The notes beneath the pieces are model-generated. The model ran no database searches and was not told where the DNA came from. It was given only the letters and a program-made list of their open reading frames with translations. The translations under genes and the position numbers were made by a program. Source: an uncultured Bacilli bacterium (GTDB taxonomy: Bacteria > Bacillota_I > Bacilli_A > RF39 > UBA660). From it: a stretch of DNA of 56,396 nt. Below, in pieces: positions 1-56,396 of this stretch (positions are counted from its first letter, which is position 1; every line of letters begins with the position of its first letter). The stretch covers positions 1 to 56,396 of the forward strand of contig CANRAF010000006.1 in the NCBI GenBank assembly GCA_947628535.1. Direction: 5' to 3'.

Positions 1-48
<48 letters not shown>

Positions 49-55
49 ATAAAAA

Positions 56-132
56 TGGTGGGCGATGAGAGACTCGAACTCCCGACCCCTTGCTTGTAAG
101 GCAAGTGCTCTAACCAACTGAGCTAATCGCCC
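56..132 (-). tRNA. tRNA-Val (TAC)
   Basis: This is a complete cloverleaf on the minus strand. The acceptor stem is GGGCGAT/ATCGCCC, the anticodon stem CTTGC/GCAAG, and the loop CTTACAA gives anticodon TAC (Val). The T-arm has the GGTTCGA-type consensus (GGAGTTCGAGTCTC). The 3' ACCA is encoded in the DNA (59-56). It is the first tRNA of a cluster that continues with tRNA-Thr beyond the left edge. Confidence 0.97.
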
Positions 133-162
133 ATCTCAAAACATCAACTGCTGACGCTTATA

Positions 163-191
163 AATATAATATATTATAAGATTTTTGTCAA
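163..191 (-). promoter_or_regulatory. Sigma-A promoter of the tRNA cluster
   Basis: On the minus strand a perfect -35 TTGACA (191-186) is followed after 17 bases by TATATT (168-163). The first tRNA base lies about 30 bases downstream. This is a strong consensus promoter, as expected for stable RNA genes. Confidence 0.75.
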
Positions 192-216
192 TACAATTTA
201 CGTTTTTTTTAACTTT

Positions 217-579
217 TTAACATTTGTTCATTTCGTATTCTTGCTTCTTATTCTCAATCCAATTTGGTAATTTTTCTTCTAAAATACCAAAACCACTTCC
301 TACTTCCACTATTTCCATTCTCTTAGGTTTAGATACATGATAATTTATATCTTTAATACTAAGTTTTAAATGACAAGCCTCATCATCAACATCTACAACT
401 TTTACTCTTATTGTATCCCCAAGTTTGACAAAATTGTTTACATCTTTAACATAACCATGAGATAGTTCAGAAATATGAATCAGCCCACTATAATAGTCAT
501 CTAAACTTACAAACACACCATAATCTTCTATTCCAGTTACACTACCTATAACAATACTATCAACTTTATATTTAGTCAT
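217..579 (-). CDS. cvfD: S1-domain RNA-binding protein, CvfD/YugI (GSP13) family
   Basis: This is a 120-residue protein. Residues ~5-75 form one S1/OB-fold RNA-binding domain (G-x-V-x-G-I-x-D-Y-G-x-F-V-S-L followed by G-L-I-H-I-S-E-L). The C-terminal tail ends in an acidic/basic helix resembling the end of Bacillus YugI (general stress protein 13). CvfD-type proteins act post-transcriptionally, probably at the ribosome. The ATG at 579 is chosen because GGAAGTGA lies 7-8 bases upstream; a longer in-frame start has no ribosome site. A TATAAT at 605-600 with a weak TTTAAA -35 gives a plausible promoter. No clear terminator hairpin separates it from the tRNA promoter just downstream. Confidence 0.85.
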   Translation of the reverse strand: MTKYKVDSIVIGSVTGIEDYGVFVSLDDYYSGLIHISELSHGYVKDVNNFVKLGDTIRVKVVDVDDEACHLKLSIKDINYHVSKPKRMEIVEVGSGFGILEEKLPNWIENKKQEYEMNKC

Positions 580-640
580 AAGAATCACTTCCAACATATA
601 TTATAGCCTATTCCTCTTAAATTTTAAAGTTTTTTCTATC

Positions 641-669
641 TTTACAAATCAAAAAATTATTTATATAAT
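641..669 (+). promoter_or_regulatory. Sigma-A promoter of the Nfu gene
   Basis: TTTACA (641-646), a 17-base spacer and TATAAT (664-669) lie 18 bases before the chosen ATG of the NifU-like gene. Confidence 0.6.
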
Positions 670-686
670 AAAAACTGGTGATTGAA

Positions 687-911
687 ATGAAAGAAAAAGT
701 TTTAGAAGTAATAGATGATTTAAGACCATTTTTAATGAATGATGGTGGTAACATAGAACTTGTAAAAATTGAGGATAACATAGTCTATGTAAAACTTGAA
801 GGTGCTTGTAGTGGTTGTCCTATGAGAGCATTAACATTTAAAGATGGTATTGAAAAATCAATTCTTGAAAAGGTACCAGAAGTTAAAGAAGTTAGATTAG
901 TTGAAGACTAA
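687..911 (+). CDS. nfu: NifU-like Fe-S scaffold/carrier (Nfu, YutI type)
   Basis: This 74-residue stand-alone Nfu domain probably carries an iron-sulfur cluster and passes it to apo-proteins. The hallmark is the CxxC pair in GACSGCPM (around residues 41-44), in the usual context of a helical N-terminus with DGGNIELV and a C-terminal VPEVKEV strand. The ATG at 687 is preferred over the in-frame GTG at 678, because GGTGAT at 677-682 is the Shine-Dalgarno sequence of this ATG and the GTG lies inside it. The gene converges on the YutH-like gene with a 4-base tail overlap. In Bacillus, yutI and yutH are also neighbours, which supports both calls. Confidence 0.92.
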   Translation: MKEKVLEVIDDLRPFLMNDGGNIELVKIEDNIVYVKLEGACSGCPMRALTFKDGIEKSILEKVPEVKEVRLVED

Positions 912-1804
912 TCTTTTTTTATCCATTCAATATAAGGAATATTATAATCAGCATATTTTGAAAATATATACTTTACAAGTGTTAAAACATTTTCTTCTTT
1001 TTTAATAGGTTCTTTTATTAACTTTTCATCTTTTTCCTCTAAAATGATGTCTTCATATAAATCAAAGTAATTAGAAGGAAATAAAAGTCTAGAAACTAAT
1101 ACTATAATACTATCTCTATCAAATCCTTTTAAAAACTCATCAATTTGCTTAAAAGAATAATTATGTTTCATAACAAATGATTTTAAATATTCTCCTATAT
1201 CCCTTTCTTTATAATCTATAACAAAGTTAAGAGGATTTAAAAATTGTAAAAGATCCATATCTACATCTATTCTTTTATGACATACTACTAAATCATGATT
1301 AAATGTAACGTTGTTATTATAATAACTAATAGCATTTTCCCAAATACCAATAAAATAATCAATAGATTCAAAAATAATAGGATATTTTTTTTCCATTTGT
1401 TTAAACTGATAATCAATAAAATCTATTTTTAATGGCCAGTTATAATTCCAATTTGATTTATTAAGTGATGGAAAACTATTACCTTTATATGGAAAATAAA
1501 AACTTACTACATCTTCATAGGTAATTATTCTATTTTTAATATTTGGAAATTTCATCAGTATATAATAATTCCCCTCATGCATAAATATGATTTCACCACT
1601 ATTAGTTTTAATTATTTCAAAACCAATTAATCCTTTTTGTAAAAGTTCTAAGTTTAAATTATAAAGAGGTAATGCTTCATTAATGTCACGAACATAAGAA
1701 TAAATACCATAATTATTTCCTAAATACGTAAAGTAATAATTATTATTTATTTTTTTTATTTCTGAAGCATTTATATTAAAAAAAAATAAAATAGCATTAT
1801 TCAT
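908..1804 (-). CDS. YutH-like spore coat protein of the aminoglycoside-kinase fold
   Basis: This 298-residue protein most resembles the CotS/YutH group of spore-coat-associated kinase-like proteins. The support is its layout: an N-terminal lobe with short beta strands (NNYYFTYL, YYILMKFP). A degenerate catalytic region follows, where HDLVVCHKRI stands for the usual HGDLxxxN and FVIDYKERDIGEYLK for the metal-binding IDF/W-D and downstream DLA. The C-terminal stretch SRLLFPSNYFDLYEDI matches the family ending. The canonical catalytic Asp/Asn pair is not recognisable, so it may be a pseudokinase. The start has GAGGTAA 5 bases upstream. Its neighbour Nfu (YutI) repeats the Bacillus gene order. 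A coat role is inferred from family and from the other spore genes in the window. Confidence 0.6.
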   Translation of the reverse strand: MNNAILFFFNINASEIKKINNNYYFTYLGNNYGIYSYVRDINEALPLYNLNLELLQKGLIGFEIIKTNSGEIIFMHEGNYYILMKFPNIKNRIITYEDVVSFYFPYKGNSFPSLNKSNWNYNWPLKIDFIDYQFKQMEKKYPIIFESIDYFIGIWENAISYYNNNVTFNHDLVVCHKRIDVDMDLLQFLNPLNFVIDYKERDIGEYLKSFVMKHNYSFKQIDEFLKGFDRDSIIVLVSRLLFPSNYFDLYEDIILEEKDEKLIKEPIKKEENVLTLVKYIFSKYADYNIPYIEWIKKD

Positions 1805-1849
1805 AACATTACCTCATTAAATAATATGAACATTGCTATTTTTTTAGTA

Positions 1850-3751
1850 TTAAATTTTATAATCATCTTCTAAAGAAAATTCAACATTTTCTTCAATCCA
1901 TTCTTTTCTTGGTTCTACTTTATCACCCATTAACACACTTACTCTCTTTTCTGCTAAAGATGCATCATCTATATTTACTTTAATAAGTGATCTAGTAAGT
2001 GGATTCATTGTTGTTTCCCAAAGTTGTTCTGGGTTCATTTCTCCAAGTCCTTTATAACGTTGTATTTCACATTTTTTACCTTCAGTAAGTTCTGCTAACT
2101 CTTCATTACTATAAGCATATGAAATGTTTTTACCAGTTGTTACTTTATATAAAGGTGGAAGTGCAATATAAAGTTTTCCAAGTTCTATTAAAGGTCTCAT
2201 AAATCTGTAGAAAAATGTTAATAGAAGTACTTGGATATGAGCACCATCATCATCAGCATCGGTCATTATTATTACTTTGTCATACTGAATATCATTTGGT
2301 ACAAATTCTGATCCAGATCCTGCTCCAATAGTATGAATCATTGTATTAATTTCTTCATTTTTTAAAATATCTTCCATTTTAGCTTTTTCAGTATTTAAAA
2401 CTTTTCCACGAAGTGGTAAAATTGCTTGAAATTTAAAATCTCTTCCTTGCTTAGCAGAACCTCCTGCAGAATCACCTTCGACTAAGAAAAGTTCATTTTT
2501 ATTTTTATCTTTTCCACCTGCTGGAGTAAGTTTACCTGATAAAAGTTTTTCCTTAGCACCTTTACTTTTTCCCTTTCTTATTTCTTCACGAGCCTTTCTT
2601 GCAGCCTCACGTGCTTGTTTACTTTTTAAAGATTTTTGAATTATTTCAGTTGCTATTTTCTTGTTTTCTTCTAAAAAGAAAAGTAATTTTTCAGTAGTAA
2701 CAGCCTCTACCACTGTTCTAGCAACAGGACTTCCCAGTTTTGATTTTGTCTGCCCTTCAAATTGAAGTAAATTTTCAGGTATTTTAAGAGATATAACAGC
2801 TGTTAAACCCTCTCTTACATCACTACCATCAAATCCTTTTTCTTTATTTTTAAAGAAACTATTTGTTTTAGCATAATCATTAAATATCTTAGTAAGAGCA
2901 GTTTTAAATCCAACTTCATGAGTACCACCATCAGTAGTTTTTACATTATTAACAAAAGATACTATATTTTCATTGTAAGAATCAGTGTATTGAAAAGCAA
3001 TATCTACCTCTATTCCATTTTTAGAGCCAGAAAAAGTATAAACATTATGTAACGTTTTCTTATTTTCATTTATCATTTCAACAAAAGCAGATAATCCATC
3101 CTCATAGTAAAATTTATCTTGCTTTTTATCTTCCAAATCAGCAATTTCTACTGTAAGACCTTTTATCAAAAAAGCACTTTCTTGCATTCTCTCAGCAATT
3201 GTTGTATAAGAAAAACTTGCACCTTTAAAAATATCATAATCTGGTTTAAATCTTACTAATGTTCCATGTTTATTAGTTGTTCCTACTTTTTTAAGAGGAA
3301 TTGCTACTCTACCGCCATTTTGAAATTTCATATAATATTCATATCCATCACGGCGTATTGTAACTTCAAGCCAAGATGATAGGGCATTAACAACAGATGC
3401 TCCAACGCCATGAAGACCTCCAGAAACTTTATAACCACTTGTTTCAAATTTACCTCCTGCATGAAGTACTGTAAATATAACTTCTGGAGTGCTTTTTCCA
3501 CTTGAGTGCATTCCAACAGGAAGTCCTCTTCCCTTATCCTCAACACTAACACTTCCATCTTCATGAAGAATAACTTTTATAGTATCTCCAAAACCATTTA
3601 TTATTTCATCTATTGAATTGTCAACAATTTCCCATATTAAATGATGTAGTCCACGTTTATCAGTAGACCCAATATACATACCAGGTCTTTTACGGACAGC
3701 ATCTAATCCTTCGAGAATTTTAATACTATTTTCGTCATACTTAAGTGCCAT
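1850..3751 (-). CDS. parE: DNA topoisomerase IV subunit B
   Basis: This 633-residue ATPase subunit belongs to a type IIA topoisomerase that unlinks replicated chromosomes. The N-terminal GHKL ATPase has EIVDNSIDE, DKGRGLPVG and GGLHGVGASVVNAL. The TOPRIM domain has EGDSAGGSAKQGRD, and TDADDDGAH is the metal site. The C-terminal motif is KVEPRKEWIEENV. ParE rather than GyrB is supported by KSTPEVIFTVLHAGG, the QFEGQTKSKLGS region and the Lys-rich LSGKLTPAGGKDK linker. The start at 3751 uses GGAG 9 bases upstream; the ATG 15 bases earlier lacks a ribosome site. TATAAT with TTGTTA 18 bases upstream precedes it. parC does not follow, unlike the usual parEC pair, and must be elsewhere. Confidence 0.9.
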   Translation of the reverse strand: MALKYDENSIKILEGLDAVRKRPGMYIGSTDKRGLHHLIWEIVDNSIDEIINGFGDTIKVILHEDGSVSVEDKGRGLPVGMHSSGKSTPEVIFTVLHAGGKFETSGYKVSGGLHGVGASVVNALSSWLEVTIRRDGYEYYMKFQNGGRVAIPLKKVGTTNKHGTLVRFKPDYDIFKGASFSYTTIAERMQESAFLIKGLTVEIADLEDKKQDKFYYEDGLSAFVEMINENKKTLHNVYTFSGSKNGIEVDIAFQYTDSYNENIVSFVNNVKTTDGGTHEVGFKTALTKIFNDYAKTNSFFKNKEKGFDGSDVREGLTAVISLKIPENLLQFEGQTKSKLGSPVARTVVEAVTTEKLLFFLEENKKIATEIIQKSLKSKQAREAARKAREEIRKGKSKGAKEKLLSGKLTPAGGKDKNKNELFLVEGDSAGGSAKQGRDFKFQAILPLRGKVLNTEKAKMEDILKNEEINTMIHTIGAGSGSEFVPNDIQYDKVIIMTDADDDGAHIQVLLLTFFYRFMRPLIELGKLYIALPPLYKVTTGKNISYAYSNEELAELTEGKKCEIQRYKGLGEMNPEQLWETTMNPLTRSLIKVNIDDASLAEKRVSVLMGDKVEPRKEWIEENVEFSLEDDYKI

Positions 3752-3798
3752 TTCTATCATCTCCATAATTATTATAACAGAAAATAAGTAAAATTAAC

Positions 3799-3825
3799 AA
3801 AAAAGAGTGTAAATTTTTACACCCT
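3799..3825 (-). terminator. Terminator of the xerC-murE-murF operon
   Basis: The minus strand reads GGGTGTAAA, a 2-base loop, TTTACACTC, then a run of T. The hairpin lies about 28 bases after the murF stop. Confidence 0.8.
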
Positions 3826-3852
3826 TATATTTTAGATTTAAATTTTATATTT

Positions 3853-5211
3853 TTATTTTTGACAATTCTTTAAAACTTCTACTACTTCATCTAAATGAAG
3901 AGCCCTTGATGCTTTTACTAAAATTATATCACCTTTCAAAAGAACATTGTCCATATTCTTATAAAATTCATCTTTAGTAAAATAATGATAGCTTTCTATT
4001 CCCCTTTTTTGTGCTTCATCAGTTATATATTTTGAGTACTCTCCAATTGTAATAAGAACATCACATTTTAACTCTTTTCCAATTTTTTCATGAATTTCTT
4101 TACTAAAGTCCCCTATTTCTAAAATATCTCCAAGTATAGATACTTTTCGCCCATTAAAACTATTTAAAACTTCTAAAGCACTCTTTACTGAATCATAACT
4201 TGAGTTATAAGTATCATTTATTATTTTATAATTTGATGTATCAAATATATCTAATCTATTTGAAGAAAATTCAAGATTTAAAAGTCCCTTTTGAATTTCT
4301 TGAGCGCTCATATCATAATTAAATCCAAGTAAAATAGCTGCTAAAGCATTGCCAATATTATGTTTTGCAATACTATCAATTATAAAGTCGTATTCTTTTT
4401 CTTTATAAATAGCTTTAAAACTAATTTTATTATTTTTTAAACTATATTCTTTACAATAAATATCATTTTCTTTATTAAAACCAAAAGTTAATACTTTATA
4501 ATCATCATTTCCTTTTACTGTTTTTAAAAATTTATCATCACCATTTACAATCAAAAGACCATCTTTCTTTAAACCTTCTACAATTTCCATTTTAGCATTA
4601 AATATACCCTCTTGATTTTTAAAATTCATAATATGGCTCATACCAATATTAGTAATAATAGCAACATCAGGATTAATTATATTAGTAAGATAAGAAATTT
4701 CTCCTTTTTTATCCATACCTATTTCTAAAACAGCCATTTCATTTTTATTAGAAAGATTAAGAAGTGTCTTTGGAAGTCCAATATTAGTATTTAAATTACC
4801 TTCTGTTTTTAAAGTATTATATTTTTCTTTAAGGACTGAATAAATTATATCTTTAGTAGAAGTTTTACCAACTGAACCTGTTATAGCAATCAAAGGAATA
4901 TTAAACTTTTCTTTGTAACCCTTTGCAATATCCCCAAGAGCAATACTTGTGTCCTCTACTTCAATTAAATTTATATCATTTTTAGAAAACTTATGTTTTT
5001 TATCACATAAAAAGTTTCTACAGCCACTTTCATATGCACTTTCCATAAAATTATGGCCATCAAATCTTTCTCCAATGATAGGTATAAAAAGTGTATCTTT
5101 ATCTACCTCTCTACTATCAATAGAAATTTTTAAAACAATATTATTATTTTTATTAATTAAAAGTTTTCCCTTAGAATATTTTTCAATCTCTTCAATACTT
5201 AATTTTTCCAT
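3853..5211 (-). CDS. murF: UDP-MurNAc-tripeptide:D-Ala-D-Ala ligase
   Basis: This 452-residue Mur ligase adds D-Ala-D-Ala to the UDP-MurNAc-tripeptide in the cytoplasm. It has the N-terminal UDP-binding domain with SIDSREV, the central ATPase with the P-loop ITGSVGKTSTKD (~residues 110-120), the NxGLPxTLL motif typical of MurF, and the C-terminal ligase domain with INDTYNSSYDSV. It follows murE directly: the GGAG of its ribosome site overlaps the murE stop, and the ATG lies 9 bases later. An in-frame GTG 6 bases upstream is less well spaced. It is the last gene of xerC-murE-murF. The D-Ala-D-Ala substrate is made by the ddl gene at 27.9 kb. Confidence 0.93.
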   Translation of the reverse strand: MEKLSIEEIEKYSKGKLLINKNNNIVLKISIDSREVDKDTLFIPIIGERFDGHNFMESAYESGCRNFLCDKKHKFSKNDINLIEVEDTSIALGDIAKGYKEKFNIPLIAITGSVGKTSTKDIIYSVLKEKYNTLKTEGNLNTNIGLPKTLLNLSNKNEMAVLEIGMDKKGEISYLTNIINPDVAIITNIGMSHIMNFKNQEGIFNAKMEIVEGLKKDGLLIVNGDDKFLKTVKGNDDYKVLTFGFNKENDIYCKEYSLKNNKISFKAIYKEKEYDFIIDSIAKHNIGNALAAILLGFNYDMSAQEIQKGLLNLEFSSNRLDIFDTSNYKIINDTYNSSYDSVKSALEVLNSFNGRKVSILGDILEIGDFSKEIHEKIGKELKCDVLITIGEYSKYITDEAQKRGIESYHYFTKDEFYKNMDNVLLKGDIILVKASRALHLDEVVEVLKNCQK

Positions 5212-5217
5212 ATTCAC

Positions 5218-6663
5218 TTACTCCTTAATTTTAGAAAGTTCATCTCTCGCTATAACTATATCAGTTTTATAAGGAAGCCATTTTCCGTTAACTATTTGAT
5301 ATGTTTCGTCTCCTTTGCCTAAAAGAGCAATAACATCATCTTTAGTAGCATTTGCTATAGCTTTTCTAATTGCCTCTTCTCTATCTTCTATAATCTCATA
5401 ATTACTATGATATTCTTTTATATAACTAGCAATTTCTTCACATATATCTATAGTTTTACTATTACCTGGATCTTCTGCTGTCAAATAAATGTAATCAGCA
5501 TATTTTCCTGCGAGAAGTCCCATATCTTTTCTTCTATTTATTCCTTTATCACCAGGACAACCAAATACTACTTTTATTTTTTTATCTGGATAATCTTCTT
5601 TTAAAGATTCATATAAAGCTTTTGCACTCAATTCATTATGAGCATAATCAATAATAACTGGACAAATTCCATTAGTCAAAACATTCATTCTCCCAGAAAC
5701 AGAAGTTTTTAAAAGTCCATCTTTAATATTTTCATAACTAATATTTAAAAGTTCAGCAATCACAATAGCACAAGTGGCATTTATAACATTAAATCTTCCT
5801 GCCATACTTATTTTATATGTTCTTATATCTTTTTTATTATCAATATCAAAAGTTAAACCATTATTGTTTTTAATATTACTTATAACATAATCTGCATCCT
5901 TAAAACCAAAAGTAATTATTTTTTTACCCTTTAGAGTCTTTATAATATCGTCATAATAATCAGTATGTTTATATATAATTACTGTATCACACTGCTTTAA
6001 AAATTCTATTTTACACGATAAATATTCTTCAAAATTTTTATGTTCCAAAGGTGAAATATGATCTTCACTTATATTTAAAAAAGCCCCAATATCAAAATTC
6101 ATTCCATATATTCTTTTATGATAAGATGCCTGACTAGATACTTCCATTGACATATATTTAATATTAGATTGCATCATTTGATTTAAATATTTATGAAGTT
6201 CTAAACTTTCTGGAGTAGTTAAATGATTCTCTCCGCTTTCTTTTCCTGTATAAAAATAATGAGTTGCAAAAATACCTGGTTTATAACCCAAATAATTTTC
6301 TAAAATATTATTAATAAAATAATTAGTAGTCGTTTTTCCTTTTGTTCCAGTAATACCTATTTTAAATAAGTTATCAGGATAAAAAAGTTCAGAAATAACT
6401 GCTAAAGCACATCTTACATCTTTTACAATTATTTTTAAAGCATCTACCATATAATTTTTTTCACTTACATAACAAATTGCTCCATTTTTTATAGCATCAA
6501 ATAAATAATCTTCTTTAAATGATACGCCTTTACAGACAAAAAGTGTATTTTCTTTTATATCTTTAGAGTTATATGAAAGATATGAAAATTTTACATCAGC
6601 ATTATCGTATTCTACAAGTAAATTATGTTTTTCAAGTATCTCTATTATTTTTTTATAATTCAT
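5218..6663 (-). CDS. murE: UDP-MurNAc-dipeptide:amino-acid ligase (MurE), probably not DAP type
   Basis: This 481-residue Mur ligase adds the third stem-peptide residue. Visible motifs are the P-loop GITGTKGKTTTNYF (~residues 108-120), the MEVSSQA substrate motif (~175), SEDHISPL, and the C-terminal DYAHNE and GCPGDKGINRRKDMG. In diaminopimelate-adding MurE the pocket carries DNPR; here the equivalent reads EDPGNS. That is closer to the variable D-D/N-P-x of lysine-adding enzymes, so an L-Lys or other non-DAP stem peptide is inferred. The ATG at 6663 shares its A with the TGA stop of xerC, implying translational coupling. Confidence 0.9.
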   Translation of the reverse strand: MNYKKIIEILEKHNLLVEYDNADVKFSYLSYNSKDIKENTLFVCKGVSFKEDYLFDAIKNGAICYVSEKNYMVDALKIIVKDVRCALAVISELFYPDNLFKIGITGTKGKTTTNYFINNILENYLGYKPGIFATHYFYTGKESGENHLTTPESLELHKYLNQMMQSNIKYMSMEVSSQASYHKRIYGMNFDIGAFLNISEDHISPLEHKNFEEYLSCKIEFLKQCDTVIIYKHTDYYDDIIKTLKGKKIITFGFKDADYVISNIKNNNGLTFDIDNKKDIRTYKISMAGRFNVINATCAIVIAELLNISYENIKDGLLKTSVSGRMNVLTNGICPVIIDYAHNELSAKALYESLKEDYPDKKIKVVFGCPGDKGINRRKDMGLLAGKYADYIYLTAEDPGNSKTIDICEEIASYIKEYHSNYEIIEDREEAIRKAIANATKDDVIALLGKGDETYQIVNGKWLPYKTDIVIARDELSKIKE

Positions 6664-7547
6664 CAATCATCTATCCTTTCTTTATTTCTTGGATGACTTT
6701 TTAAGTATACATCTTTTAATTTATCATTAGTAACATGAGTATATACCTGAGTTGTTTTTAGTGATTCATGCCCAAGAAGTTCTTGAACTGTTAAAAGATC
6801 ACAACCCTCATTAAGCAAGTGAGTTGCAAAAGAATGCCTAAGCATATGAGGTGATATTTTAGTATCTAAACTTGTTTTATCAATGATTTTATTTAAAATG
6901 TAACGAACCCCTCGAGCAGTAAGTCTATTATTTTTTTGATTTATAAACAAATATTCACAGTTGTCACTACGTTTTTTTAAATATAAATCAAGAACTTCTC
7001 TTGCATATTCTCCAAAATAAACTACTCGCTCTTTATTTCCCTTTCCTAATACTTTTAAAGAATTATCATAAAAATTTATATCACTAATTTTTACATTTTC
7101 AAGTTCTCCTACTCTCATTCCCGTAGCATAAAGAACTTCAAGCAAAAGTCTATCTCTAAGACCATATAAATCATTCATATCACAAACAGAAAATAAGTCC
7201 TCAAGTTCATTATAATATAAAAACTTAGGTAAAAGTTTATCCTTTTTAGGACCCTTTGTAAGAGAAAAAGGATTAAATTTAATATGTCCATTTCTTGCTA
7301 AATATTTATAAAAACTTCTTATAGCACTTATCTTCCTAGAAATAGTATTTTTTGAATATTTTAACCTATCCATATAATTATAAAATTCTCTTATATTTTT
7401 ATAATCTATATCTAAAAAAGACAATTTATTTACTTCAACATAGTCTTTATAAAATATAAGATCTTCTCTATAAACATTAATAGTATTTTTTGAATATTTC
7501 TTTTGATAAGAAAGATAATCTAAATATAGGTTTATATATTTATCCAT
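6663..7547 (-). CDS. xerC: Tyrosine recombinase XerC (CodV-like)
   Basis: This 294-residue site-specific recombinase resolves chromosome dimers at dif. The N-terminal SAM-like domain (residues 1-90) has YSKNTINVYREDL. The catalytic domain shows Arg in ATGMRVGE, the beta-hairpin Lys in GKGNKER, HMLRHSFATH, the GHESL His, and the Tyr nucleophile in TTQVYTHV. XerC rather than XerD is suggested by KISAIRSFYKYL, PKFLYYNELEDLF and the terminal HPR. The start is the ATG of MDKYIN, preceded by GGTGG. It heads an operon with murE and murF, a pairing of chromosome resolution with wall synthesis. Confidence 0.88.
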   Translation of the reverse strand: MDKYINLYLDYLSYQKKYSKNTINVYREDLIFYKDYVEVNKLSFLDIDYKNIREFYNYMDRLKYSKNTISRKISAIRSFYKYLARNGHIKFNPFSLTKGPKKDKLLPKFLYYNELEDLFSVCDMNDLYGLRDRLLLEVLYATGMRVGELENVKISDINFYDNSLKVLGKGNKERVVYFGEYAREVLDLYLKKRSDNCEYLFINQKNNRLTARGVRYILNKIIDKTSLDTKISPHMLRHSFATHLLNEGCDLLTVQELLGHESLKTTQVYTHVTNDKLKDVYLKSHPRNKERIDD

Positions 7548-7600
7548 ATATACCACCACTTTTATTTTAACACAAATTTAAAGAAGTACATTTAAATCAT

Positions 7601-7637
7601 AAAAAAATAGACACATATTTACATAATGTATCTATTA
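7601..7637 (-). terminator. Terminator of ezrA
   Basis: On the minus strand the stem AATAGATACAT...ATGTGTCTATT (one mismatch) is followed by seven T. It begins at the ezrA stop codon. Confidence 0.75.
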
Positions 7638-9350
7638 TTCTTCTTTATATAAGTTAAGCATTTTTTTATGAATATCAGGTTCAATTATATTTATAGCCGC
7701 TATTGCTGTTTCTAAAGCTTTTTTATAATTTCCTTTAAAGAAAAATTGACTAGCCATATCAAGACCTTTTTCTATATCTTTATCAACTGGTTTATATCTA
7801 TTGCCATAAATAATTGTCATTTCACTTAGTTTAGCAGTTTTAATCATTTCATTAGTCGTACTATAAAGTTTTAACGATAAATCACGTGCAGTGTCTACTC
7901 TAATATTTAAAGTTTTTATAGTAATTGGAGTTTTTTCAAGTTCTTTAACAATATCATAAATTGCCTCATTTGCTTCACTAAGTTCTACAAAATAATTATT
8001 AGAAATTATTGGAAGAGGATTTTTTCTAATTTTAAAACGACATTTTTTCAAAAGTTCGGTTATCTCATCTAATTGTTCACGAGCCCTTAATTCATCATCA
8101 TGCATACTACCTAAAGATTTAAGACATAAGTTAAGATTATCTTCAATAGTACCAAAAGAATTAGCAAGTTTAGATATTCTAATCTTTAATTTTGAATAAG
8201 GAAATGCTTTATTTTTTAAATCTTTTATAATATTATTAAATTCGTTGTTAGCCTCAAACAAATCTTTATTAACTGTTTCAAGATCCTCTAAATCTTCATC
8301 ATTAAGATTATACATGCTTTTAATATCGTCAAGTTGATTATAAATATCTGTTACTATCTTATTAACTTTTTGAAGTTTAGTTTTAAATGTTTTAGCAGTT
8401 TCATCAAAAACTTTTTTACTTCTTTTTTCATTTTCAAAATCATTAAATAAATTATCTAAGTAATCAAGAAATGTTTTAAGTTCAAACATACTATCTTCTA
8501 GATTAAGAATTTTAATTCTAGTTTTTATATCATTTATCTTTTTTTCAATCTGTAAAATGTTATATGGAACTTTCATAAAGTCTAAAGGATAATCTCTAGC
8601 AACTAACCTTTCATATGTATCATTTACTTCTTTAATTCTATTAGGAAGTATCTTATCTGTAAGTAAAATAAGATCAGGAAGTTCTTCAATTACAACTCCC
8701 ATATGCGCTATCATTTCATCTAAAACTTTTACTACTCCAACTACTTCTTCATATTCATTTTGTTCCATTACTTCTTCGAAATCAGAGAATTTTTTTTCAA
8801 TGTTTTCAAACTGAAGTTCAATATTAGTAATTACATCACCATAAGCAGATTTATTATTTTCAAGAGTTCTTTCAAGTTCTCTAAATCTTGATTTTAATTT
8901 AGTTACAATAGCTCTATTTCTCTCTTCACTCATTGTAATTTCTCTTATTTCATCAAGTAAATTATCTGTACTTACTCTAAGTTTATAAATTTCCATCTCT
9001 AACTCTACTATAGCATCGCGAGCTTTATTATATTCTTTACTTTCTACTAAGTTATCAACATCAAGAAGTTTATCTGTTATTTCACTATATCTTTGATTTT
9101 TTATTATATCGTATCTTTTTTTCCAATCAGAGTATTTATCTTCAAGTTGTTCATTTCGAACAATTACTTTTATTTTATCTAGTTCGGTCATTACTGGAGT
9201 TGCCACAATTAAATTTCGTTGTCTTTCAAGTTCATCAAGTTTTTCTCTTAAATTTTTGTATTTTTTTCTTTTAAATACAACGAAAAAAACAATTAGAATT
9301 ATTATTCCAATTACGATAATCGATGATAAATATAAAGTTTTAATATCCAT
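7635..9350 (-). CDS. ezrA: Septation ring regulator EzrA
   Basis: This 571-residue protein has one N-terminal membrane segment (residues ~7-28, rich in I/V/L/F) followed by a basic stop (KRKKYKN). The rest is a long, charged, spectrin-like coiled coil. Length and layout match EzrA, which binds FtsZ at the inner membrane, limits Z-ring assembly to mid-cell and helps recruit penicillin-binding proteins. It appears monocistronic: a terminator follows, and the rny terminator plus about 100 bases separate it from the upstream gene. GpsB and class A PBP, known partners in wall assembly at the septum, are elsewhere in the window. Confidence 0.9.
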   Translation of the reverse strand: MDIKTLYLSSIIVIGIIILIVFFVVFKRKKYKNLREKLDELERQRNLIVATPVMTELDKIKVIVRNEQLEDKYSDWKKRYDIIKNQRYSEITDKLLDVDNLVESKEYNKARDAIVELEMEIYKLRVSTDNLLDEIREITMSEERNRAIVTKLKSRFRELERTLENNKSAYGDVITNIELQFENIEKKFSDFEEVMEQNEYEEVVGVVKVLDEMIAHMGVVIEELPDLILLTDKILPNRIKEVNDTYERLVARDYPLDFMKVPYNILQIEKKINDIKTRIKILNLEDSMFELKTFLDYLDNLFNDFENEKRSKKVFDETAKTFKTKLQKVNKIVTDIYNQLDDIKSMYNLNDEDLEDLETVNKDLFEANNEFNNIIKDLKNKAFPYSKLKIRISKLANSFGTIEDNLNLCLKSLGSMHDDELRAREQLDEITELLKKCRFKIRKNPLPIISNNYFVELSEANEAIYDIVKELEKTPITIKTLNIRVDTARDLSLKLYSTTNEMIKTAKLSEMTIIYGNRYKPVDKDIEKGLDMASQFFFKGNYKKALETAIAAINIIEPDIHKKMLNLYKEE

Positions 9351-9462
9351 ATAATCACCTACTATAATAATATTATCATAAAAGTGTTATTTAATAAATA
9401 TAAATATTAAAAATGTTAAAACTTAATGAAAAGTCTTTACAAAACAAGAGTGTAAATATTTA

Positions 9463-9493
9463 CAAAAAAAAGAAGAAACTATTTAGCTTCTTC
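9463..9493 (-). terminator. Terminator overlapping the end of rny
   Basis: On the minus strand GAAGAAG/C...TTCTTC is followed by eight T. The left arm is made by the last codons and stop of rny, so gene end and terminator overlap. Confidence 0.8.
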
Positions 9494-11032
9494 CTCCGCT
9501 CTTGTTTCACGAATAACTGTTACTTTAATAGTACCAGGATATTGCATTTCTTTTTCTATTTTTTCTTTTATTTCTCTAGCAATTTTATGACTTGTAACAT
9601 CATCAATTTCTTCAGGTTTAACAAGTACTCTAAGTTCTCTTCCTGCTTGAAGTGCATAACTTTTGTCAACACCTTTTATATCGTTAGAAATTGCTTCTAA
9701 CTGTTCAAGTCTCTTAATATAATTTTCTAAAGAATCATTTCTTGCACCAGGACGTGATGCAGAAAGACTATCTGCTATTTGAACTAATTTAGATATTATA
9801 GTTGTTGCTTCTTTATCACCATGATGAGAAGCAATTGCATTGATGACAACATCATTTTCTTTATATTTTTTAGCAATATCTACTCCAATTTCAATATGAC
9901 TTCCTTCTACTTCATGATCAATTGCTTTTCCAATATCATGTAAAAGTCCTGCTCTTTTAGCAAGTGTTACGTTTTCTCCTATTTCAGATGCCATAATTCC
10001 TGAGAGATGGGCAACTTCAATAGAATGATTAAGAGCATTTTGTCCATAACTTGTTCTAAAATGAAGCCTTCCGATAATTTCGATAAGTTCATTATCAACC
10101 TTAGTAATACCCAGTTCAAATAATGCATTATTACCAAACTCTCTTATTTTTTCTTTCATATCACGAACAGTTTTATCGTAAATTTCTTCAATTCTCGTAG
10201 GATGAATTCTACCATCTTTTATAAGTGTTTCTATAGTAATTTTAGCAATTTCTCTCCTAAGGGGATCAAAAGATGAAATTACTATAGCCTCAGGAGTATC
10301 ATCAATTATTAAATCTACTCCCGTAATTGCTTCAATTGTTCTAATGTTTCTTCCTTCCCTACCAATTATTCTTCCTTTCATTTCATTGTTAGGAAGTTCA
10401 ATTGTTGAGACAGTTTGCTCATTACTAACTTCTGATGAAAATCTTTGCATTGAAGTAACTAATAATTCTTTTGCACTTTTATCAGCAGTAAGTTTTGCTT
10501 CATCTTCTCTTTCTTTTATGTAGTTTGTAATTTCGATATTCATATCTTCTTCTACTTTCTTCATAATAAGTTCACGAGCCTTACTTTTTTCAAGACCACT
10601 TATTTTAGAAAGTAAATCGATTTGTTCTTGCTTGAGTTTATCCATTTCATTTTGATCATTTTGAATTTTCTTGAGTCTTTCTTGAAGTTTTTCTTCACGA
10701 TCATCTAATAATTGTTCTCTTTTTTGATAATTTTCATCACGCTTATCCATATTTTTTTCTCTTTGGATAAGTCGATCTTCAGATTCTTTTATTTCAGCCT
10801 TTTTCTCTTTCATTTCTTTATCGAAATCTAATTTTAATTTATGAGTTTCTTCTTTAGCCTCAAAAAGCATATCTCTTTTTACTTTTTCAGCTTGCTTTTG
10901 AGCCTTTTCAGATAATGTTTTTATTTTAGATTCCGCATTATTAACTCTAAAATGATTTATTAAAAAGGTCAAACCAGTTCCAACAAATAATCCAATTATG
11001 ACCAACAAAATGGAGAACATTGTGCTATTCAT
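9479..11032 (-). CDS. rny: Ribonuclease Y
   Basis: This 517-residue membrane-anchored endoribonuclease starts mRNA decay. The domains in order are an N-terminal membrane helix (residues ~5-25), a long coiled coil (to ~190), a KH RNA-binding domain with [12 protein letters not shown] (~210-225), an HD domain with [12 protein letters not shown] (His-Asp metal ligands, ~350), and a C-terminal domain. Length equals the family norm (~520). The start MNSTMF has GGAGG 5 bases upstream. rny next to recA, pgsA and a rodZ-like gene is the Bacillus order, though cinA, normally between pgsA and recA, is absent here. Confidence 0.96.
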
Positions 11033-11170
11033 ATTTACCTCCATTTCTTTGTATTAAGTAATATAGTACCTAACACTATTTTTATTTTAAAATTAAATAA
11101 GTAAAAAGTCAATATAAACAAAACACACATAATATATAAAATTAAATATTTTTTACTATTTAATTTATTT

Positions 11171-11358
11171 CTATTCTGTATAATGATCCCATGTTAATTT
11201 GGCAGACAGTGTCTGCCCTTTTTGAAACAAATAAAATTTTCTCATATTTTTTAAATTTCTCTCACTATAACCTTTACCTAATTTTTTAATTAATATTTTA
11301 CTTTTTTATATATTTGGTTATTTATAAGTTCTTGTTTTATTTCTTTATAATAATTCAT
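11171..11358 (-). pseudogene. Remnant of a DUF1016 (YhcG-type PD-(D/E)XK nuclease) gene
   Basis: The 11045-11467 gap between rny and recA has no intact gene but holds a recognisable fossil. On the minus strand an AGGTG ribosome site precedes ATG 11358. The first 22 codons give a DUF1016-like N-terminus (MNYYKEIKQELINNQIYKKV) and then hit a stop. In another frame the sequence continues as LGKGYSERNLKNMRKFYLF and QKGQTLSAKLTWDHYTE, ending at 11171. This second block is the highly conserved middle of the DUF1016 N-terminal domain. About 40 family residues between the two parts are missing and the frame differs, so an internal deletion plus loss of the whole nuclease half has occurred. DUF1016 genes are often mobile and found next to restriction systems, so this is probably a decayed acquired gene. 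Confidence 0.75.
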
Positions 11359-11421
11359 AATTCACCTCATATATACTATTACCTATTTTCATTTTTTACC
11401 TTATTTTATTTCTAAAAACAC

Positions 11422-11451
11422 AAAAAAAAGAGACAATTTATTATAGTCTCT
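11422..11451 (-). terminator. Terminator of recA
   Basis: On the minus strand AGAGAC, an 11-base loop and GTCTCT are followed by a T run. It lies 17 bases after the recA stop. Confidence 0.85.
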
Positions 11452-11467
11452 AATCATATTATTTAAA

Positions 11468-12487
11468 TTATTTAGCTTCTTCTACTGTTTTATTATTAGC
11501 ATAATAATTTCTTACTTTTGCTTCTAACTCATCACATAATTTTTTATTTTCACGAAGTAATGCTTTTACATTTTCCTTACCTTGTCCTATTTTTTCTCCA
11601 TTATAAGCATACCACGCTCCACTTTTATCAAGTATTCCAGCATCCGCTGCTAAATCGATAATTTCACTTTCTTTAGAAATTCCAAGTCCATACATTATCT
11701 CAACTACTGCTGTTTTAAATGGTGGTGCAACTTTATTCTTTACAACTTTTATAACAGTTTTATTACCAATTACACTATCACTTGTTTTAAGTTGTTCTCC
11801 TCTTCTTACATCAAGTCTAATAGTTGCATAAAATTTAAGTGCACGTCCACCTGGAGTAGTTTCAGGATTTCCAAACATTATACCAACCTTTTCACGAAGT
11901 TGATTAATAAATATACATGTAGTTTTTGTCTTATTTACAGTACCAGAAAGTTTTCTAAGCGCTTGAGACATAAGTCTTGCTTGAAGTCCAACATGAGAAT
12001 CTCCCATTTCTCCTTCTATTTCTGCTTTAGGTACTAATGCGGCAACAGAATCTATTACTACAATATCAACTGCTTCACTTCTAACTAAAGCTTCACAAAT
12101 TTCTAAAGCTTGCTCTCCAGTATCGGGTTGTGATATTAAAAGTTCATCTATATTTACTCCAAGCCTTTTAGCATAAACAGGATCAAGTGCATGTTCGGCA
12201 TCAATAAATGCTGCACGCCCACCAGTTTTTTGTACTTCAGCTATAGCATGAAGAGCAACTGTAGTTTTACCACTTGATTCAGGACCAAATATTTCAATTA
12301 TTCTCCCTTTTGGAAAACCATTTACTCCTAAAGCTAAATCTAAAGCTATAGAACCACTTGAAGTAGTTTCAACTTCCATATTATTATTTTCACCAAGTTT
12401 CATTATTGAACCTTTACCAAATTGTTTTTCAATATCCGCTAAAACTTGATCTAATGTTTTATCTTGTTTAGTTTCTTTTTTTGCCAT
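11468..12487 (-). CDS. recA: Recombinase A
   Basis: This 339-residue recombinase has the Walker [10 protein letters not shown] (~residues 68-76), the DNA-binding loop regions ([20 protein letters not shown] and the loop-2 stretch with [24 protein letters not shown]), Walker [13 protein letters not shown], and a short acidic/Lys-rich C-terminus. It forms filaments on single-stranded DNA, promotes strand exchange and stimulates LexA self-cleavage. GGGAGG lies 8 bases before the ATG. A consensus promoter with an adjacent LexA-type palindrome sits upstream, so SOS induction is expected. It is transcribed alone. Confidence 0.99.
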
Positions 12488-12512
12488 TTTCTAATCCTCC
12501 CTATCTGTACTA

Positions 12513-12564
12513 ATCATACATCATAATTTTTTACTTGTCAATACTTTTTTCAAACATTTGTTTG
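12513..12564 (-). promoter_or_regulatory. recA promoter with LexA (SOS) box
   Basis: On the minus strand TTGACA (12541-12536), exactly 17 bases and TATGAT (12518-12513) make a near-perfect sigma-A promoter 25 bases before recA. Immediately upstream (12551-12564) lies the perfect palindrome CAAACATTTGTTTG. It is a variant of the Gram-positive LexA/DinR box (CGAAC-N4-GTTCG), and a second copy sits in the ruvA promoter. Confidence 0.85.
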
Positions 12565-12597
12565 TTTTACATTTCAGTCTTATTTTTACATTCAAAT

Positions 12598-12638
12598 AAT
12601 AAAAATCCCCTTGTGAAATATAACATTTCCAGGGGATT
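12598..12638 (-). terminator. Terminator of the rodZ-like/pgsA operon
   Basis: On the minus strand AATCCCC...GGGGATT encloses an inner GAAAT/ATTTC helix. TTTATTATT follows. It lies 20 bases after the pgsA stop. Confidence 0.8.
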
Positions 12639-12657
12639 ATAAACTCAATTTTTTATA

Positions 12658-13269
12658 TTATTTTTTTTCATCAAATTCAGAAAATAAAGCTTTTTTATTA
12701 AGATTATAATATTCTACCATTGAAATAACTGACATTAAAGTTCCAAAATATAAGAAGAATTTAGAAATTTGAAGTCCAAATAATTCAAATGGTAAATTAT
12801 AGAAAAATGTAAGGACAATACCTATCATAAGTGATGCAGTTTTTATCTTACCACTTAATTTAGCAGCCTGTACTACACCTTTACTTGCAACATTCATTCT
12901 TATAGCATCAACAATTATATCTCTTACAATAATAACTACAGGTACAATAGCAGGAATAAAACCTTGAGAAGCAAAAATAATAAGAATTGAATTTACTAAT
13001 ACTTTATCTGCAATAGCATCAGAAAATTTACCAAAATCAGTTACTTCATTATTTTTTCTAGCAAAATGTCCATCTAAATAATCAGTAAATGAAGCAATTA
13101 TGAAGATTATTCCACATAAGATATATCTTACGTCAATTAAAATACTGTGGAATAAAAATGTCTTAAACTCAAATCCTACTCTGTAAAATGGAAAAAGTAA
13201 AAGTACAATTATTAAAACTGCTAAAGCAAGTCTTAAAAAAGTAAGTTTTGTTGGTACATTAAATTTCAT
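12658..13269 (-). CDS. pgsA: CDP-diacylglycerol--glycerol-3-phosphate 3-phosphatidyltransferase
   Basis: This 203-residue integral membrane enzyme has 5-6 hydrophobic segments. It makes phosphatidylglycerol-phosphate, the committed step to phosphatidylglycerol and cardiolipin. The CDP-alcohol phosphotransferase motif D-G-x2-A-R-x8-G-x3-D-x3-D reads here from DYLDGHFARK to FGKFSDAIADK (around residues 63-82). The start MKFNVPTKLTFLR is the normal family N-terminus, with AGGAGG close upstream. It lies 9 bases after the RodZ-like gene, with which it forms an operon. Confidence 0.95.
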   Translation of the reverse strand: MKFNVPTKLTFLRLALAVLIIVLLLFPFYRVGFEFKTFLFHSILIDVRYILCGIIFIIASFTDYLDGHFARKNNEVTDFGKFSDAIADKVLVNSILIIFASQGFIPAIVPVVIIVRDIIVDAIRMNVASKGVVQAAKLSGKIKTASLMIGIVLTFFYNLPFELFGLQISKFFLYFGTLMSVISMVEYYNLNKKALFSEFDEKK

Positions 13270-13278
13270 AAAATCCTC

Positions 13279-13713
13279 CTATAAAAAAACATTTTTAAGT
13301 AGTACATAAAATACTATAAGTATTACTACTATTATAAACAAAATAACTATTAAAGTTAAATTCTTTTTATTTTCAATCTCTAAAGTATAAGGAGTCCTTA
13401 TTTTCTTCTCATCATTTTTCTTTTCTTGTTCTTCTTTTAATCTTTCTTTTATATCATCAAGATTTATTTTAGAAGTTTTTTCAAATAAAAAATCATCTAA
13501 TTCCTCAAGTAATTTTTCATCATCAAGACCTAAATATTTAGAATAAATTCTAATCATATCTTTAAGTTCTAATATGTCTTTAAAAACTTTATGATTACCA
13601 CTTTCTAAATTTTCTATTAATAAAACATCTTTACTTAAGTCATTAGAAACTTCTTCTATAGTGATGCCTATCTCTTCACGTTTTTCTTTGAACTGTTCTC
13701 CTATTTCTTTCAT
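13279..13713 (-). CDS. RodZ/YmfM-like helix-turn-helix membrane protein
   Basis: This 144-residue protein has an N-terminal Xre-type HTH_25 domain (residues ~1-70; GEQFKEKREEIGITIEEVSNDL), a charged linker, and one membrane segment at ~118-140 near the C-terminus. That is the architecture of RodZ, the cytoplasmic-side organiser of MreB and the cell-shape machinery. The usual extracellular domain after the membrane segment is missing (only a few residues follow), so it is a short version. The ATG at 13713 follows AGGTG by 5-6 bases. Its position before pgsA matches Bacillus ymfM-pgsA. Confidence 0.75.
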   Translation of the reverse strand: MKEIGEQFKEKREEIGITIEEVSNDLSKDVLLIENLESGNHKVFKDILELKDMIRIYSKYLGLDDEKLLEELDDFLFEKTSKINLDDIKERLKEEQEKKNDEKKIRTPYTLEIENKKNLTLIVILFIIVVILIVFYVLLKNVFL

Positions 13714-13734
13714 ATAACACCTCATAAATAATAA

Positions 13735-14092
13735 AATAACATTTAATAAGCCATGTTCTGTACCTAAAAGGTGGCAAACATTTATCTATCTTATCGATTT
13801 TTGATTTAGTTCATTTCCTTTATCAAAACTCCCCTACCATAATTTGGGTTTCTCACTTGTGGGGTTTACCGCGTTCCACTAATACCATTTCTAGTATTTA
13901 TCGTCACTATGGCACTTTTACATCTACTAAAACCATATTAATAACTTAGGTTCTTTCGAAGCCGTCAGAATAATCTGCCTAAGGTTATTTTTTCCCTTAG
14001 CACAAACACTAAAAGCATCTCAGCTTTTGTGAGCATGGACTTTCCTCTAAAACAAAATGTTCCAGCGTTTGCCTAAAATGCTATCTTATTAT
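13735..14092 (-). ncRNA. rnpB: RNase P RNA (rnpB), Bacillus (B) type
   Basis: On the minus strand the 5' part contains the universal P4/J3-4 block GAGGAAAGTCCATGCTC (14047-14031). The 3' part ends with ACAGAACATGGCTTAT (around 13758-13743), the conserved 3' P4 strand and tail. Between them are the conserved loops around GCAGATTATTCTGACGGC and several hairpins. About 350 bases fits rnpB. It is the catalytic RNA that trims the 5' leader of tRNA precursors. It lies directly downstream of gpsB, as in Bacillus. The exact ends are estimates. Confidence 0.95.
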
Positions 14093-14096
14093 AAGT

Positions 14097-14426
14097 TTAT
14101 TCATCTTTACCAAAAATAACTTTTTCTAAGTTAGAAAGTCTTTTCAAAATATCTACATTATTTACATTAGATGATGGATGTGATGCTTTTGCTATTTCAG
14201 CATTAACACTTGCATCTCTAAGTTGTTTTTTTAATCTTATTATCTCTTCTGTAAGTCTATCTTTTTCAAGTTCTTGTTTTTTTATAACGTCTATAAAAGT
14301 TCCATAATCAGCAATTATTAAATCTAAAAATTGATCAACTTCTTTAAGACGGTATCCTCTAGTATCAATTTTGAACTCTTTTTCTAATATATCATCTTGT
14401 GTTAAATTGAGATTACCTTGGTTCAT
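14097..14426 (-). CDS. gpsB: Cell division protein GpsB
   Basis: This 109-residue DivIVA-family protein has an N-terminal membrane-binding/coiled-coil domain: DILEKEFKIDTRGYRLKEVDQFLDLII matches the DivIVA/GpsB lipid-binding loop and coil. A coiled coil follows to about residue 75, then a variable linker and a C-terminal helix (VDILKRLSNLEKVIFG) that mediates hexamer formation. GpsB links septal and peripheral wall synthesis by binding class A PBPs and EzrA, both also in this window. It lies just upstream of rnpB. Confidence 0.93.
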   Translation of the reverse strand: MNQGNLNLTQDDILEKEFKIDTRGYRLKEVDQFLDLIIADYGTFIDVIKKQELEKDRLTEEIIRLKKQLRDASVNAEIAKASHPSSNVNNVDILKRLSNLEKVIFGKDE

Positions 14427-14520
14427 TTTCTAGACCACCAACCTTTACTACATATATTTTAAAAAAAAAAAAGATTTTTGTCAATTGATTATAGGCGGTT
14501 TATAGAGGAAATATTAAAAA

Positions 14521-14552
14521 GAAAAAACTTTGAAATAAATAGTTTCAAAGTT
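14521..14552 (-). terminator. Stem-loop terminator downstream of a small reading frame
   Basis: On the minus strand AACTTTGAAA, a 7-base loop and TTTCAAAGTT are followed by TTTTTT. The 14427-14827 gap holds this hairpin, a second AT-rich hairpin around 14568-14592 (GCAATA...TATTGC), the short frame at 14605-14706 and the recU promoter. The hairpin shares a 22-base block with the one at 22119-22154. Confidence 0.6.
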
Positions 14553-14604
14553 TACTAATTAACAAAGCAATAGATATTTAAATATTATTGCCTAAGTCTT
14601 TTTG

Positions 14605-14706
14605 TTAAATCTTTTTTCCTAAAATACTACCTGAATATTTAACCTTTACATACTTAGTTTCTTTAATCATATCATTTAAAATATAAGTTAAATCATCTTT
14701 ATTCAT
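14605..14706 (-). CDS. Possible 33-residue small protein or gene remnant
   Basis: This short minus-strand frame starts MNKDDLTYILNDMIKETKY, continues VKVKYSGSILGKKI and stops. A good GGTGAT ribosome site lies 3 bases before the ATG, the same type used by several genes here. A stem-loop terminator follows about 55 bases later, so the unit looks transcribed and translated. I do not recognise the family. The charged amphipathic start and basic end could be a small regulatory peptide or the surviving N-terminus of a lost gene. Confidence 0.35.
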   Translation of the reverse strand: MNKDDLTYILNDMIKETKYVKVKYSGSILGKKI

Positions 14707-14779
14707 TTTATCACCCAGACTATTATATCTTAAATTTTACTCTTTTGTCTTAGATTCGACAAAAATATATAAAAAAAGA

Positions 14780-14808
14780 TAGAAAAATTATTTCATTTAT
14801 AGTATAAT
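14780..14808 (+). promoter_or_regulatory. Sigma-A promoter of recU-PBP
   Basis: A weak -35 TAGAAA (14780-14785), a 17-base spacer and a perfect TATAAT (14803-14808) end 19 bases before the recU start. Confidence 0.55.
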
Positions 14809-14827
14809 TTTAGTATGGTGATGAGAA

Positions 14828-15376
14828 TTGATAAAATATCCCAATAGAATAAAGAAAAATGAACACTTTAAAAACTATGGCAACAGGGGTATGACTTTAG
14901 AGGCAGAACTTAACGATTCTAATAAATACTACTTAGATAATGATATTGCTGTTATTTATAAAAAGCCTACTCCTATCAAAGTTGTAAAACAAGTAAATGA
15001 AAAAATAGTAAGTGCATATTTTGAAAAGCCTTCAACAACTGATTATAATGGACTATATAAAGGAAAATATATTGATTTTGAGGCTAAAGAAACTAAAAAG
15101 TCATCTTTTCCTTTAGATAATATTCATCATCATCAAATAAAACATATTGAAAACGTTTTGAAACATGGTGGAATTTGTTTTCTAATAGTTAGATTTACTA
15201 AATTAAATGAAACATATCTTTTATTTGGAGAAGACTTTACTTACTTTTTGGAACATGAAACAAGAAAGTCTATTCCTCTTTCCTATTTTAAAGAAAAAGG
15301 ATACTTAATAAAAGATAAGTTAATGCCCAAAGTTGATTACATAGAAATAATTAATAAATATGGAGGTATATTATGA
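14828..15376 (+). CDS. recU: Holliday junction resolvase RecU
   Basis: This 182-residue PD-(D/E)XK resolvase cuts Holliday junctions during recombination and segregation. The motifs are NRGMTLEAELNDSN near the N-terminus, KPTPIKVV, STTDYNGLYKGKYIDFEAKET (active-site Asp, Glu and Lys) and HQIKHIENVLKHGGICFLIV. The start is a TTG at 14828. An in-frame TGA lies 6 bases upstream, and GGTGAT is correctly spaced before the TTG, so no ATG start is available. The stop overlaps the PBP start in an ATGA, so the two are translationally coupled. recU-ponA is conserved across Firmicutes. Confidence 0.93.
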   Translation: MIKYPNRIKKNEHFKNYGNRGMTLEAELNDSNKYYLDNDIAVIYKKPTPIKVVKQVNEKIVSAYFEKPSTTDYNGLYKGKYIDFEAKETKKSSFPLDNIHHHQIKHIENVLKHGGICFLIVRFTKLNETYLLFGEDFTYFLEHETRKSIPLSYFKEKGYLIKDKLMPKVDYIEIINKYGGIL

Positions 15377-18201
15377 AACTAAAAAAAATAAAAATAAAAC
15401 AAAATAATAATAGTATTCATGGAAATAAAGCAATTCCTAAAAAAACATCCGGAATGATAATGGCATTTATTATAATTACTGCTTTACTATTTTTAGTAGC
15501 TAGTTATTTTGTATTTGGTATTTGGGTTGCTATACCATTTACTATTTTATATCTTTTAATGCTTTGGTTAGTTAGAGTGATTGATAAATATCCAATAGGT
15601 ACTAAAAAAAGGAAAATCGCCAGAAATTCCTTTATGGTAATTCTGCTTATTGGAATTATAGGAATTCTCCTATTTATTGTTTTCTTTATTATAATTATAA
15701 TTTCAGCACCAGATTTTGATGTTGAAAAACTAGAGAGAAATGAAACAACTATTTTATACGATAATAAAAAGGAAACTATTGCTACATTAGGTAATGAAAA
15801 ACGTGAAAAGTTAGAATACGATGAACTTCCTAATGTTTTAGTAGATGCAATTATTGCAACAGAAGATTCAAGATTTTTCCAACATAACGGATTAGATGCT
15901 CCGAGATTTGCAAAAGCTGTATTAGGTCAACTTGCAGGATCTTCTGATGCCGGTGGTGGATCTACCTTAACAATGCAAGTTGCTAAAAATAACTTCACTT
16001 CTCGTGAAGCTGATGGTATTCAAGGTATAATTAGAAAATTTACTGATATTTACTTATCTATCTTCAAAATAGAAAGAGCCTTTACTAAACAAGAAATAAT
16101 TGAATACTATGTTAATGAACCATTTTTAGGTAGTAATTCATATGGAGTTGAACAAGCTGCTCAAACATATTTTGGTAAACATGCTAAAGAATTAAATTTA
16201 TCTGAAGCATCATTAATCGCAGGACTTTTCCAAGCCCCTGGAGCATATGACCCTTATTCAAATCCTGATGCTGCTTCTGAAAGACGTTCTACAGTTCTTT
16301 CCTTAATGGTAAGACATGGTTATATAACTGAAGAAGAAAAAGAAATCGCTGAAAGTATTAAAGTTAAAGATTTACTTGTAAGCACTAAAGCTTCTACCTC
16401 AAGTATTTATCAAGGTTATATTGATTTAGTAGTTGAGGAAATAGTCAATAAAACTGGTATGGATCCTTATGTTGTACCAATGTTAGTTTATACTAATATG
16501 GATACTAAAAAACAAGAAGATTTAGATAAAGTATTCAAAGGAAAAACATATTCTTGGATAAATAATTCAATTCAAGGTGCAGCAGTTGCTGTTGAAAGCA
16601 AAACAGGAAAAATAATTGCTGTTGGTGCAGGGAGAAATAGAACTGGTGAGAGAACATTTAGTTATGCAACTGATATATCAAGACAAATTGGTTCTACTGC
16701 TAAACCACTATTTGATTATGGACCTGCTATAGAATATGAAAACTTCTCAACTGCTCATATCTTTAATGATAGACCATGGTATTATACAGGTACTAATCAA
16801 AGAATTGTAAACTACGATGGGGCATACATGGGAAATATTTCTTTAAGATATGCTTTAACTGATTCGAGAAATGTTCCTGCAGTTCAAGCCTTCCAATCTG
16901 TAGATAATGAAAAAATAAAAGATTTTGTAACAGGCCTTGGTATTAAACCTGAAGTTGATGCAAATGGATATCTACATGAAGCTCATGCCCTTGGAGCATT
17001 TAATGGAGCATCTCCACTTCAAATGGCTGGTGCTTATGCAGCATATAGTAATGGCGGAACTTATTACGAACCATATTCAGTAAACAAAATTATTCTTCGT
17101 GATTCTGAAGAACAAATTGATTTTGCTCCTGAAGGTGAAAAAGCAATGAGTGATGCAACTGCTTATATGATTACTGACGTTCTACGTGCAGTTCCTGGTC
17201 ACAATGGTTTAAGTGGTATTACAACTGACCAATTCGCTATGAAAACAGGAACTACAAACTACGATGAAGAAACTGCCAGGAGATATGGCTACTCTACTGA
17301 TGCTGCTCCAGATGGTTGGATTGTAGGATATACTCCAACAATAAGTTTGGCAATGTGGACAGGTTATGTTGAAAATAAACCAGGTGTTTACTTAACAATG
17401 TCTGGTATGTATAGTCACAGAAATAATTTATTCAGTGCTTGTGCTAAAGCAATATTTGATAGTAACGGTGATAAATGGACAAAACCATCAAGTGTTGTAA
17501 GAGTAAAAGTAGTAAAAGGTACTGAACAACTTCCAAGTTCTACTACCCCAAGTAGTATGATTACAACTGAATTATTCAAACGTGGTTCAGAGCCTACTAA
17601 GACATCTACTAAATATAATCAATTACCTAATCCATCAAATCTTACTTTAAAATACTCAAAAGGTACTGTTTACTTATCATGGGGTGCAGCTAAAAAACCA
17701 AGTGATAGTTCAAGTGACCTCGGAGCATTTGGCTATAATGTGTATCTAAACAATCAATTACTTGGATTTACTACAGGAACGTCATATACATATTCTGGTT
17801 CAAGCCCGTTTGGAACATATACAGTTAGAACAGCATACAAAAACGCAACGGCTAATATGAGTTCTGGAATTAGTAAAAGTTTAAATCAACAAATAAACAT
17901 TTCTAGTAACATTCAATCGTCGGTTACTTTAAATGTTGGAGATCCTGCTTACACTCCTGTTTCTAAACCATTTACAGTATTAGAAAATGGTGTTGATGTA
18001 ACATCTTCAGCAACTGTAACTGTAACTATAACAGATTCAAGCGGTAGAACTGTTGGAGCAATTAGTACCGCAGCTCCAAATACTTATACTATAACTTATA
18101 CTATCAAATACGATGGAGAAGTAAGTAAAGCAGAAACTGTTGTAACTGTTATTGGAACTGCTCCTGATAATAATGAAGGAAGAGGAGATAATACTACATA
18201 A
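15373..18201 (+). CDS. ponA: Class A penicillin-binding protein (PBP1a/PonA type)
   Basis: This 942-residue bifunctional peptidoglycan synthase has a basic cytoplasmic N-terminus followed by hydrophobic segments at ~30-75 and ~88-112. Only one membrane anchor is usual, so the extra hydrophobic hairpin is notable. The GT51 glycosyltransferase has the catalytic Glu in ATEDSRFFQHNG (~residue 162) and GGGSTLTMQVAKN. The transpeptidase has SxxK as STAK (~440), SxN as SRN (~497) and KTG (~622). After ~750 the tail has an FN3-like module (VYLSWGAA, GYNVYLNN, YTVRTAYKN) and a Thr/Ser-rich beta domain. It acts on the outer membrane face with GpsB/EzrA. Confidence 0.95.
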   Translation: MKLKKIKIKQNNNSIHGNKAIPKKTSGMIMAFIIITALLFLVASYFVFGIWVAIPFTILYLLMLWLVRVIDKYPIGTKKRKIARNSFMVILLIGIIGILLFIVFFIIIIISAPDFDVEKLERNETTILYDNKKETIATLGNEKREKLEYDELPNVLVDAIIATEDSRFFQHNGLDAPRFAKAVLGQLAGSSDAGGGSTLTMQVAKNNFTSREADGIQGIIRKFTDIYLSIFKIERAFTKQEIIEYYVNEPFLGSNSYGVEQAAQTYFGKHAKELNLSEASLIAGLFQAPGAYDPYSNPDAASERRSTVLSLMVRHGYITEEEKEIAESIKVKDLLVSTKASTSSIYQGYIDLVVEEIVNKTGMDPYVVPMLVYTNMDTKKQEDLDKVFKGKTYSWINNSIQGAAVAVESKTGKIIAVGAGRNRTGERTFSYATDISRQIGSTAKPLFDYGPAIEYENFSTAHIFNDRPWYYTGTNQRIVNYDGAYMGNISLRYALTDSRNVPAVQAFQSVDNEKIKDFVTGLGIKPEVDANGYLHEAHALGAFNGASPLQMAGAYAAYSNGGTYYEPYSVNKIILRDSEEQIDFAPEGEKAMSDATAYMITDVLRAVPGHNGLSGITTDQFAMKTGTTNYDEETARRYGYSTDAAPDGWIVGYTPTISLAMWTGYVENKPGVYLTMSGMYSHRNNLFSACAKAIFDSNGDKWTKPSSVVRVKVVKGTEQLPSSTTPSSMITTELFKRGSEPTKTSTKYNQLPNPSNLTLKYSKGTVYLSWGAAKKPSDSSSDLGAFGYNVYLNNQLLGFTTGTSYTYSGSSPFGTYTVRTAYKNATANMSSGISKSLNQQINISSNIQSSVTLNVGDPAYTPVSKPFTVLENGVDVTSSATVTVTITDSSGRTVGAISTAAPNTYTITYTIKYDGEVSKAETVVTVIGTAPDNNEGRGDNTT

Positions 18202-18214
18202 TCTCCTTTTTTTT
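18184..18214 (+). terminator. Terminator of recU-PBP
   Basis: GGAGAT, a loop that includes the TAA stop, ATCTCC and eight T. The hairpin overlaps the end of the PBP gene. Confidence 0.85.
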
Positions 18215-18218
18215 GTGC

Positions 18219-18247
18219 TTGAATATTATTCTTTCCTAGTATATAAT
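18219..18247 (+). promoter_or_regulatory. Sigma-A promoter of the LCP gene
   Basis: TTGAAT (18219-18224), a 17-base spacer and TATAAT (18242-18247). Transcription would start near 18254, after the first in-frame ATG (18253). That supports the ATG at 18283 as the true start. Confidence 0.75.
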
Positions 18248-18282
18248 TATATATGTATTATAGAATGCTAGGGAGGAAAAAG

Positions 18283-20334
18283 ATGCAAAACGAAATGTAT
18301 ATCGAAAATCCAAAAAAAAGATTAAATATAAAAAAATTACTTCTTAATATCTTAAGTATATTAACAGCTTTATCAGGAATCTTCTTAATAGTTTCAATTT
18401 ATATGATAAATGGTGTTGAAGATATATTAAGATATATTGTTATGGGAATAATACTTATTTTAAATACATTTGTCCTTATAAAATCAAGAATTATAATAAA
18501 GAAAAAGAAAAATATAAAAAAAGTAATAACAATTGTTATAAGTATAGGTTTAATTATAGTAGAAAGTTTAATTGGTTACTTTATAATTAGAACTTATTCA
18601 TCTCTTAGTGGCATGAATAAAGATGCTATTACTTATACTACAGTTATTGCTACTAAAAATGATTCTAAAATAAATAAAATTGAAGACTTAAATAATAACA
18701 AAATTGGTATTGTAGTAGATGAAACATCAATAGATGGATATGTTATAGGCCTTGAAATTATTGATGAAGAAAATTTAGAAGATACTAATAAAATAGTTGA
18801 ATATACTGATACTTCAAGTTTAGTTAAAGATTTATATAACAACAAAATTGATGCTATGATTATAAGTAAAAACTATCCAAGCATGTTTAAAGCTGCTGGA
18901 ACTTATAAAAATATTGATAAAGAAACTAAAGTAATATATGAAAAAGAAAAAACACTTACTAAAGAAGAAATATCAAAGTACACTGGTGAAGAAATTCTTA
19001 ATTTTAATACATCAGATAAAATTGATAAACCATTTACAATGTTAGTTATGGGTATTGATTCAACTGAAAGCAACCTATCTAAGAATGCTACAGGAAATGG
19101 CGATGCTTTAATGCTTATAACCTTTAATCCTGATACTTTAAATGCTACTATTTTAAGTATTCCAAGAGATACCTATGTTCCAATTGCCTGTTTTGAAAAT
19201 CAAAAGGAAAATAAAATTACACATGCTGCTTGGAATGGTGAAAACTGTATGATAAAAACCATTGAAAACTTTACTGGAATTAATATTGATTATTATGTAA
19301 AAATTAATTTCCAAGGTGTTATTAAATTAGTAGAAGCCTTAAATGGTATAAATGTAGATGTTCCACTTGATTTTTGTGAGTCAAACTCAATGAGATCTAC
19401 AAAAAGTGAAAACTTAATATGTCTTAAAAAGGGAAATCAAACATTAAATGGAGAACAGGCTTTAGCCCTTGCAAGGCATAGAAAAACTCTTACTACTGGA
19501 GATCTTCAAAGAGGAGTTAATCAACAGTTAGTTGTACAAGGAATATTGAATAAATTAAAAAGTGTAAAAAGTGCTAATCAATTATTAAATATTTTAGATA
19601 CTATAAGTAAAAGTATGGATACTAACTTTACTACTAAACAAATATTATCCTTCTATGACATAGCAAAAAAATTATTCTTAACTAGTTCTTCTAATAACCT
19701 AATAAATATGCAACAACTATATTTAGAGGGTGCTAGTCAAATGATATATGATGAAGGTATGGGATTAGTTTTATATAATTATGTCCCAAATCAAGAAAGT
19801 TTAGATTTAATAATTAGTGCAATGAAACAGAATCTTGGCCTTGAAGATGTAAAAGTTATAAAAACAATGAACTTTAATATTGAAAAGCCTTTCAAATTAG
19901 GAACAATAGGAAGTAATATTGAATCAGCAACTAAGACATATGCCCTACTTCCAAGCTTTATAGGACAAAGTGAAGGATATGCAAGAAGCTGGCTTTCAAG
20001 TAATGGAGTATCCGCTACTACAACTATAAAAGAAGTAAGCTCTGGAAGCGGTTATTATGATGGTCAAATAATAGATCAAAGTTATCCTGAAGGAAAAAGA
20101 CTTGATTTAATATCTGGCTCTGTAAACTTAACTGTTGCTAAAGTTAAAGCAGAACCTGTAAAAACAACCCCAAGTAAAAATAATAATTCTAATTCTAATA
20201 ATTCTAATAATTCTAACAATTCTAATAATAACTCTAACAATAATAATTCAGATAAAACAAATAATAATGATACAGAAGAAGAACCAACAGAGACACCACA
20301 AGATACTACTATGCCACCAGGATTTCCTGGATAG
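18283..20334 (+). CDS. LytR-CpsA-Psr family protein with SBP-like and PASTA domains
   Basis: This 683-residue membrane protein has three hydrophobic segments in the first ~105 residues. A region resembling a periplasmic solute-binding domain follows (~115-225; KINKIEDLNNNKIGIV, IDAMIISKNY). The LCP phosphotransferase domain comes next (~250-470; MLVMGIDST, SIPRDTYVP, ALALARHRKT with the catalytic Arg pair), then one PASTA-like repeat (~560-625; YARSWLSSNGV, SYPEG), and an Asn/Ser-rich tail. LCP proteins attach teichoic acids or capsular polymers to peptidoglycan. PASTA domains bind uncrosslinked peptidoglycan, so the fusion could sense or dock on the wall. The start is chosen for GGGAGG 7 bases upstream. 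Confidence 0.88.
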   Translation: MQNEMYIENPKKRLNIKKLLLNILSILTALSGIFLIVSIYMINGVEDILRYIVMGIILILNTFVLIKSRIIIKKKKNIKKVITIVISIGLIIVESLIGYFIIRTYSSLSGMNKDAITYTTVIATKNDSKINKIEDLNNNKIGIVVDETSIDGYVIGLEIIDEENLEDTNKIVEYTDTSSLVKDLYNNKIDAMIISKNYPSMFKAAGTYKNIDKETKVIYEKEKTLTKEEISKYTGEEILNFNTSDKIDKPFTMLVMGIDSTESNLSKNATGNGDALMLITFNPDTLNATILSIPRDTYVPIACFENQKENKITHAAWNGENCMIKTIENFTGINIDYYVKINFQGVIKLVEALNGINVDVPLDFCESNSMRSTKSENLICLKKGNQTLNGEQALALARHRKTLTTGDLQRGVNQQLVVQGILNKLKSVKSANQLLNILDTISKSMDTNFTTKQILSFYDIAKKLFLTSSSNNLINMQQLYLEGASQMIYDEGMGLVLYNYVPNQESLDLIISAMKQNLGLEDVKVIKTMNFNIEKPFKLGTIGSNIESATKTYALLPSFIGQSEGYARSWLSSNGVSATTTIKEVSSGSGYYDGQIIDQSYPEGKRLDLISGSVNLTVAKVKAEPVKTTPSKNNNSNSNNSNNSNNSNNNSNNNNSDKTNNNDTEEEPTETPQDTTMPPGFPG

Positions 20335-20343
20335 TAAAATATA

Positions 20344-20382
20344 AAAAAGAGACATAGATCAATTTATGTCTCTTTTATTTTT
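20344..20382. terminator. Bidirectional terminator between LCP gene and rnjB
   Basis: AGAGACATA...TATGTCTCT has a T run on the plus side and an A run (T on minus) on the other. It therefore serves both convergent genes. Confidence 0.8.
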
Positions 20383-20383
20383 C

Positions 20384-22030
20384 TTATATTTCTAAAATAA
20401 CTGTAATAATCATTGGAACAGACCCTGTTTCTTCTTTAAAATAAGCACTAAGTCTTTCCCTTATTTTTACCTTTATTCCAGTAAAATCAACTTTCTTACC
20501 TGTTATACACTCTTCTATAACTTCTTTAGAAATTTCTTCCGTCTTAGAAACAACATCTAAATTATCTTTAACATAGATAAAACCACGTGTAAGGATTTGA
20601 GGATCAGCAATAATTTTTTTAGTCTTTTTATCTATTGTTGCACTTACTATTACTATACCATTTTTAGATAAAAGTTCACGGTCTCTTATTACTAAATCAC
20701 CAATATCATCTGATGTATTTCCATCTATTAAAACTTCATCAGCATTAATATGGTCTTCAGTTTCCTTTAGTTTTCCATTAACAAAAGTAATTACATCTCC
20801 ATTTAATTTAAGCAAAATATTTTTAGGATCCATTCCTGCTTGTTCTGCAACATTTGCATTCATATATTGATATCTATATTCACCTTTAATTGGGAAATAA
20901 TACTTTGGATTCATTAAATTTATCATTTGCATTAAATCTTCACTAGAGGGATGATGAAGAACATGATTTTTAAATGGAAGTGTTACAACATCAACATCAA
21001 GTCTTGATAAATCATCCATTATTTTAGCAACTTTTTTTTCATTACCTGGATAAATTGGTTCAGCAATAAATACAGTATCTCCCTCTCTTAAAGTTATGTA
21101 TTTATCATATCTACTAATTATTTTCTCTAAAGAAGCAAATGACTTTTCTTTATCATCTGAGGTTAAAATAACAACATCTCTATCATTAACATTAGATAAA
21201 TCCCCAATAATTTTATTATCAAAATTTAAATATTTTAGTTCACTTGCATAATTTACCAAACTTTGAAGTTTTCTTCCCATAAGAACAATTTTTCTCTTAG
21301 TTCTAGCAACTTCATCAAATATTTCTTGAATTCTATAAACATGTTCTGGAAAAATACTTATAATTATTCTATCTTCAGTTTGATTCAAAATATTCCAAAA
21401 ATCATTAGAAATTCTATGTTTTGGACTAGTATGTCCCTCACGATATGCATAAGATGATTCAGCCATTAAACAAAGAACACCTTGTTTTCCAACATATGCA
21501 AGTTTACCTATATCAGTTTTATAAGCCCCTAACATTGCAGAATCAAAAACAAAATCTGTTGCATAAACTATTGCCCCATCATCTGTATATAAAACAAAAG
21601 CAACTGTTTCTGGTATTGAGTGAGTAACAGCAATTGGAAATATTGAAAATCCTGCTACATCAAGTTTTGAATGTGGTCTTATTTCCTTTAAATTTGTTGC
21701 TTCTATATTATATTTTTCAAGTTCCATTTTTAAGACTTTCATTGTAAACTTTGTAGCATATACTGGAACATCTGGAAGAACTTCCATAAGATCAGGCATT
21801 GCTCCAATATTACCATCATGGGCATGAGTTAAAAATATTCCCCTTATTTTCTTTTTATTCTCGATTAAATAATCAAATTTTGGAATAATATAATCTACTC
21901 CAAGCATATTAGCGGCAGGATATTTAAGCCCTGCATCAAAAACAAATATATTATCATCTACTTCAGTAACATACATGTTTTTTCCGTTTTCATTAAGCCC
22001 TCCAAGGGCAAAAATTTTAATTTTACTCAT
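20384..22030 (-). CDS. rnjB: Ribonuclease J, J2-like active site
   Basis: This 548-residue metallo-beta-lactamase/beta-CASP RNase of mRNA decay and rRNA maturation has an N-terminal beta-lactamase fold, a beta-CASP insert (GRKLQSLV, HHPSSEDL) and a C-terminal dimerisation domain. Catalytically strong RNase J1 carries HGHEDH; here the motif is HAHDGN (~residues 71-76), losing the metal-binding Asp and second His. Bacillus RNase J2 has the similar HGHDEN and is weak on its own, so J2-like is the better name. The start has GGAG upstream. Whether a second, intact RNase J exists lies outside the window. Confidence 0.85.
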   Translation of the reverse strand: MSKIKIFALGGLNENGKNMYVTEVDDNIFVFDAGLKYPAANMLGVDYIIPKFDYLIENKKKIRGIFLTHAHDGNIGAMPDLMEVLPDVPVYATKFTMKVLKMELEKYNIEATNLKEIRPHSKLDVAGFSIFPIAVTHSIPETVAFVLYTDDGAIVYATDFVFDSAMLGAYKTDIGKLAYVGKQGVLCLMAESSYAYREGHTSPKHRISNDFWNILNQTEDRIIISIFPEHVYRIQEIFDEVARTKRKIVLMGRKLQSLVNYASELKYLNFDNKIIGDLSNVNDRDVVILTSDDKEKSFASLEKIISRYDKYITLREGDTVFIAEPIYPGNEKKVAKIMDDLSRLDVDVVTLPFKNHVLHHPSSEDLMQMINLMNPKYYFPIKGEYRYQYMNANVAEQAGMDPKNILLKLNGDVITFVNGKLKETEDHINADEVLIDGNTSDDIGDLVIRDRELLSKNGIVIVSATIDKKTKKIIADPQILTRGFIYVKDNLDVVSKTEEISKEVIEECITGKKVDFTGIKVKIRERLSAYFKEETGSVPMIITVILEI

Positions 22031-22118
22031 AATTTCTCCTTTTCTATAAATTTTTATTACATAGTAAGCAACATATAGATTATATCACAAATTATATAAA
22101 ATAGCAAAATATTAGAAA

Positions 22119-22154
22119 AGAAAAAACTTTGAAATAAAATATTTTTCAAAGTTT
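22119..22154 (-). terminator. Terminator downstream of addA
   Basis: On the minus strand AAACTTTGAAA...TTTCAAAGTTT is followed by a T run. It lies about 125 bases after the addA stop. The left arm and flank repeat the block found at 14521. Confidence 0.65.
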
Positions 22155-22212
22155 TAATTTACGATTCATTTGTTATTACTAGATAAGATTCTCAATCACT
22201 ATAAATAGCACT

Positions 22213-22264
22213 ATTACTATAATAAAATTTTAAAATACCACCACTTGTGTATTATCATAGTAAT
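22213..22264. repeat. 52-base imperfect inverted repeat after addA
   Basis: The arms ATTACTATAATAA (22213-22225) and TTATCATAGTAAT (22252-22264) pair at 12 of 13 positions, with the remaining pair G-U on RNA. They enclose 26 bases containing CCACCACTTG. There is no T run next to it, so it is not a simple terminator. It may be an mRNA 3' stabilising structure or a relic of a small inverted-repeat element. Confidence 0.45.
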
Positions 22265-22278
22265 TTCTAGTCTATCTT

Positions 22279-25200
22279 TTATAGTTCTTTTAATATATTG
22301 TTTTCTATTGAATAAAGGTAAATATTAACACATTTCCCTGTTTTATCCTTAATATATTTTTTGTATCCTTTTAATTGTTTTTCATAACTTGGATTATCAA
22401 TATTAGAAAGTTTATAGTCAATAATATCAATGTGATTTTTATACTCTAGCATTAAATCAATGATACCATGATATGTTTCTTCTTTATCCTCATATATAAA
22501 CTCATATTCTTTATATATTTTAGCATTTTCTATATCTTTTAAAAGATCATTTTCTAAGAATCTTTTTATTAGATAACCATTATTTCCTAAAAGATCATAA
22601 TTCGGATTTTTAAAATCCGTTACTTCGAATAAATAATGAAGTTTTGTTCCCTTTTCTAAATACATAAGTTCTTCTTCCGTTAAAAGGTTGTCTCTTTTTT
22701 TAGAAAAAGTATTTTCTTCTTTTATTTTTTCTTCTATATGAATATTTTTTATTTCATATGTATCATTTATTTTTAAGTTTTTGAAACTTACATCTTTATT
22801 TAGATTATAATTTTTTGTTAAATCAACATCTTTTACATCTTTAATATTTAATACATCAGCAATAGTATTTACAATATCTAAGAATGACCTATATTTTAAT
22901 TTAATTTCATTTGAAATCTCGCCCTTTTCTTCATTTTCTTTAAGAGGACAAACTAAAATCATTTTTTCTTTAGCCCTTGTTAAAGCAACATAAAATAATC
23001 TTATTTTTTCTGATATTTCTTCTTTTATATAAGAGTCCCTTGCCAAACTTTTAGTAAATAAAGTCCCTACTCCATCTTTATAATAAGGAGTAATTATTCC
23101 ATATTCATTATCAAACATAAATCTATCATTAAATTCCTTAATATTAAATTGTTTAAAAAGTCCACTATAATAACAAATATTAAATTCAAGACCTTTTGAT
23201 TTATGAATGTTTAAAATTTTAGTGCAGTCTAAATTATTTATTTTTGTTTTATATTTTATATCTAAATCACTATTTATCATCTCTTCTAAATATTCATGAA
23301 GTTCATAAGGAGTATATCCAAGAGATTCTAAATTCTTAACAATTTTATTTAAATAGAAATTTCTAATTATGATATTTTGCATACCATGATATTTAAGAGC
23401 TTTATCATAAAAATCAAATTTTTCAATTATCTCATTAAGTACTGCACTCGGAGACATTTCATCTAAAGTTTTAGCAATTGATGAAGATATCTCATATAAC
23501 TTACTATTTTTAAAATCAGAGTTTACAAATGCATCAAAAATCTTTTCATCGTTTTCCTCAAACAGATAACTTCTCATTATTGAAGTATATAAGTATTTAA
23601 ATTCTTTATCATATTCGTAATTTTTTACTTTAATAATAAATTTTAAAATATTTTTTAAAATAAGGATATCGTTTGCTGATGTTAATTTTTCATCTTTATA
23701 AACTTCCAAAGGAATTTCATTATATTCAAAAATCTTTCTATATAAATCAAAAGATGATCCGCGGTCCATAATAATAGCAAAATCACTAAAAGTTGCTTTT
23801 CTCATTTTATTTGTTTCTTTATCTAAAACCATATAACCATTTTTTATTTTAGTTTTTATATCATTAGCAATAATAAAAGCTTCAATTTCTTCTTTAGAAA
23901 AAGATAAATAATCTTTTTCATTATAATTATAAACTTCAAGTTCAGAAGATATATTTTCATCTTTGTTCTCATCATAAATACTATTTCCAAATACCATTTG
24001 ATGACTGGTTATATAATCCGCTCCTCCAATAAAATCATTCATTATTTTATTAAAAATTTTGTTAATATCTTTTAATACTTCTTCTCTTGATCTAAAGTTT
24101 TTAACCAAATCAATTTTAAAACCATTTTTTAAAGCACTATAATCATCATATTTAGTTTTAAAAATAAGAGGATTAGCGTTTCTAAAACGATAAATAGATT
24201 GTTTTATATCTCCAACCATATAAACATTATTATTTTCAATTAAACTTATAAATTCTTCCTGAAGATCATTAGTATCTTGATATTCATCTACCATTATTTC
24301 TGAGTAAAAATTTTTAATTTCTTCTCTTATTTCATTATTATTTTTAACAATTTGAATAGCCATTTTTGATATATCGATAAACTCATAACTTGCAGTTTCT
24401 TTTTTGTAGTTCGAAATCATTTCATCAAGTAATTTAATAATTTTAATGATCACACTTACATAATCTTCAGTACTCATATAAGTATTAAAAATATCTTCTG
24501 GGCTGTCAAAAATAGTAAGTTCTTTAAGTTCTTTAATTAAATCATTTATCTTAGTTTTTTCATCTTTACTATTTTTAACTATTTTAGGTAAAGAAATATT
24601 TAAACTTTTCTTTATACTTTCATAAGTATTACTATTTAAAAGATTTTCAAGTGAAGTTTTATATTCAAGTTGCTTTTTTTCATTTTCTTTACTTATAGCA
24701 TTTTCATATAAAACTTTTATCTCTTCTTTTTTATTTATTATTTTGCTTAAATACTCTTTTATTATTTTATCTACATAATCTTTATTATAATAATTATGTA
24801 TATAATTATCTAAATAATCTTTTTTATCAATTTTTAACTCAAGAGAATCATTTATCTTTAAAATTTGTGTTTTTATTTCATTATCATCTTTTAAAGTAAA
24901 ATCTTTTATTAATTTCAAAAACTGTTTATCTTCTTTTTCATATAAATTATTAAAAATTTCATCTAAATACTCTTTTTTCTTTATTTCAATTATTGAACTT
25001 TCTACAACTTTAATATTTTTAGGCATACCAATAACATAATGATATTTTTTTAATATTGAAAGAGCATAACTATCAAATGTTGTAATATAACTACTATCGA
25101 TATACTCAAGTTGTTCTTTTAAAGATTCTTCTTTTTCTATTTCTTTTCTTATTCTCTGTTTCATCTCTCCTGCGGCTTCATTAGTAAAAGTAAGGACAAG

Positions 25201-25350
25201 AAGGCGTCTTATATCTACCCCACTTTTTAATTTTCTAATAACCCTGGCAGTCAAAACAGCAGTCTTTCCAGAACCTGCTCCTGCAGAGACAATAATATTT
25301 TCTCCCTCTTTTTCAATTGCCAAAGTTTGTTCCTTTGTCCAATTAGGCAT
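22279..25350 (-). CDS. addA: ATP-dependent helicase/nuclease subunit A
   Basis: This 1023-residue UvrD-type helicase carries a C-terminal nuclease and is the motor subunit of AddAB, which resects double-strand breaks to load RecA. Walker A SAGAGSGKT is at ~16-24, motif Ia LTFTNEAAGEMKQRI follows, DEYQDTN is at ~355, QSIYRFRNA at ~385, and VALTRAKE is the late helicase motif. The nuclease active site is IDIIDYKLS at ~980. Slightly shorter than Bacillus AddA (1232). It overlaps the addB stop by 8 bases and is co-transcribed with it. Confidence 0.96.
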   Translation of the reverse strand: MPNWTKEQTLAIEKEGENIIVSAGAGSGKTAVLTARVIRKLKSGVDIRRLLVLTFTNEAAGEMKQRIRKEIEKEESLKEQLEYIDSSYITTFDSYALSILKKYHYVIGMPKNIKVVESSIIEIKKKEYLDEIFNNLYEKEDKQFLKLIKDFTLKDDNEIKTQILKINDSLELKIDKKDYLDNYIHNYYNKDYVDKIIKEYLSKIINKKEEIKVLYENAISKENEKKQLEYKTSLENLLNSNTYESIKKSLNISLPKIVKNSKDEKTKINDLIKELKELTIFDSPEDIFNTYMSTEDYVSVIIKIIKLLDEMISNYKKETASYEFIDISKMAIQIVKNNNEIREEIKNFYSEIMVDEYQDTNDLQEEFISLIENNNVYMVGDIKQSIYRFRNANPLIFKTKYDDYSALKNGFKIDLVKNFRSREEVLKDINKIFNKIMNDFIGGADYITSHQMVFGNSIYDENKDENISSELEVYNYNEKDYLSFSKEEIEAFIIANDIKTKIKNGYMVLDKETNKMRKATFSDFAIIMDRGSSFDLYRKIFEYNEIPLEVYKDEKLTSANDILILKNILKFIIKVKNYEYDKEFKYLYTSIMRSYLFEENDEKIFDAFVNSDFKNSKLYEISSSIAKTLDEMSPSAVLNEIIEKFDFYDKALKYHGMQNIIIRNFYLNKIVKNLESLGYTPYELHEYLEEMINSDLDIKYKTKINNLDCTKILNIHKSKGLEFNICYYSGLFKQFNIKEFNDRFMFDNEYGIITPYYKDGVGTLFTKSLARDSYIKEEISEKIRLFYVALTRAKEKMILVCPLKENEEKGEISNEIKLKYRSFLDIVNTIADVLNIKDVKDVDLTKNYNLNKDVSFKNLKINDTYEIKNIHIEEKIKEENTFSKKRDNLLTEEELMYLEKGTKLHYLFEVTDFKNPNYDLLGNNGYLIKRFLENDLLKDIENAKIYKEYEFIYEDKEETYHGIIDLMLEYKNHIDIIDYKLSNIDNPSYEKQLKGYKKYIKDKTGKCVNIYLYSIENNILKEL

Positions 25351-27733
25351 TTAAATCACCTCCTAAAAAAGATAAAGTATTATCTGGTTTTATTAAAATC
25401 TTGTCTTTTTCTTCTACATAACAAATATCATGATATTTACACCATTTACAACCAAGGTTTTCTCTATCTGTCACTTTAGGATTAATATCAAATTTAGCAT
25501 CACTAATAGAATCTATAGCATCATCAATTTTTTTATTTGTTATATCTATGAGATTATCTATTTCTTCGTTATTTAAAACTTTGCTATAACTATAAAAAGT
25601 ACCATTATTTGTAAGTTTCATCGATTTTATAACTTTACTATCTTTATAAGTTTTATCAAGTTCTTTTAAAATATTTTCATCACTATTTGAATAACCATGA
25701 AGAAGAAGATTTTCTTTTCTTAAACTTAATGTATCTTTTTTAGAGTTAATAACTGGTTCACTATTTAATACTTGTTGAAGATAAAATCCTCCTATCTCAA
25801 TATTTTGTAACTTTTCTAAATTTTTTGCCAAATATAAATATATAGGAAGCTGCATTGAAAGTCCAAATGGAACATATTTTAAATCAATATCTGCATAACC
25901 TGTTTTATAGTCCACTATACAAATGATAGTATTTTCTTTATCTTTGTTATACATAATTTTATCAATAAATCCTTTAAAAGTAACTGTAACATTTCTATTT
26001 TTTATAACCTCTACTCTTTCTTCAAAAAGCATATTTTTAAGATTAGTATTATTTAAATTATTTTTAATTTCAGAAAGAGCAAAGTCAATATCTTTAATAA
26101 GTTTAGAAACATAAAAACTTTCTTTTTTATCAAGAACTCTTTCATTTTCTTCTATAAATTTAGAAACTAAATCTGAAGTCTTTAAACTTTCATCTTTAAG
26201 TCCATTTTCTAAAACATAATGAAACAAACTTCCTATATATGTCATAAAATTATCTTCATATATATTAAGTTTTAAAACATTAGATAAATAATATTTAAAA
26301 GCACATTTATAATAATCATTCATACTTGAATACGATAAATTAAATCCATCTTTTATAAAATCTCTAAATTTAGATTTATCTATTTGCTTATATGAATTAT
26401 TGTATTTATTGTAAGGAATATCAGGAATTGTACTATAAAGTTTTTTTAATTCCATACTTTTGCTTCCATAAAAGACATAATCATCAAGCATTCTTGAAAG
26501 TTTTACTTTAGCATATTTACCACTATAAATCTTATCAAATTTGCAATCCTTTATAACAGAAAAAGATAACTCTTTTATTAAATTAGAAGGATAAAAAACT
26601 TCAAAAAATGATTGCTTTTTATAAGTTATAATTAAATTTTTAATATTTAAAATATTATTTATTGCAGCATCTTTTTCTTTTTTATTTTTTTCAAGTGTTG
26701 TATCAAGTAAAAGACCATCTTTTATATCATCTGTTATATAATCTTCATCTTTATAAATAACTGGTATTTTATTTTGATTAAATCCAAGTAAAAAAACATA
26801 TTGATTATCAATAGGATAATTTTTATAATCAATAACTTCAATTTCATTACTATATATTTTTCTTTTAACTTTTAATTTTTTGAATTCATTAACTATCATT
26901 TCATTAACGATAGTATCATTATCAAATTTTATATATTTATTAACAGTATTTACAATTTTATTTAAAACATCACTATTTTTATATTTAGAGTTTAAAAAGT
27001 CAATTTTTTCATTTATAGTTCCTTTATAATTTAGAAATTCTTTAGCAATTTTAGTAGAAATTATGTAACTATCATTTATATCTGTTTTTAGATTATACAT
27101 TGGAAAAATAAGATCTATAGCAGACTTATAATCATCATCAACATTAGCAAGTTTTATATCATTTATTTCTATTCCTTTTTCTATTAGATTAACTATTTTT
27201 GTAGCAACAAATTCTACTTCTTCGAGAAGAGTAGAAAATTCATATACTTCTTTATCTTTAAAATTATCTTTATACTCTTTCATAAAAGTATTACATGAAG
27301 TAATCTCTTTTATTTCAGAAATCATATTAAGTTCAAATTTATTAAAATAATTATAGTTATAAAAAATAACATTTTTATTTTTTAAATAGTCTTTAAAAAG
27401 GGTATCAAATATTAAAAGATTATTATCAATTAATTCTTGTTTTATTAAAAAAAGTTGATTAAGCTTTTTACTTTTATATTCTTTATTTTCTACATAATAA
27501 ATATTTTCTAAATAAATACGTGCAATATCTTCATTTATTTCATATTTTTCCATTAGAAAATAAATACTTCTTTCATCATAGTCAAAATAAAATTTTTTTA
27601 TAAATTCATCTTTAGTTAAAAATGTAATATCTAATAAATCTTTACTTTTATTTAACTCTTTTAAAAGATTTAATTTGTATTTATACTCTGTTACAATAAT
27701 TGTATTTTCTTTAATATTATCAAATAACTTCAT
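25343..27733 (-). CDS. addB: ATP-dependent nuclease subunit B, short form
   Basis: This 796-residue partner of AddA is much shorter than Bacillus AddB (~1166). The C-terminal nuclease has IVDYKTG (~606). The Fe-S cluster cysteines are visible as one Cys in CAFKYYL (~474) and a CxxCx5C set in CKWCKYHDIC (~765). The N-terminal Walker A of Bacillus AddB is not present: the start reads IIVTEYKYKLNLL. The inactive helicase half is therefore trimmed. It precedes addA and overlaps it by 8 bases. Confidence 0.9.
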   Translation of the reverse strand: MKLFDNIKENTIIVTEYKYKLNLLKELNKSKDLLDITFLTKDEFIKKFYFDYDERSIYFLMEKYEINEDIARIYLENIYYVENKEYKSKKLNQLFLIKQELIDNNLLIFDTLFKDYLKNKNVIFYNYNYFNKFELNMISEIKEITSCNTFMKEYKDNFKDKEVYEFSTLLEEVEFVATKIVNLIEKGIEINDIKLANVDDDYKSAIDLIFPMYNLKTDINDSYIISTKIAKEFLNYKGTINEKIDFLNSKYKNSDVLNKIVNTVNKYIKFDNDTIVNEMIVNEFKKLKVKRKIYSNEIEVIDYKNYPIDNQYVFLLGFNQNKIPVIYKDEDYITDDIKDGLLLDTTLEKNKKEKDAAINNILNIKNLIITYKKQSFFEVFYPSNLIKELSFSVIKDCKFDKIYSGKYAKVKLSRMLDDYVFYGSKSMELKKLYSTIPDIPYNKYNNSYKQIDKSKFRDFIKDGFNLSYSSMNDYYKCAFKYYLSNVLKLNIYEDNFMTYIGSLFHYVLENGLKDESLKTSDLVSKFIEENERVLDKKESFYVSKLIKDIDFALSEIKNNLNNTNLKNMLFEERVEVIKNRNVTVTFKGFIDKIMYNKDKENTIICIVDYKTGYADIDLKYVPFGLSMQLPIYLYLAKNLEKLQNIEIGGFYLQQVLNSEPVINSKKDTLSLRKENLLLHGYSNSDENILKELDKTYKDSKVIKSMKLTNNGTFYSYSKVLNNEEIDNLIDITNKKIDDAIDSISDAKFDINPKVTDRENLGCKWCKYHDICYVEEKDKILIKPDNTLSFLGGDLNA

Positions 27734-27841
27734 AAATTTAACTCCTTGTATATTATTATACCATGATAGTAAAAGTTTTGATATTTTATTTTTAAGTCAT
27801 AAAAAAATAACTATATATCAAAATTTAATTTATTAAGCACT

Positions 27842-27876
27842 AAAAAAGAAATCACTAATTAGCAATTTCTTTTTTA
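27842..27876 (-). terminator. Terminator of ddl
   Basis: On the minus strand AAGAAAT, a 12-base loop and ATTTCTT run into TTTT. It lies 10 bases after the ddl stop. Confidence 0.75.
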
Positions 27877-27885
27877 TTTTTATAT

Positions 27886-28926
27886 TTATCTAACTCTTTT
27901 TTTTATTCCACTATTTACAATACTTTTGCAAAGTTCATCATATGAAATACCAGCTTCTCTTGCTTCCTGAGGCATAAGTGATATTGGAGTCATTCCTGGT
28001 AAAGTATTTGCCTCTAAACAATAAGCATTGTTGTTTTCATCAAGAATAAAATCAATTCTTGAATAAGCTCCAAGTCTTAGAGCTTTATGAACTTCTAAAG
28101 CCCTTTGTTTAAGCATATTTTCAATATCCTTATCTAAAGGTGCTGGACAAATTTCCTCTGTATTTCCTTGTTGATATTTATTTTTGTAATCATAAAAACC
28201 TGCTTTAGGTCTTATTTCAATTATTGGAAGAGCTTCTCCTTCAAAAACTCCTATAGAAAATTCCCTACCTTTTATCATTTTTTCTACAAGTATTTCATCT
28301 TCATATTTTTTAGCATATTCCCATGCCTTTTCAAGTTCCTCTCTTGTTTTAACAACTGAAATTCCAACACTCGATCCACAACTACATGGTTTGATCACAC
28401 ATGGAAGTTCAAAATCATCTAAATTAAATTTATCATCTTTAACAGATATTGTTTTCCAATCTGCTGTTAATATGTTATTACATGCCATCATTTTTTTAGA
28501 TAAATCCTTATCCATTGCAAGCAAACTTCCCTCATAACCTGTTCCAGTATAATTTACTCCATAAATATCAAATAATGCTTGAAGTTTACCATTTTCACCA
28601 ATTGAACCATGAAGAGCCATAAACACAATATCAGCATCCATACAAGCCTCTATTACTCCATCACCTATTAATTTTTCTCCATTACCAGATGATTTTTTAA
28701 GAGATTCTAAATCTGGTTCTACTCCAGGAACTGTATAGGAAAAACGTTCCTTAGAATCTTTATTTTTATATCCTTCTGGTATTTGTTTATTTTTAACTCC
28801 TAAATATAAATCTAAAAGCATAACATCATAACCACTTTTAATTAATGAATTTGCAATTAATGAACCTGATGTTAATGATACATCTCTTTCTGGACTTAAT
28901 CCACCTGCAAGTACTACTACTTTCAT
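27886..28926 (-). CDS. ddl: D-alanine--D-alanine ligase
   Basis: This 346-residue ATP-grasp ligase makes the D-Ala-D-Ala dipeptide used by MurF. It has GGLSPERDVSLTSG at the N-terminus, ALHGSIGENG (~105), KPCSCGSSVGISVV, EKMIKGREFSIGV and the C-terminal RIDFILDENNNAYCLEANTLPGMT. The loop carries FYDYKNKY with the Tyr of D-Ala-adding enzymes, not the His-containing loop of D-lactate (vancomycin-resistance) ligases, so a normal pentapeptide is expected. It is monocistronic, with its own terminator. Confidence 0.96.
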   Translation of the reverse strand: MKVVVLAGGLSPERDVSLTSGSLIANSLIKSGYDVMLLDLYLGVKNKQIPEGYKNKDSKERFSYTVPGVEPDLESLKKSSGNGEKLIGDGVIEACMDADIVFMALHGSIGENGKLQALFDIYGVNYTGTGYEGSLLAMDKDLSKKMMACNNILTADWKTISVKDDKFNLDDFELPCVIKPCSCGSSVGISVVKTREELEKAWEYAKKYEDEILVEKMIKGREFSIGVFEGEALPIIEIRPKAGFYDYKNKYQQGNTEEICPAPLDKDIENMLKQRALEVHKALRLGAYSRIDFILDENNNAYCLEANTLPGMTPISLMPQEAREAGISYDELCKSIVNSGIKKRVR

Positions 28927-28986
28927 TTTCTACACCTCTTATCATTTTTTTCTCTATAACAATTATATCACAAATTCATAATAATT

Positions 28987-29022
28987 AAAAATAAAAGCAC
29001 TCTCATGTATCAAAGAGTGCTT
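28987..29022 (-). terminator. Terminator of the SASP gene
   Basis: On the minus strand AAGCACTCT, a 10-base loop and AGAGTGCTT are followed by TTATTTTT. It lies about 20 bases after the SASP stop. Confidence 0.85.
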
Positions 29023-29041
29023 AATAAAGAATTTATATAAA

Positions 29042-29254
29042 CTATTTGTTGTTTGAGTAACCACTTAATTGTGACATTCCTCTTTCAACTAAACGTTTTG
29101 TAATTTCTCCACCAACTGAACCATTTCTTCTTGAAGTTTCATCTGGTCCTAAATTAACACCAAATTCTCTAGCTATTTCATATTTCATACTATCGATAGC
29201 TTGTTTAGCTCCAGGAACAACTAGTTTCTTACTATTATTACTGTTGTTATTCAT
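29042..29254 (-). CDS. Small acid-soluble spore protein, alpha/beta type
   Basis: This 70-residue SASP coats spore DNA and shields it from UV and desiccation. Conserved blocks are the GPR-protease region ([13 protein letters not shown], with the EIA cleavage context) and the DNA-binding [15 protein letters not shown]. An Asn/Ser-rich head and tail flank them. AGGAGGTG lies 6-7 bases before the ATG and a sigma-G-type promoter 25 bases upstream. It is a firm marker of true endospore formation. Confidence 0.97.
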
Positions 29255-29278
29255 TCTTTTTCACCTCCTATACATTTA

Positions 29279-29307
29279 TAGAATGTGAAAATTTTGTCAT
29301 TTCATAC
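29279..29307 (-). promoter_or_regulatory. Sigma-G-type promoter of the SASP gene
   Basis: On the minus strand GTATG (29307-29303), a 17-base spacer and CATTCTA (29285-29279) fit the forespore pattern GHATR...CATWMTA. The same layout occurs before spoVAC. The rest of the 29255-29462 gap shows nothing further except the thiI terminator. Confidence 0.65.
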
Positions 29308-29420
29308 GTAATTTGATATGGTAATTTATACCTGCATATTTTTATATTTTCTTTTAATAATTTTTTTTAAAATGGAAATAATACTAATATAATCATATAT
29401 AGATATTTTCCCCAAAAAAT

Positions 29421-29460
29421 AAAAAAAGTATACTATTATTTTTTATAATAACAATATACT
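29421..29460 (-). terminator. Terminator of thiI
   Basis: On the minus strand AGTATA...TATACT, with inner ATTATT/AATAAT pairing, is followed by seven T. It starts directly after the thiI stop. Confidence 0.8.
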
Positions 29461-29462
29461 AA

Positions 29463-30641
29463 CTAAAGCAAACCACTAAACTCATTTTCTTCAGTTATTT
29501 TTACTACTTTTATATTACTTATAGCATCATTTATTAATGATTCATAATCTATTTTGCTTTCATACTCTCTGCATTTATCTATTTTTGGATTAATAACTGG
29601 ATGCTTTGGTACAAAAATTGTACAACAGTCTTCATATGGAAGTATGCTAATATCATAAGTATTTATATTTTTAGCAATAGATATAATTTCTAATTTATCA
29701 AAACAAGCAACAGGTCTTATAACAGGCATATCAATTGTTTCATTAATTGCATTCATGCTAGTTAAAGTTTGACTAGCAACTTGTCCTATTGATTCACCAT
29801 TTACTAAAACTAATGCTTTATATTTTTTAGCAACTTTCTCACTTATTCTATACATCATTCTTCTTAAAATTGTAATCATATAAGTAGAGTCAATATTTTT
29901 ATAGATTTCTTCCTGAAGTTTAGTAATAGGTACAATATATAAATTAAATTCACTTGAGTATTTTAAAAGTTCTTTAGCTAAATTAATTACTTTTTCTCTA
30001 GCATTTAAACTTGTATGAGGAAGTGCCTCAAAATAAATAGCATCTATTTTCATTCCTCTTTTTAAAGATAAAAAACCTGCAACAGGAGAATCTATTCCCC
30101 CAGAGAGCATTAAAAGACCTTTTCCTAATGCTCCAACAGGATAACCTCCAAGTCCTTTTAACTCATTAAAATAAATATATGTATCTGTTTTATTTATCTC
30201 AATATTTACATAAATATCAGGATTATGTACATCAACTTTAATATCAGATATATTTTTTAAAATATGTGATGCTACTACTTTATTAAATTCCATACTCGGA
30301 GTATTAAATGATTTATCTCTTCTTTTAGAAACAACTTTAAAAGTTTTAAAATTTTCTTCTTTAAGCTTTTCTAATACTTTATTACATATAGAATCGCTAT
30401 TTGTTTCAGTTTTATAAACAATATTAAAGGCATGAATACCAAAAGTGTTTTTTAAAACATTTATTATTTCATTTTCATATTCTTTATCAAACTCAATATA
30501 CATTCTTGAGTGTTCTTTCGTTATAACAGCGTTATATCTTCTAATCTTTTCCATTATATTTTTATACAAAGTGTTAATAAACATCCTTCTATTATCACCT
30601 TTAGTAGTAAGTTCCCCATATTTTATTAAAATAATACTCAT
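29463..30641 (-). CDS. thiI: tRNA 4-thiouridine synthase / thiamine sulfur-transfer protein
   Basis: This 392-residue enzyme makes s4U8 in tRNA and can feed thiazole synthesis. The domains are a ferredoxin-like N-terminal region, THUMP (to ~165), and a PP-loop ATPase with MLSGGIDSPVAGFL (~180-193). The redox Cys is probably in EDCCTIFVPKHP. The C-terminal rhodanese domain of E. coli ThiI is absent, as in Bacillus. Such ThiI proteins usually pair with a neighbouring cysteine desulfurase (NifZ type), but none is adjacent here. It follows tig by about 35 bases and may share its transcript. Confidence 0.95.
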   Translation of the reverse strand: MSIILIKYGELTTKGDNRRMFINTLYKNIMEKIRRYNAVITKEHSRMYIEFDKEYENEIINVLKNTFGIHAFNIVYKTETNSDSICNKVLEKLKEENFKTFKVVSKRRDKSFNTPSMEFNKVVASHILKNISDIKVDVHNPDIYVNIEINKTDTYIYFNELKGLGGYPVGALGKGLLMLSGGIDSPVAGFLSLKRGMKIDAIYFEALPHTSLNAREKVINLAKELLKYSSEFNLYIVPITKLQEEIYKNIDSTYMITILRRMMYRISEKVAKKYKALVLVNGESIGQVASQTLTSMNAINETIDMPVIRPVACFDKLEIISIAKNINTYDISILPYEDCCTIFVPKHPVINPKIDKCREYESKIDYESLINDAISNIKVVKITEENEFSGLL

Positions 30642-30676
30642 TATAAATCACCCTTTTAAAAAAATAAGCAAATCGC

Positions 30677-31933
30677 TTATTTCTTTTCATTTTCTTTCAT
30701 TAACAAATCAAGAACTTTTTTAATTTCAAGTTCATATTGAAGCATTTCAACACCACCATACATATCAATAAATTCGTCTTTTGAAACATTATATTGTTTA
30801 GCAAGTTCTAAAGCTTCTTTTTCTGCATCTTTTTTAGTAACTTCTATTTTTTCATTTTCTCTAACTGTTTCAATAATCATTCTATAAAGTACATGTTTAT
30901 TTGCTTCATCTTTCATTTGATTTCTTAAATCTTCTTCTGTTGATTTAGTCATTTCATAAAAGACTTCAAGTGATATACCTTGCATTTTAACTTGTTCTTC
31001 AAAATTTTTAATCATATGATTAATTTCATCTTCTACTAATTCTTCAGGTACATCAACAGTTGTATTCTTAGCAATTTCTCCTAGAATATCTTCAACGAAT
31101 TTATTTTCGATATCTCTTTCTTTACCAACTTTTATATTTTCCTTTATTTCTTTTCTTAAAGATTCTTCATCTTTTACATCTTCAAGTCCAAGATCTTCGA
31201 AAAATTCTTCATCAAGTTCACGTTTTTTCTTTTCTTTTATTTCATTTACTTTAACTTTAAATGTTACTTCTTGCCCCTTTAATTTTTCTTCATGATAATT
31301 TTCAGGGAATGTTACTTGAATTTCTTTTTCTTCTCCCTTTTTCATACCAATTATTTGATCTTCAAAACCAGGAATAAAAGTATTTGAACCTATTTCTAAA
31401 GAATAATTTTCACCTTTTCCTCCATCAAATGCTTCACCATCTTTAAATCCTTCAAAATCAATAATTGCAACATTTCCTAGTTCTACTTTTCCATCTTTTA
31501 CTGCAAGTTCAGTAAATCTTTCAAGTAAATGTCCAAGTTCATGATCTATTTCTTCTTTAGTAACTTTTACTTTTTCTTTTTCAATATTTAATCCTTTATA
31601 TTTTTTTATTTCTATTTTAGGCATAGTAGTAATAGTAAATACAAATTCAACTCCATCTTCACTAATTGATTTTAAATCAACTTTTGGATCAATAATTGGT
31701 TTATAATTTTTTAAAGCCATATCATATGCTTCAGGAAGTAAAATATCTATAGCATCCATATATAAACTATTTTTACCTGCTTTTTTAAAATACACATCTT
31801 TAGGTACTTTACCTTTTCTAAAACCATCTAACTTAATATCTTTCTTTTTATTTTCAAAAGCTTTGTCTATTGCTTCATCAAACTTCTTTTTATCAAATTT
31901 TACAGTTTCTTCAAAAACGTTTTCTTTTTTCAT
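30677..31933 (-). CDS. tig: Trigger factor chaperone
   Basis: This 418-residue ribosome-bound chaperone has an N-terminal domain with the ribosome-binding signature GFRKGKVP (~residues 38-45), an FKBP-type prolyl isomerase domain (~150-235; VAIIDFEGFKDGEAFDGG, PGFEDQIIGMKKGEEKEI) and a helical C-terminal chaperone domain. The start at MKKENVF uses AAGGAGAG 6 bases upstream; the in-frame MRRRDK extension contains that ribosome site. A TATAAT at 31964-31959 with TTGTTT 17 bases upstream is its likely promoter. thiI follows. Confidence 0.96.
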   Translation of the reverse strand: MKKENVFEETVKFDKKKFDEAIDKAFENKKKDIKLDGFRKGKVPKDVYFKKAGKNSLYMDAIDILLPEAYDMALKNYKPIIDPKVDLKSISEDGVEFVFTITTMPKIEIKKYKGLNIEKEKVKVTKEEIDHELGHLLERFTELAVKDGKVELGNVAIIDFEGFKDGEAFDGGKGENYSLEIGSNTFIPGFEDQIIGMKKGEEKEIQVTFPENYHEEKLKGQEVTFKVKVNEIKEKKKRELDEEFFEDLGLEDVKDEESLRKEIKENIKVGKERDIENKFVEDILGEIAKNTTVDVPEELVEDEINHMIKNFEEQVKMQGISLEVFYEMTKSTEEDLRNQMKDEANKHVLYRMIIETVRENEKIEVTKKDAEKEALELAKQYNVSKDEFIDMYGGVEMLQYELEIKKVLDLLMKENEKK

Positions 31934-31997
31934 CTTATCTCTCCTTCTCACGAGATTTATTATAAACTATTTTTTAGGTAAAAACAAGAGAAATATG

Positions 31998-34202
31998 TCA
32001 TTTAAGACAAGTTACAGGATCAAATTTACTAGCCTTAATTGCTGGAATAAGTGAGCCTATTACTGCTGTTATTATTCCAAGTAATATAACAAATATTGTT
32101 TTATCAAAACTAAATTCTACTAAACTTTTAATTTCTGTTAAATTATAAAGTAAATTATTAATAGGCATAGAAATAATTTTAACTATAATAATACCTATAA
32201 TACTTGATATAAGTGAAATAAACATAATATCAAAAGTGAAAAGTCTTTTTATATCCTTACGTCTTCCCCCAAGGCTTCTAATAATTCCTATTTCCTTTTT
32301 CCTTTCAATTGTTGAAGTATAAGTAATTATCATAATTAAAATAAGAGTAATTAAAAGTGAGATAAAAGAAAAAACAAACAAAACTGTTGATACTCCAAAA
32401 ACTAAGTTTTTACTAACATCTATTACATCATCAGCCATATCAATATATCTTTTTTTACTGTTTTCTTTACTATAATTATCTAAGTAATTTTTTATATTTT
32501 CCTTTTCTTCATAATTTTTAGGATAAATATATATTAAATAAGGAAGGTTTTCTTTCCCTAAAGATATTAAAATATCATTTTTTTCTTTTAAATCTAATTT
32601 TTTACCAGAAAAAACATCGTAATTTTTTTTATTTTGAAAAAGAACTACTTCTGACTTATTATTCTTAGAAAATACTTCTCCAAAAAGAGAATTTCTATAA
32701 TAAATGCCTCCCATTCCCTCATTCATAACACTGTTAAATTCTAAACTACCTTTTGCTTTTATTACTCCTGTTATTGTTAAAGTTATATTGCGAGAATTAT
32801 TATACATACTTTTATTTATTTCATTAAAATAAAAATAATTATCTTGTCTTTTAAAAAGCGTATCATTTAAAACAATCTTTATTTTTTTACCAATAACACT
32901 TTCTATTTTTATTTTTTTAGAGTTTATTCCAAGAAGATTTAAAATTTCCTTATCTAACTGATTATTTTTATTTATATTAATAACTACTTCATGACTATTT
33001 TTAGGAAGTCTTCCAAAAACTATATTATAATTTTCTTTTATATAAGTATTATCATCAGGAATAGAATACATACCTATATTATTATAAAGTTTAACTTTAC
33101 CATTAAAATTAGAAAGAATATTAAATGAATAATCATAGTTATAAGAAAGTCCAAGATAACTATTTTTATCAAGTTTTTTAAAGTATTCAAAATAATCCTT
33201 AGTTATAACCTTTGCACTACTATTTTCTAAAGAATAAATTTTATCCTTTTCAAAGTCCTTTTCATCTTCATTTTCTAAACTATTATTAGAAATTACTATA
33301 GGATAATTTGCTAAAGTATTTTCTTTTAATTTTTCAACTTGGCTGTTAAATCCTGAAGAAATAGAAATTACTAAACATATTCCTATGATACTAATAGTAA
33401 AAGCAATAAATGTTAATAAATTTCTAAAAAACTTAACTCTTAAATTATTTAAAGAAAGTTTCAATAAATAAATATAAGAAAAACCAGATTTTTTTGGATT
33501 TAATATAACCTCTTCAACTTCTTTATTACTTTTATTAAGATACTTATACTCTATAACAGTTCCATCTTTTATCTTTATTATCCTATCAGAATATCTATTT
33601 GCTATTTGATTATTATGAGTTACCATAACTACTAATTTATCTTTAGAAAGCCTCTTTATAAGATTCATAATCTCCTCACTTGTTTTAGAATCAAGTGCTC
33701 CAGTAGGTTCATCTAATAATAAAATTTTTGGATTTTTAACAAGTGCTCTTGCAATTGCAACTCTTTGTTTTTGTCCTCCAGAAAGTTTGCTTACCCTTTT
33801 ATTTGAAAACTCTAAAAGTCCTACTTCATCTAAAATTTCGAAAATCTTTTTTCTTTTGTTTTTTTCTTTCTTTAGTGAAAGAGAAAGTTCTATATTTTTA
33901 TAAACAGATAAATGTTCAATTAAATTATAATCTTGAAAAACAAAACCAATCATTTCATTTCTTAAATAATCATAATATCTTTTTTTCATAAGTTTTACAT
34001 CTTTATTTCCCATGAAAAAATTACCTTCAAAATCTTTATCTAAAAGTCCAATAATATTTAAAAGAGTAGTTTTTCCACTTCCAGATTCTCCTATAATAGA
34101 TGTAAATTCACCTTTTCTCAAAGTTATGCTTAAATTTTTTAATACCTCTTGCCTATTCTTTTTATTTTTATATGACTTATTTATATTGTCTAATTTAATC
34201 AT
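31998..34202 (-). CDS. MacB/FtsX-type ABC transporter, ATPase-permease fusion
   Basis: This 734-residue protein has an N-terminal ATPase (1-~225): Walker A GESGSGKTT (~37), signature LSGGQKQRVAIARAL (~140), Walker B ILLLDEPTGALD and the H-loop MVTHNN. The permease has one membrane segment at ~262-282, a large extracytoplasmic domain (~290-610) and three segments at ~625-655, ~680-700 and ~712-730, the MacB/FtsX topology. This group more often does mechanotransmission or peptide/lipoprotein release than uptake. The substrate is unknown. Two-component or peptide genes that would hint at antibiotic resistance are absent. The cytosolic ATPase is preceded by AGGAGG. Confidence 0.88.
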   Translation of the reverse strand: MIKLDNINKSYKNKKNRQEVLKNLSITLRKGEFTSIIGESGSGKTTLLNIIGLLDKDFEGNFFMGNKDVKLMKKRYYDYLRNEMIGFVFQDYNLIEHLSVYKNIELSLSLKKEKNKRKKIFEILDEVGLLEFSNKRVSKLSGGQKQRVAIARALVKNPKILLLDEPTGALDSKTSEEIMNLIKRLSKDKLVVMVTHNNQIANRYSDRIIKIKDGTVIEYKYLNKSNKEVEEVILNPKKSGFSYIYLLKLSLNNLRVKFFRNLLTFIAFTISIIGICLVISISSGFNSQVEKLKENTLANYPIVISNNSLENEDEKDFEKDKIYSLENSSAKVITKDYFEYFKKLDKNSYLGLSYNYDYSFNILSNFNGKVKLYNNIGMYSIPDDNTYIKENYNIVFGRLPKNSHEVVININKNNQLDKEILNLLGINSKKIKIESVIGKKIKIVLNDTLFKRQDNYFYFNEINKSMYNNSRNITLTITGVIKAKGSLEFNSVMNEGMGGIYYRNSLFGEVFSKNNKSEVVLFQNKKNYDVFSGKKLDLKEKNDILISLGKENLPYLIYIYPKNYEEKENIKNYLDNYSKENSKKRYIDMADDVIDVSKNLVFGVSTVLFVFSFISLLITLILIMIITYTSTIERKKEIGIIRSLGGRRKDIKRLFTFDIMFISLISSIIGIIIVKIISMPINNLLYNLTEIKSLVEFSFDKTIFVILLGIITAVIGSLIPAIKASKFDPVTCLK

Positions 34203-34228
34203 AATTACCTCCTATAATAATATAGGCA

Positions 34229-34253
34229 CAAAAAAAGGGTTTCACCTAACCCT
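34229..34253 (-). terminator. Terminator after the small membrane protein gene
   Basis: On the minus strand AGGGTT...AACCCT (via GGTGA) with seven T, overlapping the stop codon of the upstream gene. Confidence 0.8.
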
Positions 34254-34554
34254 ATTTACGTTTTATTAAATATTTTATCAAATAAACTAGAAAAACAATA
34301 AATCCAATAACTAAAACCCAACATAAAACATCGCAAACAATTCCTGTTGTATATTTAGAAACCACTGAAAGAGTTGATTTTGGTATATAAGTATTAACAA
34401 AAGGATTTATATTTACAAAAGGAAGATTATCTCCTAAATAATGCATTATTCTGCAAAATATTTCTATAACTCCGAGCATATAAACAACAAATTTAATATC
34501 ACGAGCTAAAATAAAAATTCCAATAAGTAATACTAAAATAATAATCAAATCCAT
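34252..34554 (-). CDS. Small integral membrane protein, unknown
   Basis: This 100-residue protein has a hydrophobic N-terminal half (residues ~2-42, likely one or two segments), a polar middle with Asn/Pro/Ser (NLPFVNINPFVNTYIPKSTLS), a C-terminal segment at ~74-95, and a basic KYLIKRK end. I do not recognise a family. GGAGGTAG lies just before the ATG. It follows the HAD phosphatase gene by 26 bases on the same strand and ends in a terminator, so the two probably form a short transcript. Confidence 0.7.
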   Translation of the reverse strand: MDLIIILVLLIGIFILARDIKFVVYMLGVIEIFCRIMHYLGDNLPFVNINPFVNTYIPKSTLSVVSKYTTGIVCDVLCWVLVIGFIVFLVYLIKYLIKRK

Positions 34555-34580
34555 AAAACTACCTCCACTACTTTTAAAAT

Positions 34581-35393
34581 CTATTTTAAATACTTATTCA
34601 AGAAAAATGCTACACCATTTTTATTATTAGAATAAGTAATAAAATCTGCTTTCTCTTTTAACTTATCACAGGCATTTTCCATAGCAACCTTAAAACCACA
34701 TTCATTAAACATTGAAATATCATTATTATAGTCTCCAAAACATAAACTCTCTTCTTTTTTTATTGATAAATACTCAAGAAGTTTTACTACTGCTACTCCT
34801 TTTGATATTTTTTTATTATTTACATCAAGTCTATATCTATCTGCAGGTTTTTTTTCTAAAAAACTACGTGAACAATTTGTAATTACAAGCCCAAGCGATT
34901 CAACAAATTCCCTTGCAGCATTTATTTTATTTAAATCATTCGTAATAAATACTATTTGAGAAAACAATATTTTTTTTAGTTCATTTTTTCTAGTAATTAA
35001 TTTCCCGCCTTCCTTATCTTCACCAATTAAATATTTATTTATATATTTACCAGTTGCCGCTTTTATTACAAAACCAAGTTCATTTTTATTGCAATAATCC
35101 CATACTTTCTCTATTTTTTCATTATCTATAACATCCATAAAAATAACTTTTTTATTTTTATAGTCATAAATTTCAGAACCACTTGAAGATACTATAATAT
35201 TAGAAGCAAGAGCCCTTTTTGATTTTTCAGTTGTATATAAAATATCTCTTCCAGATATTAAAACAACATAAATACCCTTTTCTACAAGTCTTTTAATACT
35301 TTTCCTAGTTCTGATTGTTATATGATGCTTTTTATTAACAAGTGTTCCATCTATATCAATAAAAACTATTTTTATATTTTTAAGTTTATTCAT
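34581..35393 (-). CDS. Cof-type HAD-superfamily phosphatase
   Basis: This 270-residue HAD hydrolase of the Cof/YidA type (class IIB cap) has motif I DIDGTL (~12-17), motif II LISGR, motif III Lys in NKKISKGVAV, and motif IV FGDYNNDISMF (~222). These enzymes dephosphorylate sugar phosphates, FMN or PLP in the cytoplasm; the substrate cannot be read from sequence. The ATG at 35393 is preceded by AGAGGTGC; a 15-residue in-frame extension upstream is non-coding in character. Confidence 0.88.
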   Translation of the reverse strand: MNKLKNIKIVFIDIDGTLVNKKHHITIRTRKSIKRLVEKGIYVVLISGRDILYTTEKSKRALASNIIVSSSGSEIYDYKNKKVIFMDVIDNEKIEKVWDYCNKNELGFVIKAATGKYINKYLIGEDKEGGKLITRKNELKKILFSQIVFITNDLNKINAAREFVESLGLVITNCSRSFLEKKPADRYRLDVNNKKISKGVAVVKLLEYLSIKKEESLCFGDYNNDISMFNECGFKVAMENACDKLKEKADFITYSNNKNGVAFFLNKYLK

Positions 35394-35466
35394 AAATGCA
35401 CCTCTACTATAAAATATATTATAGCAGATTTCTAGCAATGTAAAAATAAAAATTTAAAAATTATTT

Positions 35467-35494
35467 AAAAAAGAAACTAATTAACATAGTTTCT
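35467..35494 (-). terminator. Terminator of asnS
   Basis: On the minus strand AGAAACTA...TAGTTTCT with a T run, 8 bases after the asnS stop. Confidence 0.8.
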
Positions 35495-35501
35495 TAATTT
35501 T

Positions 35502-36869
35502 CTAAAATTCACAATTACCTGGAGTTCTAGGGAATGGAATAACATCTCTTATATTTTCAATTCCTGTTAAATAAATTAATAATCTTTCAAATCCCATACC
35601 AAATCCTGAATGTACGCATCCACCATATTTTCTTAAATTTAAATACCATTCAAGGCCTTTTTCTGAAACATGCATCTCTTTCATTCTATTAGTTAAAACT
35701 GTCAAATCTTCTTCTCTTTGACTTCCTCCCATAAGTTCTCCTGCTCCAGGAACTTCTAAATCAACTGCTGCTACAGTTTTACCATCTTTATTTTGTTTCA
35801 TATAAAAAGCTTTTATATCTTTAGGCCAATCAGTTATAAATACTGGGCCATTAAAGTATTCAGTAATATATTTTTCATGCTCTTTAGCAATATCTTCCCC
35901 ATATTCTGGTGTAAATTCAAATTTTTCTTTAGCATTTTTTAAAATAGTAATAACTTCTTCATGAGTAATTCGTTTAAACTTACTGTTTACTAATTTTTTT
36001 AATTTTTCTATTAAACCTTTTTCCACAAATTTATCAAAAAATTCCATTTCATCTTTAGCATTTTCTAAAACATAATTTACTATAAATTTAAGCATATCTT
36101 CTTCTATATCCATTAATTCATTTAAATCACAAAAAGCAATTTCTGGTTCTATCATCCAAAATTCACTGGCATGTGTTTTAGTATTTGAGTTTTCAGCTCT
36201 AAAAGTTGGTCCAAATGTATATACTTTTTTAAATGCCATTGCAAATGCTTCTGCTTCAAGTTGCCCTGTTACTGTAAGTCCAACTTTTTTATTATAAAAA
36301 TCCTTACTATAGTCAGGTTTATCTTTTATTTTATTTAAATCAAGTGTAGTTACTTGAAACATTTCACCTGCTCCTTCACCATCATTAGCTGTTATAAGTG
36401 GAGTATGAACATAAACATATCCATTTTCTCTAAAATAAGTGTGAATTGCTTGAGCTGCTATGCTGCGAACACGAAATGCTGCTTGAAATAAATTTGATCT
36501 AGGTCTTAAATAAGCTTGTTCTCTTAAAAATTCCCTAGTATGTCTTTTAGGTTGTATTGGGTAGTCCAAAGGACAATCTCCGAGAAGTTTTATTAAGCTT
36601 ACCTTTACCTCAACATCTTGTCCGCTCCCCTCTGATTTTATTAAAGTTCCCTTTACTTCAATTGCAGATCCTATATGTAATTTAGCAATTTCTGAAAAAT
36701 CTGATAACTTGTCATCATATACAAGTTGTAAATGTTTGAAACATGTACCATCTGAAAAATCAATAAAACCAAATTCTTTTTGTTTACGATGATTTCGAAT
36801 CCATCCACTTAAAATTACTTCTTTGCCTATATACTCTTCTTTTTTATCTAATAGTTTTTTAACATCCAT
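35502..36869 (-). CDS. asnS: Asparaginyl-tRNA synthetase
   Basis: This 455-residue class IIb synthetase has an N-terminal OB-fold anticodon domain (SGWIRNHRKQKEFGFIDFSDG). The catalytic core has motif 2 (FRAENSNTKTHASEFWMIEPE) and motif 3 (GMGFERLLIYLTG). The sequence FGPTFRAENSNT and the absence of AspRS signatures support Asn specificity. The T-box leader upstream has an AAC specifier, which independently confirms Asn. GGAGG precedes the ATG. It is transcribed alone. Confidence 0.97.
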   Translation of the reverse strand: MDVKKLLDKKEEYIGKEVILSGWIRNHRKQKEFGFIDFSDGTCFKHLQLVYDDKLSDFSEIAKLHIGSAIEVKGTLIKSEGSGQDVEVKVSLIKLLGDCPLDYPIQPKRHTREFLREQAYLRPRSNLFQAAFRVRSIAAQAIHTYFRENGYVYVHTPLITANDGEGAGEMFQVTTLDLNKIKDKPDYSKDFYNKKVGLTVTGQLEAEAFAMAFKKVYTFGPTFRAENSNTKTHASEFWMIEPEIAFCDLNELMDIEEDMLKFIVNYVLENAKDEMEFFDKFVEKGLIEKLKKLVNSKFKRITHEEVITILKNAKEKFEFTPEYGEDIAKEHEKYITEYFNGPVFITDWPKDIKAFYMKQNKDGKTVAAVDLEVPGAGELMGGSQREEDLTVLTNRMKEMHVSEKGLEWYLNLRKYGGCVHSGFGMGFERLLIYLTGIENIRDVIPFPRTPGNCEF

Positions 36870-36889
36870 TTTATTGCCTCCTTTAATAA

Positions 36890-37102
36890 AAAAACATGAT
36901 AAACAAAGGGACGTTAATAACGCGGTACCACTCTTTTTATCATGTATGATATCTTTTTAATATAACGGTATAACCGGTTTTTCCTACTTAGTTTCAGAAA
37001 AACTCTCCATGGTGTTATTCATATAGCACTTATTACTCTTTCTCACCCTTAAGAGCTCTCTTTAAACAGTTTTCTATACTACTTCTCCACTTCATCGAAT
37101 TA
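36890..37102 (-). promoter_or_regulatory. T-box riboswitch (Asn specifier) of asnS
   Basis: On the minus strand the leader ends in the T-box core AGAGTGGTACCGCG (36934-36921), then CATGATAAA...TTTATCATG with a T run (36890-36952) as the competing terminator. Upstream, stem I carries the AAGAGAGC and GGGTGAGA elements. The specifier loop reads AAC followed by ACC (AAC at 37016-37014), the Asn codon. Uncharged tRNA-Asn should favour antitermination and raise asnS expression. Confidence 0.92.
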
Positions 37103-37108
37103 ATAAAT

Positions 37109-37137
37109 ATAATAACCTATCACGTTTTTAATGTCAA
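37109..37137 (-). promoter_or_regulatory. Sigma-A promoter of the asnS T-box transcript
   Basis: On the minus strand a perfect TTGACA (37137-37132), 17 bases and TATTAT (37114-37109). The -35 overlaps the TGA stop of the upstream Asn/Pro-rich gene (37136-37134). Confidence 0.8.
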
Positions 37138-38297
37138 GTATACATTATAATTACAACAATTATTCCAACTATTGCAATACCAATTAAAACCATTTCTCTA
37201 ACTGAAAGAGGAAATTTTTTCTTTTTGGCCGGCTCTTGATAACCAGCATCAACTTGGCTTGTTGATACTTGTGATTGTCCTTGATTTGGGTTTGTAGGTT
37301 TAATTCCTCCAATAGCATTATTTAAATCTTTTGTACTTCCAATTTCAGCTTCTGGATTAAAATTTGGATTTGGATTAGGAATATTGCTTCCTTGTCCTTG
37401 AGGATTAGGTTTATTTTGAGGATTCATTCCTACCCCTTGAGGTCCATTTGGTCTATTCATTCCTTGTCCATTTGAATTTTGCCCCCCAAATCCTCCTATA
37501 TTATTGTTTGGGATATTTGCATTTGGCCTAGGTTGATTATTTCCCATATTACCAATTGAATTAACATTATTTTGTGGATTTATGTTTTGACCTTGATTTG
37601 GTTGAGCAGGTTTTGGACCTGGTTGATTAGACATTCCTGGATTAACACCTGGTTGATTTTGAGGATTCATTCCTGGCACTTGAGGTCCATTTAAATTATT
37701 TGGGTTCATAGGACTTGGATTATTATTTGGCATAGGTTGTCCATTTGGTCCAGTTGGATTCATTTGATTCATTCCAGGATTTGGCATTTGATTAGGCATT
37801 CCTGGATTAACACCCATTTGTGGCGCTGTTGGATTCATATTTTGAGCATCAGGAGTTGGTGTTTGACCTTGAGGTGCTACTCCTGGAATAGATACTACTC
37901 CATTATCCTTTTTTTCTTCCTTTTGCATAGTAAGATTATTGATTCCTGAATGTCCTTGTCCTGGCATTACATTATTATTTTCATTTTTTACAGGAGTGCT
38001 TCCTGGAACAGGGTTACTTGCATTTACTCCATTTGTCCCTTGAGCTATATTTGTACCAGCAGAAACTTGCCCTGCTCCTTGCATAACTCCTGGTCCATTT
38101 CCTATAGGACTTTGTCCACCAACTAATTGTTCATTAGCTTTATTAACAGCCTCATTTTGAGGATTCATCCCTGATTGATTTTGTGAATTCATTCCTGGCC
38201 CTTGAGGTCCATTTGAATTCATAGGATTTTGATTATTACCATTTGGCATTCCATTACCTTGCCCATTTCCAAAATTATTTGGCATATTATTGTTCAT
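37134..38297 (-). CDS. Tail-anchored Asn/Pro/Gly/Gln-rich low-complexity protein
   Basis: This 387-residue protein has about 355 N-terminal residues that are almost entirely N, P, G, Q, M and S, with imperfect repeats such as GMNPQNQ, GPQGPGMN and PNGxQGxGMN. A KKKK cluster follows, then one hydrophobic segment (~365-384) that ends two residues before the C-terminus. There is no signal peptide. By the positive-inside rule the low-complexity part faces the cytoplasm with a C-terminal tail anchor; a surface location cannot be excluded. I know no characterised homologue. A consensus promoter precedes it, so it is probably well expressed. Its ribosome site (AAAGTGGG) is modest. Confidence 0.75.
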   Translation of the reverse strand: MNNNMPNNFGNGQGNGMPNGNNQNPMNSNGPQGPGMNSQNQSGMNPQNEAVNKANEQLVGGQSPIGNGPGVMQGAGQVSAGTNIAQGTNGVNASNPVPGSTPVKNENNNVMPGQGHSGINNLTMQKEEKKDNGVVSIPGVAPQGQTPTPDAQNMNPTAPQMGVNPGMPNQMPNPGMNQMNPTGPNGQPMPNNNPSPMNPNNLNGPQVPGMNPQNQPGVNPGMSNQPGPKPAQPNQGQNINPQNNVNSIGNMGNNQPRPNANIPNNNIGGFGGQNSNGQGMNRPNGPQGVGMNPQNKPNPQGQGSNIPNPNPNFNPEAEIGSTKDLNNAIGGIKPTNPNQGQSQVSTSQVDAGYQEPAKKKKFPLSVREMVLIGIAIVGIIVVIIMYT

Positions 38298-38342
38298 AAT
38301 AATTCCCACTTTCTATACTTATATTTTTCCTATTGTAATAAC

Positions 38343-38371
38343 ATTATATATAATTTTTCTTATATTTTCAA
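38343..38371 (-). promoter_or_regulatory. Sigma-A promoter of the Asn/Pro-rich gene
   Basis: On the minus strand TTGAAA (38371-38366), 17 bases and TATAAT (38348-38343), 46 bases before the start codon. Confidence 0.75.
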
Positions 38372-38424
38372 TACTTACTTTCCAACTATTTACATTTTTT
38401 AACAATAGTTTACTTATATTTACA

Positions 38425-38781
38425 CTATATTCTTTTATATTCTTTATCTATCCAAGCCATAATAAGCTCTACTATATAGTCTATTTCCTTTTGACTAAGC
38501 TCTTTCCCCGGAGTTATTTTATGCCATTTTTCCAAGCAACCTCTACAACAAGTTGCCGTAGCATGCTGAGCAATAAATACTGGATGCCCCCTCATAGGAG
38601 TTTGTTTCCCATCATTTTCTATAATAGCAGGCGCAAGTCTTTTTTTTATAAAATCATAAGCATGTTCCTTAATCTTAGTAAGACCTTTATTATTAATATA
38701 CTCGGTATCTTTTTGTTTTAAATGAAAACTTGAACGAAACTTTGATTTAGATAAACTATATAAAATTTGATCATAATTCAT
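38425..38781 (-). CDS. DUF4186 family protein
   Basis: This 118-residue protein carries the DUF4186 signature RGHPVFIAQHATATCCRGCLEKWH in two halves: GHPVFIAQHATATCC (~68-82) and RGCLEKWH just after, preceded by the K-Q-T-P-M motif. The His and the CCxxC cysteines suggest a metal site. The function is unknown. It starts 2 bases past the end of the rubredoxin-fusion gene (TAAAATG), with only a weak ribosome site, so it is probably translationally coupled. Its place third in a superoxide-reductase operon suggests a link to oxygen or metal stress (inference). The longer in-frame start overlaps the previous gene and is rejected. Confidence 0.85.
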   Translation of the reverse strand: MNYDQILYSLSKSKFRSSFHLKQKDTEYINNKGLTKIKEHAYDFIKKRLAPAIIENDGKQTPMRGHPVFIAQHATATCCRGCLEKWHKITPGKELSQKEIDYIVELIMAWIDKEYKRI

Positions 38782-38782
38782 T

Positions 38783-39430
38783 TTAAAGTTTTTCAAACAT
38801 TTCCTTTCCTGCACCACATATCATACATTTATAATCATCTGGTAAATCTTCGAATTTTATCTTTTCCTTAGAATTATCGTAAATATATCCACATACTTTA
38901 CATCTATATTTTCCTTCAGAAGGAGCTGCTTCTTGATATGTTGGTGCATTTTTTGGAGAACTACCTTTTAACACTTCATGATAATACTTATATGTCATAG
39001 GTTTATCGTTATTAAGCTTCTTCATAGTTTTAACTCTTCCAATAAAAATATCATGTGTCTCACACTCTACTATATTTATAACATCACAAATAATATATCC
39101 ACAGAAATAATCATTTATAACTGGCATATCTTCACAAATAGAATAATTAACATTTTCAAACTTATCTACTTCTTTAGACGTTTTATAACCAAAAGTGCCA
39201 ATAAGATTAATATCTGCTTCTTCTGTAATAATAGAAACCGCAAATTTTCTACTTTCTCTTATAATTCCATTTGTATAATTATTTTTATTAACAGAAATTG
39301 AAATAGTAGGATTTTCTGAAGTAATTTGAGATAAAGTATTAATTATACACCCTGCTTTTTTATCTTTTAAAGAAGTAGTTAAAACATACATTCCATAAGA
39401 AATATCATGTAAAATTTTAATATCTTCCAT
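38783..39430 (-). CDS. Flavin reductase-rubredoxin fusion (Hrb type)
   Basis: This 215-residue protein has an N-terminal FMN-binding flavin-reductase-like domain (residues 1-~150; [25 protein letters not shown]). A C-terminal rubredoxin holds one Fe by two CxxC pairs ([10 protein letters not shown] and YKCMICGAG). This matches high-molecular-weight rubredoxin, a carrier that takes electrons from NAD(P)H partners to diiron or superoxide-reducing proteins. It follows the superoxide reductase gene with stop and start sharing one base, which points to it as the direct electron donor. Confidence 0.9.
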
Positions 39431-39807
39431 TATGCCACTTCCTTTTCCCAAAGTCCATGTTTATTACAATATGAATATAAAACTAAGTCATCACTATATG
39501 GCACAGATAAATTAATTTCATCTCCTGGATTAAAATACTTAGTAAGTTCATAATCATTACCTTTTACTTTTATCCATTTTATATAGTGATCATCTTCCAT
39601 AACATGATTTACTGTAATAATAATGTTTTCTCCTTCTCTTACAAACGATGGAATATGTTTTTCCTTACTTGCATCACTTTCATTTGCAATAACATCAAGC
39701 ATTTTACTACCGCAACAACTTAGTTCACAATTATCACAATTACATTCTTCTAAAACTTCTATTAAAGAAAAGCATTCCTTACATTTTTTTAATTTAATAT
39801 CTTTCAT
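39430..39807 (-). CDS. Superoxide reductase (desulfoferrodoxin)
   Basis: This 125-residue non-haem iron protein reduces superoxide to peroxide without releasing O2. The N-terminal desulforedoxin-like part has CxxC (9, 12) and CC (31, 32) with three extra cysteines (22, 24, 27) between. The catalytic domain ligands are His51 (EKHIP), His68 and His74 (HVMEDDHYI), and Cys114/His117 (YCNKHG). The extra cysteines are unusual for center I. AAGGAGTGATAAA precedes the ATG. It is first in an operon with a rubredoxin fusion and DUF4186, and divergent from a transporter. It points to an anaerobe that meets oxygen. Confidence 0.93.
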
Positions 39808-39915
39808 TTTATCACTCCTTATATTTATATAAATATTGTACTACAAATAAAATCAGTTTTCCATAAAACAATTTTAAATTTATTAAATATAATATTTATA
39901 TAACGAGGTGAAACT

Positions 39916-40752
39916 ATGCTAATAACTATTATCTTATTAGCCAGTTGTTTCGGAGCAATTATGCAGTACCTAGATAAATACTTAGTAAATAGTGGTATTT
40001 CAAAAAATGATTATTTTTATTATACTTGTCTTTCTACAATACCTTTTTCTTTAGTAATGATTATAATAGAATATATAACAAATAATTTAAGATTTGAACT
40101 TAAAGTTATTCCTATTATCTTACTTTTACTTGCAATGCTTTTTAGATATAAAAAACAAAGCAGTGTTGTACTTTGCTTAAAACATTTAAATCCTTATGAA
40201 GATGCTGCTTATCTTTCTCTTGGAATAATTATTGCCTTTATTATAGATGTAATTTTAAAAGTAGAAACTTTTAAATATATGTCATTTTTATCAATTATCT
40301 TAACAATAACTGGAGTCTTCATAATTTCAAATTCAAAATTAAGAATTAAAAATTTAAAAAAAGATTTAATTATTAGAATTATATCATCTTTAATAATGAG
40401 TTATATCACTCATTATATATTAAAGTATTTTTCTATTGCAGTATTTATGTTTCTTTTAAATTTGTTTTTAACAATTATTTTTTCTAAAAATTATAGCTTT
40501 AAATATCATCTGAATAATATAAACCTTATAAAACTTGTATTTATAGAGCAAATATTTGGTTTTAGTTCACTTTATTTAAGTAATTATTTATCTTCAAAAT
40601 CCGTTACTTTATCTACTTATGTAAAACCTTCAACAATAATTGTCATTGTAATTATTTCTCTCTTCTTTAAAGATAAAAATAAAAAACCTACTCTTACACA
40701 ACTATTTGGAAGTTTGTTAGTAATAATAGGAATTTTATTTATCGGAAAATAA
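39916..40752 (+). CDS. DMT/EamA-type membrane transporter
   Basis: This 278-residue protein has about ten hydrophobic segments in two repeats of five, the drug/metabolite transporter fold. The N-terminus (LLASCFGAIMQYLDKYLVNS) and the second half (LFGSLLVIIGILFIGK) are typical EamA. The substrate is unknown; it lacks the motifs of characterised members. GAGGTGAAACT precedes the ATG. It is divergent from the superoxide reductase operon across 108 bases. The only structure downstream is a weak hairpin at 40847-40863. Confidence 0.82.
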   Translation: MLITIILLASCFGAIMQYLDKYLVNSGISKNDYFYYTCLSTIPFSLVMIIIEYITNNLRFELKVIPIILLLLAMLFRYKKQSSVVLCLKHLNPYEDAAYLSLGIIIAFIIDVILKVETFKYMSFLSIILTITGVFIISNSKLRIKNLKKDLIIRIISSLIMSYITHYILKYFSIAVFMFLLNLFLTIIFSKNYSFKYHLNNINLIKLVFIEQIFGFSSLYLSNYLSSKSVTLSTYVKPSTIIVIVIISLFFKDKNKKPTLTQLFGSLLVIIGILFIGK

Positions 40753-40846
40753 ATTTTTTAATTTATTATAGTTTTTAGCTCTTAACTGCTCCATTTGTTT
40801 TCAAAATTTTATTTCTGTAAATTCTATCTACTTTTTCTTTATTTTT

Positions 40847-40863
40847 ACTCGAATTTTTCGAGT
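40847..40863. other. Small hairpin between the transporter gene and tRNA-Leu
   Basis: ACTCGAA, a 3-base loop and TTCGAGT. On the plus strand it is followed only by TTTACTAT, so it is at best a weak terminator. The rest of the gap shows nothing. Confidence 0.35.
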
Positions 40864-40875
40864 TTACTATCAATT

Positions 40876-40961
40876 TGGTGCCTGTGGCCGGACTTGAACC
40901 GGCACGAACAAAGTTCACTGGATTTTGAGTCCAGCGTGTCTACCAATTTCACCACACAGGC
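40876..40961 (-). tRNA. tRNA-Leu (CAA)
   Basis: On the minus strand the acceptor stem is GCCTGTG/CACAGGC, the anticodon stem CTGGA/TCCAG, and the loop CTCAAAA gives anticodon CAA (UUG). A long variable arm (GTGAACTTTGTTCGT) is present, as in all tRNA-Leu. The discriminator A and CCA are encoded. It lies 11 bases after the scpB stop and may be read through from scpAB. Confidence 0.96.
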
Positions 40962-40972
40962 ATAAAGAAAAC

Positions 40973-41533
40973 CTAATTTTCTTCTGTTTCTTTATATTTT
41001 GAATTATATAGGTCAACATCTTCATCTAGTATTTCTATATCCCCAATATCAGGAAGATTATCTTTAGATTCAAGTCCAAAGTAATCAAGAAATTCTTTGG
41101 TTATTCCATAAAGAATAGGTCTTCCAATTTTTTCACTACGTCCTACTTCTTTAATAAAATCCTTGGCTACCAAATTTCTAATTATTTGACCTGAATTAAC
41201 ACCTCTAAGATCGTCTATTTCATGTCGCGTTATAGGTTCATTATAGGCTATTATTGCTAAAGTTTCAAGAGCAGATTGTGATAAACTCTTTATATTAGAA
41301 ACTTCTGCAAGTTTAGAATAAAACTTTTTATGTTCTTCTTTAGTAGTAAATTTTAAAACTCCCCCTAAATTTTTAATAGTAAGTCCCCTATCATCACTTT
41401 CTAAATCATGACTAAGTTCGTCAATTAATTTTTCTACTTCTTCTTTTTCTATTTCTAAAATATCTGCAATACTTTCTATATCTATTCCATCTTCTCCTAC
41501 TAAAAAAAGGATTCCCTCTATTACTGGTTTCAT
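40973..41533 (-). CDS. scpB: Segregation and condensation protein B
   Basis: This 186-residue winged-helix protein forms the SMC-ScpA-ScpB condensin complex. Typical blocks are EGILFLVGEDGI at the N-terminus, LSQSALETLAIIAYNEPITRHEIDDLRGVNS (~94-124) and IGRPILYGITKEFLDYFGL. It shares one base with the scpA stop (translational coupling). The acidic C-terminal tail is normal. Confidence 0.95.
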   Translation of the reverse strand: MKPVIEGILFLVGEDGIDIESIADILEIEKEEVEKLIDELSHDLESDDRGLTIKNLGGVLKFTTKEEHKKFYSKLAEVSNIKSLSQSALETLAIIAYNEPITRHEIDDLRGVNSGQIIRNLVAKDFIKEVGRSEKIGRPILYGITKEFLDYFGLESKDNLPDIGDIEILDEDVDLYNSKYKETEEN

Positions 41534-42249
41534 TATGACACCTCACAATATATTTTATCAAAGTTATTTTCTTGTCTTATTATTAGTTCTTTTTCTTTAG
41601 CCATTTCTAAAATAGATAGAAATGTTGCTACAACATAAGGTTTAGAAAATTCCTCAAAAAGTTCAAAAAATTCAACTTTTTTTCTTTGTTTTAAAATGTT
41701 TCTAATAGATTTTCTTCTCTCTGCTAAAGATATTTCTTTGTTTGTTACTTTGGTTGTTACAGGTTTACTATATTCTTGTCTTTCTAAATACCTTTTTAAA
41801 GCATTAACCAAGTCTTCAACAGTTACATCATCATTTAGATTTATTAAGCCACTTTTATATGGTTTCATACTCGAAGGTGTTTTAGTATAAAAATTACTTC
41901 TCTTTTCTTCTAAAACTTTAAAATTGTCAGTAACCTCTTTATATTTTTTATACTCAATTAATCTATTAATTAAATTTTCTTTAGTTTCAATAAATTCTTC
42001 ACTTTCTTCTTCCTCTTCCATGCCTGGAAGTAATATTTTAGATTTTAAATACATTAAATCTGATGCTACTACTAAATACTCTGAAGCAATACTTAAATTC
42101 ATACTTTCCATGCTAGTTATATAATCTAGATACTGATCAGTAAGTTTTACTATTTCTATGTCCATAATATCCATTTCTGATTCTTTTATAAGATGAAGAA
42201 GTAAATCAAGTGGCCCTTCAAATTCATTTATTTTAAATTTATACTCCAT
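41533..42249 (-). CDS. scpA: Segregation and condensation protein A
   Basis: This 238-residue kleisin bridges the SMC heads. It begins FKINEFEGPLDLLLHLIKESEMDIMDIEI, the conserved N-terminal SMC-binding helix. A charged linker (EEEEESEEFIE) follows, then the C-terminal winged helix (FLSILEMAKEKELIIRQ). The ATG at 42249 has GGGTGAT 4 bases upstream; the earlier in-frame start overlaps that site. It is co-transcribed with scpB. No promoter of high quality is visible in the short gap to spoVAEB. Confidence 0.94.
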   Translation of the reverse strand: MEYKFKINEFEGPLDLLLHLIKESEMDIMDIEIVKLTDQYLDYITSMESMNLSIASEYLVVASDLMYLKSKILLPGMEEEEESEEFIETKENLINRLIEYKKYKEVTDNFKVLEEKRSNFYTKTPSSMKPYKSGLINLNDDVTVEDLVNALKRYLERQEYSKPVTTKVTNKEISLAERRKSIRNILKQRKKVEFFELFEEFSKPYVVATFLSILEMAKEKELIIRQENNFDKIYCEVS

Positions 42250-42301
42250 ATAATCACCCATAATAACAATATTTATTATATCATGTATATTTTTATTTTA
42301 A

Positions 42302-42327
42302 AAGAAAAAGACCTAATTTTTAGGTCT
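42302..42327 (-). terminator. Terminator of the spoVA operon
   Basis: On the minus strand AGACCTAA...TTAGGTCT with TTTTTC, overlapping the last codons of spoVAEB. Confidence 0.8.
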
Positions 42328-42663
42328 AAAAATTAATGCAATAAAGAAACTTATAACTATAGCAGCAGTTATTCCTGTAGCTGTTAAATCAAACATTCCC
42401 ATAGCAAGTCCAAAAAATCCAGATTCCTGTGCTCTATCTAAAGCAGCATGAATTAGTGAATGTCCAAAACTTGTAATTGGTACAAGGGCACCACCACCAA
42501 CACATGAAACTATTTTATCATATATATCAAATATATCTAGAAACGCTCCTAAAGAGACAAAAATACTTGTGATATGTCCTGCTGAAAGTTTAGTGTTATC
42601 AATAATAATCTGAGCTATTAAACAAAGAAATCCACAAAATAGAAATGATAGAACATACATCAT
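42313..42663 (-). CDS. spoVAEB: Stage V sporulation protein AEB (SpoVAE)
   Basis: This 116-residue membrane protein has 3-4 hydrophobic segments. It begins YVLSFLFCGFLCLIAQIIID and contains GGGALVPITSFGHSLIHAAL and the FFGLAMGMFDLTATGITAAI end, the SpoVAC/SpoVAEB fold. It is part of the inner-membrane channel that imports dipicolinic acid into the forespore and releases it at germination. The start overlaps the spoVAD stop in an ATGA; either of two tandem ATGs may be used. Confidence 0.93.
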   Translation of the reverse strand: MMYVLSFLFCGFLCLIAQIIIDNTKLSAGHITSIFVSLGAFLDIFDIYDKIVSCVGGGALVPITSFGHSLIHAALDRAQESGFFGLAMGMFDLTATGITAAIVISFFIALIFRPKN

Positions 42664-43649
42664 TTTACCACCTCCATACTTACAGCATGAGCAATTCCTA
42701 AAATGTTTTGTTTTTGAAATACAAATGTAGGAGAAAACAAAGCACCAGTTGTTACAAATAATACTCTTTTAAAATTTTTCTTTTTTAAATTATCTAGTAC
42801 ATATCCATAATTTACTAAGCAGCTACATACTGGCCCTGATCCTCCTGCAGTAATTTCTTTTTCGTTTTCCATATCATAAAGCATAGCACCACAATCATTA
42901 TAATTTTCTAAAGTTATACCAAATTTCTTTTTCATATAGTCTTTTAATATTTCTCTTCCAAATATTCCTAAATCTCCTGTTAGTATAAGGTCATAATAAT
43001 CAGGAGTAACATTTAGACTAGTTAAATGATTATAAATTGTATCCGCAGCTGCAGGAGCCATTACTGCTCCCATATTGTTAGGATCAGTTTGATTTAAATC
43101 TACTATCTTACCAATGGTATAATCTGTTACTTTAATATCTGTTTTTTCTTTTGTAAGTAAAATTGCAGCTCCACCTGTTGATGTAAAAGTAGCAGTTTTT
43201 GGTTTAGTATAACCATATTCTGTTGGATTTCTAAATTGTTTTTCTTCTGCTAAATTATGAGAACTTGTAAGGCATATTGCAGTTTTTAAATCACTACTTT
43301 CTAAAACAGATGAAGCGACTATAATACTTTCCATACTTGTAGCACAGGCACTAAAAACTCCAAGATATGGCGCATTATAATTTTTTACAGCATAACTTGT
43401 AGCACAAATTTGATTAAGTAAATCTCCTCCCACTAAAAGTTCTATATCATCTTTTTTTAATTTTGTTTTTCTAAGTAAAATATCAACAGCATCTTTTCCC
43501 AGTTTTACTTCAGAAAGTTCAAGTGATTCATCAATATTATAACTATCATAACTTTTATCAAAATATTTACCAAATGGGCCCTCTTTTTCTAATTTACCTG
43601 CAACTAAAGCTGCATTTTTTACATATATATTATTTAATTTATTAGTCAT
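42660..43649 (-). CDS. spoVAD: Stage V sporulation protein AD
   Basis: This 329-residue protein of the thiolase fold has no expected thiolase catalysis in this role. In Bacillus SpoVAD binds dipicolinic acid directly on the outer face of the inner spore membrane. Visible blocks are VAGKLEKEGPFGKYFD, FSACATSMESIIVAS, TGGAAILLT, GDLGIFGREIL and NYNDCGAMLYD. GGAGG lies 5 bases before the ATG. It is the middle gene of spoVAC-D-E. Confidence 0.95.
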   Translation of the reverse strand: MTNKLNNIYVKNAALVAGKLEKEGPFGKYFDKSYDSYNIDESLELSEVKLGKDAVDILLRKTKLKKDDIELLVGGDLLNQICATSYAVKNYNAPYLGVFSACATSMESIIVASSVLESSDLKTAICLTSSHNLAEEKQFRNPTEYGYTKPKTATFTSTGGAAILLTKEKTDIKVTDYTIGKIVDLNQTDPNNMGAVMAPAAADTIYNHLTSLNVTPDYYDLILTGDLGIFGREILKDYMKKKFGITLENYNDCGAMLYDMENEKEITAGGSGPVCSCLVNYGYVLDNLKKKNFKRVLFVTTGALFSPTFVFQKQNILGIAHAVSMEVVK

Positions 43650-43650
43650 A

Positions 43651-44091
43651 TTAACCTCCAAAGAACAAGTATCTAATTAACCCAAAAACATAGGCCGATA
43701 CTACTCCATAAAGTATTACTGATCCTGCAAGTTTAAACATATTAGCGCCAAATCCATATACAGGGCCTTCCTTCTTATAATCCAAAATAGCACTTTGCAT
43801 TGAATGAGCAAATCCAGTTATAGGGATAATAAAACCCATTTTTCCTTTTTTTACTAAAAGATCAAATACTCCAAGTCCTGTCAAAAGACAAGCTATAAAA
43901 ATTAAAGTAACTATCATACAAACACCTGCTTCTGTTGTTGATATATGAAAAAAATACGTGTATAAATCTACTAATAAATTACCAATAAGACCAATTATTC
44001 CACCCACAATGAAAGCAATAATCATATTACTTATTCTATTTTCTTTAGGTTTATGCTTATCAACAATTTCTTGATACTTTTTATCTCTCAT
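43651..44091 (-). CDS. spoVAC: Stage V sporulation protein AC
   Basis: This 146-residue membrane protein has a basic N-terminus and four hydrophobic segments. IIAFIVGGIIGLIGNLLVDLY, GFIIPITGFAHSMQSAILDYKKEGPVYGFGANMFKLAGSVILYG (read as overlapping blocks) and an FGLIRYLFFGG end match SpoVAC, a mechanosensitive part of the dipicolinate channel. AGGAGG precedes the ATG. The SpoVAA and SpoVAB proteins of Bacillus are missing, giving the minimal C-D-E core seen in many Clostridia and Bacilli. Confidence 0.95.
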   Translation of the reverse strand: MRDKKYQEIVDKHKPKENRISNMIIAFIVGGIIGLIGNLLVDLYTYFFHISTTEAGVCMIVTLIFIACLLTGLGVFDLLVKKGKMGFIIPITGFAHSMQSAILDYKKEGPVYGFGANMFKLAGSVILYGVVSAYVFGLIRYLFFGG

Positions 44092-44107
44092 AAATTACCT
44101 CCTATTT

Positions 44108-44136
44108 TATTATGGAATTTAAGATGGTTTTTATAC
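44108..44136 (-). promoter_or_regulatory. Sigma-G-type promoter of spoVAC-D-E
   Basis: On the minus strand GTATA (44136-44132), 17 bases and CATAATA (44114-44108) fit GHATR...CATWMTA and have the same spacing as the SASP promoter. The -10 lies 16 bases before the spoVAC start, allowing a short leader with AGGAGG. Confidence 0.65.
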
Positions 44137-44163
44137 AAAAAAACAAGACTACATAAGTCTTGT
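44137..44163 (-). terminator. Terminator of spoIIAA-sigF
   Basis: On the minus strand ACAAGACT, a 5-base loop and AGTCTTGT are followed by TTTTTTT. It overlaps the sigF stop, separating sigF from spoVA transcription. Confidence 0.85.
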
Positions 44164-44799
44164 TCTAAGTCTTGTAAGAATTTGTTTTTCTTCTCTAGAT
44201 ACTTTAACCTGATTAACACCTAAACTTTTAGACACTTCACTTTGAGTTAAGCCTTCACCATACCTTTTATTTATTAAATCCTTTTCATAATCACTTAAAC
44301 TTTCAAGTGCAATTTTTAAATCAAGAAGTTCTTCACGATAACTTTTCTCAGTATATCCAATACTATCATACATTTTCTGCTCTTCTTCATTTTCACTATC
44401 CAAACTTGCTACCAAACTACTAGCAATTTTAGCATCTTCAATATTTTTAACATCCATTTCTAAAAACAAAGCAATATCATCATCTGATGGAACATATCCA
44501 AGTTTTTGAGTCAAATAATCTTTTGCTCTTTCTATAGATGTATTTAATTTAATAAGATCCTTGCTTACTTTTAATACATTTGATTTTCTAATATATTCTA
44601 AAACCTTACCTTTTACATAGAAATATGCAAATGAAGAAAACTTAGTATTTTTATCAGATTTATAGTTATCATAAGCATCCATAAGTCCTATCATTCCAAC
44701 TTGATATAAATCATCTTTATCAAAATAATAAGTATATTTATTAATAATTGAATAAACTATATTTTCATTTTCTAACAAAACCTCTTCTCTATCTTTCAT
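44149..44799 (-). CDS. sigF: RNA polymerase sporulation sigma factor SigF
   Basis: This 216-residue sigma-70-family factor is the forespore-specific first sigma. Region 2.1-2.4: NENIVYSIINKYTYYF, DDLYQVGMIGLMDAYDNY, FSSFAYFYVKGKVLEYIRK. Region 3: LGYVPSDDDIALFLEM. Region 4: YEKDLINKRYGEGLTQSEVSKSLGVNQVKVSREEKQIL, with the helix-turn-helix near the end. The LGVNQVKVSR helix closely follows SigF/SigG. It is about 40 residues shorter than Bacillus SigF (255), mainly at the N-terminus before region 2. It starts in an ATGA overlap with spoIIAA and has no good ribosome site of its own. No spoIIAB lies between, so the usual anti-sigma control is not encoded here. Confidence 0.85.
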   Translation of the reverse strand: MKDREEVLLENENIVYSIINKYTYYFDKDDLYQVGMIGLMDAYDNYKSDKNTKFSSFAYFYVKGKVLEYIRKSNVLKVSKDLIKLNTSIERAKDYLTQKLGYVPSDDDIALFLEMDVKNIEDAKIASSLVASLDSENEEEQKMYDSIGYTEKSYREELLDLKIALESLSDYEKDLINKRYGEGLTQSEVSKSLGVNQVKVSREEKQILTRLRTRLM

Positions 44800-45131
44800 A
44801 TATTAACTATCTCATAAGCTGTTATTTCTTCATTTACTTGATATAAATGTTCTGTTAAAAAATGATTTTCTGAAAATAGTTTATCTATACCACATATTAT
44901 TAATTTTCCCCTATTATTAACTACTTCTTTATAACTACTTTTAATAGCCTCCAGGCCATACCTATCGATAAAACTTAATTTTTTTAAGTTTAGTAAAACA
45001 TATCTTATCCCATTATTTTTGATAACCATATCTAAGTCTTTTTTTAATAGATTATAAGTATCTCCATTAAGAATTCCTTTAAGTCTTACAATAAGTATTC
45101 CTTGTTTAAATTCCATGTCTATGTCTAACAT
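44796..45131 (-). CDS. spoIIAA: Anti-sigma F factor antagonist SpoIIAA, lacking the phospho-serine
   Basis: This 111-residue STAS protein begins MLDIDMEFKQGILIVRLKG and contains VLLNLKKLSFIDRYGLEAI. In Bacillus the same stretch is LSFMDSSGLG, with Ser58 the site phosphorylated by SpoIIAB. Here position 58 is Tyr and 57 is Arg, so the normal phospho-switch cannot work. The ATG at 45131 (AAGGAG 8 bases upstream) gives the family-like length of 111; an upstream in-frame start adds 11 poorly conserved residues. A possible sigma-H-like promoter is at 45187-45212. Next gene is sigF, overlapping by 4 bases; spoIIAB, normally between, is absent. Confidence 0.85.
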   Translation of the reverse strand: MLDIDMEFKQGILIVRLKGILNGDTYNLLKKDLDMVIKNNGIRYVLLNLKKLSFIDRYGLEAIKSSYKEVVNNRGKLIICGIDKLFSENHFLTEHLYQVNEEITAYEIVNI

Positions 45132-45186
45132 ATTATCTGCTCCTTCTTTTAAATTACTATACATTTTGTATAAGTATTAAAAAATA

Positions 45187-45212
45187 TATCAGTTAAAGTA
45201 GGAGTTTCCTGT
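45187..45212 (-). promoter_or_regulatory. Possible sigma-H-like promoter of spoIIAA
   Basis: On the minus strand ACAGGAAAC (45212-45204; sigma-H -35 RNAGGAWWW with one mismatch) and ACTGATA (45193-45187; loosely RNNGAAT) are 10 bases apart, slightly short of the usual 11-12. It sits 56 bases before the spoIIAA start. It is a weak match, offered because spoIIA is sigma-H-dependent in Bacillus. Confidence 0.3.
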
Positions 45213-45273
45213 CGACTTTTAGATAAAAGTGCAATATATTATTAGACAAAAAACAATTAAAATTTTTATTCAT

Positions 45274-45328
45274 AAAAAAACCTCCTCATATATACAATTA
45301 GCAAAAATTGTAAAATGACCTAGGTTTT
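45274..45328 (-). terminator. Long terminator of the ruvA operon
   Basis: On the minus strand the outer helix AAAACCT/AGGTTTT, with inner TCAT/ATGA and CAATT/AATTG helices, ends in a T run. It follows the rRNA methyltransferase gene by a few bases. The GGAGG in its 3' arm looks like a ribosome site but is part of the stem. Confidence 0.75.
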
Positions 45329-45331
45329 ATT

Positions 45332-46060
45332 TTATTTTTTAGTTATTTCATATAAAATTATGCTGGTAGCAACTGCAACATTAAGACTTTCAACATTAAC
45401 TGTTTTTATATAAATGTTTTCTTTTACAAGTTTCTTAATATTTTCTCTTATACCATTCCCTTCATTTCCTATTACAATACATATACTTTCTTCTTTAACT
45501 GATGAAGCATCAATTCCACTTGCTACATCAGTTCCATAAATAGGAATATTTAATTTCTTTAAGTTATTAATAGCTTCTTCTAAGTCTTCTATTACGATAT
45601 TAATCTTAAAAATAGCTCCCTCTGTTGCTCTTATTACTTTGTCATTATATATATCACAGCAATCTAAAGAAAGAATTATAGTATCGATTCCAAAAGCTAC
45701 ACTACTTCTTATTATAGTTCCAAGATTTCCTGGATCACTTACTCTATCGAGCATTAAATACTTCTTGCCAGTATACTCCAAACTATTCTTTTTTTCACAT
45801 ACCCCAATAACTTTAGAAGTTTTAACTCCTTTTATCTTTTTCATTACCTTTTCTGTAACATAAAAAATTGGAATATCTATATTAAATGATAAAGCCTCTC
45901 CCTCTAAAAGAAAAACCTCAATTAATCTTCCCTCAAGATAAGCTTCTTTTACTAAGTTTTCTGTTTCAATTATAAATTTATTTTCAATATCACGATATTT
46001 CTTATCTTTTAATTTAATTAAATCTTTTATCTTTTTGTTATCAGTACTAGTTATTAACAT
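45332..46060 (-). CDS. TrmH/SpoU-family RNA 2'-O-methyltransferase (YsgA-like)
   Basis: This 242-residue SPOUT methyltransferase has an N-terminal substrate-binding domain (to ~95; FIIETENLVKEAYL). The knotted catalytic domain has MLDRVSDPGNLGTIIRSSVAFGI (~98-120), VIGNEGNGIRENI and a final VESLNVAVATSIILYE. It methylates ribose in rRNA or tRNA; the exact target is not readable. It follows the metallopeptidase gene by 8 bases and ends the ruvA transcript. Confidence 0.9.
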   Translation of the reverse strand: MLITSTDNKKIKDLIKLKDKKYRDIENKFIIETENLVKEAYLEGRLIEVFLLEGEALSFNIDIPIFYVTEKVMKKIKGVKTSKVIGVCEKKNSLEYTGKKYLMLDRVSDPGNLGTIIRSSVAFGIDTIILSLDCCDIYNDKVIRATEGAIFKINIVIEDLEEAINNLKKLNIPIYGTDVASGIDASSVKEESICIVIGNEGNGIRENIKKLVKENIYIKTVNVESLNVAVATSIILYEITKK

Positions 46061-46068
46061 TTTATCAC

Positions 46069-46707
46069 CTATACATTTTTCATTTCTTTTCTCAAAGTTT
46101 TATAATTTGGAACATAATATTCTACTAAATTCCAAAATTCTCTTGAATGATTTAAATATTTTAAATGACATAGTTCATGATATATAACATACTCTAAATA
46201 TTTTGGATCCATTTTTATAAGTTCCAAATTTAAAGTAATTGTCTTATTTGTTATATTACAAACTCCCCATTTACCTGTCATTTTTCTAATTTTAAGATCG
46301 GGTTTTTTTCTAGAATGTTTAAAATTTAAGAAACAATTTTCATAAACTTCTGTAAAAACATCAAGAGCTTTTTTTCTATACCAATTATAAATATTTACAT
46401 TTTTCCCTATGAATGCTTTTGTACTTCCTAAAATAATTTTTTTCTCATTAGTATAACAAATATCATAAAGTTTTCCTAAATATTCAAATTTTCCCTCTTT
46501 TTTAGTTTTTATTTTTTCTTTTTCGCTAATTACTTTAGCAATATAATCTATATTTGCTTCAATAAAATTTTTAATTCTTTGTTTACTTATATTTTTAGGA
46601 GCCGTTATTACTATTTTCAAATCATCTTTTATTCGAAGATACATGTTTTTATTATCTTTATAGATTATTTCTACAAAGTAGTTTTTATTATTTATTTCTA
46701 TAGTCAT
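46069..46707 (-). CDS. YgjP-like (DUF45) zinc metallopeptidase
   Basis: This 212-residue protein has a C-terminal zinc-peptidase motif: YHELCHLKYLNHSREFW (~176-192), where HExxH is HELCH and the third ligand is His in NHS. MTGKWGVCNITNKTITLN is the family strand that lines the cleft. In E. coli YgjP is linked to UMP-related or nucleotide metabolism, but the function is not settled. It lies 3 bases after ruvB, so it is in the same transcript. Confidence 0.88.
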   Translation of the reverse strand: MTIEINNKNYFVEIIYKDNKNMYLRIKDDLKIVITAPKNISKQRIKNFIEANIDYIAKVISEKEKIKTKKEGKFEYLGKLYDICYTNEKKIILGSTKAFIGKNVNIYNWYRKKALDVFTEVYENCFLNFKHSRKKPDLKIRKMTGKWGVCNITNKTITLNLELIKMDPKYLEYVIYHELCHLKYLNHSREFWNLVEYYVPNYKTLRKEMKNV

Positions 46708-46710
46708 TTA

Positions 46711-47688
46711 TCAGTTCATAGCCTTTTGATGATTCTTTTCAAAATATTCATAAGCTTTCTGAGTAGCAATACGACCTCGAGAGGTTCTTTTAAGCATACC
46801 TATTTGAATTAGATATGGTTCATACATATCTTCAATTGTTGATACTTCTTCTCCAACAGCAGTTGCTAATGTATCTATTCCAACAGGACCCCCATTAAAT
46901 TTCTCAATTATAGTAAGAATTAATTCTTTATCAGTTTCATCTAAACCTATTCTATCTATTTTTAATCTATCTAAAGCCTTTTTAGTAACCTCTAAATCAA
47001 TTACACTTTTTCCTTCTACTAAAGCAAAATCTCTAACTCTTCTGAAATATTTATTAGCAATACGTGGAGTTCCCCTACTTCTAAAAGCAAGTTCTTTGGC
47101 CGCATCATCATCTATTTCAGTTTCTAAAACACTACTTGTTCTTTTAATAATCTGAGTAAGTTCATCTTCTGTATAATACTGAAGTTTATTTACAATTCCA
47201 AATCTATCTCTTAATGGAGAAGTTAAATCACCTGCTTTAGTAGTTGCCCCTACTAAAGTAAATGGTGGAAGATCTATCTTAATATTTCTTGTAGACCCCT
47301 CACTTCCAATTATAATGTCTAAGGAAAAATCTTCCATAGCAGGATAAAGTATTTCTTCAATAAATCTTGGCATACGATGTATTTCATCTATAAATAATAC
47401 ATCTCCTGGTTCAAGACTTGATAAAACAGCAGCGAGATCCCCACTTTTTTCAATAGATGGTCCACTTGCAGTCTTAATATTTACTCCAAGTTCATTAGCA
47501 ATAATATACGCCATTGTTGTTTTTCCAAGTCCTGGAGGGCCATATAAAAGAACATGATCTAAACTCTCTCCCCTCATTTTAGCAGCCTCAATAAATACTT
47601 TCATATTTTCCTTAACTTCAGTTTGTCCAATATATTCATCAATAAGTGCTGGTCTTATAGACATTTCATATTTTTCTTCATTCTCCAT
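46711..47688 (-). CDS. ruvB: Holliday junction branch-migration helicase RuvB
   Basis: This 325-residue AAA+ motor drives branch migration with RuvA. It begins [13 protein letters not shown], with Walker [20 protein letters not shown] (~47-65), Walker [12 protein letters not shown], sensor [19 protein letters not shown], and the C-terminal winged helix with [21 protein letters not shown]. It shares its first base with the tdk stop. Organisation ruvA-tdk-ruvB is unusual, because thymidine kinase is inserted between the two partners. Confidence 0.97.
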
Positions 47689-48302
47689 TATATACCTCCC
47701 TTTAATTTTTTATTTATACTTTCTAAATTCATTTTATTTACTTTACTAAGGTAACACTTTCCGCAAAGTGGGACATAACTCACATTAGAAGTACCATCAA
47801 TTACTATCTCTTCTCCTTCTTTTACAAAAACATTACCTACTTTTCTTCCAACATATCTTGCAATTTGTCCACAACCACAAAGAGTTGTAAGCTCTTCTAA
47901 AACATCTGCTATTTCTAAAAGTCTTTTACTTCCTGCAAAACTTTCCATTTTAAAATTAGTTCTAAGACCATAACAAATGACTGGAATATCACATGTTTTA
48001 GAAATCACAAATAAATCATTTACTTGATTTGTAGATAAAAACTGCGCTTCATCCACTAAAATACACGATATATCTTTAAGTTTACCATCTAGTTTTTCTA
48101 AAATAGAGTCAGAATATAAAAGACTGATATCAACTTTCTTAGTCTTTCCAATTCTTGAAGATACATCTTTAGATTTTGTATCAATACTTGGTTTCAATAT
48201 TAAAACTTTATAACCATTTTCTTCATAATTATAAGCTGTTCTTATTAAATCCGTACTTTTTCCTGAATTCATACTGGCATACTTAAAATGCATTTTTGCC
48301 AT
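47688..48302 (-). CDS. tdk: Thymidine kinase
   Basis: This 204-residue type II thymidine kinase salvages thymidine to dTMP. The P-loop is ASMNSGKST (~9-17), with DEAQFL for the catalytic Glu, and a zinc site CGCGQIA...CGKCY (~141-181). GGAGTGGTATT precedes the ATG. It sits between ruvA (11 bases upstream) and ruvB, behind the LexA box of ruvA, so DNA-damage induction of dTMP supply is likely. Confidence 0.95.
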
Positions 48303-48313
48303 AATACCACTCC

Positions 48314-48865
48314 TTATTTAAGTAATAATTTAAGAGCTTCTTTTACTTGGTCTTCTACCTTTAACTCACTATTTATTTTAGCAATTATACCTTTAAATTC
48401 CTTTTCTTTGTATCCAAGTCCTTTTAAAACCTCAATCAATTCTTCTTTAGAATCAAGTGTATCATTATCAACTTTAGAAAGTTTTCCCTTTAAATCAAGA
48501 ATAATTTGTTTAGCTAATTTTTCTCCTATTTTAGGAAACTTTTTTAAATATAAAATATTTTCTCTTTCAACAGCATCTACAATACCATTAATAGAACCTG
48601 TTGCAAACATTGGAAGAGCCATTTTTGGGCCAAGTCCTTTAACGTTTATTAATTTTAAAAATAATTCTTTTTCATCTTCATATTTGAAACCATATAAAGT
48701 ATGTTCATCTTCTCTTATATGCTCATAAACAAAAACAACTGCTTCTTTTCCCTCTTCAAATGAATAAGGGTTAGATACATTTATTTCGTATCCTATTCCA
48801 TTTGTCTCTAATATAATTTGATTTGAATTTTGTCCTGTAACTTTTCCTTTTATATAGGCATACAT
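48314..48865 (-). CDS. ruvA: Holliday junction-binding protein RuvA
   Basis: This 183-residue tetrameric junction-recognition protein has an N-terminal OB fold (MYAYIKGKVTGQNSNQIILETNGIGYEI). Two helix-hairpin-helix motifs (NVKGLGPKMAL and FPKIGEKLAKQIILDLKGKL, ~70-130) follow, then a C-terminal RuvB-binding domain (EVLKGLGYKEKEF). The ATG at 48865 gives the standard N-terminus and has AGGATG upstream; an in-frame ATG 33 bases earlier is in the leader. The promoter contains a LexA palindrome. Confidence 0.97.
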   Translation of the reverse strand: MYAYIKGKVTGQNSNQIILETNGIGYEINVSNPYSFEEGKEAVVFVYEHIREDEHTLYGFKYEDEKELFLKLINVKGLGPKMALPMFATGSINGIVDAVERENILYLKKFPKIGEKLAKQIILDLKGKLSKVDNDTLDSKEELIEVLKGLGYKEKEFKGIIAKINSELKVEDQVKEALKLLLK

Positions 48866-48884
48866 TCTATCACATCCTAAAACT

Positions 48885-48912
48885 ATTATATCATACAAAC
48901 ATGTGTTTGCAA
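48885..48912 (-). promoter_or_regulatory. ruvA promoter with LexA (SOS) box
   Basis: On the minus strand TTGCAA (48912-48907), 16 bases and TATAAT (48890-48885). The perfect palindrome CAAACATGTGTTTG (48896-48909) lies in the spacer and overlaps the -35, an ideal place to block polymerase. It differs from the recA box in one central base. Confidence 0.85.
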
Positions 48913-49088
48913 TAATAATTATAAAAAAAGAAATAATTTAACATATTTTATATTTAAAATTATAAAACATGGAAAGTCACCAATGTTCACATACTCATAC
49001 ATATATTAAAAACACTAGAAAACATAAATTAACTAAGCAATGAAAAACACAAAGCATTAAAACAAACATTCAAGTAATAAAAAATGTT

Positions 49089-49116
49089 ACGTTTTCTAAA
49101 CTTTTCTCATACATTA
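49089..49116 (+). promoter_or_regulatory. Mother-cell (sigma-K/E-like) promoter of yqfQ-like gene
   Basis: AC (49089-49090), 17 bases and CATACATTA (49108-49116) fit the sigma-K pattern AC-N16/17-CATANNNTA. The -10 also fits the sigma-E pattern. The start codon is 17 bases on. These motifs carry little information, so the call leans on the spore-type gene that follows. Confidence 0.5.
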
Positions 49117-49132
49117 TATTAGGAGGTTTACT

Positions 49133-49567
49133 ATGAATAATAACTATTATAACTTTAATCCAAACCCATCTTTCATGCGTGGGCCTATAGCTCCACCAAC
49201 TCCAGTTGCTCCTACTATGGCAAGAGCTGCTGCTCCACTTCCTAGAATTAGTTCATTATTCTCTGGCGCAAGAGGTGCTGGGGCTGCTGCCGGTGCTGCA
49301 GGAGCTTCTAGAATAACTTTCTCTGGAATACTAAACGGTGCGAGTAAAACCCTTGGTGTAATTAATCAGGCAATTCCTGTTTTTTATCAAATAAAACCAG
49401 TATGGAATAATGCTAAAACAATGTTTAGAGTTGTAAAAGAGATAAATGGAAAAGATAACTCTACTACTAATAACGTAAATAATACTACTTCTAACACCAA
49501 TAATACTGAAACTATGCAAACACAAAAAAAAGAAGCATCTCCTAATGCTCCTACATTTTTTGCCTAA
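49133..49567 (+). CDS. YqfQ/VrrA-like spore-associated protein
   Basis: This 144-residue protein has a Pro/Ala-rich head (PTPVAPTMARAAAP), then Gly/Ala repeats (ARGAGAAAGAAGA), a helical core ILNGASKTLGVINQAIPVFYQIKPVWNNAKTMFRVVKEI (given as overlapping blocks), and an Asn/Thr-rich tail. This order is that of the YqfQ (VrrA) family of Bacillus, found in spore outer layers. AGGAGG is placed 7 bases before the ATG. Its last 17 bases overlap the tkt gene tail-to-tail. Confidence 0.7.
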   Translation: MNNNYYNFNPNPSFMRGPIAPPTPVAPTMARAAAPLPRISSLFSGARGAGAAAGAAGASRITFSGILNGASKTLGVINQAIPVFYQIKPVWNNAKTMFRVVKEINGKDNSTTNNVNNTTSNTNNTETMQTQKKEASPNAPTFFA

Positions 49568-51560
49568 TTTTTAAAGAAATTTCTTTTGTAAATGTTTCAC
49601 TGTTATAAGATAATCTATCAATTATGGAATACTTATTACCGCTTTTCATAAATTGATTTACACCAAATACTAAATCATCACTTGATAAATACTTATAATA
49701 ATTTATACAACTCGAAAGCTCTATTACTACCTTTAACACATCTTTAGGTAGTATTTTTTCTTGTTTATCTTTACTTAATTTAGAAAATTGCTCTAAAGAT
49801 ACCATACTTACAACTCTTGAATTTATCATATGTTTTTCTAACTCTTCACTAACCTTTAAAGCAAGTCCCATTTCATAACCACTTGCAATAAGACATACTT
49901 CTTCATTTTCCTTTTTTGAAATAACATATCCACCATTTTCAATTTCTGTTATATCAGTACTTTCTAAACTTGGTAAATTTTCTTTACTTGCAACTATTAC
50001 ACAAGGATGATCACTTTTAAGAGCATACATATAGGCCCCTAAAAATTCATTTTTATCACAAGGACGAAATACTGAAACATTAGGAATACTTCTAAGCATA
50101 TCAATTTGTTCAATAGGTTGATGAGTTGGTCCATCTTCCCCTACTAAAACACTATCATGAGTAAAAATGTAAATTGGATTAAGTTCCATTAAACTAGCCA
50201 TTCTAATACTTGGAATCATATAATTTGAAAATGATAAGAAACTTGAAGTAATTGCTCTTATTCCCATCAATTCAAGTCCATTACAAATAGCACTTGCACT
50301 TAACTCTCTAACACCACAATTAATATTTTTACCCAAGTAATTTTTCTTAGAAAAATACTTTTCATTTTCAAAAAATACTTTTGTAGAGCTCATTGTATCA
50401 GTACCAACACACATTATATCTTTATCACTAAGTTTATTTATAATTTGATTTGAAATTTCACGCCCTGATAAAGATTTTTCACTATCTAATTTAAAAGTTT
50501 CTTTTTTTAAATCTATTATTAAATCATTTTCTTTTAATTTATTAAAATCATCTACTAGCTTAGAATCTAATTTTTCTAATATTTTTTTTGATTGCCTTTC
50601 CCATTTATTAATAATTTCAGAATTTCTATTGTCAATAGTATCTTTCATATAATTATAAGCATCAGATAAAATTGTATATGAAACATCTCTTATATCAAGA
50701 GATTTTTTTATTTTCTTAATATCATCTTTTTCAAGAGGTTTACCATGAACTTTTGAAGTTCCCTCATATTTTGAATCTTTGCCTATAATTGTTTTTATTT
50801 TTATTATAGAAGGTTTATCAGTTGTATTTTTACATTTTTCTATTAGACTATCAAAAGTTTCAAAATCATAAGCATCTGAAAGCAAATGAGTATCCCATCC
50901 CATTGCTTTAAATTTTTCCAAAACATCTTCATCAAATACGCCTTTAGTAGAGCCATCTAAACTAATATCATTTGAATCATATAAAACTATTAGTTTTCCA
51001 AGTCCTAGAGAACCTGCTATTGAAGCAGCCTCTGATGAAATTCCCTCCATAAGATCTCCATCACTACAGAAAACATAAGTAAAGTGATCAATTAAACTAT
51101 TTTTTAGTACTTTAAATTTTTGATTTAAATAAGCTCCCCCAATTGCCATACCTACTGCAGATGCAAAACCTTGTCCAAGTGGGCCTGTTGTCATATCAAC
51201 ACCTGCAGTCGTATTAAGTTCAGGATGCCCTGGAGTTTTTGAACCATATTTTCTAAAGTCTTTTAAATCATCAACTGTTAAATCAAAACCGCTCATAAAT
51301 AATGTTGCATACAAAAGCGCTGAACCATGACCCGCAGACATTACAAATCTATCACGATTTATAAAGTTTGGATTTTTGTTGTCAAAGACTAAATGATTAT
51401 TATATAGTCTATAAAGAATTGGAGCTGCCCCGAGTACAATTCCTGGATGACCAGAGGAAGCAGACTCTATCATATCAATACCAAGGGCTTTTATATTATT
51501 AACTGCTTTCATATCTAAACTATAATCTGGTACTGTTTTTAATGTATCCATTAATGCCAT
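49551..51560 (-). CDS. tkt: Transketolase
   Basis: This 669-residue thiamine-diphosphate enzyme of the pentose phosphate pathway moves two-carbon ketol units. The ThDP motif is GDLMEGISSEAAS (~157) with ASIAGSLGLGKLIVLYDSN. GHPGIVLGAAPILY, SAGHGSALLYA and TTGPLGQG are near the start, and HDSVLVGEDGPTHQPIEQI marks the pyrimidine domain. No frame faults are seen. It overlaps the convergent yqfQ-like gene by 17 bases and may interfere with it when both are transcribed. AGTGATAATATG gives the start. Confidence 0.95.
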   Translation of the reverse strand: MALMDTLKTVPDYSLDMKAVNNIKALGIDMIESASSGHPGIVLGAAPILYRLYNNHLVFDNKNPNFINRDRFVMSAGHGSALLYATLFMSGFDLTVDDLKDFRKYGSKTPGHPELNTTAGVDMTTGPLGQGFASAVGMAIGGAYLNQKFKVLKNSLIDHFTYVFCSDGDLMEGISSEAASIAGSLGLGKLIVLYDSNDISLDGSTKGVFDEDVLEKFKAMGWDTHLLSDAYDFETFDSLIEKCKNTTDKPSIIKIKTIIGKDSKYEGTSKVHGKPLEKDDIKKIKKSLDIRDVSYTILSDAYNYMKDTIDNRNSEIINKWERQSKKILEKLDSKLVDDFNKLKENDLIIDLKKETFKLDSEKSLSGREISNQIINKLSDKDIMCVGTDTMSSTKVFFENEKYFSKKNYLGKNINCGVRELSASAICNGLELMGIRAITSSFLSFSNYMIPSIRMASLMELNPIYIFTHDSVLVGEDGPTHQPIEQIDMLRSIPNVSVFRPCDKNEFLGAYMYALKSDHPCVIVASKENLPSLESTDITEIENGGYVISKKENEEVCLIASGYEMGLALKVSEELEKHMINSRVVSMVSLEQFSKLSKDKQEKILPKDVLKVVIELSSCINYYKYLSSDDLVFGVNQFMKSGNKYSIIDRLSYNSETFTKEISLKIRQKM

Positions 51561-51603
51561 ATTATCACTCCTATCATAAACATTATAACAGATATTTACA
51601 CAA

Positions 51604-51636
51604 TAAAAAAGAAAAGATGTAAAATGTTTTACAAGC
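51604..51636 (-). terminator. Probable terminator after the sortase-membrane protein pair
   Basis: On the minus strand GTAAAA-CA-TTTTAC is followed by ATCTTTTCTTTTTT. The stem is short (6 bp), so confidence is moderate. Confidence 0.45.
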
Positions 51637-51647
51637 CTTTCTGTAAA

Positions 51648-52451
51648 CTAAAAATCAATATCCTTATGTTGCAATATATCTCTTATTTCATTATCCTCTG
51701 CAATTCTTTGTTGATTTATATATCCTAACTGAAACTCTTCATCTGTATAATCCTTTATCTCTTCATCAGCATCAGCATCATCATTAGTATTACTATATTC
51801 ATAAGCAGTTTCATATGTAGCACTTACATTATAGGGATTTACCATAGGGGCATTTTCTATTACTGTTTCATTTTTATGATCAAGTTTATCAGATATCTTC
51901 CTAACAGCAAAATTCATAATTAAAATTCCCATCCACACAAAGAACACACACATACTTGCCTGTAGTAAAATCATTAAAGTTTCATTAGCATATACTTCTG
52001 TTATCTCATAAATATTTATTCCCTCACTTTTTATAACATCAAGTACTAAAACGAATAAAAACCAAATAATACAAAAACAAGAAATATTACATATTTTTGT
52101 TACAAAAGTATATTTTGGATTAATAAAAGTTATGGTAAGTAGAAGCAGTGTTATAACAAGCATAGCTAAATAAACTACCAAATTAGGAAAATACATAGCA
52201 TTAAAAAACTTTTCAACTATACTATCATTAATAGATAGTACATAACTTCCATATTTTATAAGAACAAAAACAGTAATTATCAAATAAGCTAAAATTGATA
52301 AATACTTTGGTAATTTACTTTGAACTTTTGAATTAACTATTAAAATAGTTATAGTTAAAGCAATAATTATAACAAGAGATATAAAAAATGTAGATGAGAA
52401 AATCATTTCAAAAATAGTAGTAATTCTATCCCAAAACGAAATGTTTGCCAT
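51648..52451 (-). CDS. Polytopic membrane protein with acidic tail, partner of sortase
   Basis: This 267-residue protein has five hydrophobic segments (~15-38, ~47-68, ~88-112, ~118-140 and ~160-182). A ~80-residue acidic, Asp/Glu/Asn/Tyr-rich cytoplasmic tail follows (NTNDDADADEEIKDYTDEEF). I do not recognise the family. It follows the sortase gene by 38 bases, with AGGAGGTATAATTA as ribosome site, so the two are probably one operon and may work together in the membrane. Confidence 0.7.
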   Translation of the reverse strand: MANISFWDRITTIFEMIFSSTFFISLVIIIALTITILIVNSKVQSKLPKYLSILAYLIITVFVLIKYGSYVLSINDSIVEKFFNAMYFPNLVVYLAMLVITLLLLTITFINPKYTFVTKICNISCFCIIWFLFVLVLDVIKSEGINIYEITEVYANETLMILLQASMCVFFVWMGILIMNFAVRKISDKLDHKNETVIENAPMVNPYNVSATYETAYEYSNTNDDADADEEIKDYTDEEFQLGYINQQRIAEDNEIRDILQHKDIDF

Positions 52452-52489
52452 TAATTATACCTCCTTTTTCTTCTAAATATTTAAGTTAT

Positions 52490-53143
52490 CTATATTTTTT
52501 TCTCTTCAAAAATTTCAAATATTAAAACTAAATAATAAGTTTTATAATCAGGTCTTGCACACGTTATTAAAGTAAGTTGTTTTTTACTACTATGTCTATA
52601 TAAAGTAACTCCATCATTTTTTTTATCTTTATATTTTCTAACAAGTTGATATCCGTACTGTTTCCCTTTATAAGTTACATATGCTTTATCACCTAAATGT
52701 AATTTGTCAATATCAGTAAAAAATGCATTCCATCCAGAACCATTATGAGCTGCCAGAATGAAGTTACTATATCCATCATCTGGATATGTAGATGTATCCA
52801 TAATTGCAAGATTTTGATCTACATTATTGGCAGATGTTCCATATTTAACAAAACCACGATTTAAGTTAATTACAGGTATTTTAAGTCTACCAATATAATT
52901 ATAATTTATATTTCTTTTTTTCACTTTTCCAGAAGTATCACCATTACCTACCTTTTGAGCTGTAGGAGGATTATCGTCTACTTCTTCCATAAGTTCAGGT
53001 TCTTGAGATAGTAAAATACTCATCTTTTCATAAGCACCTGCTTTTTTAGATAAAAAATAATCATGTCCAATGATAGCAATACCACAAAGTATTATTATAA
53101 GGGCAATAGTAACAAATTGTTTGTTATTTAATCCATCACTCAT
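52490..53143 (-). CDS. Sortase family protein
   Basis: This 217-residue transpeptidase has an N-terminal membrane anchor (~8-27) and linker, then the sortase beta-barrel (~75-210): IGRLKIPVINLNRGF, catalytic His in ILAAHNGSGW (~131) and Cys in LTLITCARPDY (~194). Sortases cut a C-terminal sorting motif and join proteins to the wall. The usual catalytic Arg about 8 residues after Cys is not seen (the matching spot reads TYYLVL); an Arg lies two after Cys. The subclass is unclear. No LPxTG-type substrate is encoded in this window. The start uses AGAGGTG 6-8 bases upstream; the in-frame extension MWYNYYIENK is leader. Confidence 0.82.
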   Translation of the reverse strand: MSDGLNNKQFVTIALIIILCGIAIIGHDYFLSKKAGAYEKMSILLSQEPELMEEVDDNPPTAQKVGNGDTSGKVKKRNINYNYIGRLKIPVINLNRGFVKYGTSANNVDQNLAIMDTSTYPDDGYSNFILAAHNGSGWNAFFTDIDKLHLGDKAYVTYKGKQYGYQLVRKYKDKKNDGVTLYRHSSKKQLTLITCARPDYKTYYLVLIFEIFEEKKI

Positions 53144-53204
53144 TAAGACACCTCTTTTATTTTCTATATAGTAATTATACCACATTAATTATTTAAGAAC
53201 AATA

Positions 53205-53228
53205 TAAAAAGGCAAGTTTTACTTGCCT
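53205..53228 (-). terminator. Second terminator downstream of the DUF1540 gene
   Basis: On the minus strand AGGCAAGT...ACTTGCCT with TTTTTA. It protects the sortase promoter region from read-through. Confidence 0.75.
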
Positions 53229-53268
53229 ACAAAATTAATTAAAGATTACAATACAGAAATAATATTTT

Positions 53269-53304
53269 ATTCTCTTTTTTATTTTAATAAAATAAAAAAA
53301 GAAT
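53269..53304 (-). terminator. AT-rich terminator after the DUF1540 gene
   Basis: An ATTCT-TTTTTTATTTT / AAAATAAAAAA-AGAAT helix lies right after the stop. It is long but made almost only of A-T pairs. Confidence 0.5.
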
Positions 53305-53308
53305 AAAG

Positions 53309-53497
53309 CTAATCTTCAACTTTACTCTTATCTAATTTGTAACTAGCACATATTGTTTCTTTCTTTTCTGTTGCTAAACCACTTTGATTTTTAATTTCTA
53401 TTTCTCTTAAATCGCAATGATTATCTTCACTATTACAATACTTACATAAATGTACATCACATTTAATATTTTGTTTATCTTTTTTCAATTTTATCAC
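53309..53497 (-). CDS. DUF1540 family cysteine-rich protein
   Basis: This 62-residue protein has the DUF1540 spacing of metal-binding Cys: IKCDVHLCKYCNSEDNHCDL and a late ETICASY. Six cysteines are visible. Members are small, probably zinc-binding, and common in spore formers; function unknown. GGGTGATAAAATTG (TTG start) or a nearby ATG could be used; the ATG read has the better spacing. It follows the NifS-like gene by 23 bases. Confidence 0.85.
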   Translation of the reverse strand: MIKLKKDKQNIKCDVHLCKYCNSEDNHCDLREIEIKNQSGLATEKKETICASYKLDKSKVED

Positions 53498-53520
53498 CCA
53501 TTTTTAGTATTTCTCTAAAA

Positions 53521-54093
53521 TCATTTTTTATACTTTAGTTTTACAAGTTTAGAAAAACTTACTATTAATGGAGTTGGTGCTGTTCCACTTCTATACTTAG
53601 TAGTGCTCTTACCACCATGAATTAAATTTTCAATACATATATTTTTTCTTTTTATTAATACCCCAAATCCTGGTATTTCATCTTCAATAGTAATATAATC
53701 AAAATTATTTAAATTATCATACTTTTTATCTAAATCTAAGTCTATATGATTACACTTATTTAATATTTTTGTAGATATAAAAACGTTTTCTGGAAACGAA
53801 TCTATTGTTTTACTGTATACTACTTCTCTATTCATTTCTTTGCACATATCTCTAAATTCTTCGTTATCAGTTACAATTTTATTTTTTACATTATTTATAA
53901 CCATAGTAAAACTTTCTGCATTACCACTTGTATAAATAACTTCATAATCGATAAGCCCAAGAACTTTTAATATTTGTTTTGAAGCAGCATCTTCAAGCTT
54001 TTTTGTATCTAATCCTAATTTATGAAGAGAATTACTATTACCTGGATAATCTATATTTACATTTTTGTAAGAATTTAAAATTTCTTCTTTCAT
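53521..54093 (-). CDS. Shrunken, non-catalytic cysteine-desulfurase (NifS/IscS)-like protein
   Basis: This 190-residue protein is clearly related to class V cysteine desulfurases, which are ~380-400 residues. Matching pieces are NSNSLHKLGLDTKKLEDAA (family NPSSxHxxG...), VIYTSGNAESFTMVI (family FTSGGTESNN) and IENLIHGGKSTTKYRSGTAP (family LIHGGGQExGLRSGT). Missing are the N-terminal YLDNAATT strand, the PLP-stacking His, the SGHK with the PLP-binding Lys (here IEDEIPGFG), and the C-terminal domain with the catalytic Cys. So it cannot act as a desulfurase by known chemistry. The frame is intact, with GGAG upstream, so it is not a pseudogene by frame. It overlaps the gene before it by 4 bases. 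Confidence 0.75.
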   Translation of the reverse strand: MKEEILNSYKNVNIDYPGNSNSLHKLGLDTKKLEDAASKQILKVLGLIDYEVIYTSGNAESFTMVINNVKNKIVTDNEEFRDMCKEMNREVVYSKTIDSFPENVFISTKILNKCNHIDLDLDKKYDNLNNFDYITIEDEIPGFGVLIKRKNICIENLIHGGKSTTKYRSGTAPTPLIVSFSKLVKLKYKK

Positions 54094-54446
54094 TTATTAC
54101 TCCTTGTTCTTACATTCCTATAAAACTTTGAATCGTTTTGTTTTAAATCATAAAAAACATTAATTGGTTTAATATATCCTTCATCATTTTCATATATTTT
54201 AGTAGGGAAAGTAAAATAAGTACCTGATTTTTTATCCTCTAAATGTGTGTCACTATCAATCACTTCATATAGTTTTTGATTCATGAAATCTAAAAACAAA
54301 TTATTATCCATAACTCCAAGAGCACATCCTGCCTCATAAACTATTGCATATCCTTCATCTTTAATAAGTTCACATAAATAACCTTTACAAACATCTTCCT
54401 TTTTAAAATCTCTATAATAAAATTCACTCTTACTTAAGTCAGTCAT
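54090..54446 (-). CDS. Hypothetical protein, operon with NifS-like and DUF1540
   Basis: This 118-residue acidic soluble protein is rich in Asp, Glu, Tyr and Lys, with three Cys (two in VCKGYLC near residue 20, one in EAGCALG near 41). It has no signal or membrane segment. I do not recognise a family. AGGAGGGTTATTA precedes the ATG. It leads a three-gene unit and its stop overlaps the NifS-like start in an ATGA, implying coupled expression. Confidence 0.65.
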   Translation of the reverse strand: MTDLSKSEFYYRDFKKEDVCKGYLCELIKDEGYAIVYEAGCALGVMDNNLFLDFMNQKLYEVIDSDTHLEDKKSGTYFTFPTKIYENDEGYIKPINVFYDLKQNDSKFYRNVRTRSNK

Positions 54447-54555
54447 TAATAACCCTCCTTTGTGAATAATATTATAACATAAAAAATATAAATAAAATGA
54501 TAAAAATAAATTGAAAAATATAAGAAAAAGTAATAAAATAAAAGTGGTGATACAA

Positions 54556-54960
54556 ATGAAAAGAATAAAAATGTTGTTTTTATTAATAATGCCAATATTA
54601 TTAACAGGTTGTGCTGATACTTTAAAATGCCAAATAAAAACTAATAATTATAACTCTACAGTAAAAGTAACATTTAAGGAAGATAAACCTTTTTCATATA
54701 AATATAAAGACGAAATGGTATTTTCTCCAAATTCAACAGATGCTGAAATATATTACCATTCCAAATATAATGAATATAGCATTTTAGCAGGAGAAAAACA
54801 TGCGTTTTTAAGAAGCACCAGCGAAAGTGTTACAATGCGAATAAGTTATAACTTTACAAAAGATAAATCAGAGCAAGAAAACAAACTTTTAATTAGCAAA
54901 GACGATACTAAAAGTGATGCTATGAAAAAAATAGAAAGTTCAGGTTATAAATGTAAATAA
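54556..54960 (+). CDS. Putative lipoprotein
   Basis: This 134-residue protein has a short basic N-terminus and hydrophobic signal ending in a lipobox: LLFLLIMPILLTGC, with the Cys at residue 17. The rest is a beta-rich domain with a Cys pair (C24 and the C-terminal region CK) and no recognised family. GTGGTGATACAA precedes the chosen ATG; a 15-residue in-frame extension would hide the lipobox signal. It is convergent with dnaB. Confidence 0.7.
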   Translation: MKRIKMLFLLIMPILLTGCADTLKCQIKTNNYNSTVKVTFKEDKPFSYKYKDEMVFSPNSTDAEIYYHSKYNEYSILAGEKHAFLRSTSESVTMRISYNFTKDKSEQENKLLISKDDTKSDAMKKIESSGYKCK

Positions 54961-54971
54961 CCTAAACTTTT

Positions 54972-56246
54972 TTATTTATAATTACTAATTAAATTTTCAA
55001 GTTCCTTTTCTTCACTTTCTGTTACTTTTTTTATTTCAATATTTTGATCAAACCAATCAGGAAGTTTTTCTACCTGTTGTTTTTTTGTTGAAGTACCTTT
55101 TTTAGAGGCCTTTTTATGTTCTTTAATACAAGCATCCATAGCTTCAGGAACTGTTTCTATTCCCAGTCTTTTCCAGTGACCTGCTATCGTTTCAATAAAA
55201 TTTTTATTTAATTTTTGATTGTTTACTCTTAAAACATAATCTAATAAAACATTTACTACTCCTGGAGTAAGTTTAAGATCTAAAAGCAAATTTTCTACAA
55301 TATGAAGATCTCTTGTAGTTACTTTTCCATCTTTATATTTACTCTTTAAAAATTTATATGGATTAGTACTTTCAAAAGTATAAATCATCTTTCCCTTTTT
55401 AGAACTATCTCCTTCAGGACTTTTCAAATAATCTGGTTGTTTATAATGAACAATAGTTGGAAGAGTACCACTATTTTCAAATTGATAATAATTTCTAGCA
55501 CTCTTTCTTAAAATTTCTTTATCAATCATACCCTTTTCATTTAAACAACTTTTTATTAAACCTTGCATCTCTGAAAGGTCAATATTATAAAGAAAAGATA
55601 AATTATTAATAAGTTCTCTTACATCTTTATTAAAGGCTTTTTCATTTATAATCTTACTATCAAGTCCTGCAATCAAAAGATCAAAATCAATAGTATTTTT
55701 AAAACTTATTTTTCCCTTTTGATTTGATATTATATCTTCATTTGTATAAAAAGCATTTACTGGAGCACTTGTAAATACATCATCAAATTTTAAAGAAATG
55801 TCTTCATAATCTTTTAAAACTATTTTTGGCATTTTATATCTTTTAACTATTTTTTGATATTCATTTTTTCCAATATTATTATAAAGAACCATATTTAAAA
55901 TAGGGTGATTAAAAAATTCATGAGAACTTAAAGGATTATATAAAACATAAATATAATGATTTATAGAGTCTTTTTTTAAATATGTTTTTATAAGTCCTAT
56001 TCCTTCGAGTTTTTCACGGGCTCTTACAATATCATTTAAAGATGTTTGCATTACACTAAGTAAATGATGATGAGTAAACTCTTCAGTTATAAAACTATTT
56101 TTCTCTAAATCATTTAAAAGGGTAAGATAAAGAGAAACTGCTTTATTACCAATTATAGGTTGATATAAATCCACTAAAATTTTTTTATCATTTTCTGTTA
56201 TAATTCCTTTATTAGTAACAACATAACTATCTGCAGGTAAAATCAT
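54972..56246 (-). CDS. dnaB: Replication initiation and membrane attachment protein DnaB
   Basis: This 424-residue Firmicute DnaB (not the E. coli helicase) loads the replicative helicase at oriC with DnaD and DnaI. The N-terminal DDBH1 winged helix (LVDLYQPIIGNKAVSLYLTLL) and the C-terminal DDBH2/DnaD-like domain (TTRDLHIVENLLLDLKLTPGVVNVLLDYVL..., ~310-380) are recognisable. The C-terminus has KLPDWF. The ATG at 56246 follows GGTGG. dnaI, usually next after dnaB, is not downstream: a lipoprotein gene converges instead. A TATAAT lies 25 bases upstream with only a weak -35. Confidence 0.88.
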   Translation of the reverse strand: MILPADSYVVTNKGIITENDKKILVDLYQPIIGNKAVSLYLTLLNDLEKNSFITEEFTHHHLLSVMQTSLNDIVRAREKLEGIGLIKTYLKKDSINHYIYVLYNPLSSHEFFNHPILNMVLYNNIGKNEYQKIVKRYKMPKIVLKDYEDISLKFDDVFTSAPVNAFYTNEDIISNQKGKISFKNTIDFDLLIAGLDSKIINEKAFNKDVRELINNLSFLYNIDLSEMQGLIKSCLNEKGMIDKEILRKSARNYYQFENSGTLPTIVHYKQPDYLKSPEGDSSKKGKMIYTFESTNPYKFLKSKYKDGKVTTRDLHIVENLLLDLKLTPGVVNVLLDYVLRVNNQKLNKNFIETIAGHWKRLGIETVPEAMDACIKEHKKASKKGTSTKKQQVEKLPDWFDQNIEIKKVTESEEKELENLISNYK

Positions 56247-56258
56247 AATAACCACCAA

Positions 56259-56396
56259 ATTTATTATACTATACTTTAAATAAAGAAAAAAGAAAAATAC
56301 ATGAGATTTTTCTAATTAAATGTAGAGTTACAATTGATGTGAAACATTTCTATATAAAAAAAGTAATTCAAGTTGTATAATTGAGTTAACGCAAAA
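56259..56396. other. AT-rich end region without recognised gene
   Basis: About 140 bases up to the right edge. It holds the dnaB promoter region (TATAAT on the minus strand near 56270) and no open frame of note. A plus-strand TATAAT near 56377 could belong to a gene beyond the window. Confidence 0.4.

Follow-up and report, generated by a model that had tools for sequence, protein, structure and literature searches.

Sigma-F, the first spore-specific switch protein, is normally controlled by a brake, SpoIIAB, and a release enzyme, SpoIIE. How is it controlled in an organism whose spoIIA operon holds spoIIAA and sigF but not spoIIAB? The question is raised by a 56,396-nucleotide stretch of DNA from an uncultured Bacilli bacterium (GenBank assembly GCA_947628535.1, contig CANRAF010000006.1), referred to here as the window. 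A preliminary description, made from the letters alone, proposed that the kinase gene and its target residue on SpoIIAA had been lost together, and that sigma-F is either controlled by other means or handled by a SpoIIAA working directly or together with a new partner. The survey of Galperin et al. 2012 (PMC3533761) lists spoIIAA, spoIIAB, sigF and spoIIE for every spore-forming member of the bacilli and clostridia; even Arthromitus, for all its streamlining, has retained them.

The spoIIAA gene of the window lies directly with sigF in an operon of the spoIIA-spoVA type, and the location of spoVAC, spoVAD and spoVAE downstream of sigF identifies this as the true spoIIA-spoVA neighbourhood (Table 1). 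The 4-base overlap of spoIIAA with sigF, described at the outset as leaving no space for spoIIAB, was confirmed, and no spoIIAB reading frame was found between or beside the two genes at this locus. Later spore genes had been described as intact, which holds for the spoVA genes of the window and, genome-wide, for Spo0A, SpoIIR and SigG. A sequencing or assembly error was considered and excluded, since the arrangement recurs in congeners and in more than 100 other genera; the same spoIIAA-sigF order is found across the family described below, including Candidatus Coprosoma intestinipullorum (L167).

Table 1 Features of the spoIIA-spoVA locus, in window coordinates
Feature	Position	Strand	Remarks
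spoVAE (AEB type)	42313..42663	-	TIGR02839 128 bits
spoVAD	42660..43661	-	PF07451 E 2e-116
spoVAC	43651..44091	-	TIGR02838 159 bits
sigF orthologue	44149..44799	-	216 aa, strongly diverged; SigBFG 141 bits, TIGR02885 120 bits
ATGA overlap, spoIIAA stop / sigF start	44796..44799	-	without spoIIAB
spoIIAA orthologue	44796..45131	-	111 aa STAS protein; motif D56-R57-Y58-G59 replaces D57-S58-S59-G60
Alternative spoIIAA start, upstream ATG	45164	-	122 aa product
0A-box-like site TGTCGAC, upstream of spoIIAA	45210..45216		1 mismatch to TGTCGAA

The neighbourhood varies in detail between genomes. In one of them (G005; L227, G005:C28) metK lies between spoIIAA and sigF, with both genes still open. A large exported protein of unrecognised family (about 370-630 aa), whose N-terminal region is of the RYRFYEEE type, is encoded immediately before spoIIAA in 44 loci (for example L146, L135, L013, L011 and L010) and before sigF in 6 loci that lack spoIIAA; its gene is possibly a lineage-specific spore gene.

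The preliminary description had left room for a kinase gene elsewhere in the genome. Searches of the window genome (933 kb in 20 contigs, 93.6% complete) for a SpoIIAB/RsbW-type kinase gave TIGR01925 and PF13581 matches only inside long frames of 352-465 aa, and PF07228, used for SpoIIE, gave no match; neither half of the partner-switch module, the SpoIIAB kinase/anti-sigma factor or the SpoIIE phosphatase, was found. We examined a family of 145 genomes from 144 genera, all draft or metagenome-assembled. The family most probably corresponds to the order RF39 of the Bacilli, as judged from named Bacilli/Tenericutes gut MAG loci and from a class and gene content agreeing with Field et al. 2024 (PMC10868615); Candidatus Coprosoma intestinipullorum has been assigned to this order (PMC8035907). 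The TIGR01925 and PF13581 searches revealed no genuine SpoIIAB in any of the 145 genomes, and while a completeness of about 93% makes single absences uncertain, 145 parallel absences are not. The PF13581 matches comprised two PP2C-HATPase fusions, sensor-kinase-like long frames and one short frame of 146 aa (G032), which was rejected as a SpoIIAB candidate as it forms the end of a histidine kinase that is split and lies next to a response regulator. The SpoIIE phosphatase domain was absent from 141 of the 145 genomes, and two of the four that have it owe it to the PP2C-HATPase fusions, which stand beside a separate STAS domain and away from sigF. In a sample of the class, SpoIIAB scored over its curated cut-off in 26 of 28 SpoIIR-positive Bacilli outside the family (the two exceptions are a genome of 55% completeness and a genome with a partial match) and in none of 16 SpoIIR-positive genomes inside it.

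The two fusions (L272:1586-3780 in G148 and L273:261-3350 in G125) each combine membrane segments, a SpoIIE-type PP2C domain and an RsbW-like HATPase in one protein adjoining a STAS domain, which in G125 is fused to a kinase-like domain. This suggests a compact, one-protein partner switch.

In the accessible part of the RF39 sporulation gene survey of Field, Bowerman and Hugenholtz 2024 (PMC10868615), spoIIAB and spoIIE are tabulated as reduced or absent in RF39. Our results agree with this part of the survey, and add synteny and a count over the whole family. Ser58 of SpoIIAA, the decayed interaction surfaces, the promoter and the recurrent loss of spoIIAA go unmentioned in that part, and what we report beyond the table appears to be new.

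The identity of the window SpoIIAA is supported by both sequence and fold. It matches the STAS family PF01740 with 56.7 bits, the profile of family SpoIIAA proteins finds the B. subtilis protein structure 1auz with an E value of 7.5e-22, and the AF2 model (pLDDT 88) has SpoIIAA entries 1thn/1th8 as its nearest PDB neighbours, with TM scores of 0.86-0.88. On the SpoIIAA equivalog model TIGR02886 it scores 53.3 bits, under the curated cut-off of 114.75. Profile alignment to 1auz and joint alignment both place its motif I-D56-R57-Y58-G59 against M-D57-S58-S59-G60 of B. subtilis. The preliminary description was right that this motif has no phosphorylatable serine (DRYG against DSSG) and mistaken in reading Tyr58 as the substitute for Ser58: the window protein begins one residue shorter, which shifts the numbering by one, and the Ser58 position is occupied by Arg57, while Tyr58 corresponds to Ser59. 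Neither Arg57 nor Tyr58 would serve as a normal SpoIIAB substrate. Four congeners have DNYG, DKYG, DHFG and DNYG at this place.

Across genomes, a residue other than serine at position 58 tracks the absence of SpoIIAB. Ser58 is present in all 22 SpoIIAA proteins encoded together with SpoIIAB (the canonical set) versus 13 of 143 family proteins, among which the other residues include Thr (5), Glu (24), Asn (20), Leu (14), Lys (12), Met (11) and Ile (10) and otherwise almost anything; Asp57 is retained in 120 of the 143. Relatives retaining Ser58, together with a spoIIAB gene elsewhere in the genome, would have spoken against joint loss as first described. No such gene was found, and the one relative with an intact DSSG also lacks SpoIIAB. 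This is the only family member with a full IDSSG in SpoIIAA (L248; G061:C7), an ancestral remnant or a reversion. The joint loss of kinase gene and target residue is thus supported for an entire family and not just for one genome, and with both of them gone sigma-F must be controlled otherwise.

The decay extends beyond the phosphorylation site. Of the residues that the canonical set conserves, the family has lost E21, D23, H24, H25, F55, M56, S58, S59, G62, G66, R67, G95, F97, K98 and I99 (numbering +2), among others, while those of the STAS core (G20, N49, D57, G76, C81, E106 and A109) are kept. The SpoIIAB-binding face, with Glu21, Arg67 and others, is missing from the window protein; Glu21 opposes sigma-F at SpoIIAB (PMC7340262) and Arg67 is part of both the SpoIIAB and the SpoIIE interfaces (PMC11418112). 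Within the genus of the window, spoIIAA is nevertheless under purifying selection, with dN of 0.14-0.26, dS of 1.0-1.9 and dN/dS of about 0.1-0.2, similar to sigF (estimates by NG86 only, at dS near 1-2). The protein is thus genuine and has a use, yet it is not indispensable, as its repeated loss shows (see below). Second, stop-ridden SpoIIAA-like fragments, perhaps decayed paralogues, occur elsewhere in several genomes (G005:C43:43244-43498, G010:C30:16056, G155:C44:2456, G168:C5:28063 and G090:C7:9255).

The window sigma-F is a SigBFG-type factor with regions 2, 3 and 4, encoded upstream of spoVA. Its score on the SigF model TIGR02885 is far under the curated cut-off of 321 bits, and SigG of the same genome reaches 267 bits on that same model; the divergence is therefore specific to the sigF unit, which is far more diverged than its paralogue. 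SigG and Spo0A themselves score close to or over their curated cut-offs (SigG 369 bits on TIGR02850, cut-off 457, and 379 on NF006071, cut-off 372; Spo0A 290 bits, cut-off 200), and SpoIIR scores 140 bits against a cut-off of 152. The pair E149-D150 of sigma-F, which to judge from sigma-F mutants is probably contacted by SpoIIAB, is Lys-Asn in the window. A SpoIIAB-refractory sigma-G variant, E156K (PMC3174212), points to the same contact role. Position 149 is Glu in 19 of 22 canonical sigma-F proteins versus 39 of 143 in the family, and position 150 is Asp or Glu in 21 of 22 versus 21 of 143. Relaxation of sigma-F region 3 relative to regions 2 and 4 was not seen; all regions evolve faster.

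sigF, SpoIIR and Spo0A persist across most of the family. Among the 145 family genomes, SpoIIR is found in 126, Spo0A_C in 134 and sigF in approximately 128, a count that includes four genomes (G094, G138, G146 and G166) whose best match could be SigG. sigF is missing altogether from 17 genomes, 16 of which also lack SpoIIR: the two genes are lost together. Two neighbouring Spo0A_C genes, apparent tandem spo0A duplicates, were seen in two genomes (G005:C31:6134-7336 and G032:C32:7111-8286). In the two genomes examined from the genus of the window, a gene for a soluble phosphatase, PP2C-like by motifs only, lies between prmC and spoIIR (L339:1206-2411, G000:C1; L340:1024-1917, G001:C8); upstream sequences suggest that in other genera prmC directly precedes spoIIR.

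Upstream of the operon, 126 of 141 loci have the 0A box TGTCGAA no more than 250 bp before spoIIAA, versus 2.4 expected from shuffled sequences, and 28 of the 33 loci where spoIIAA is lost have it within 250 bp of sigF, versus 0.5 expected; in the canonical set it is found in 9 of 22. The family box has a single orientation and in most cases sits 55-66 bp ahead of the start codon. A second copy, weaker than the first, stands about 25 bp upstream of it, and 84 of 147 loci have a TATAAT-like -10 element beginning 34 bp downstream of the box. This layout is that of a predicted Spo0A-activated promoter. Compared with the family consensus, the genus of the window has a degenerate box in inverted orientation. 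The regions upstream of spoIIR look different: an 0A box is present in only 2 of 38, and the B. subtilis-type sigma-F promoter GYATA-N14-17-GGNNANA in none of 39. Enriched there instead is a -35-like element, TG[AT]ATAA, with a C-rich -10-like element after it (L295-L334), and its departure from the B. subtilis consensus may reflect an altered promoter specificity of sigma-F.

In the sigF tree, loci that carry SpoIIAB group together in a single clade (support 99). The distribution of spoIIAA within the family requires 20 changes, at least 10 of them on well supported branches, and spoIIAA has been lost at least 10 and up to 20 times with sigF kept; in some of these lineages the gene found upstream of spoIIAA in relatives now directly precedes sigF.

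We consider it most probable, at roughly 0.6, that the partner switch was dismantled once and early, that the main gate on sigma-F is now its Spo0A-driven synthesis, and that SpoIIAA has become accessory. The SpoIIE-SpoIIAB-SpoIIAA switch would have been taken apart near the base of the RF39 family, with loss of SpoIIAB and SpoIIE. Freed from kinase and phosphatase, SpoIIAA would then have lost Ser58 and the remainder of its SpoIIAB-binding face, and sigma-F the acidic pair contacted by SpoIIAB, while its job and its link to SpoIIR were retained. The activity of sigma-F would be set mainly at synthesis, by Spo0A acting at the consensus 0A boxes immediately in front of spoIIAA-sigF, and SpoIIAA would persist as a folded STAS protein in an accessory role that many lineages could dispense with. 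The sequences themselves establish the losses and their nested distribution, the decay of the interfaces, the purifying selection and the conservation of the 0A boxes. This reading presumes that these organisms sporulate, which for RF39 is predicted, that control by Spo0A suffices, and that SpoIIAB has not been replaced by an unrelated anti-sigma-F. The spoIIA operon of Bacillus is likewise driven by Spo0A, so that conservation of the 0A boxes is no proof of transcription being the only gate; it also fails to account for the forespore specificity of sigma-F. A bolder version seems unlikely to us, if worth keeping in view: that the whole order sporulates with a sigma-F free of any anti-sigma switch, through Spo0A-driven synthesis alone or an unrecognised device, and that SpoIIAA is now a direct, dispensable modulator of sigma-F.

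SpoIIAA might have changed sides, binding sigma-F or its holoenzyme directly, perhaps through a new N-terminal beta-hairpin (E-F-R/K-K-G-I-L-F), and tuning its activity. The purifying selection on spoIIAA and its tight gene coupling with sigF fit this idea, as do two hairpin residues conserved in the family and not in the canonical set, a Gly at window G11 (95%) and a Phe at the position of window I14 (86%). In independent-loss pairs, moreover, 7 of the top 11 sigma-F columns that lose consensus upon loss of spoIIAA fall in region 3, with 2.8 expected (hypergeometric p 0.007, post hoc), although column E90, tested singly on such pairs, was not significant (median p 0.25). Mean-field DCA on 143 pairs gave inter-protein signals no stronger than the SpoIIAA-SpoVAC or sigF-SpoVAC controls, and SpoIIAA and sigF showed no excess rate correlation. 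Because spoIIAA has been lost so often with sigF kept, and its co-evolution with sigF does not exceed that of control pairs, direct action or a new partner, as the preliminary description had offered, is disfavoured as the general mechanism; a direct role on sigma-F is possible, and as a full explanation we hold it to be improbable. Removal of SpoIIAB deregulates sigma-F in B. subtilis, so some restraint is to be expected. It could come from an unrelated or highly diverged anti-sigma-F encoded elsewhere, such as a GHKL kinase of the two-component type or a small protein, and SpoIIAA may or may not be its antagonist. GHKL histidine kinases are still present in family genomes, and an anti-sigma factor of an unrecognised family would escape the profile searches used, but no candidate is family-wide or syntenic with sigF. 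The PP2C-HATPase modules of G125 and G148, with their adjoining STAS domains, are rare, remote from sigF and Rsb-like in look, the B. subtilis anti-sigma-F Fin is over cut-off in none of the 145 genomes, and the surface of sigma-F for SpoIIAB has itself decayed. We judge such a replacement to be quite doubtful.

It is very improbable, in our view, that spoIIAA-sigF is a relic, decaying in lineages that have given up sporulation, and that the switch was lost without functional significance. The genomes are reduced, at about 1 Mb, spoIIAA has repeatedly disappeared and some genomes have no sigF, but sigF, SpoIIR and Spo0A are kept together across most of the 144 genera and their losses are concerted. 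The dN/dS ratios well below 1, the conservation of the 0A boxes and of their position, and the SigG and Spo0A scores near or above curated cut-offs all argue against a relic, and RF39 spore formation is predicted in the accessible part of Field et al. 2024 (PMC10868615).

Set beside the SpoIIAA-SpoIIAB-sigma-F switch of Bacillus and Clostridia, the RF39 system shares an orthologous SpoIIAA and sigma-F, the spoIIA-spoVA neighbourhood, upstream Spo0A boxes and SpoIIR, but differs in the absence of SpoIIAB, SpoIIE and Ser58 and in the lost SpoIIAB face of SpoIIAA and acidic pair of sigma-F. With RsbV-RsbW-sigma-B and other STAS/GHKL switches it has in common the STAS fold of the antagonist, without a GHKL kinase partner or a phosphorylatable serine. 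The pattern of loss is that of a regulatory module dismantled in order, the kinase and phosphatase going before the phosphorylation site and docking face of the substrate, and these before the substrate gene. A large gut lineage with sigma-F, SpoIIR, SigG and Spo0A but without the switch amounts to a knock-out experiment performed by nature: sigma-F activity would either be attainable in compartment-specific form without the switch, or an unrecognised switch would exist.

Follow-up and report, generated by a model that had tools for sequence, protein, structure and literature searches.

A half-size NifS homologue as the probable non-catalytic subunit of a heterodimeric cysteine desulfurase in an uncultured Bacilli lineage

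The DNA analyzed here (the window; 56,396 nucleotides, contig C6 of genome G000, whose assembly amounts to 0.93 Mb in 20 contigs) carries a gene for a 190-residue, half-size homologue of the NifS/IscS cysteine desulfurases. From comparison with related proteins, we propose, at a probability of roughly 0.8, that its product is the non-catalytic subunit of a cysteine desulfurase that is an obligate heterodimer and has just one, composite active site, and that its partner is a 346-residue desulfurase homologue encoded elsewhere in the same genome (hereafter, the small and large proteins; Table 1). We further consider it reasonably likely that this heterodimer has one composite site and one acceptor-docking face and came about through the complementary degeneration of a tandem duplicate, with the sites divided between a catalytic and a loop-donating subunit.

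Table 1. Coordinates of the small-subunit gene, its segments, and other features discussed in the text (positions in the window unless another contig is named)
Feature	Position	Strand	Remarks
Small-subunit gene, 190-residue NifS/IscS homologue	53521..54093	(-)	Stop codon included; ATG start; intact frame
AAGGAG ribosome-binding site of the small-subunit gene	54100..54105	(-)	Read from the sequence; 6 nt upstream of the ATG
Retained segment A, residues 18-27 (GNSNSLHKLG)	54013..54042	(-)	Missing or scrambled in the large protein
Helix alpha-2, residues 25-45	53959..54021	(-)	Helix in the AF2 model; putative acceptor-docking site
Lost PLP-lysine motif, residues 137-139	53677..53685	(-)	EDE for SxH, Lys deleted
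Retained segment B, residues 158-171 (IHGGKSTTKYRSGT)	53581..53622	(-)	Loop that reaches the partner's active site in desulfurase dimers
118-residue ORF upstream of the small-subunit gene	54090-54446	(-)	Overlaps the small-subunit gene by 4 nt (TGA/ATG)
Small Cys-rich DUF1540 protein	53309-53497	(-)	Directly downstream of the small-subunit gene
ThiI, 392 residues	29463-30641	(-)	Beside a trigger-factor-like gene
Alpha/beta-type small acid-soluble spore protein	29042-29254	(-)	
Sigma-70 family factor beside a STAS-domain protein	44149-45164	(-)	
Large protein, 346-residue desulfurase homologue	G000:C8:4937-5977		Outside the window

Results

The small protein is homologous to the cysteine desulfurases, at a level far above chance, and its descent places it in the aminotransferase class V / NifS-IscS family. 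Specifically, it matched Pfam Aminotran_5 (PF00266) with 30.4 bits (E 2.6e-7; cut-off, the gathering score, 21.5) and the NCBIfam NifS model with an E of 1.4e-12, far below the equivalog cut-off, and it aligned to NifS/IscS chains of the PDB (E ~1e-7) with the GNSNSLH and IHGG...RSGT blocks in their original order, as an earlier, sequence-only reading of the window had described. That reading had also proposed a comparison of the predicted structure with NifS, and the AF2 model (pLDDT 82.5, pTM 0.83) found its closest PDB match in H. pylori NifS residues 15-259 (Z 17.8, 187 aligned residues, rmsd 2.6 Å). As modeled, the small protein is thus the large domain of NifS (fold-type I) minus the C-terminal domain.

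The residues that a desulfurase needs for catalysis are gone from the small protein. The Lys that forms the Schiff base with PLP is deleted in the small proteins of all five genus members, where SxHK has become EDE or EDD, and Asn stands at its column in the sixth small protein, from genome G031 of another genus of the family. The PLP-stacking His (EHSS) is missing, with F, I, M, L, or S at reference position 98, as are the persulfide (catalytic) Cys and the substrate Arg, the whole C-terminal domain being absent. The residue-by-residue comparison thereby bears out what had been read from the letters alone, namely the change of SGHK to EDE and the loss of the stacking His and the C-terminal Cys domain. 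The earlier estimate that some 100 middle residues had been condensed was too high: the interior loss is ~54 residues, in addition to 11 at the N terminus and ~122 at the C terminus.

What the small protein keeps and the large one lacks lies mainly in two segments. In segment A, N19, N21, S22, H24, and G27 do not vary among the six small proteins or among 80 full-length relatives (100% conservation), and the large proteins have not kept them. In segment B, G160, G161, K162, S163, T165, R168, S169, G170, and T171 are likewise invariant among the six small proteins. The GGKSTTKYRSG loop of segment B is the sole part of the isolated small-protein model with pLDDT below 50 (residues 160-165 and 167-170), as might be expected if a partner orders the loop, which is suggestive rather than proof.

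One explanation for a protein of half the family-norm length that has lost its catalytic residues is that its gene is a decaying pseudogene or a recent deletion of a full-length desulfurase. Against this, the frame is intact in six genomes of two genera, with the retained loops invariant. The small form is uninterrupted in all five sampled genomes of the genus (some of the relatives' genomes are metagenome bins, and some come from goat omasum or from samples labeled Lapin), the other four being 59-65% identical to that of the window; the G031 form, of 231 residues, is 38% identical. Clade-wide conservation and dN/dS had been named beforehand as a check. For the small form, dN/dS is 0.10 in the closest pair, and most pairs within the genus give 0.2-0.3 (rough values, as dS is high); purifying selection acts on both the small and the large genes. 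No full-length desulfurase gene occupies the small-gene locus in any genus relative sampled, so neither of the observations that the sequence-only reading had said would overturn it, such a gene or a short form conserved in no relative, was made. Decay or recent deletion is therefore strongly disfavored and extremely improbable; as judged from these comparisons, the small gene is not simply decaying and is under selection.

The sequence-only reading had argued against decay from the intact frame, the ribosome-binding site, and the overlap with the neighboring gene; the first two hold, and the third falls away, as the overlapping upstream ORF matches nothing in Pfam or NCBIfam and none of 69 relatives has a homologue of it. 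The apparent coupling is thus specific to the window's genome, and we rejected a conserved partnership between the small protein and the product of this ORF. In the genus, the small-subunit gene always adjoins a DnaB_2-type gene and a gene for a small predicted protein. The DUF1540 gene also lies beside it in G001 and G003 and does not in G002 or G004, where the small-subunit gene is adjoined by ruvA-ruvB-like genes. A search for signs of phage or plasmid origin gave no match.

The candidate partner is one of five large proteins, found in G000, G001, G002, G004, and G031, each of 346 residues. All five retain the PLP Lys, the stacking His, the pyridine Asp, the persulfide Cys, and the substrate Arg, and in all five the RSGT segment and the N-terminal GNxNSLHxxG segment are deleted or scrambled. 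An eight-residue deletion at YRSGT (reference 229-236) marks the large proteins of G000 and G031 and can also be seen in the aligned sequences of the other three. The large protein of G031 has SSHK, EHSS, and the Cys domain and is missing the GNSNSLHKLG region and the STTxYRSGT segment. In that genome, the stop codon of the large gene abuts the in-frame start codon of the small gene (TAG|ATG); in the genus of the window, the pair is unlinked. There, an RNHCP-domain protein and a 406-residue protein with no Pfam match follow the large gene in all four of the genomes where it was found (G000:C8:5958-7507, L049).

The two proteins could also form a real heterodimer that is no longer a cysteine desulfurase, acting on another substrate or serving merely to bind PLP or as a docking module. 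In favor of this, each subunit has departed from the rest of the family, neither of them reaches an NCBIfam equivalog cut-off, and the large protein of G001 (L057:1501-2541) has Gly in place of the PLP-site Gln (reference 178) that is conserved elsewhere. Yet the Lys, His, Asp, Cys, and Arg noted above are kept throughout the large proteins, the best-matching curated models are NifS, DndA, and IscS, and a full-length NifS encoded in a thioredoxin operon of G000 also misses those equivalog cut-offs. We therefore regard a heterodimer with some other function as quite improbable and retain a desulfurase as the working interpretation.

The losses in the two proteins are complementary across the family's conserved positions. 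When 80 distinct full-length homologues were aligned with both sets (six small proteins, five large ones), 58 columns showed at least 98% conservation among the full-length sequences. Of these, 34 were kept by the large proteins only, 12 by the small only, 10 by both, and 2 by neither; for 90 columns at 95%, the corresponding counts were 54, 17, 12, and 7. If losses were independent, 8.7 columns (Fisher p 4e-5) and 16.3 columns (p 6e-6), respectively, would be expected in the "neither" class, with these p-values being indicative only, since neighboring columns are not independent. Most of the small-only columns group at two places, GNSNSLHKLG and GGKSxTxxRSGT. The catalytic set is among the large-only columns, which include His98, Gln178, Ser196, Lys199, Cys320, and Arg345.

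The two forms also occur together. Profile searches of 386 genomes of the family, from 150 genera, gave five matches at 592-672 bits with the large-protein profile (the rest at most 400) and six matches at 246-338 bits with the small-protein profile (the rest at most 158), leaving 380 genomes in which neither form was detected. Short matches in G022, G051, G060, and G069, two of which (G022 and G060) run into contig ends, were counted as neither form; none falls in the score range of the small-form profile. A sample of 395 genomes of the class yielded no further large-type proteins. G003 alone is unpaired, with a small form and no large gene seen. We do not count it as a counter-example, because the gene that elsewhere lies downstream of the large gene is truncated there, 5 bases short of where a 3,294-base contig stops, which places the contig end where the large gene would be expected; the latter thus probably lies in an assembly gap. 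In the tree, the five large proteins form one clade (100/99), and the six small proteins group together in 97% of bootstrap trees, a topology that favors a single origin before the two genera split, with the caveat that the small protein of G031 is a long branch whose exact placement is unsure.

These patterns bear on a further reading, in which the small protein is a regulator or decoy that forms reversible inhibitory or activating heterodimers with SufS (encoded separately at G000:C2), with the thioredoxin-operon NifS, or with the 346-residue protein. The small protein does retain the NifS large domain, which bears most of the IscS dimer interface (PMC2854127), and inactive paralogues that activate enzymes are known, such as the AdoMetDC prozyme (PMC5201418). 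Such a role leaves unexplained why the 346-residue protein has lost the very residues that the small protein keeps, and why the small and large forms co-occur so strictly. Further, no thioredoxin-operon NifS was found in G031 or G004, both of which have the small form, so that this NifS is not its necessary target. We consider a regulator or decoy unlikely. The sequence-only reading had leaned toward a regulator, scaffold, or decoy for a true desulfurase or for SufU/Nfu/ThiI; that the small protein acts with a true desulfurase probably stands, and the regulatory role is no longer the best reading, because a likely partner with complementary deletions has been found.

Two observations lie outside this argument. 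First, a separate full-length NifS belongs to an operon, conserved across many genera of the family, that also encodes a small CxxC protein with no Pfam match and a larger, secreted-looking CPHC protein (L047:6010-8614, G000:C2), possibly an undescribed sulfur or redox relay. Second, the spore-protein gene and the sigma-70/STAS genes of the window are possible sporulation genes in a reduced 0.93-Mb genome.

Discussion

In the heterodimer that we propose, the large subunit would have kept the catalytic residues and lost the loops normally lent between the subunits of NifS/IscS homodimers, and the small subunit would have kept the dimerizing large domain and the donated loops and lost its own active site and Cys domain. 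Deprived of these loops, two large subunits should be unable to form a functional site together; the small subunit, which has the loops and lacks the Lys, His, and Cys, could complete the large subunit's site, so that one site per dimer, and one PLP, is predicted. The two proteins would bind each other, and their shared site would be active. Both active sites sit at the dimer interface in this family, and the lending of residues is described in related enzymes: in human selenocysteine lyase, both active sites receive residues from each monomer (PMC3266270), and in SufS, the Gly-rich loop and the hairpin that follows it are part of the adjacent monomer's site (PMC10011822). These explicit statements concern SufS and selenocysteine lyase, and their transfer to NifS-type proteins rests on homology. 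The T. onnurineus enzyme is an obligate functional dimer in which Thr268 helps to bind the PLP phosphate (PMC5426080); we infer that this residue is the Thr of this loop segment. A fused-chain AlphaFold model of the G031 pair reached a pTM of 0.58 with the small half poorly resolved, the linker being one residue (the TAG read as Ser) and the alignment thin, since MAFFT had placed the small and full-length rows on the first half; the model lends no support to docking of the two proteins.

The arrangement may extend to sulfur delivery. The acceptor TusA binds IscS at helix alpha-2 of one subunit, and the second subunit supplies the Cys loop (PMC2854127). The small protein retains alpha-2, and the large protein is deleted at the start of this helix, so that by analogy the small subunit may also be the acceptor platform. 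A persulfide formed on the Cys of the large subunit would then pass to an acceptor docked on the small one. ThiI is a plausible client; it is present in all six genomes, and in G031, the pair of ThiI and the trigger-factor-like gene lies ~4 kb from the split desulfurase genes (L143:5744-8207). As to origin, a full-length desulfurase may have been duplicated in tandem, followed by complementary degeneration, with the gene pair still adjacent in the genus of G031 and dispersed in that of the window.

Compared with the type I homodimers NifS and IscS (PF00266; H. pylori NifS 5wt5, T. maritima NifS 1ecx, E. coli IscS 1p3w), fold and descent are the same, and the small and large proteins jointly hold nearly all of the family's highly conserved residues. 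Those enzymes have two equivalent sites, whereas here the residues are split over two unequal paralogues and one site per dimer is predicted. Judged by analogy, the nearest precedents for the heterodimer logic are two. First, the LCB1/LCB2 serine palmitoyltransferase is a PLP fold-type I heterodimer with the PLP Lys in one subunit only, and it is, as a working hypothesis, taken to have a single active site (PMC3794620). However, that enzyme is eukaryotic and membrane-bound, and LCB1 is near full length, whereas in the present pair, one protein is reduced to half size and the other has deleted the donated loops. Second, in metazoan mitochondrial SerRS2alpha/SLIMP, a homodimer became a heterodimer, the site being ablated in one paralogue and a part lost in the other, and the pair retains activity (PMC10570016); this is an unrelated aminoacyl-tRNA synthetase, though, and its catalytic subunit lost the tRNA-binding domain, not active-site loops. 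SufS-SufE and NFS1-ISD11-ACP, to which the term "heterodimeric cysteine desulfurase" refers in the literature, also combine a desulfurase with a partner that it requires or that stimulates it, but those partners are unrelated to it, and the desulfurase itself remains homodimeric, with both of its active sites (PMC12192291, PMC11021402, PMC6956336). We found no report in the open-access literature of a desulfurase split into two paralogous subunits.

Cysteine desulfurases have been described as homodimers with two equivalent sites, and a natural one-site version would allow single-site kinetics and one-way sulfur transfer to be measured directly. If the proposal holds, the pair would also illustrate cleanly how duplication and complementary degeneration can act within a composite active site, here in a small genome. 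Annotation pipelines would label one of these genes a truncated desulfurase and the other an odd one, although both likely encode subunits of a single enzyme.
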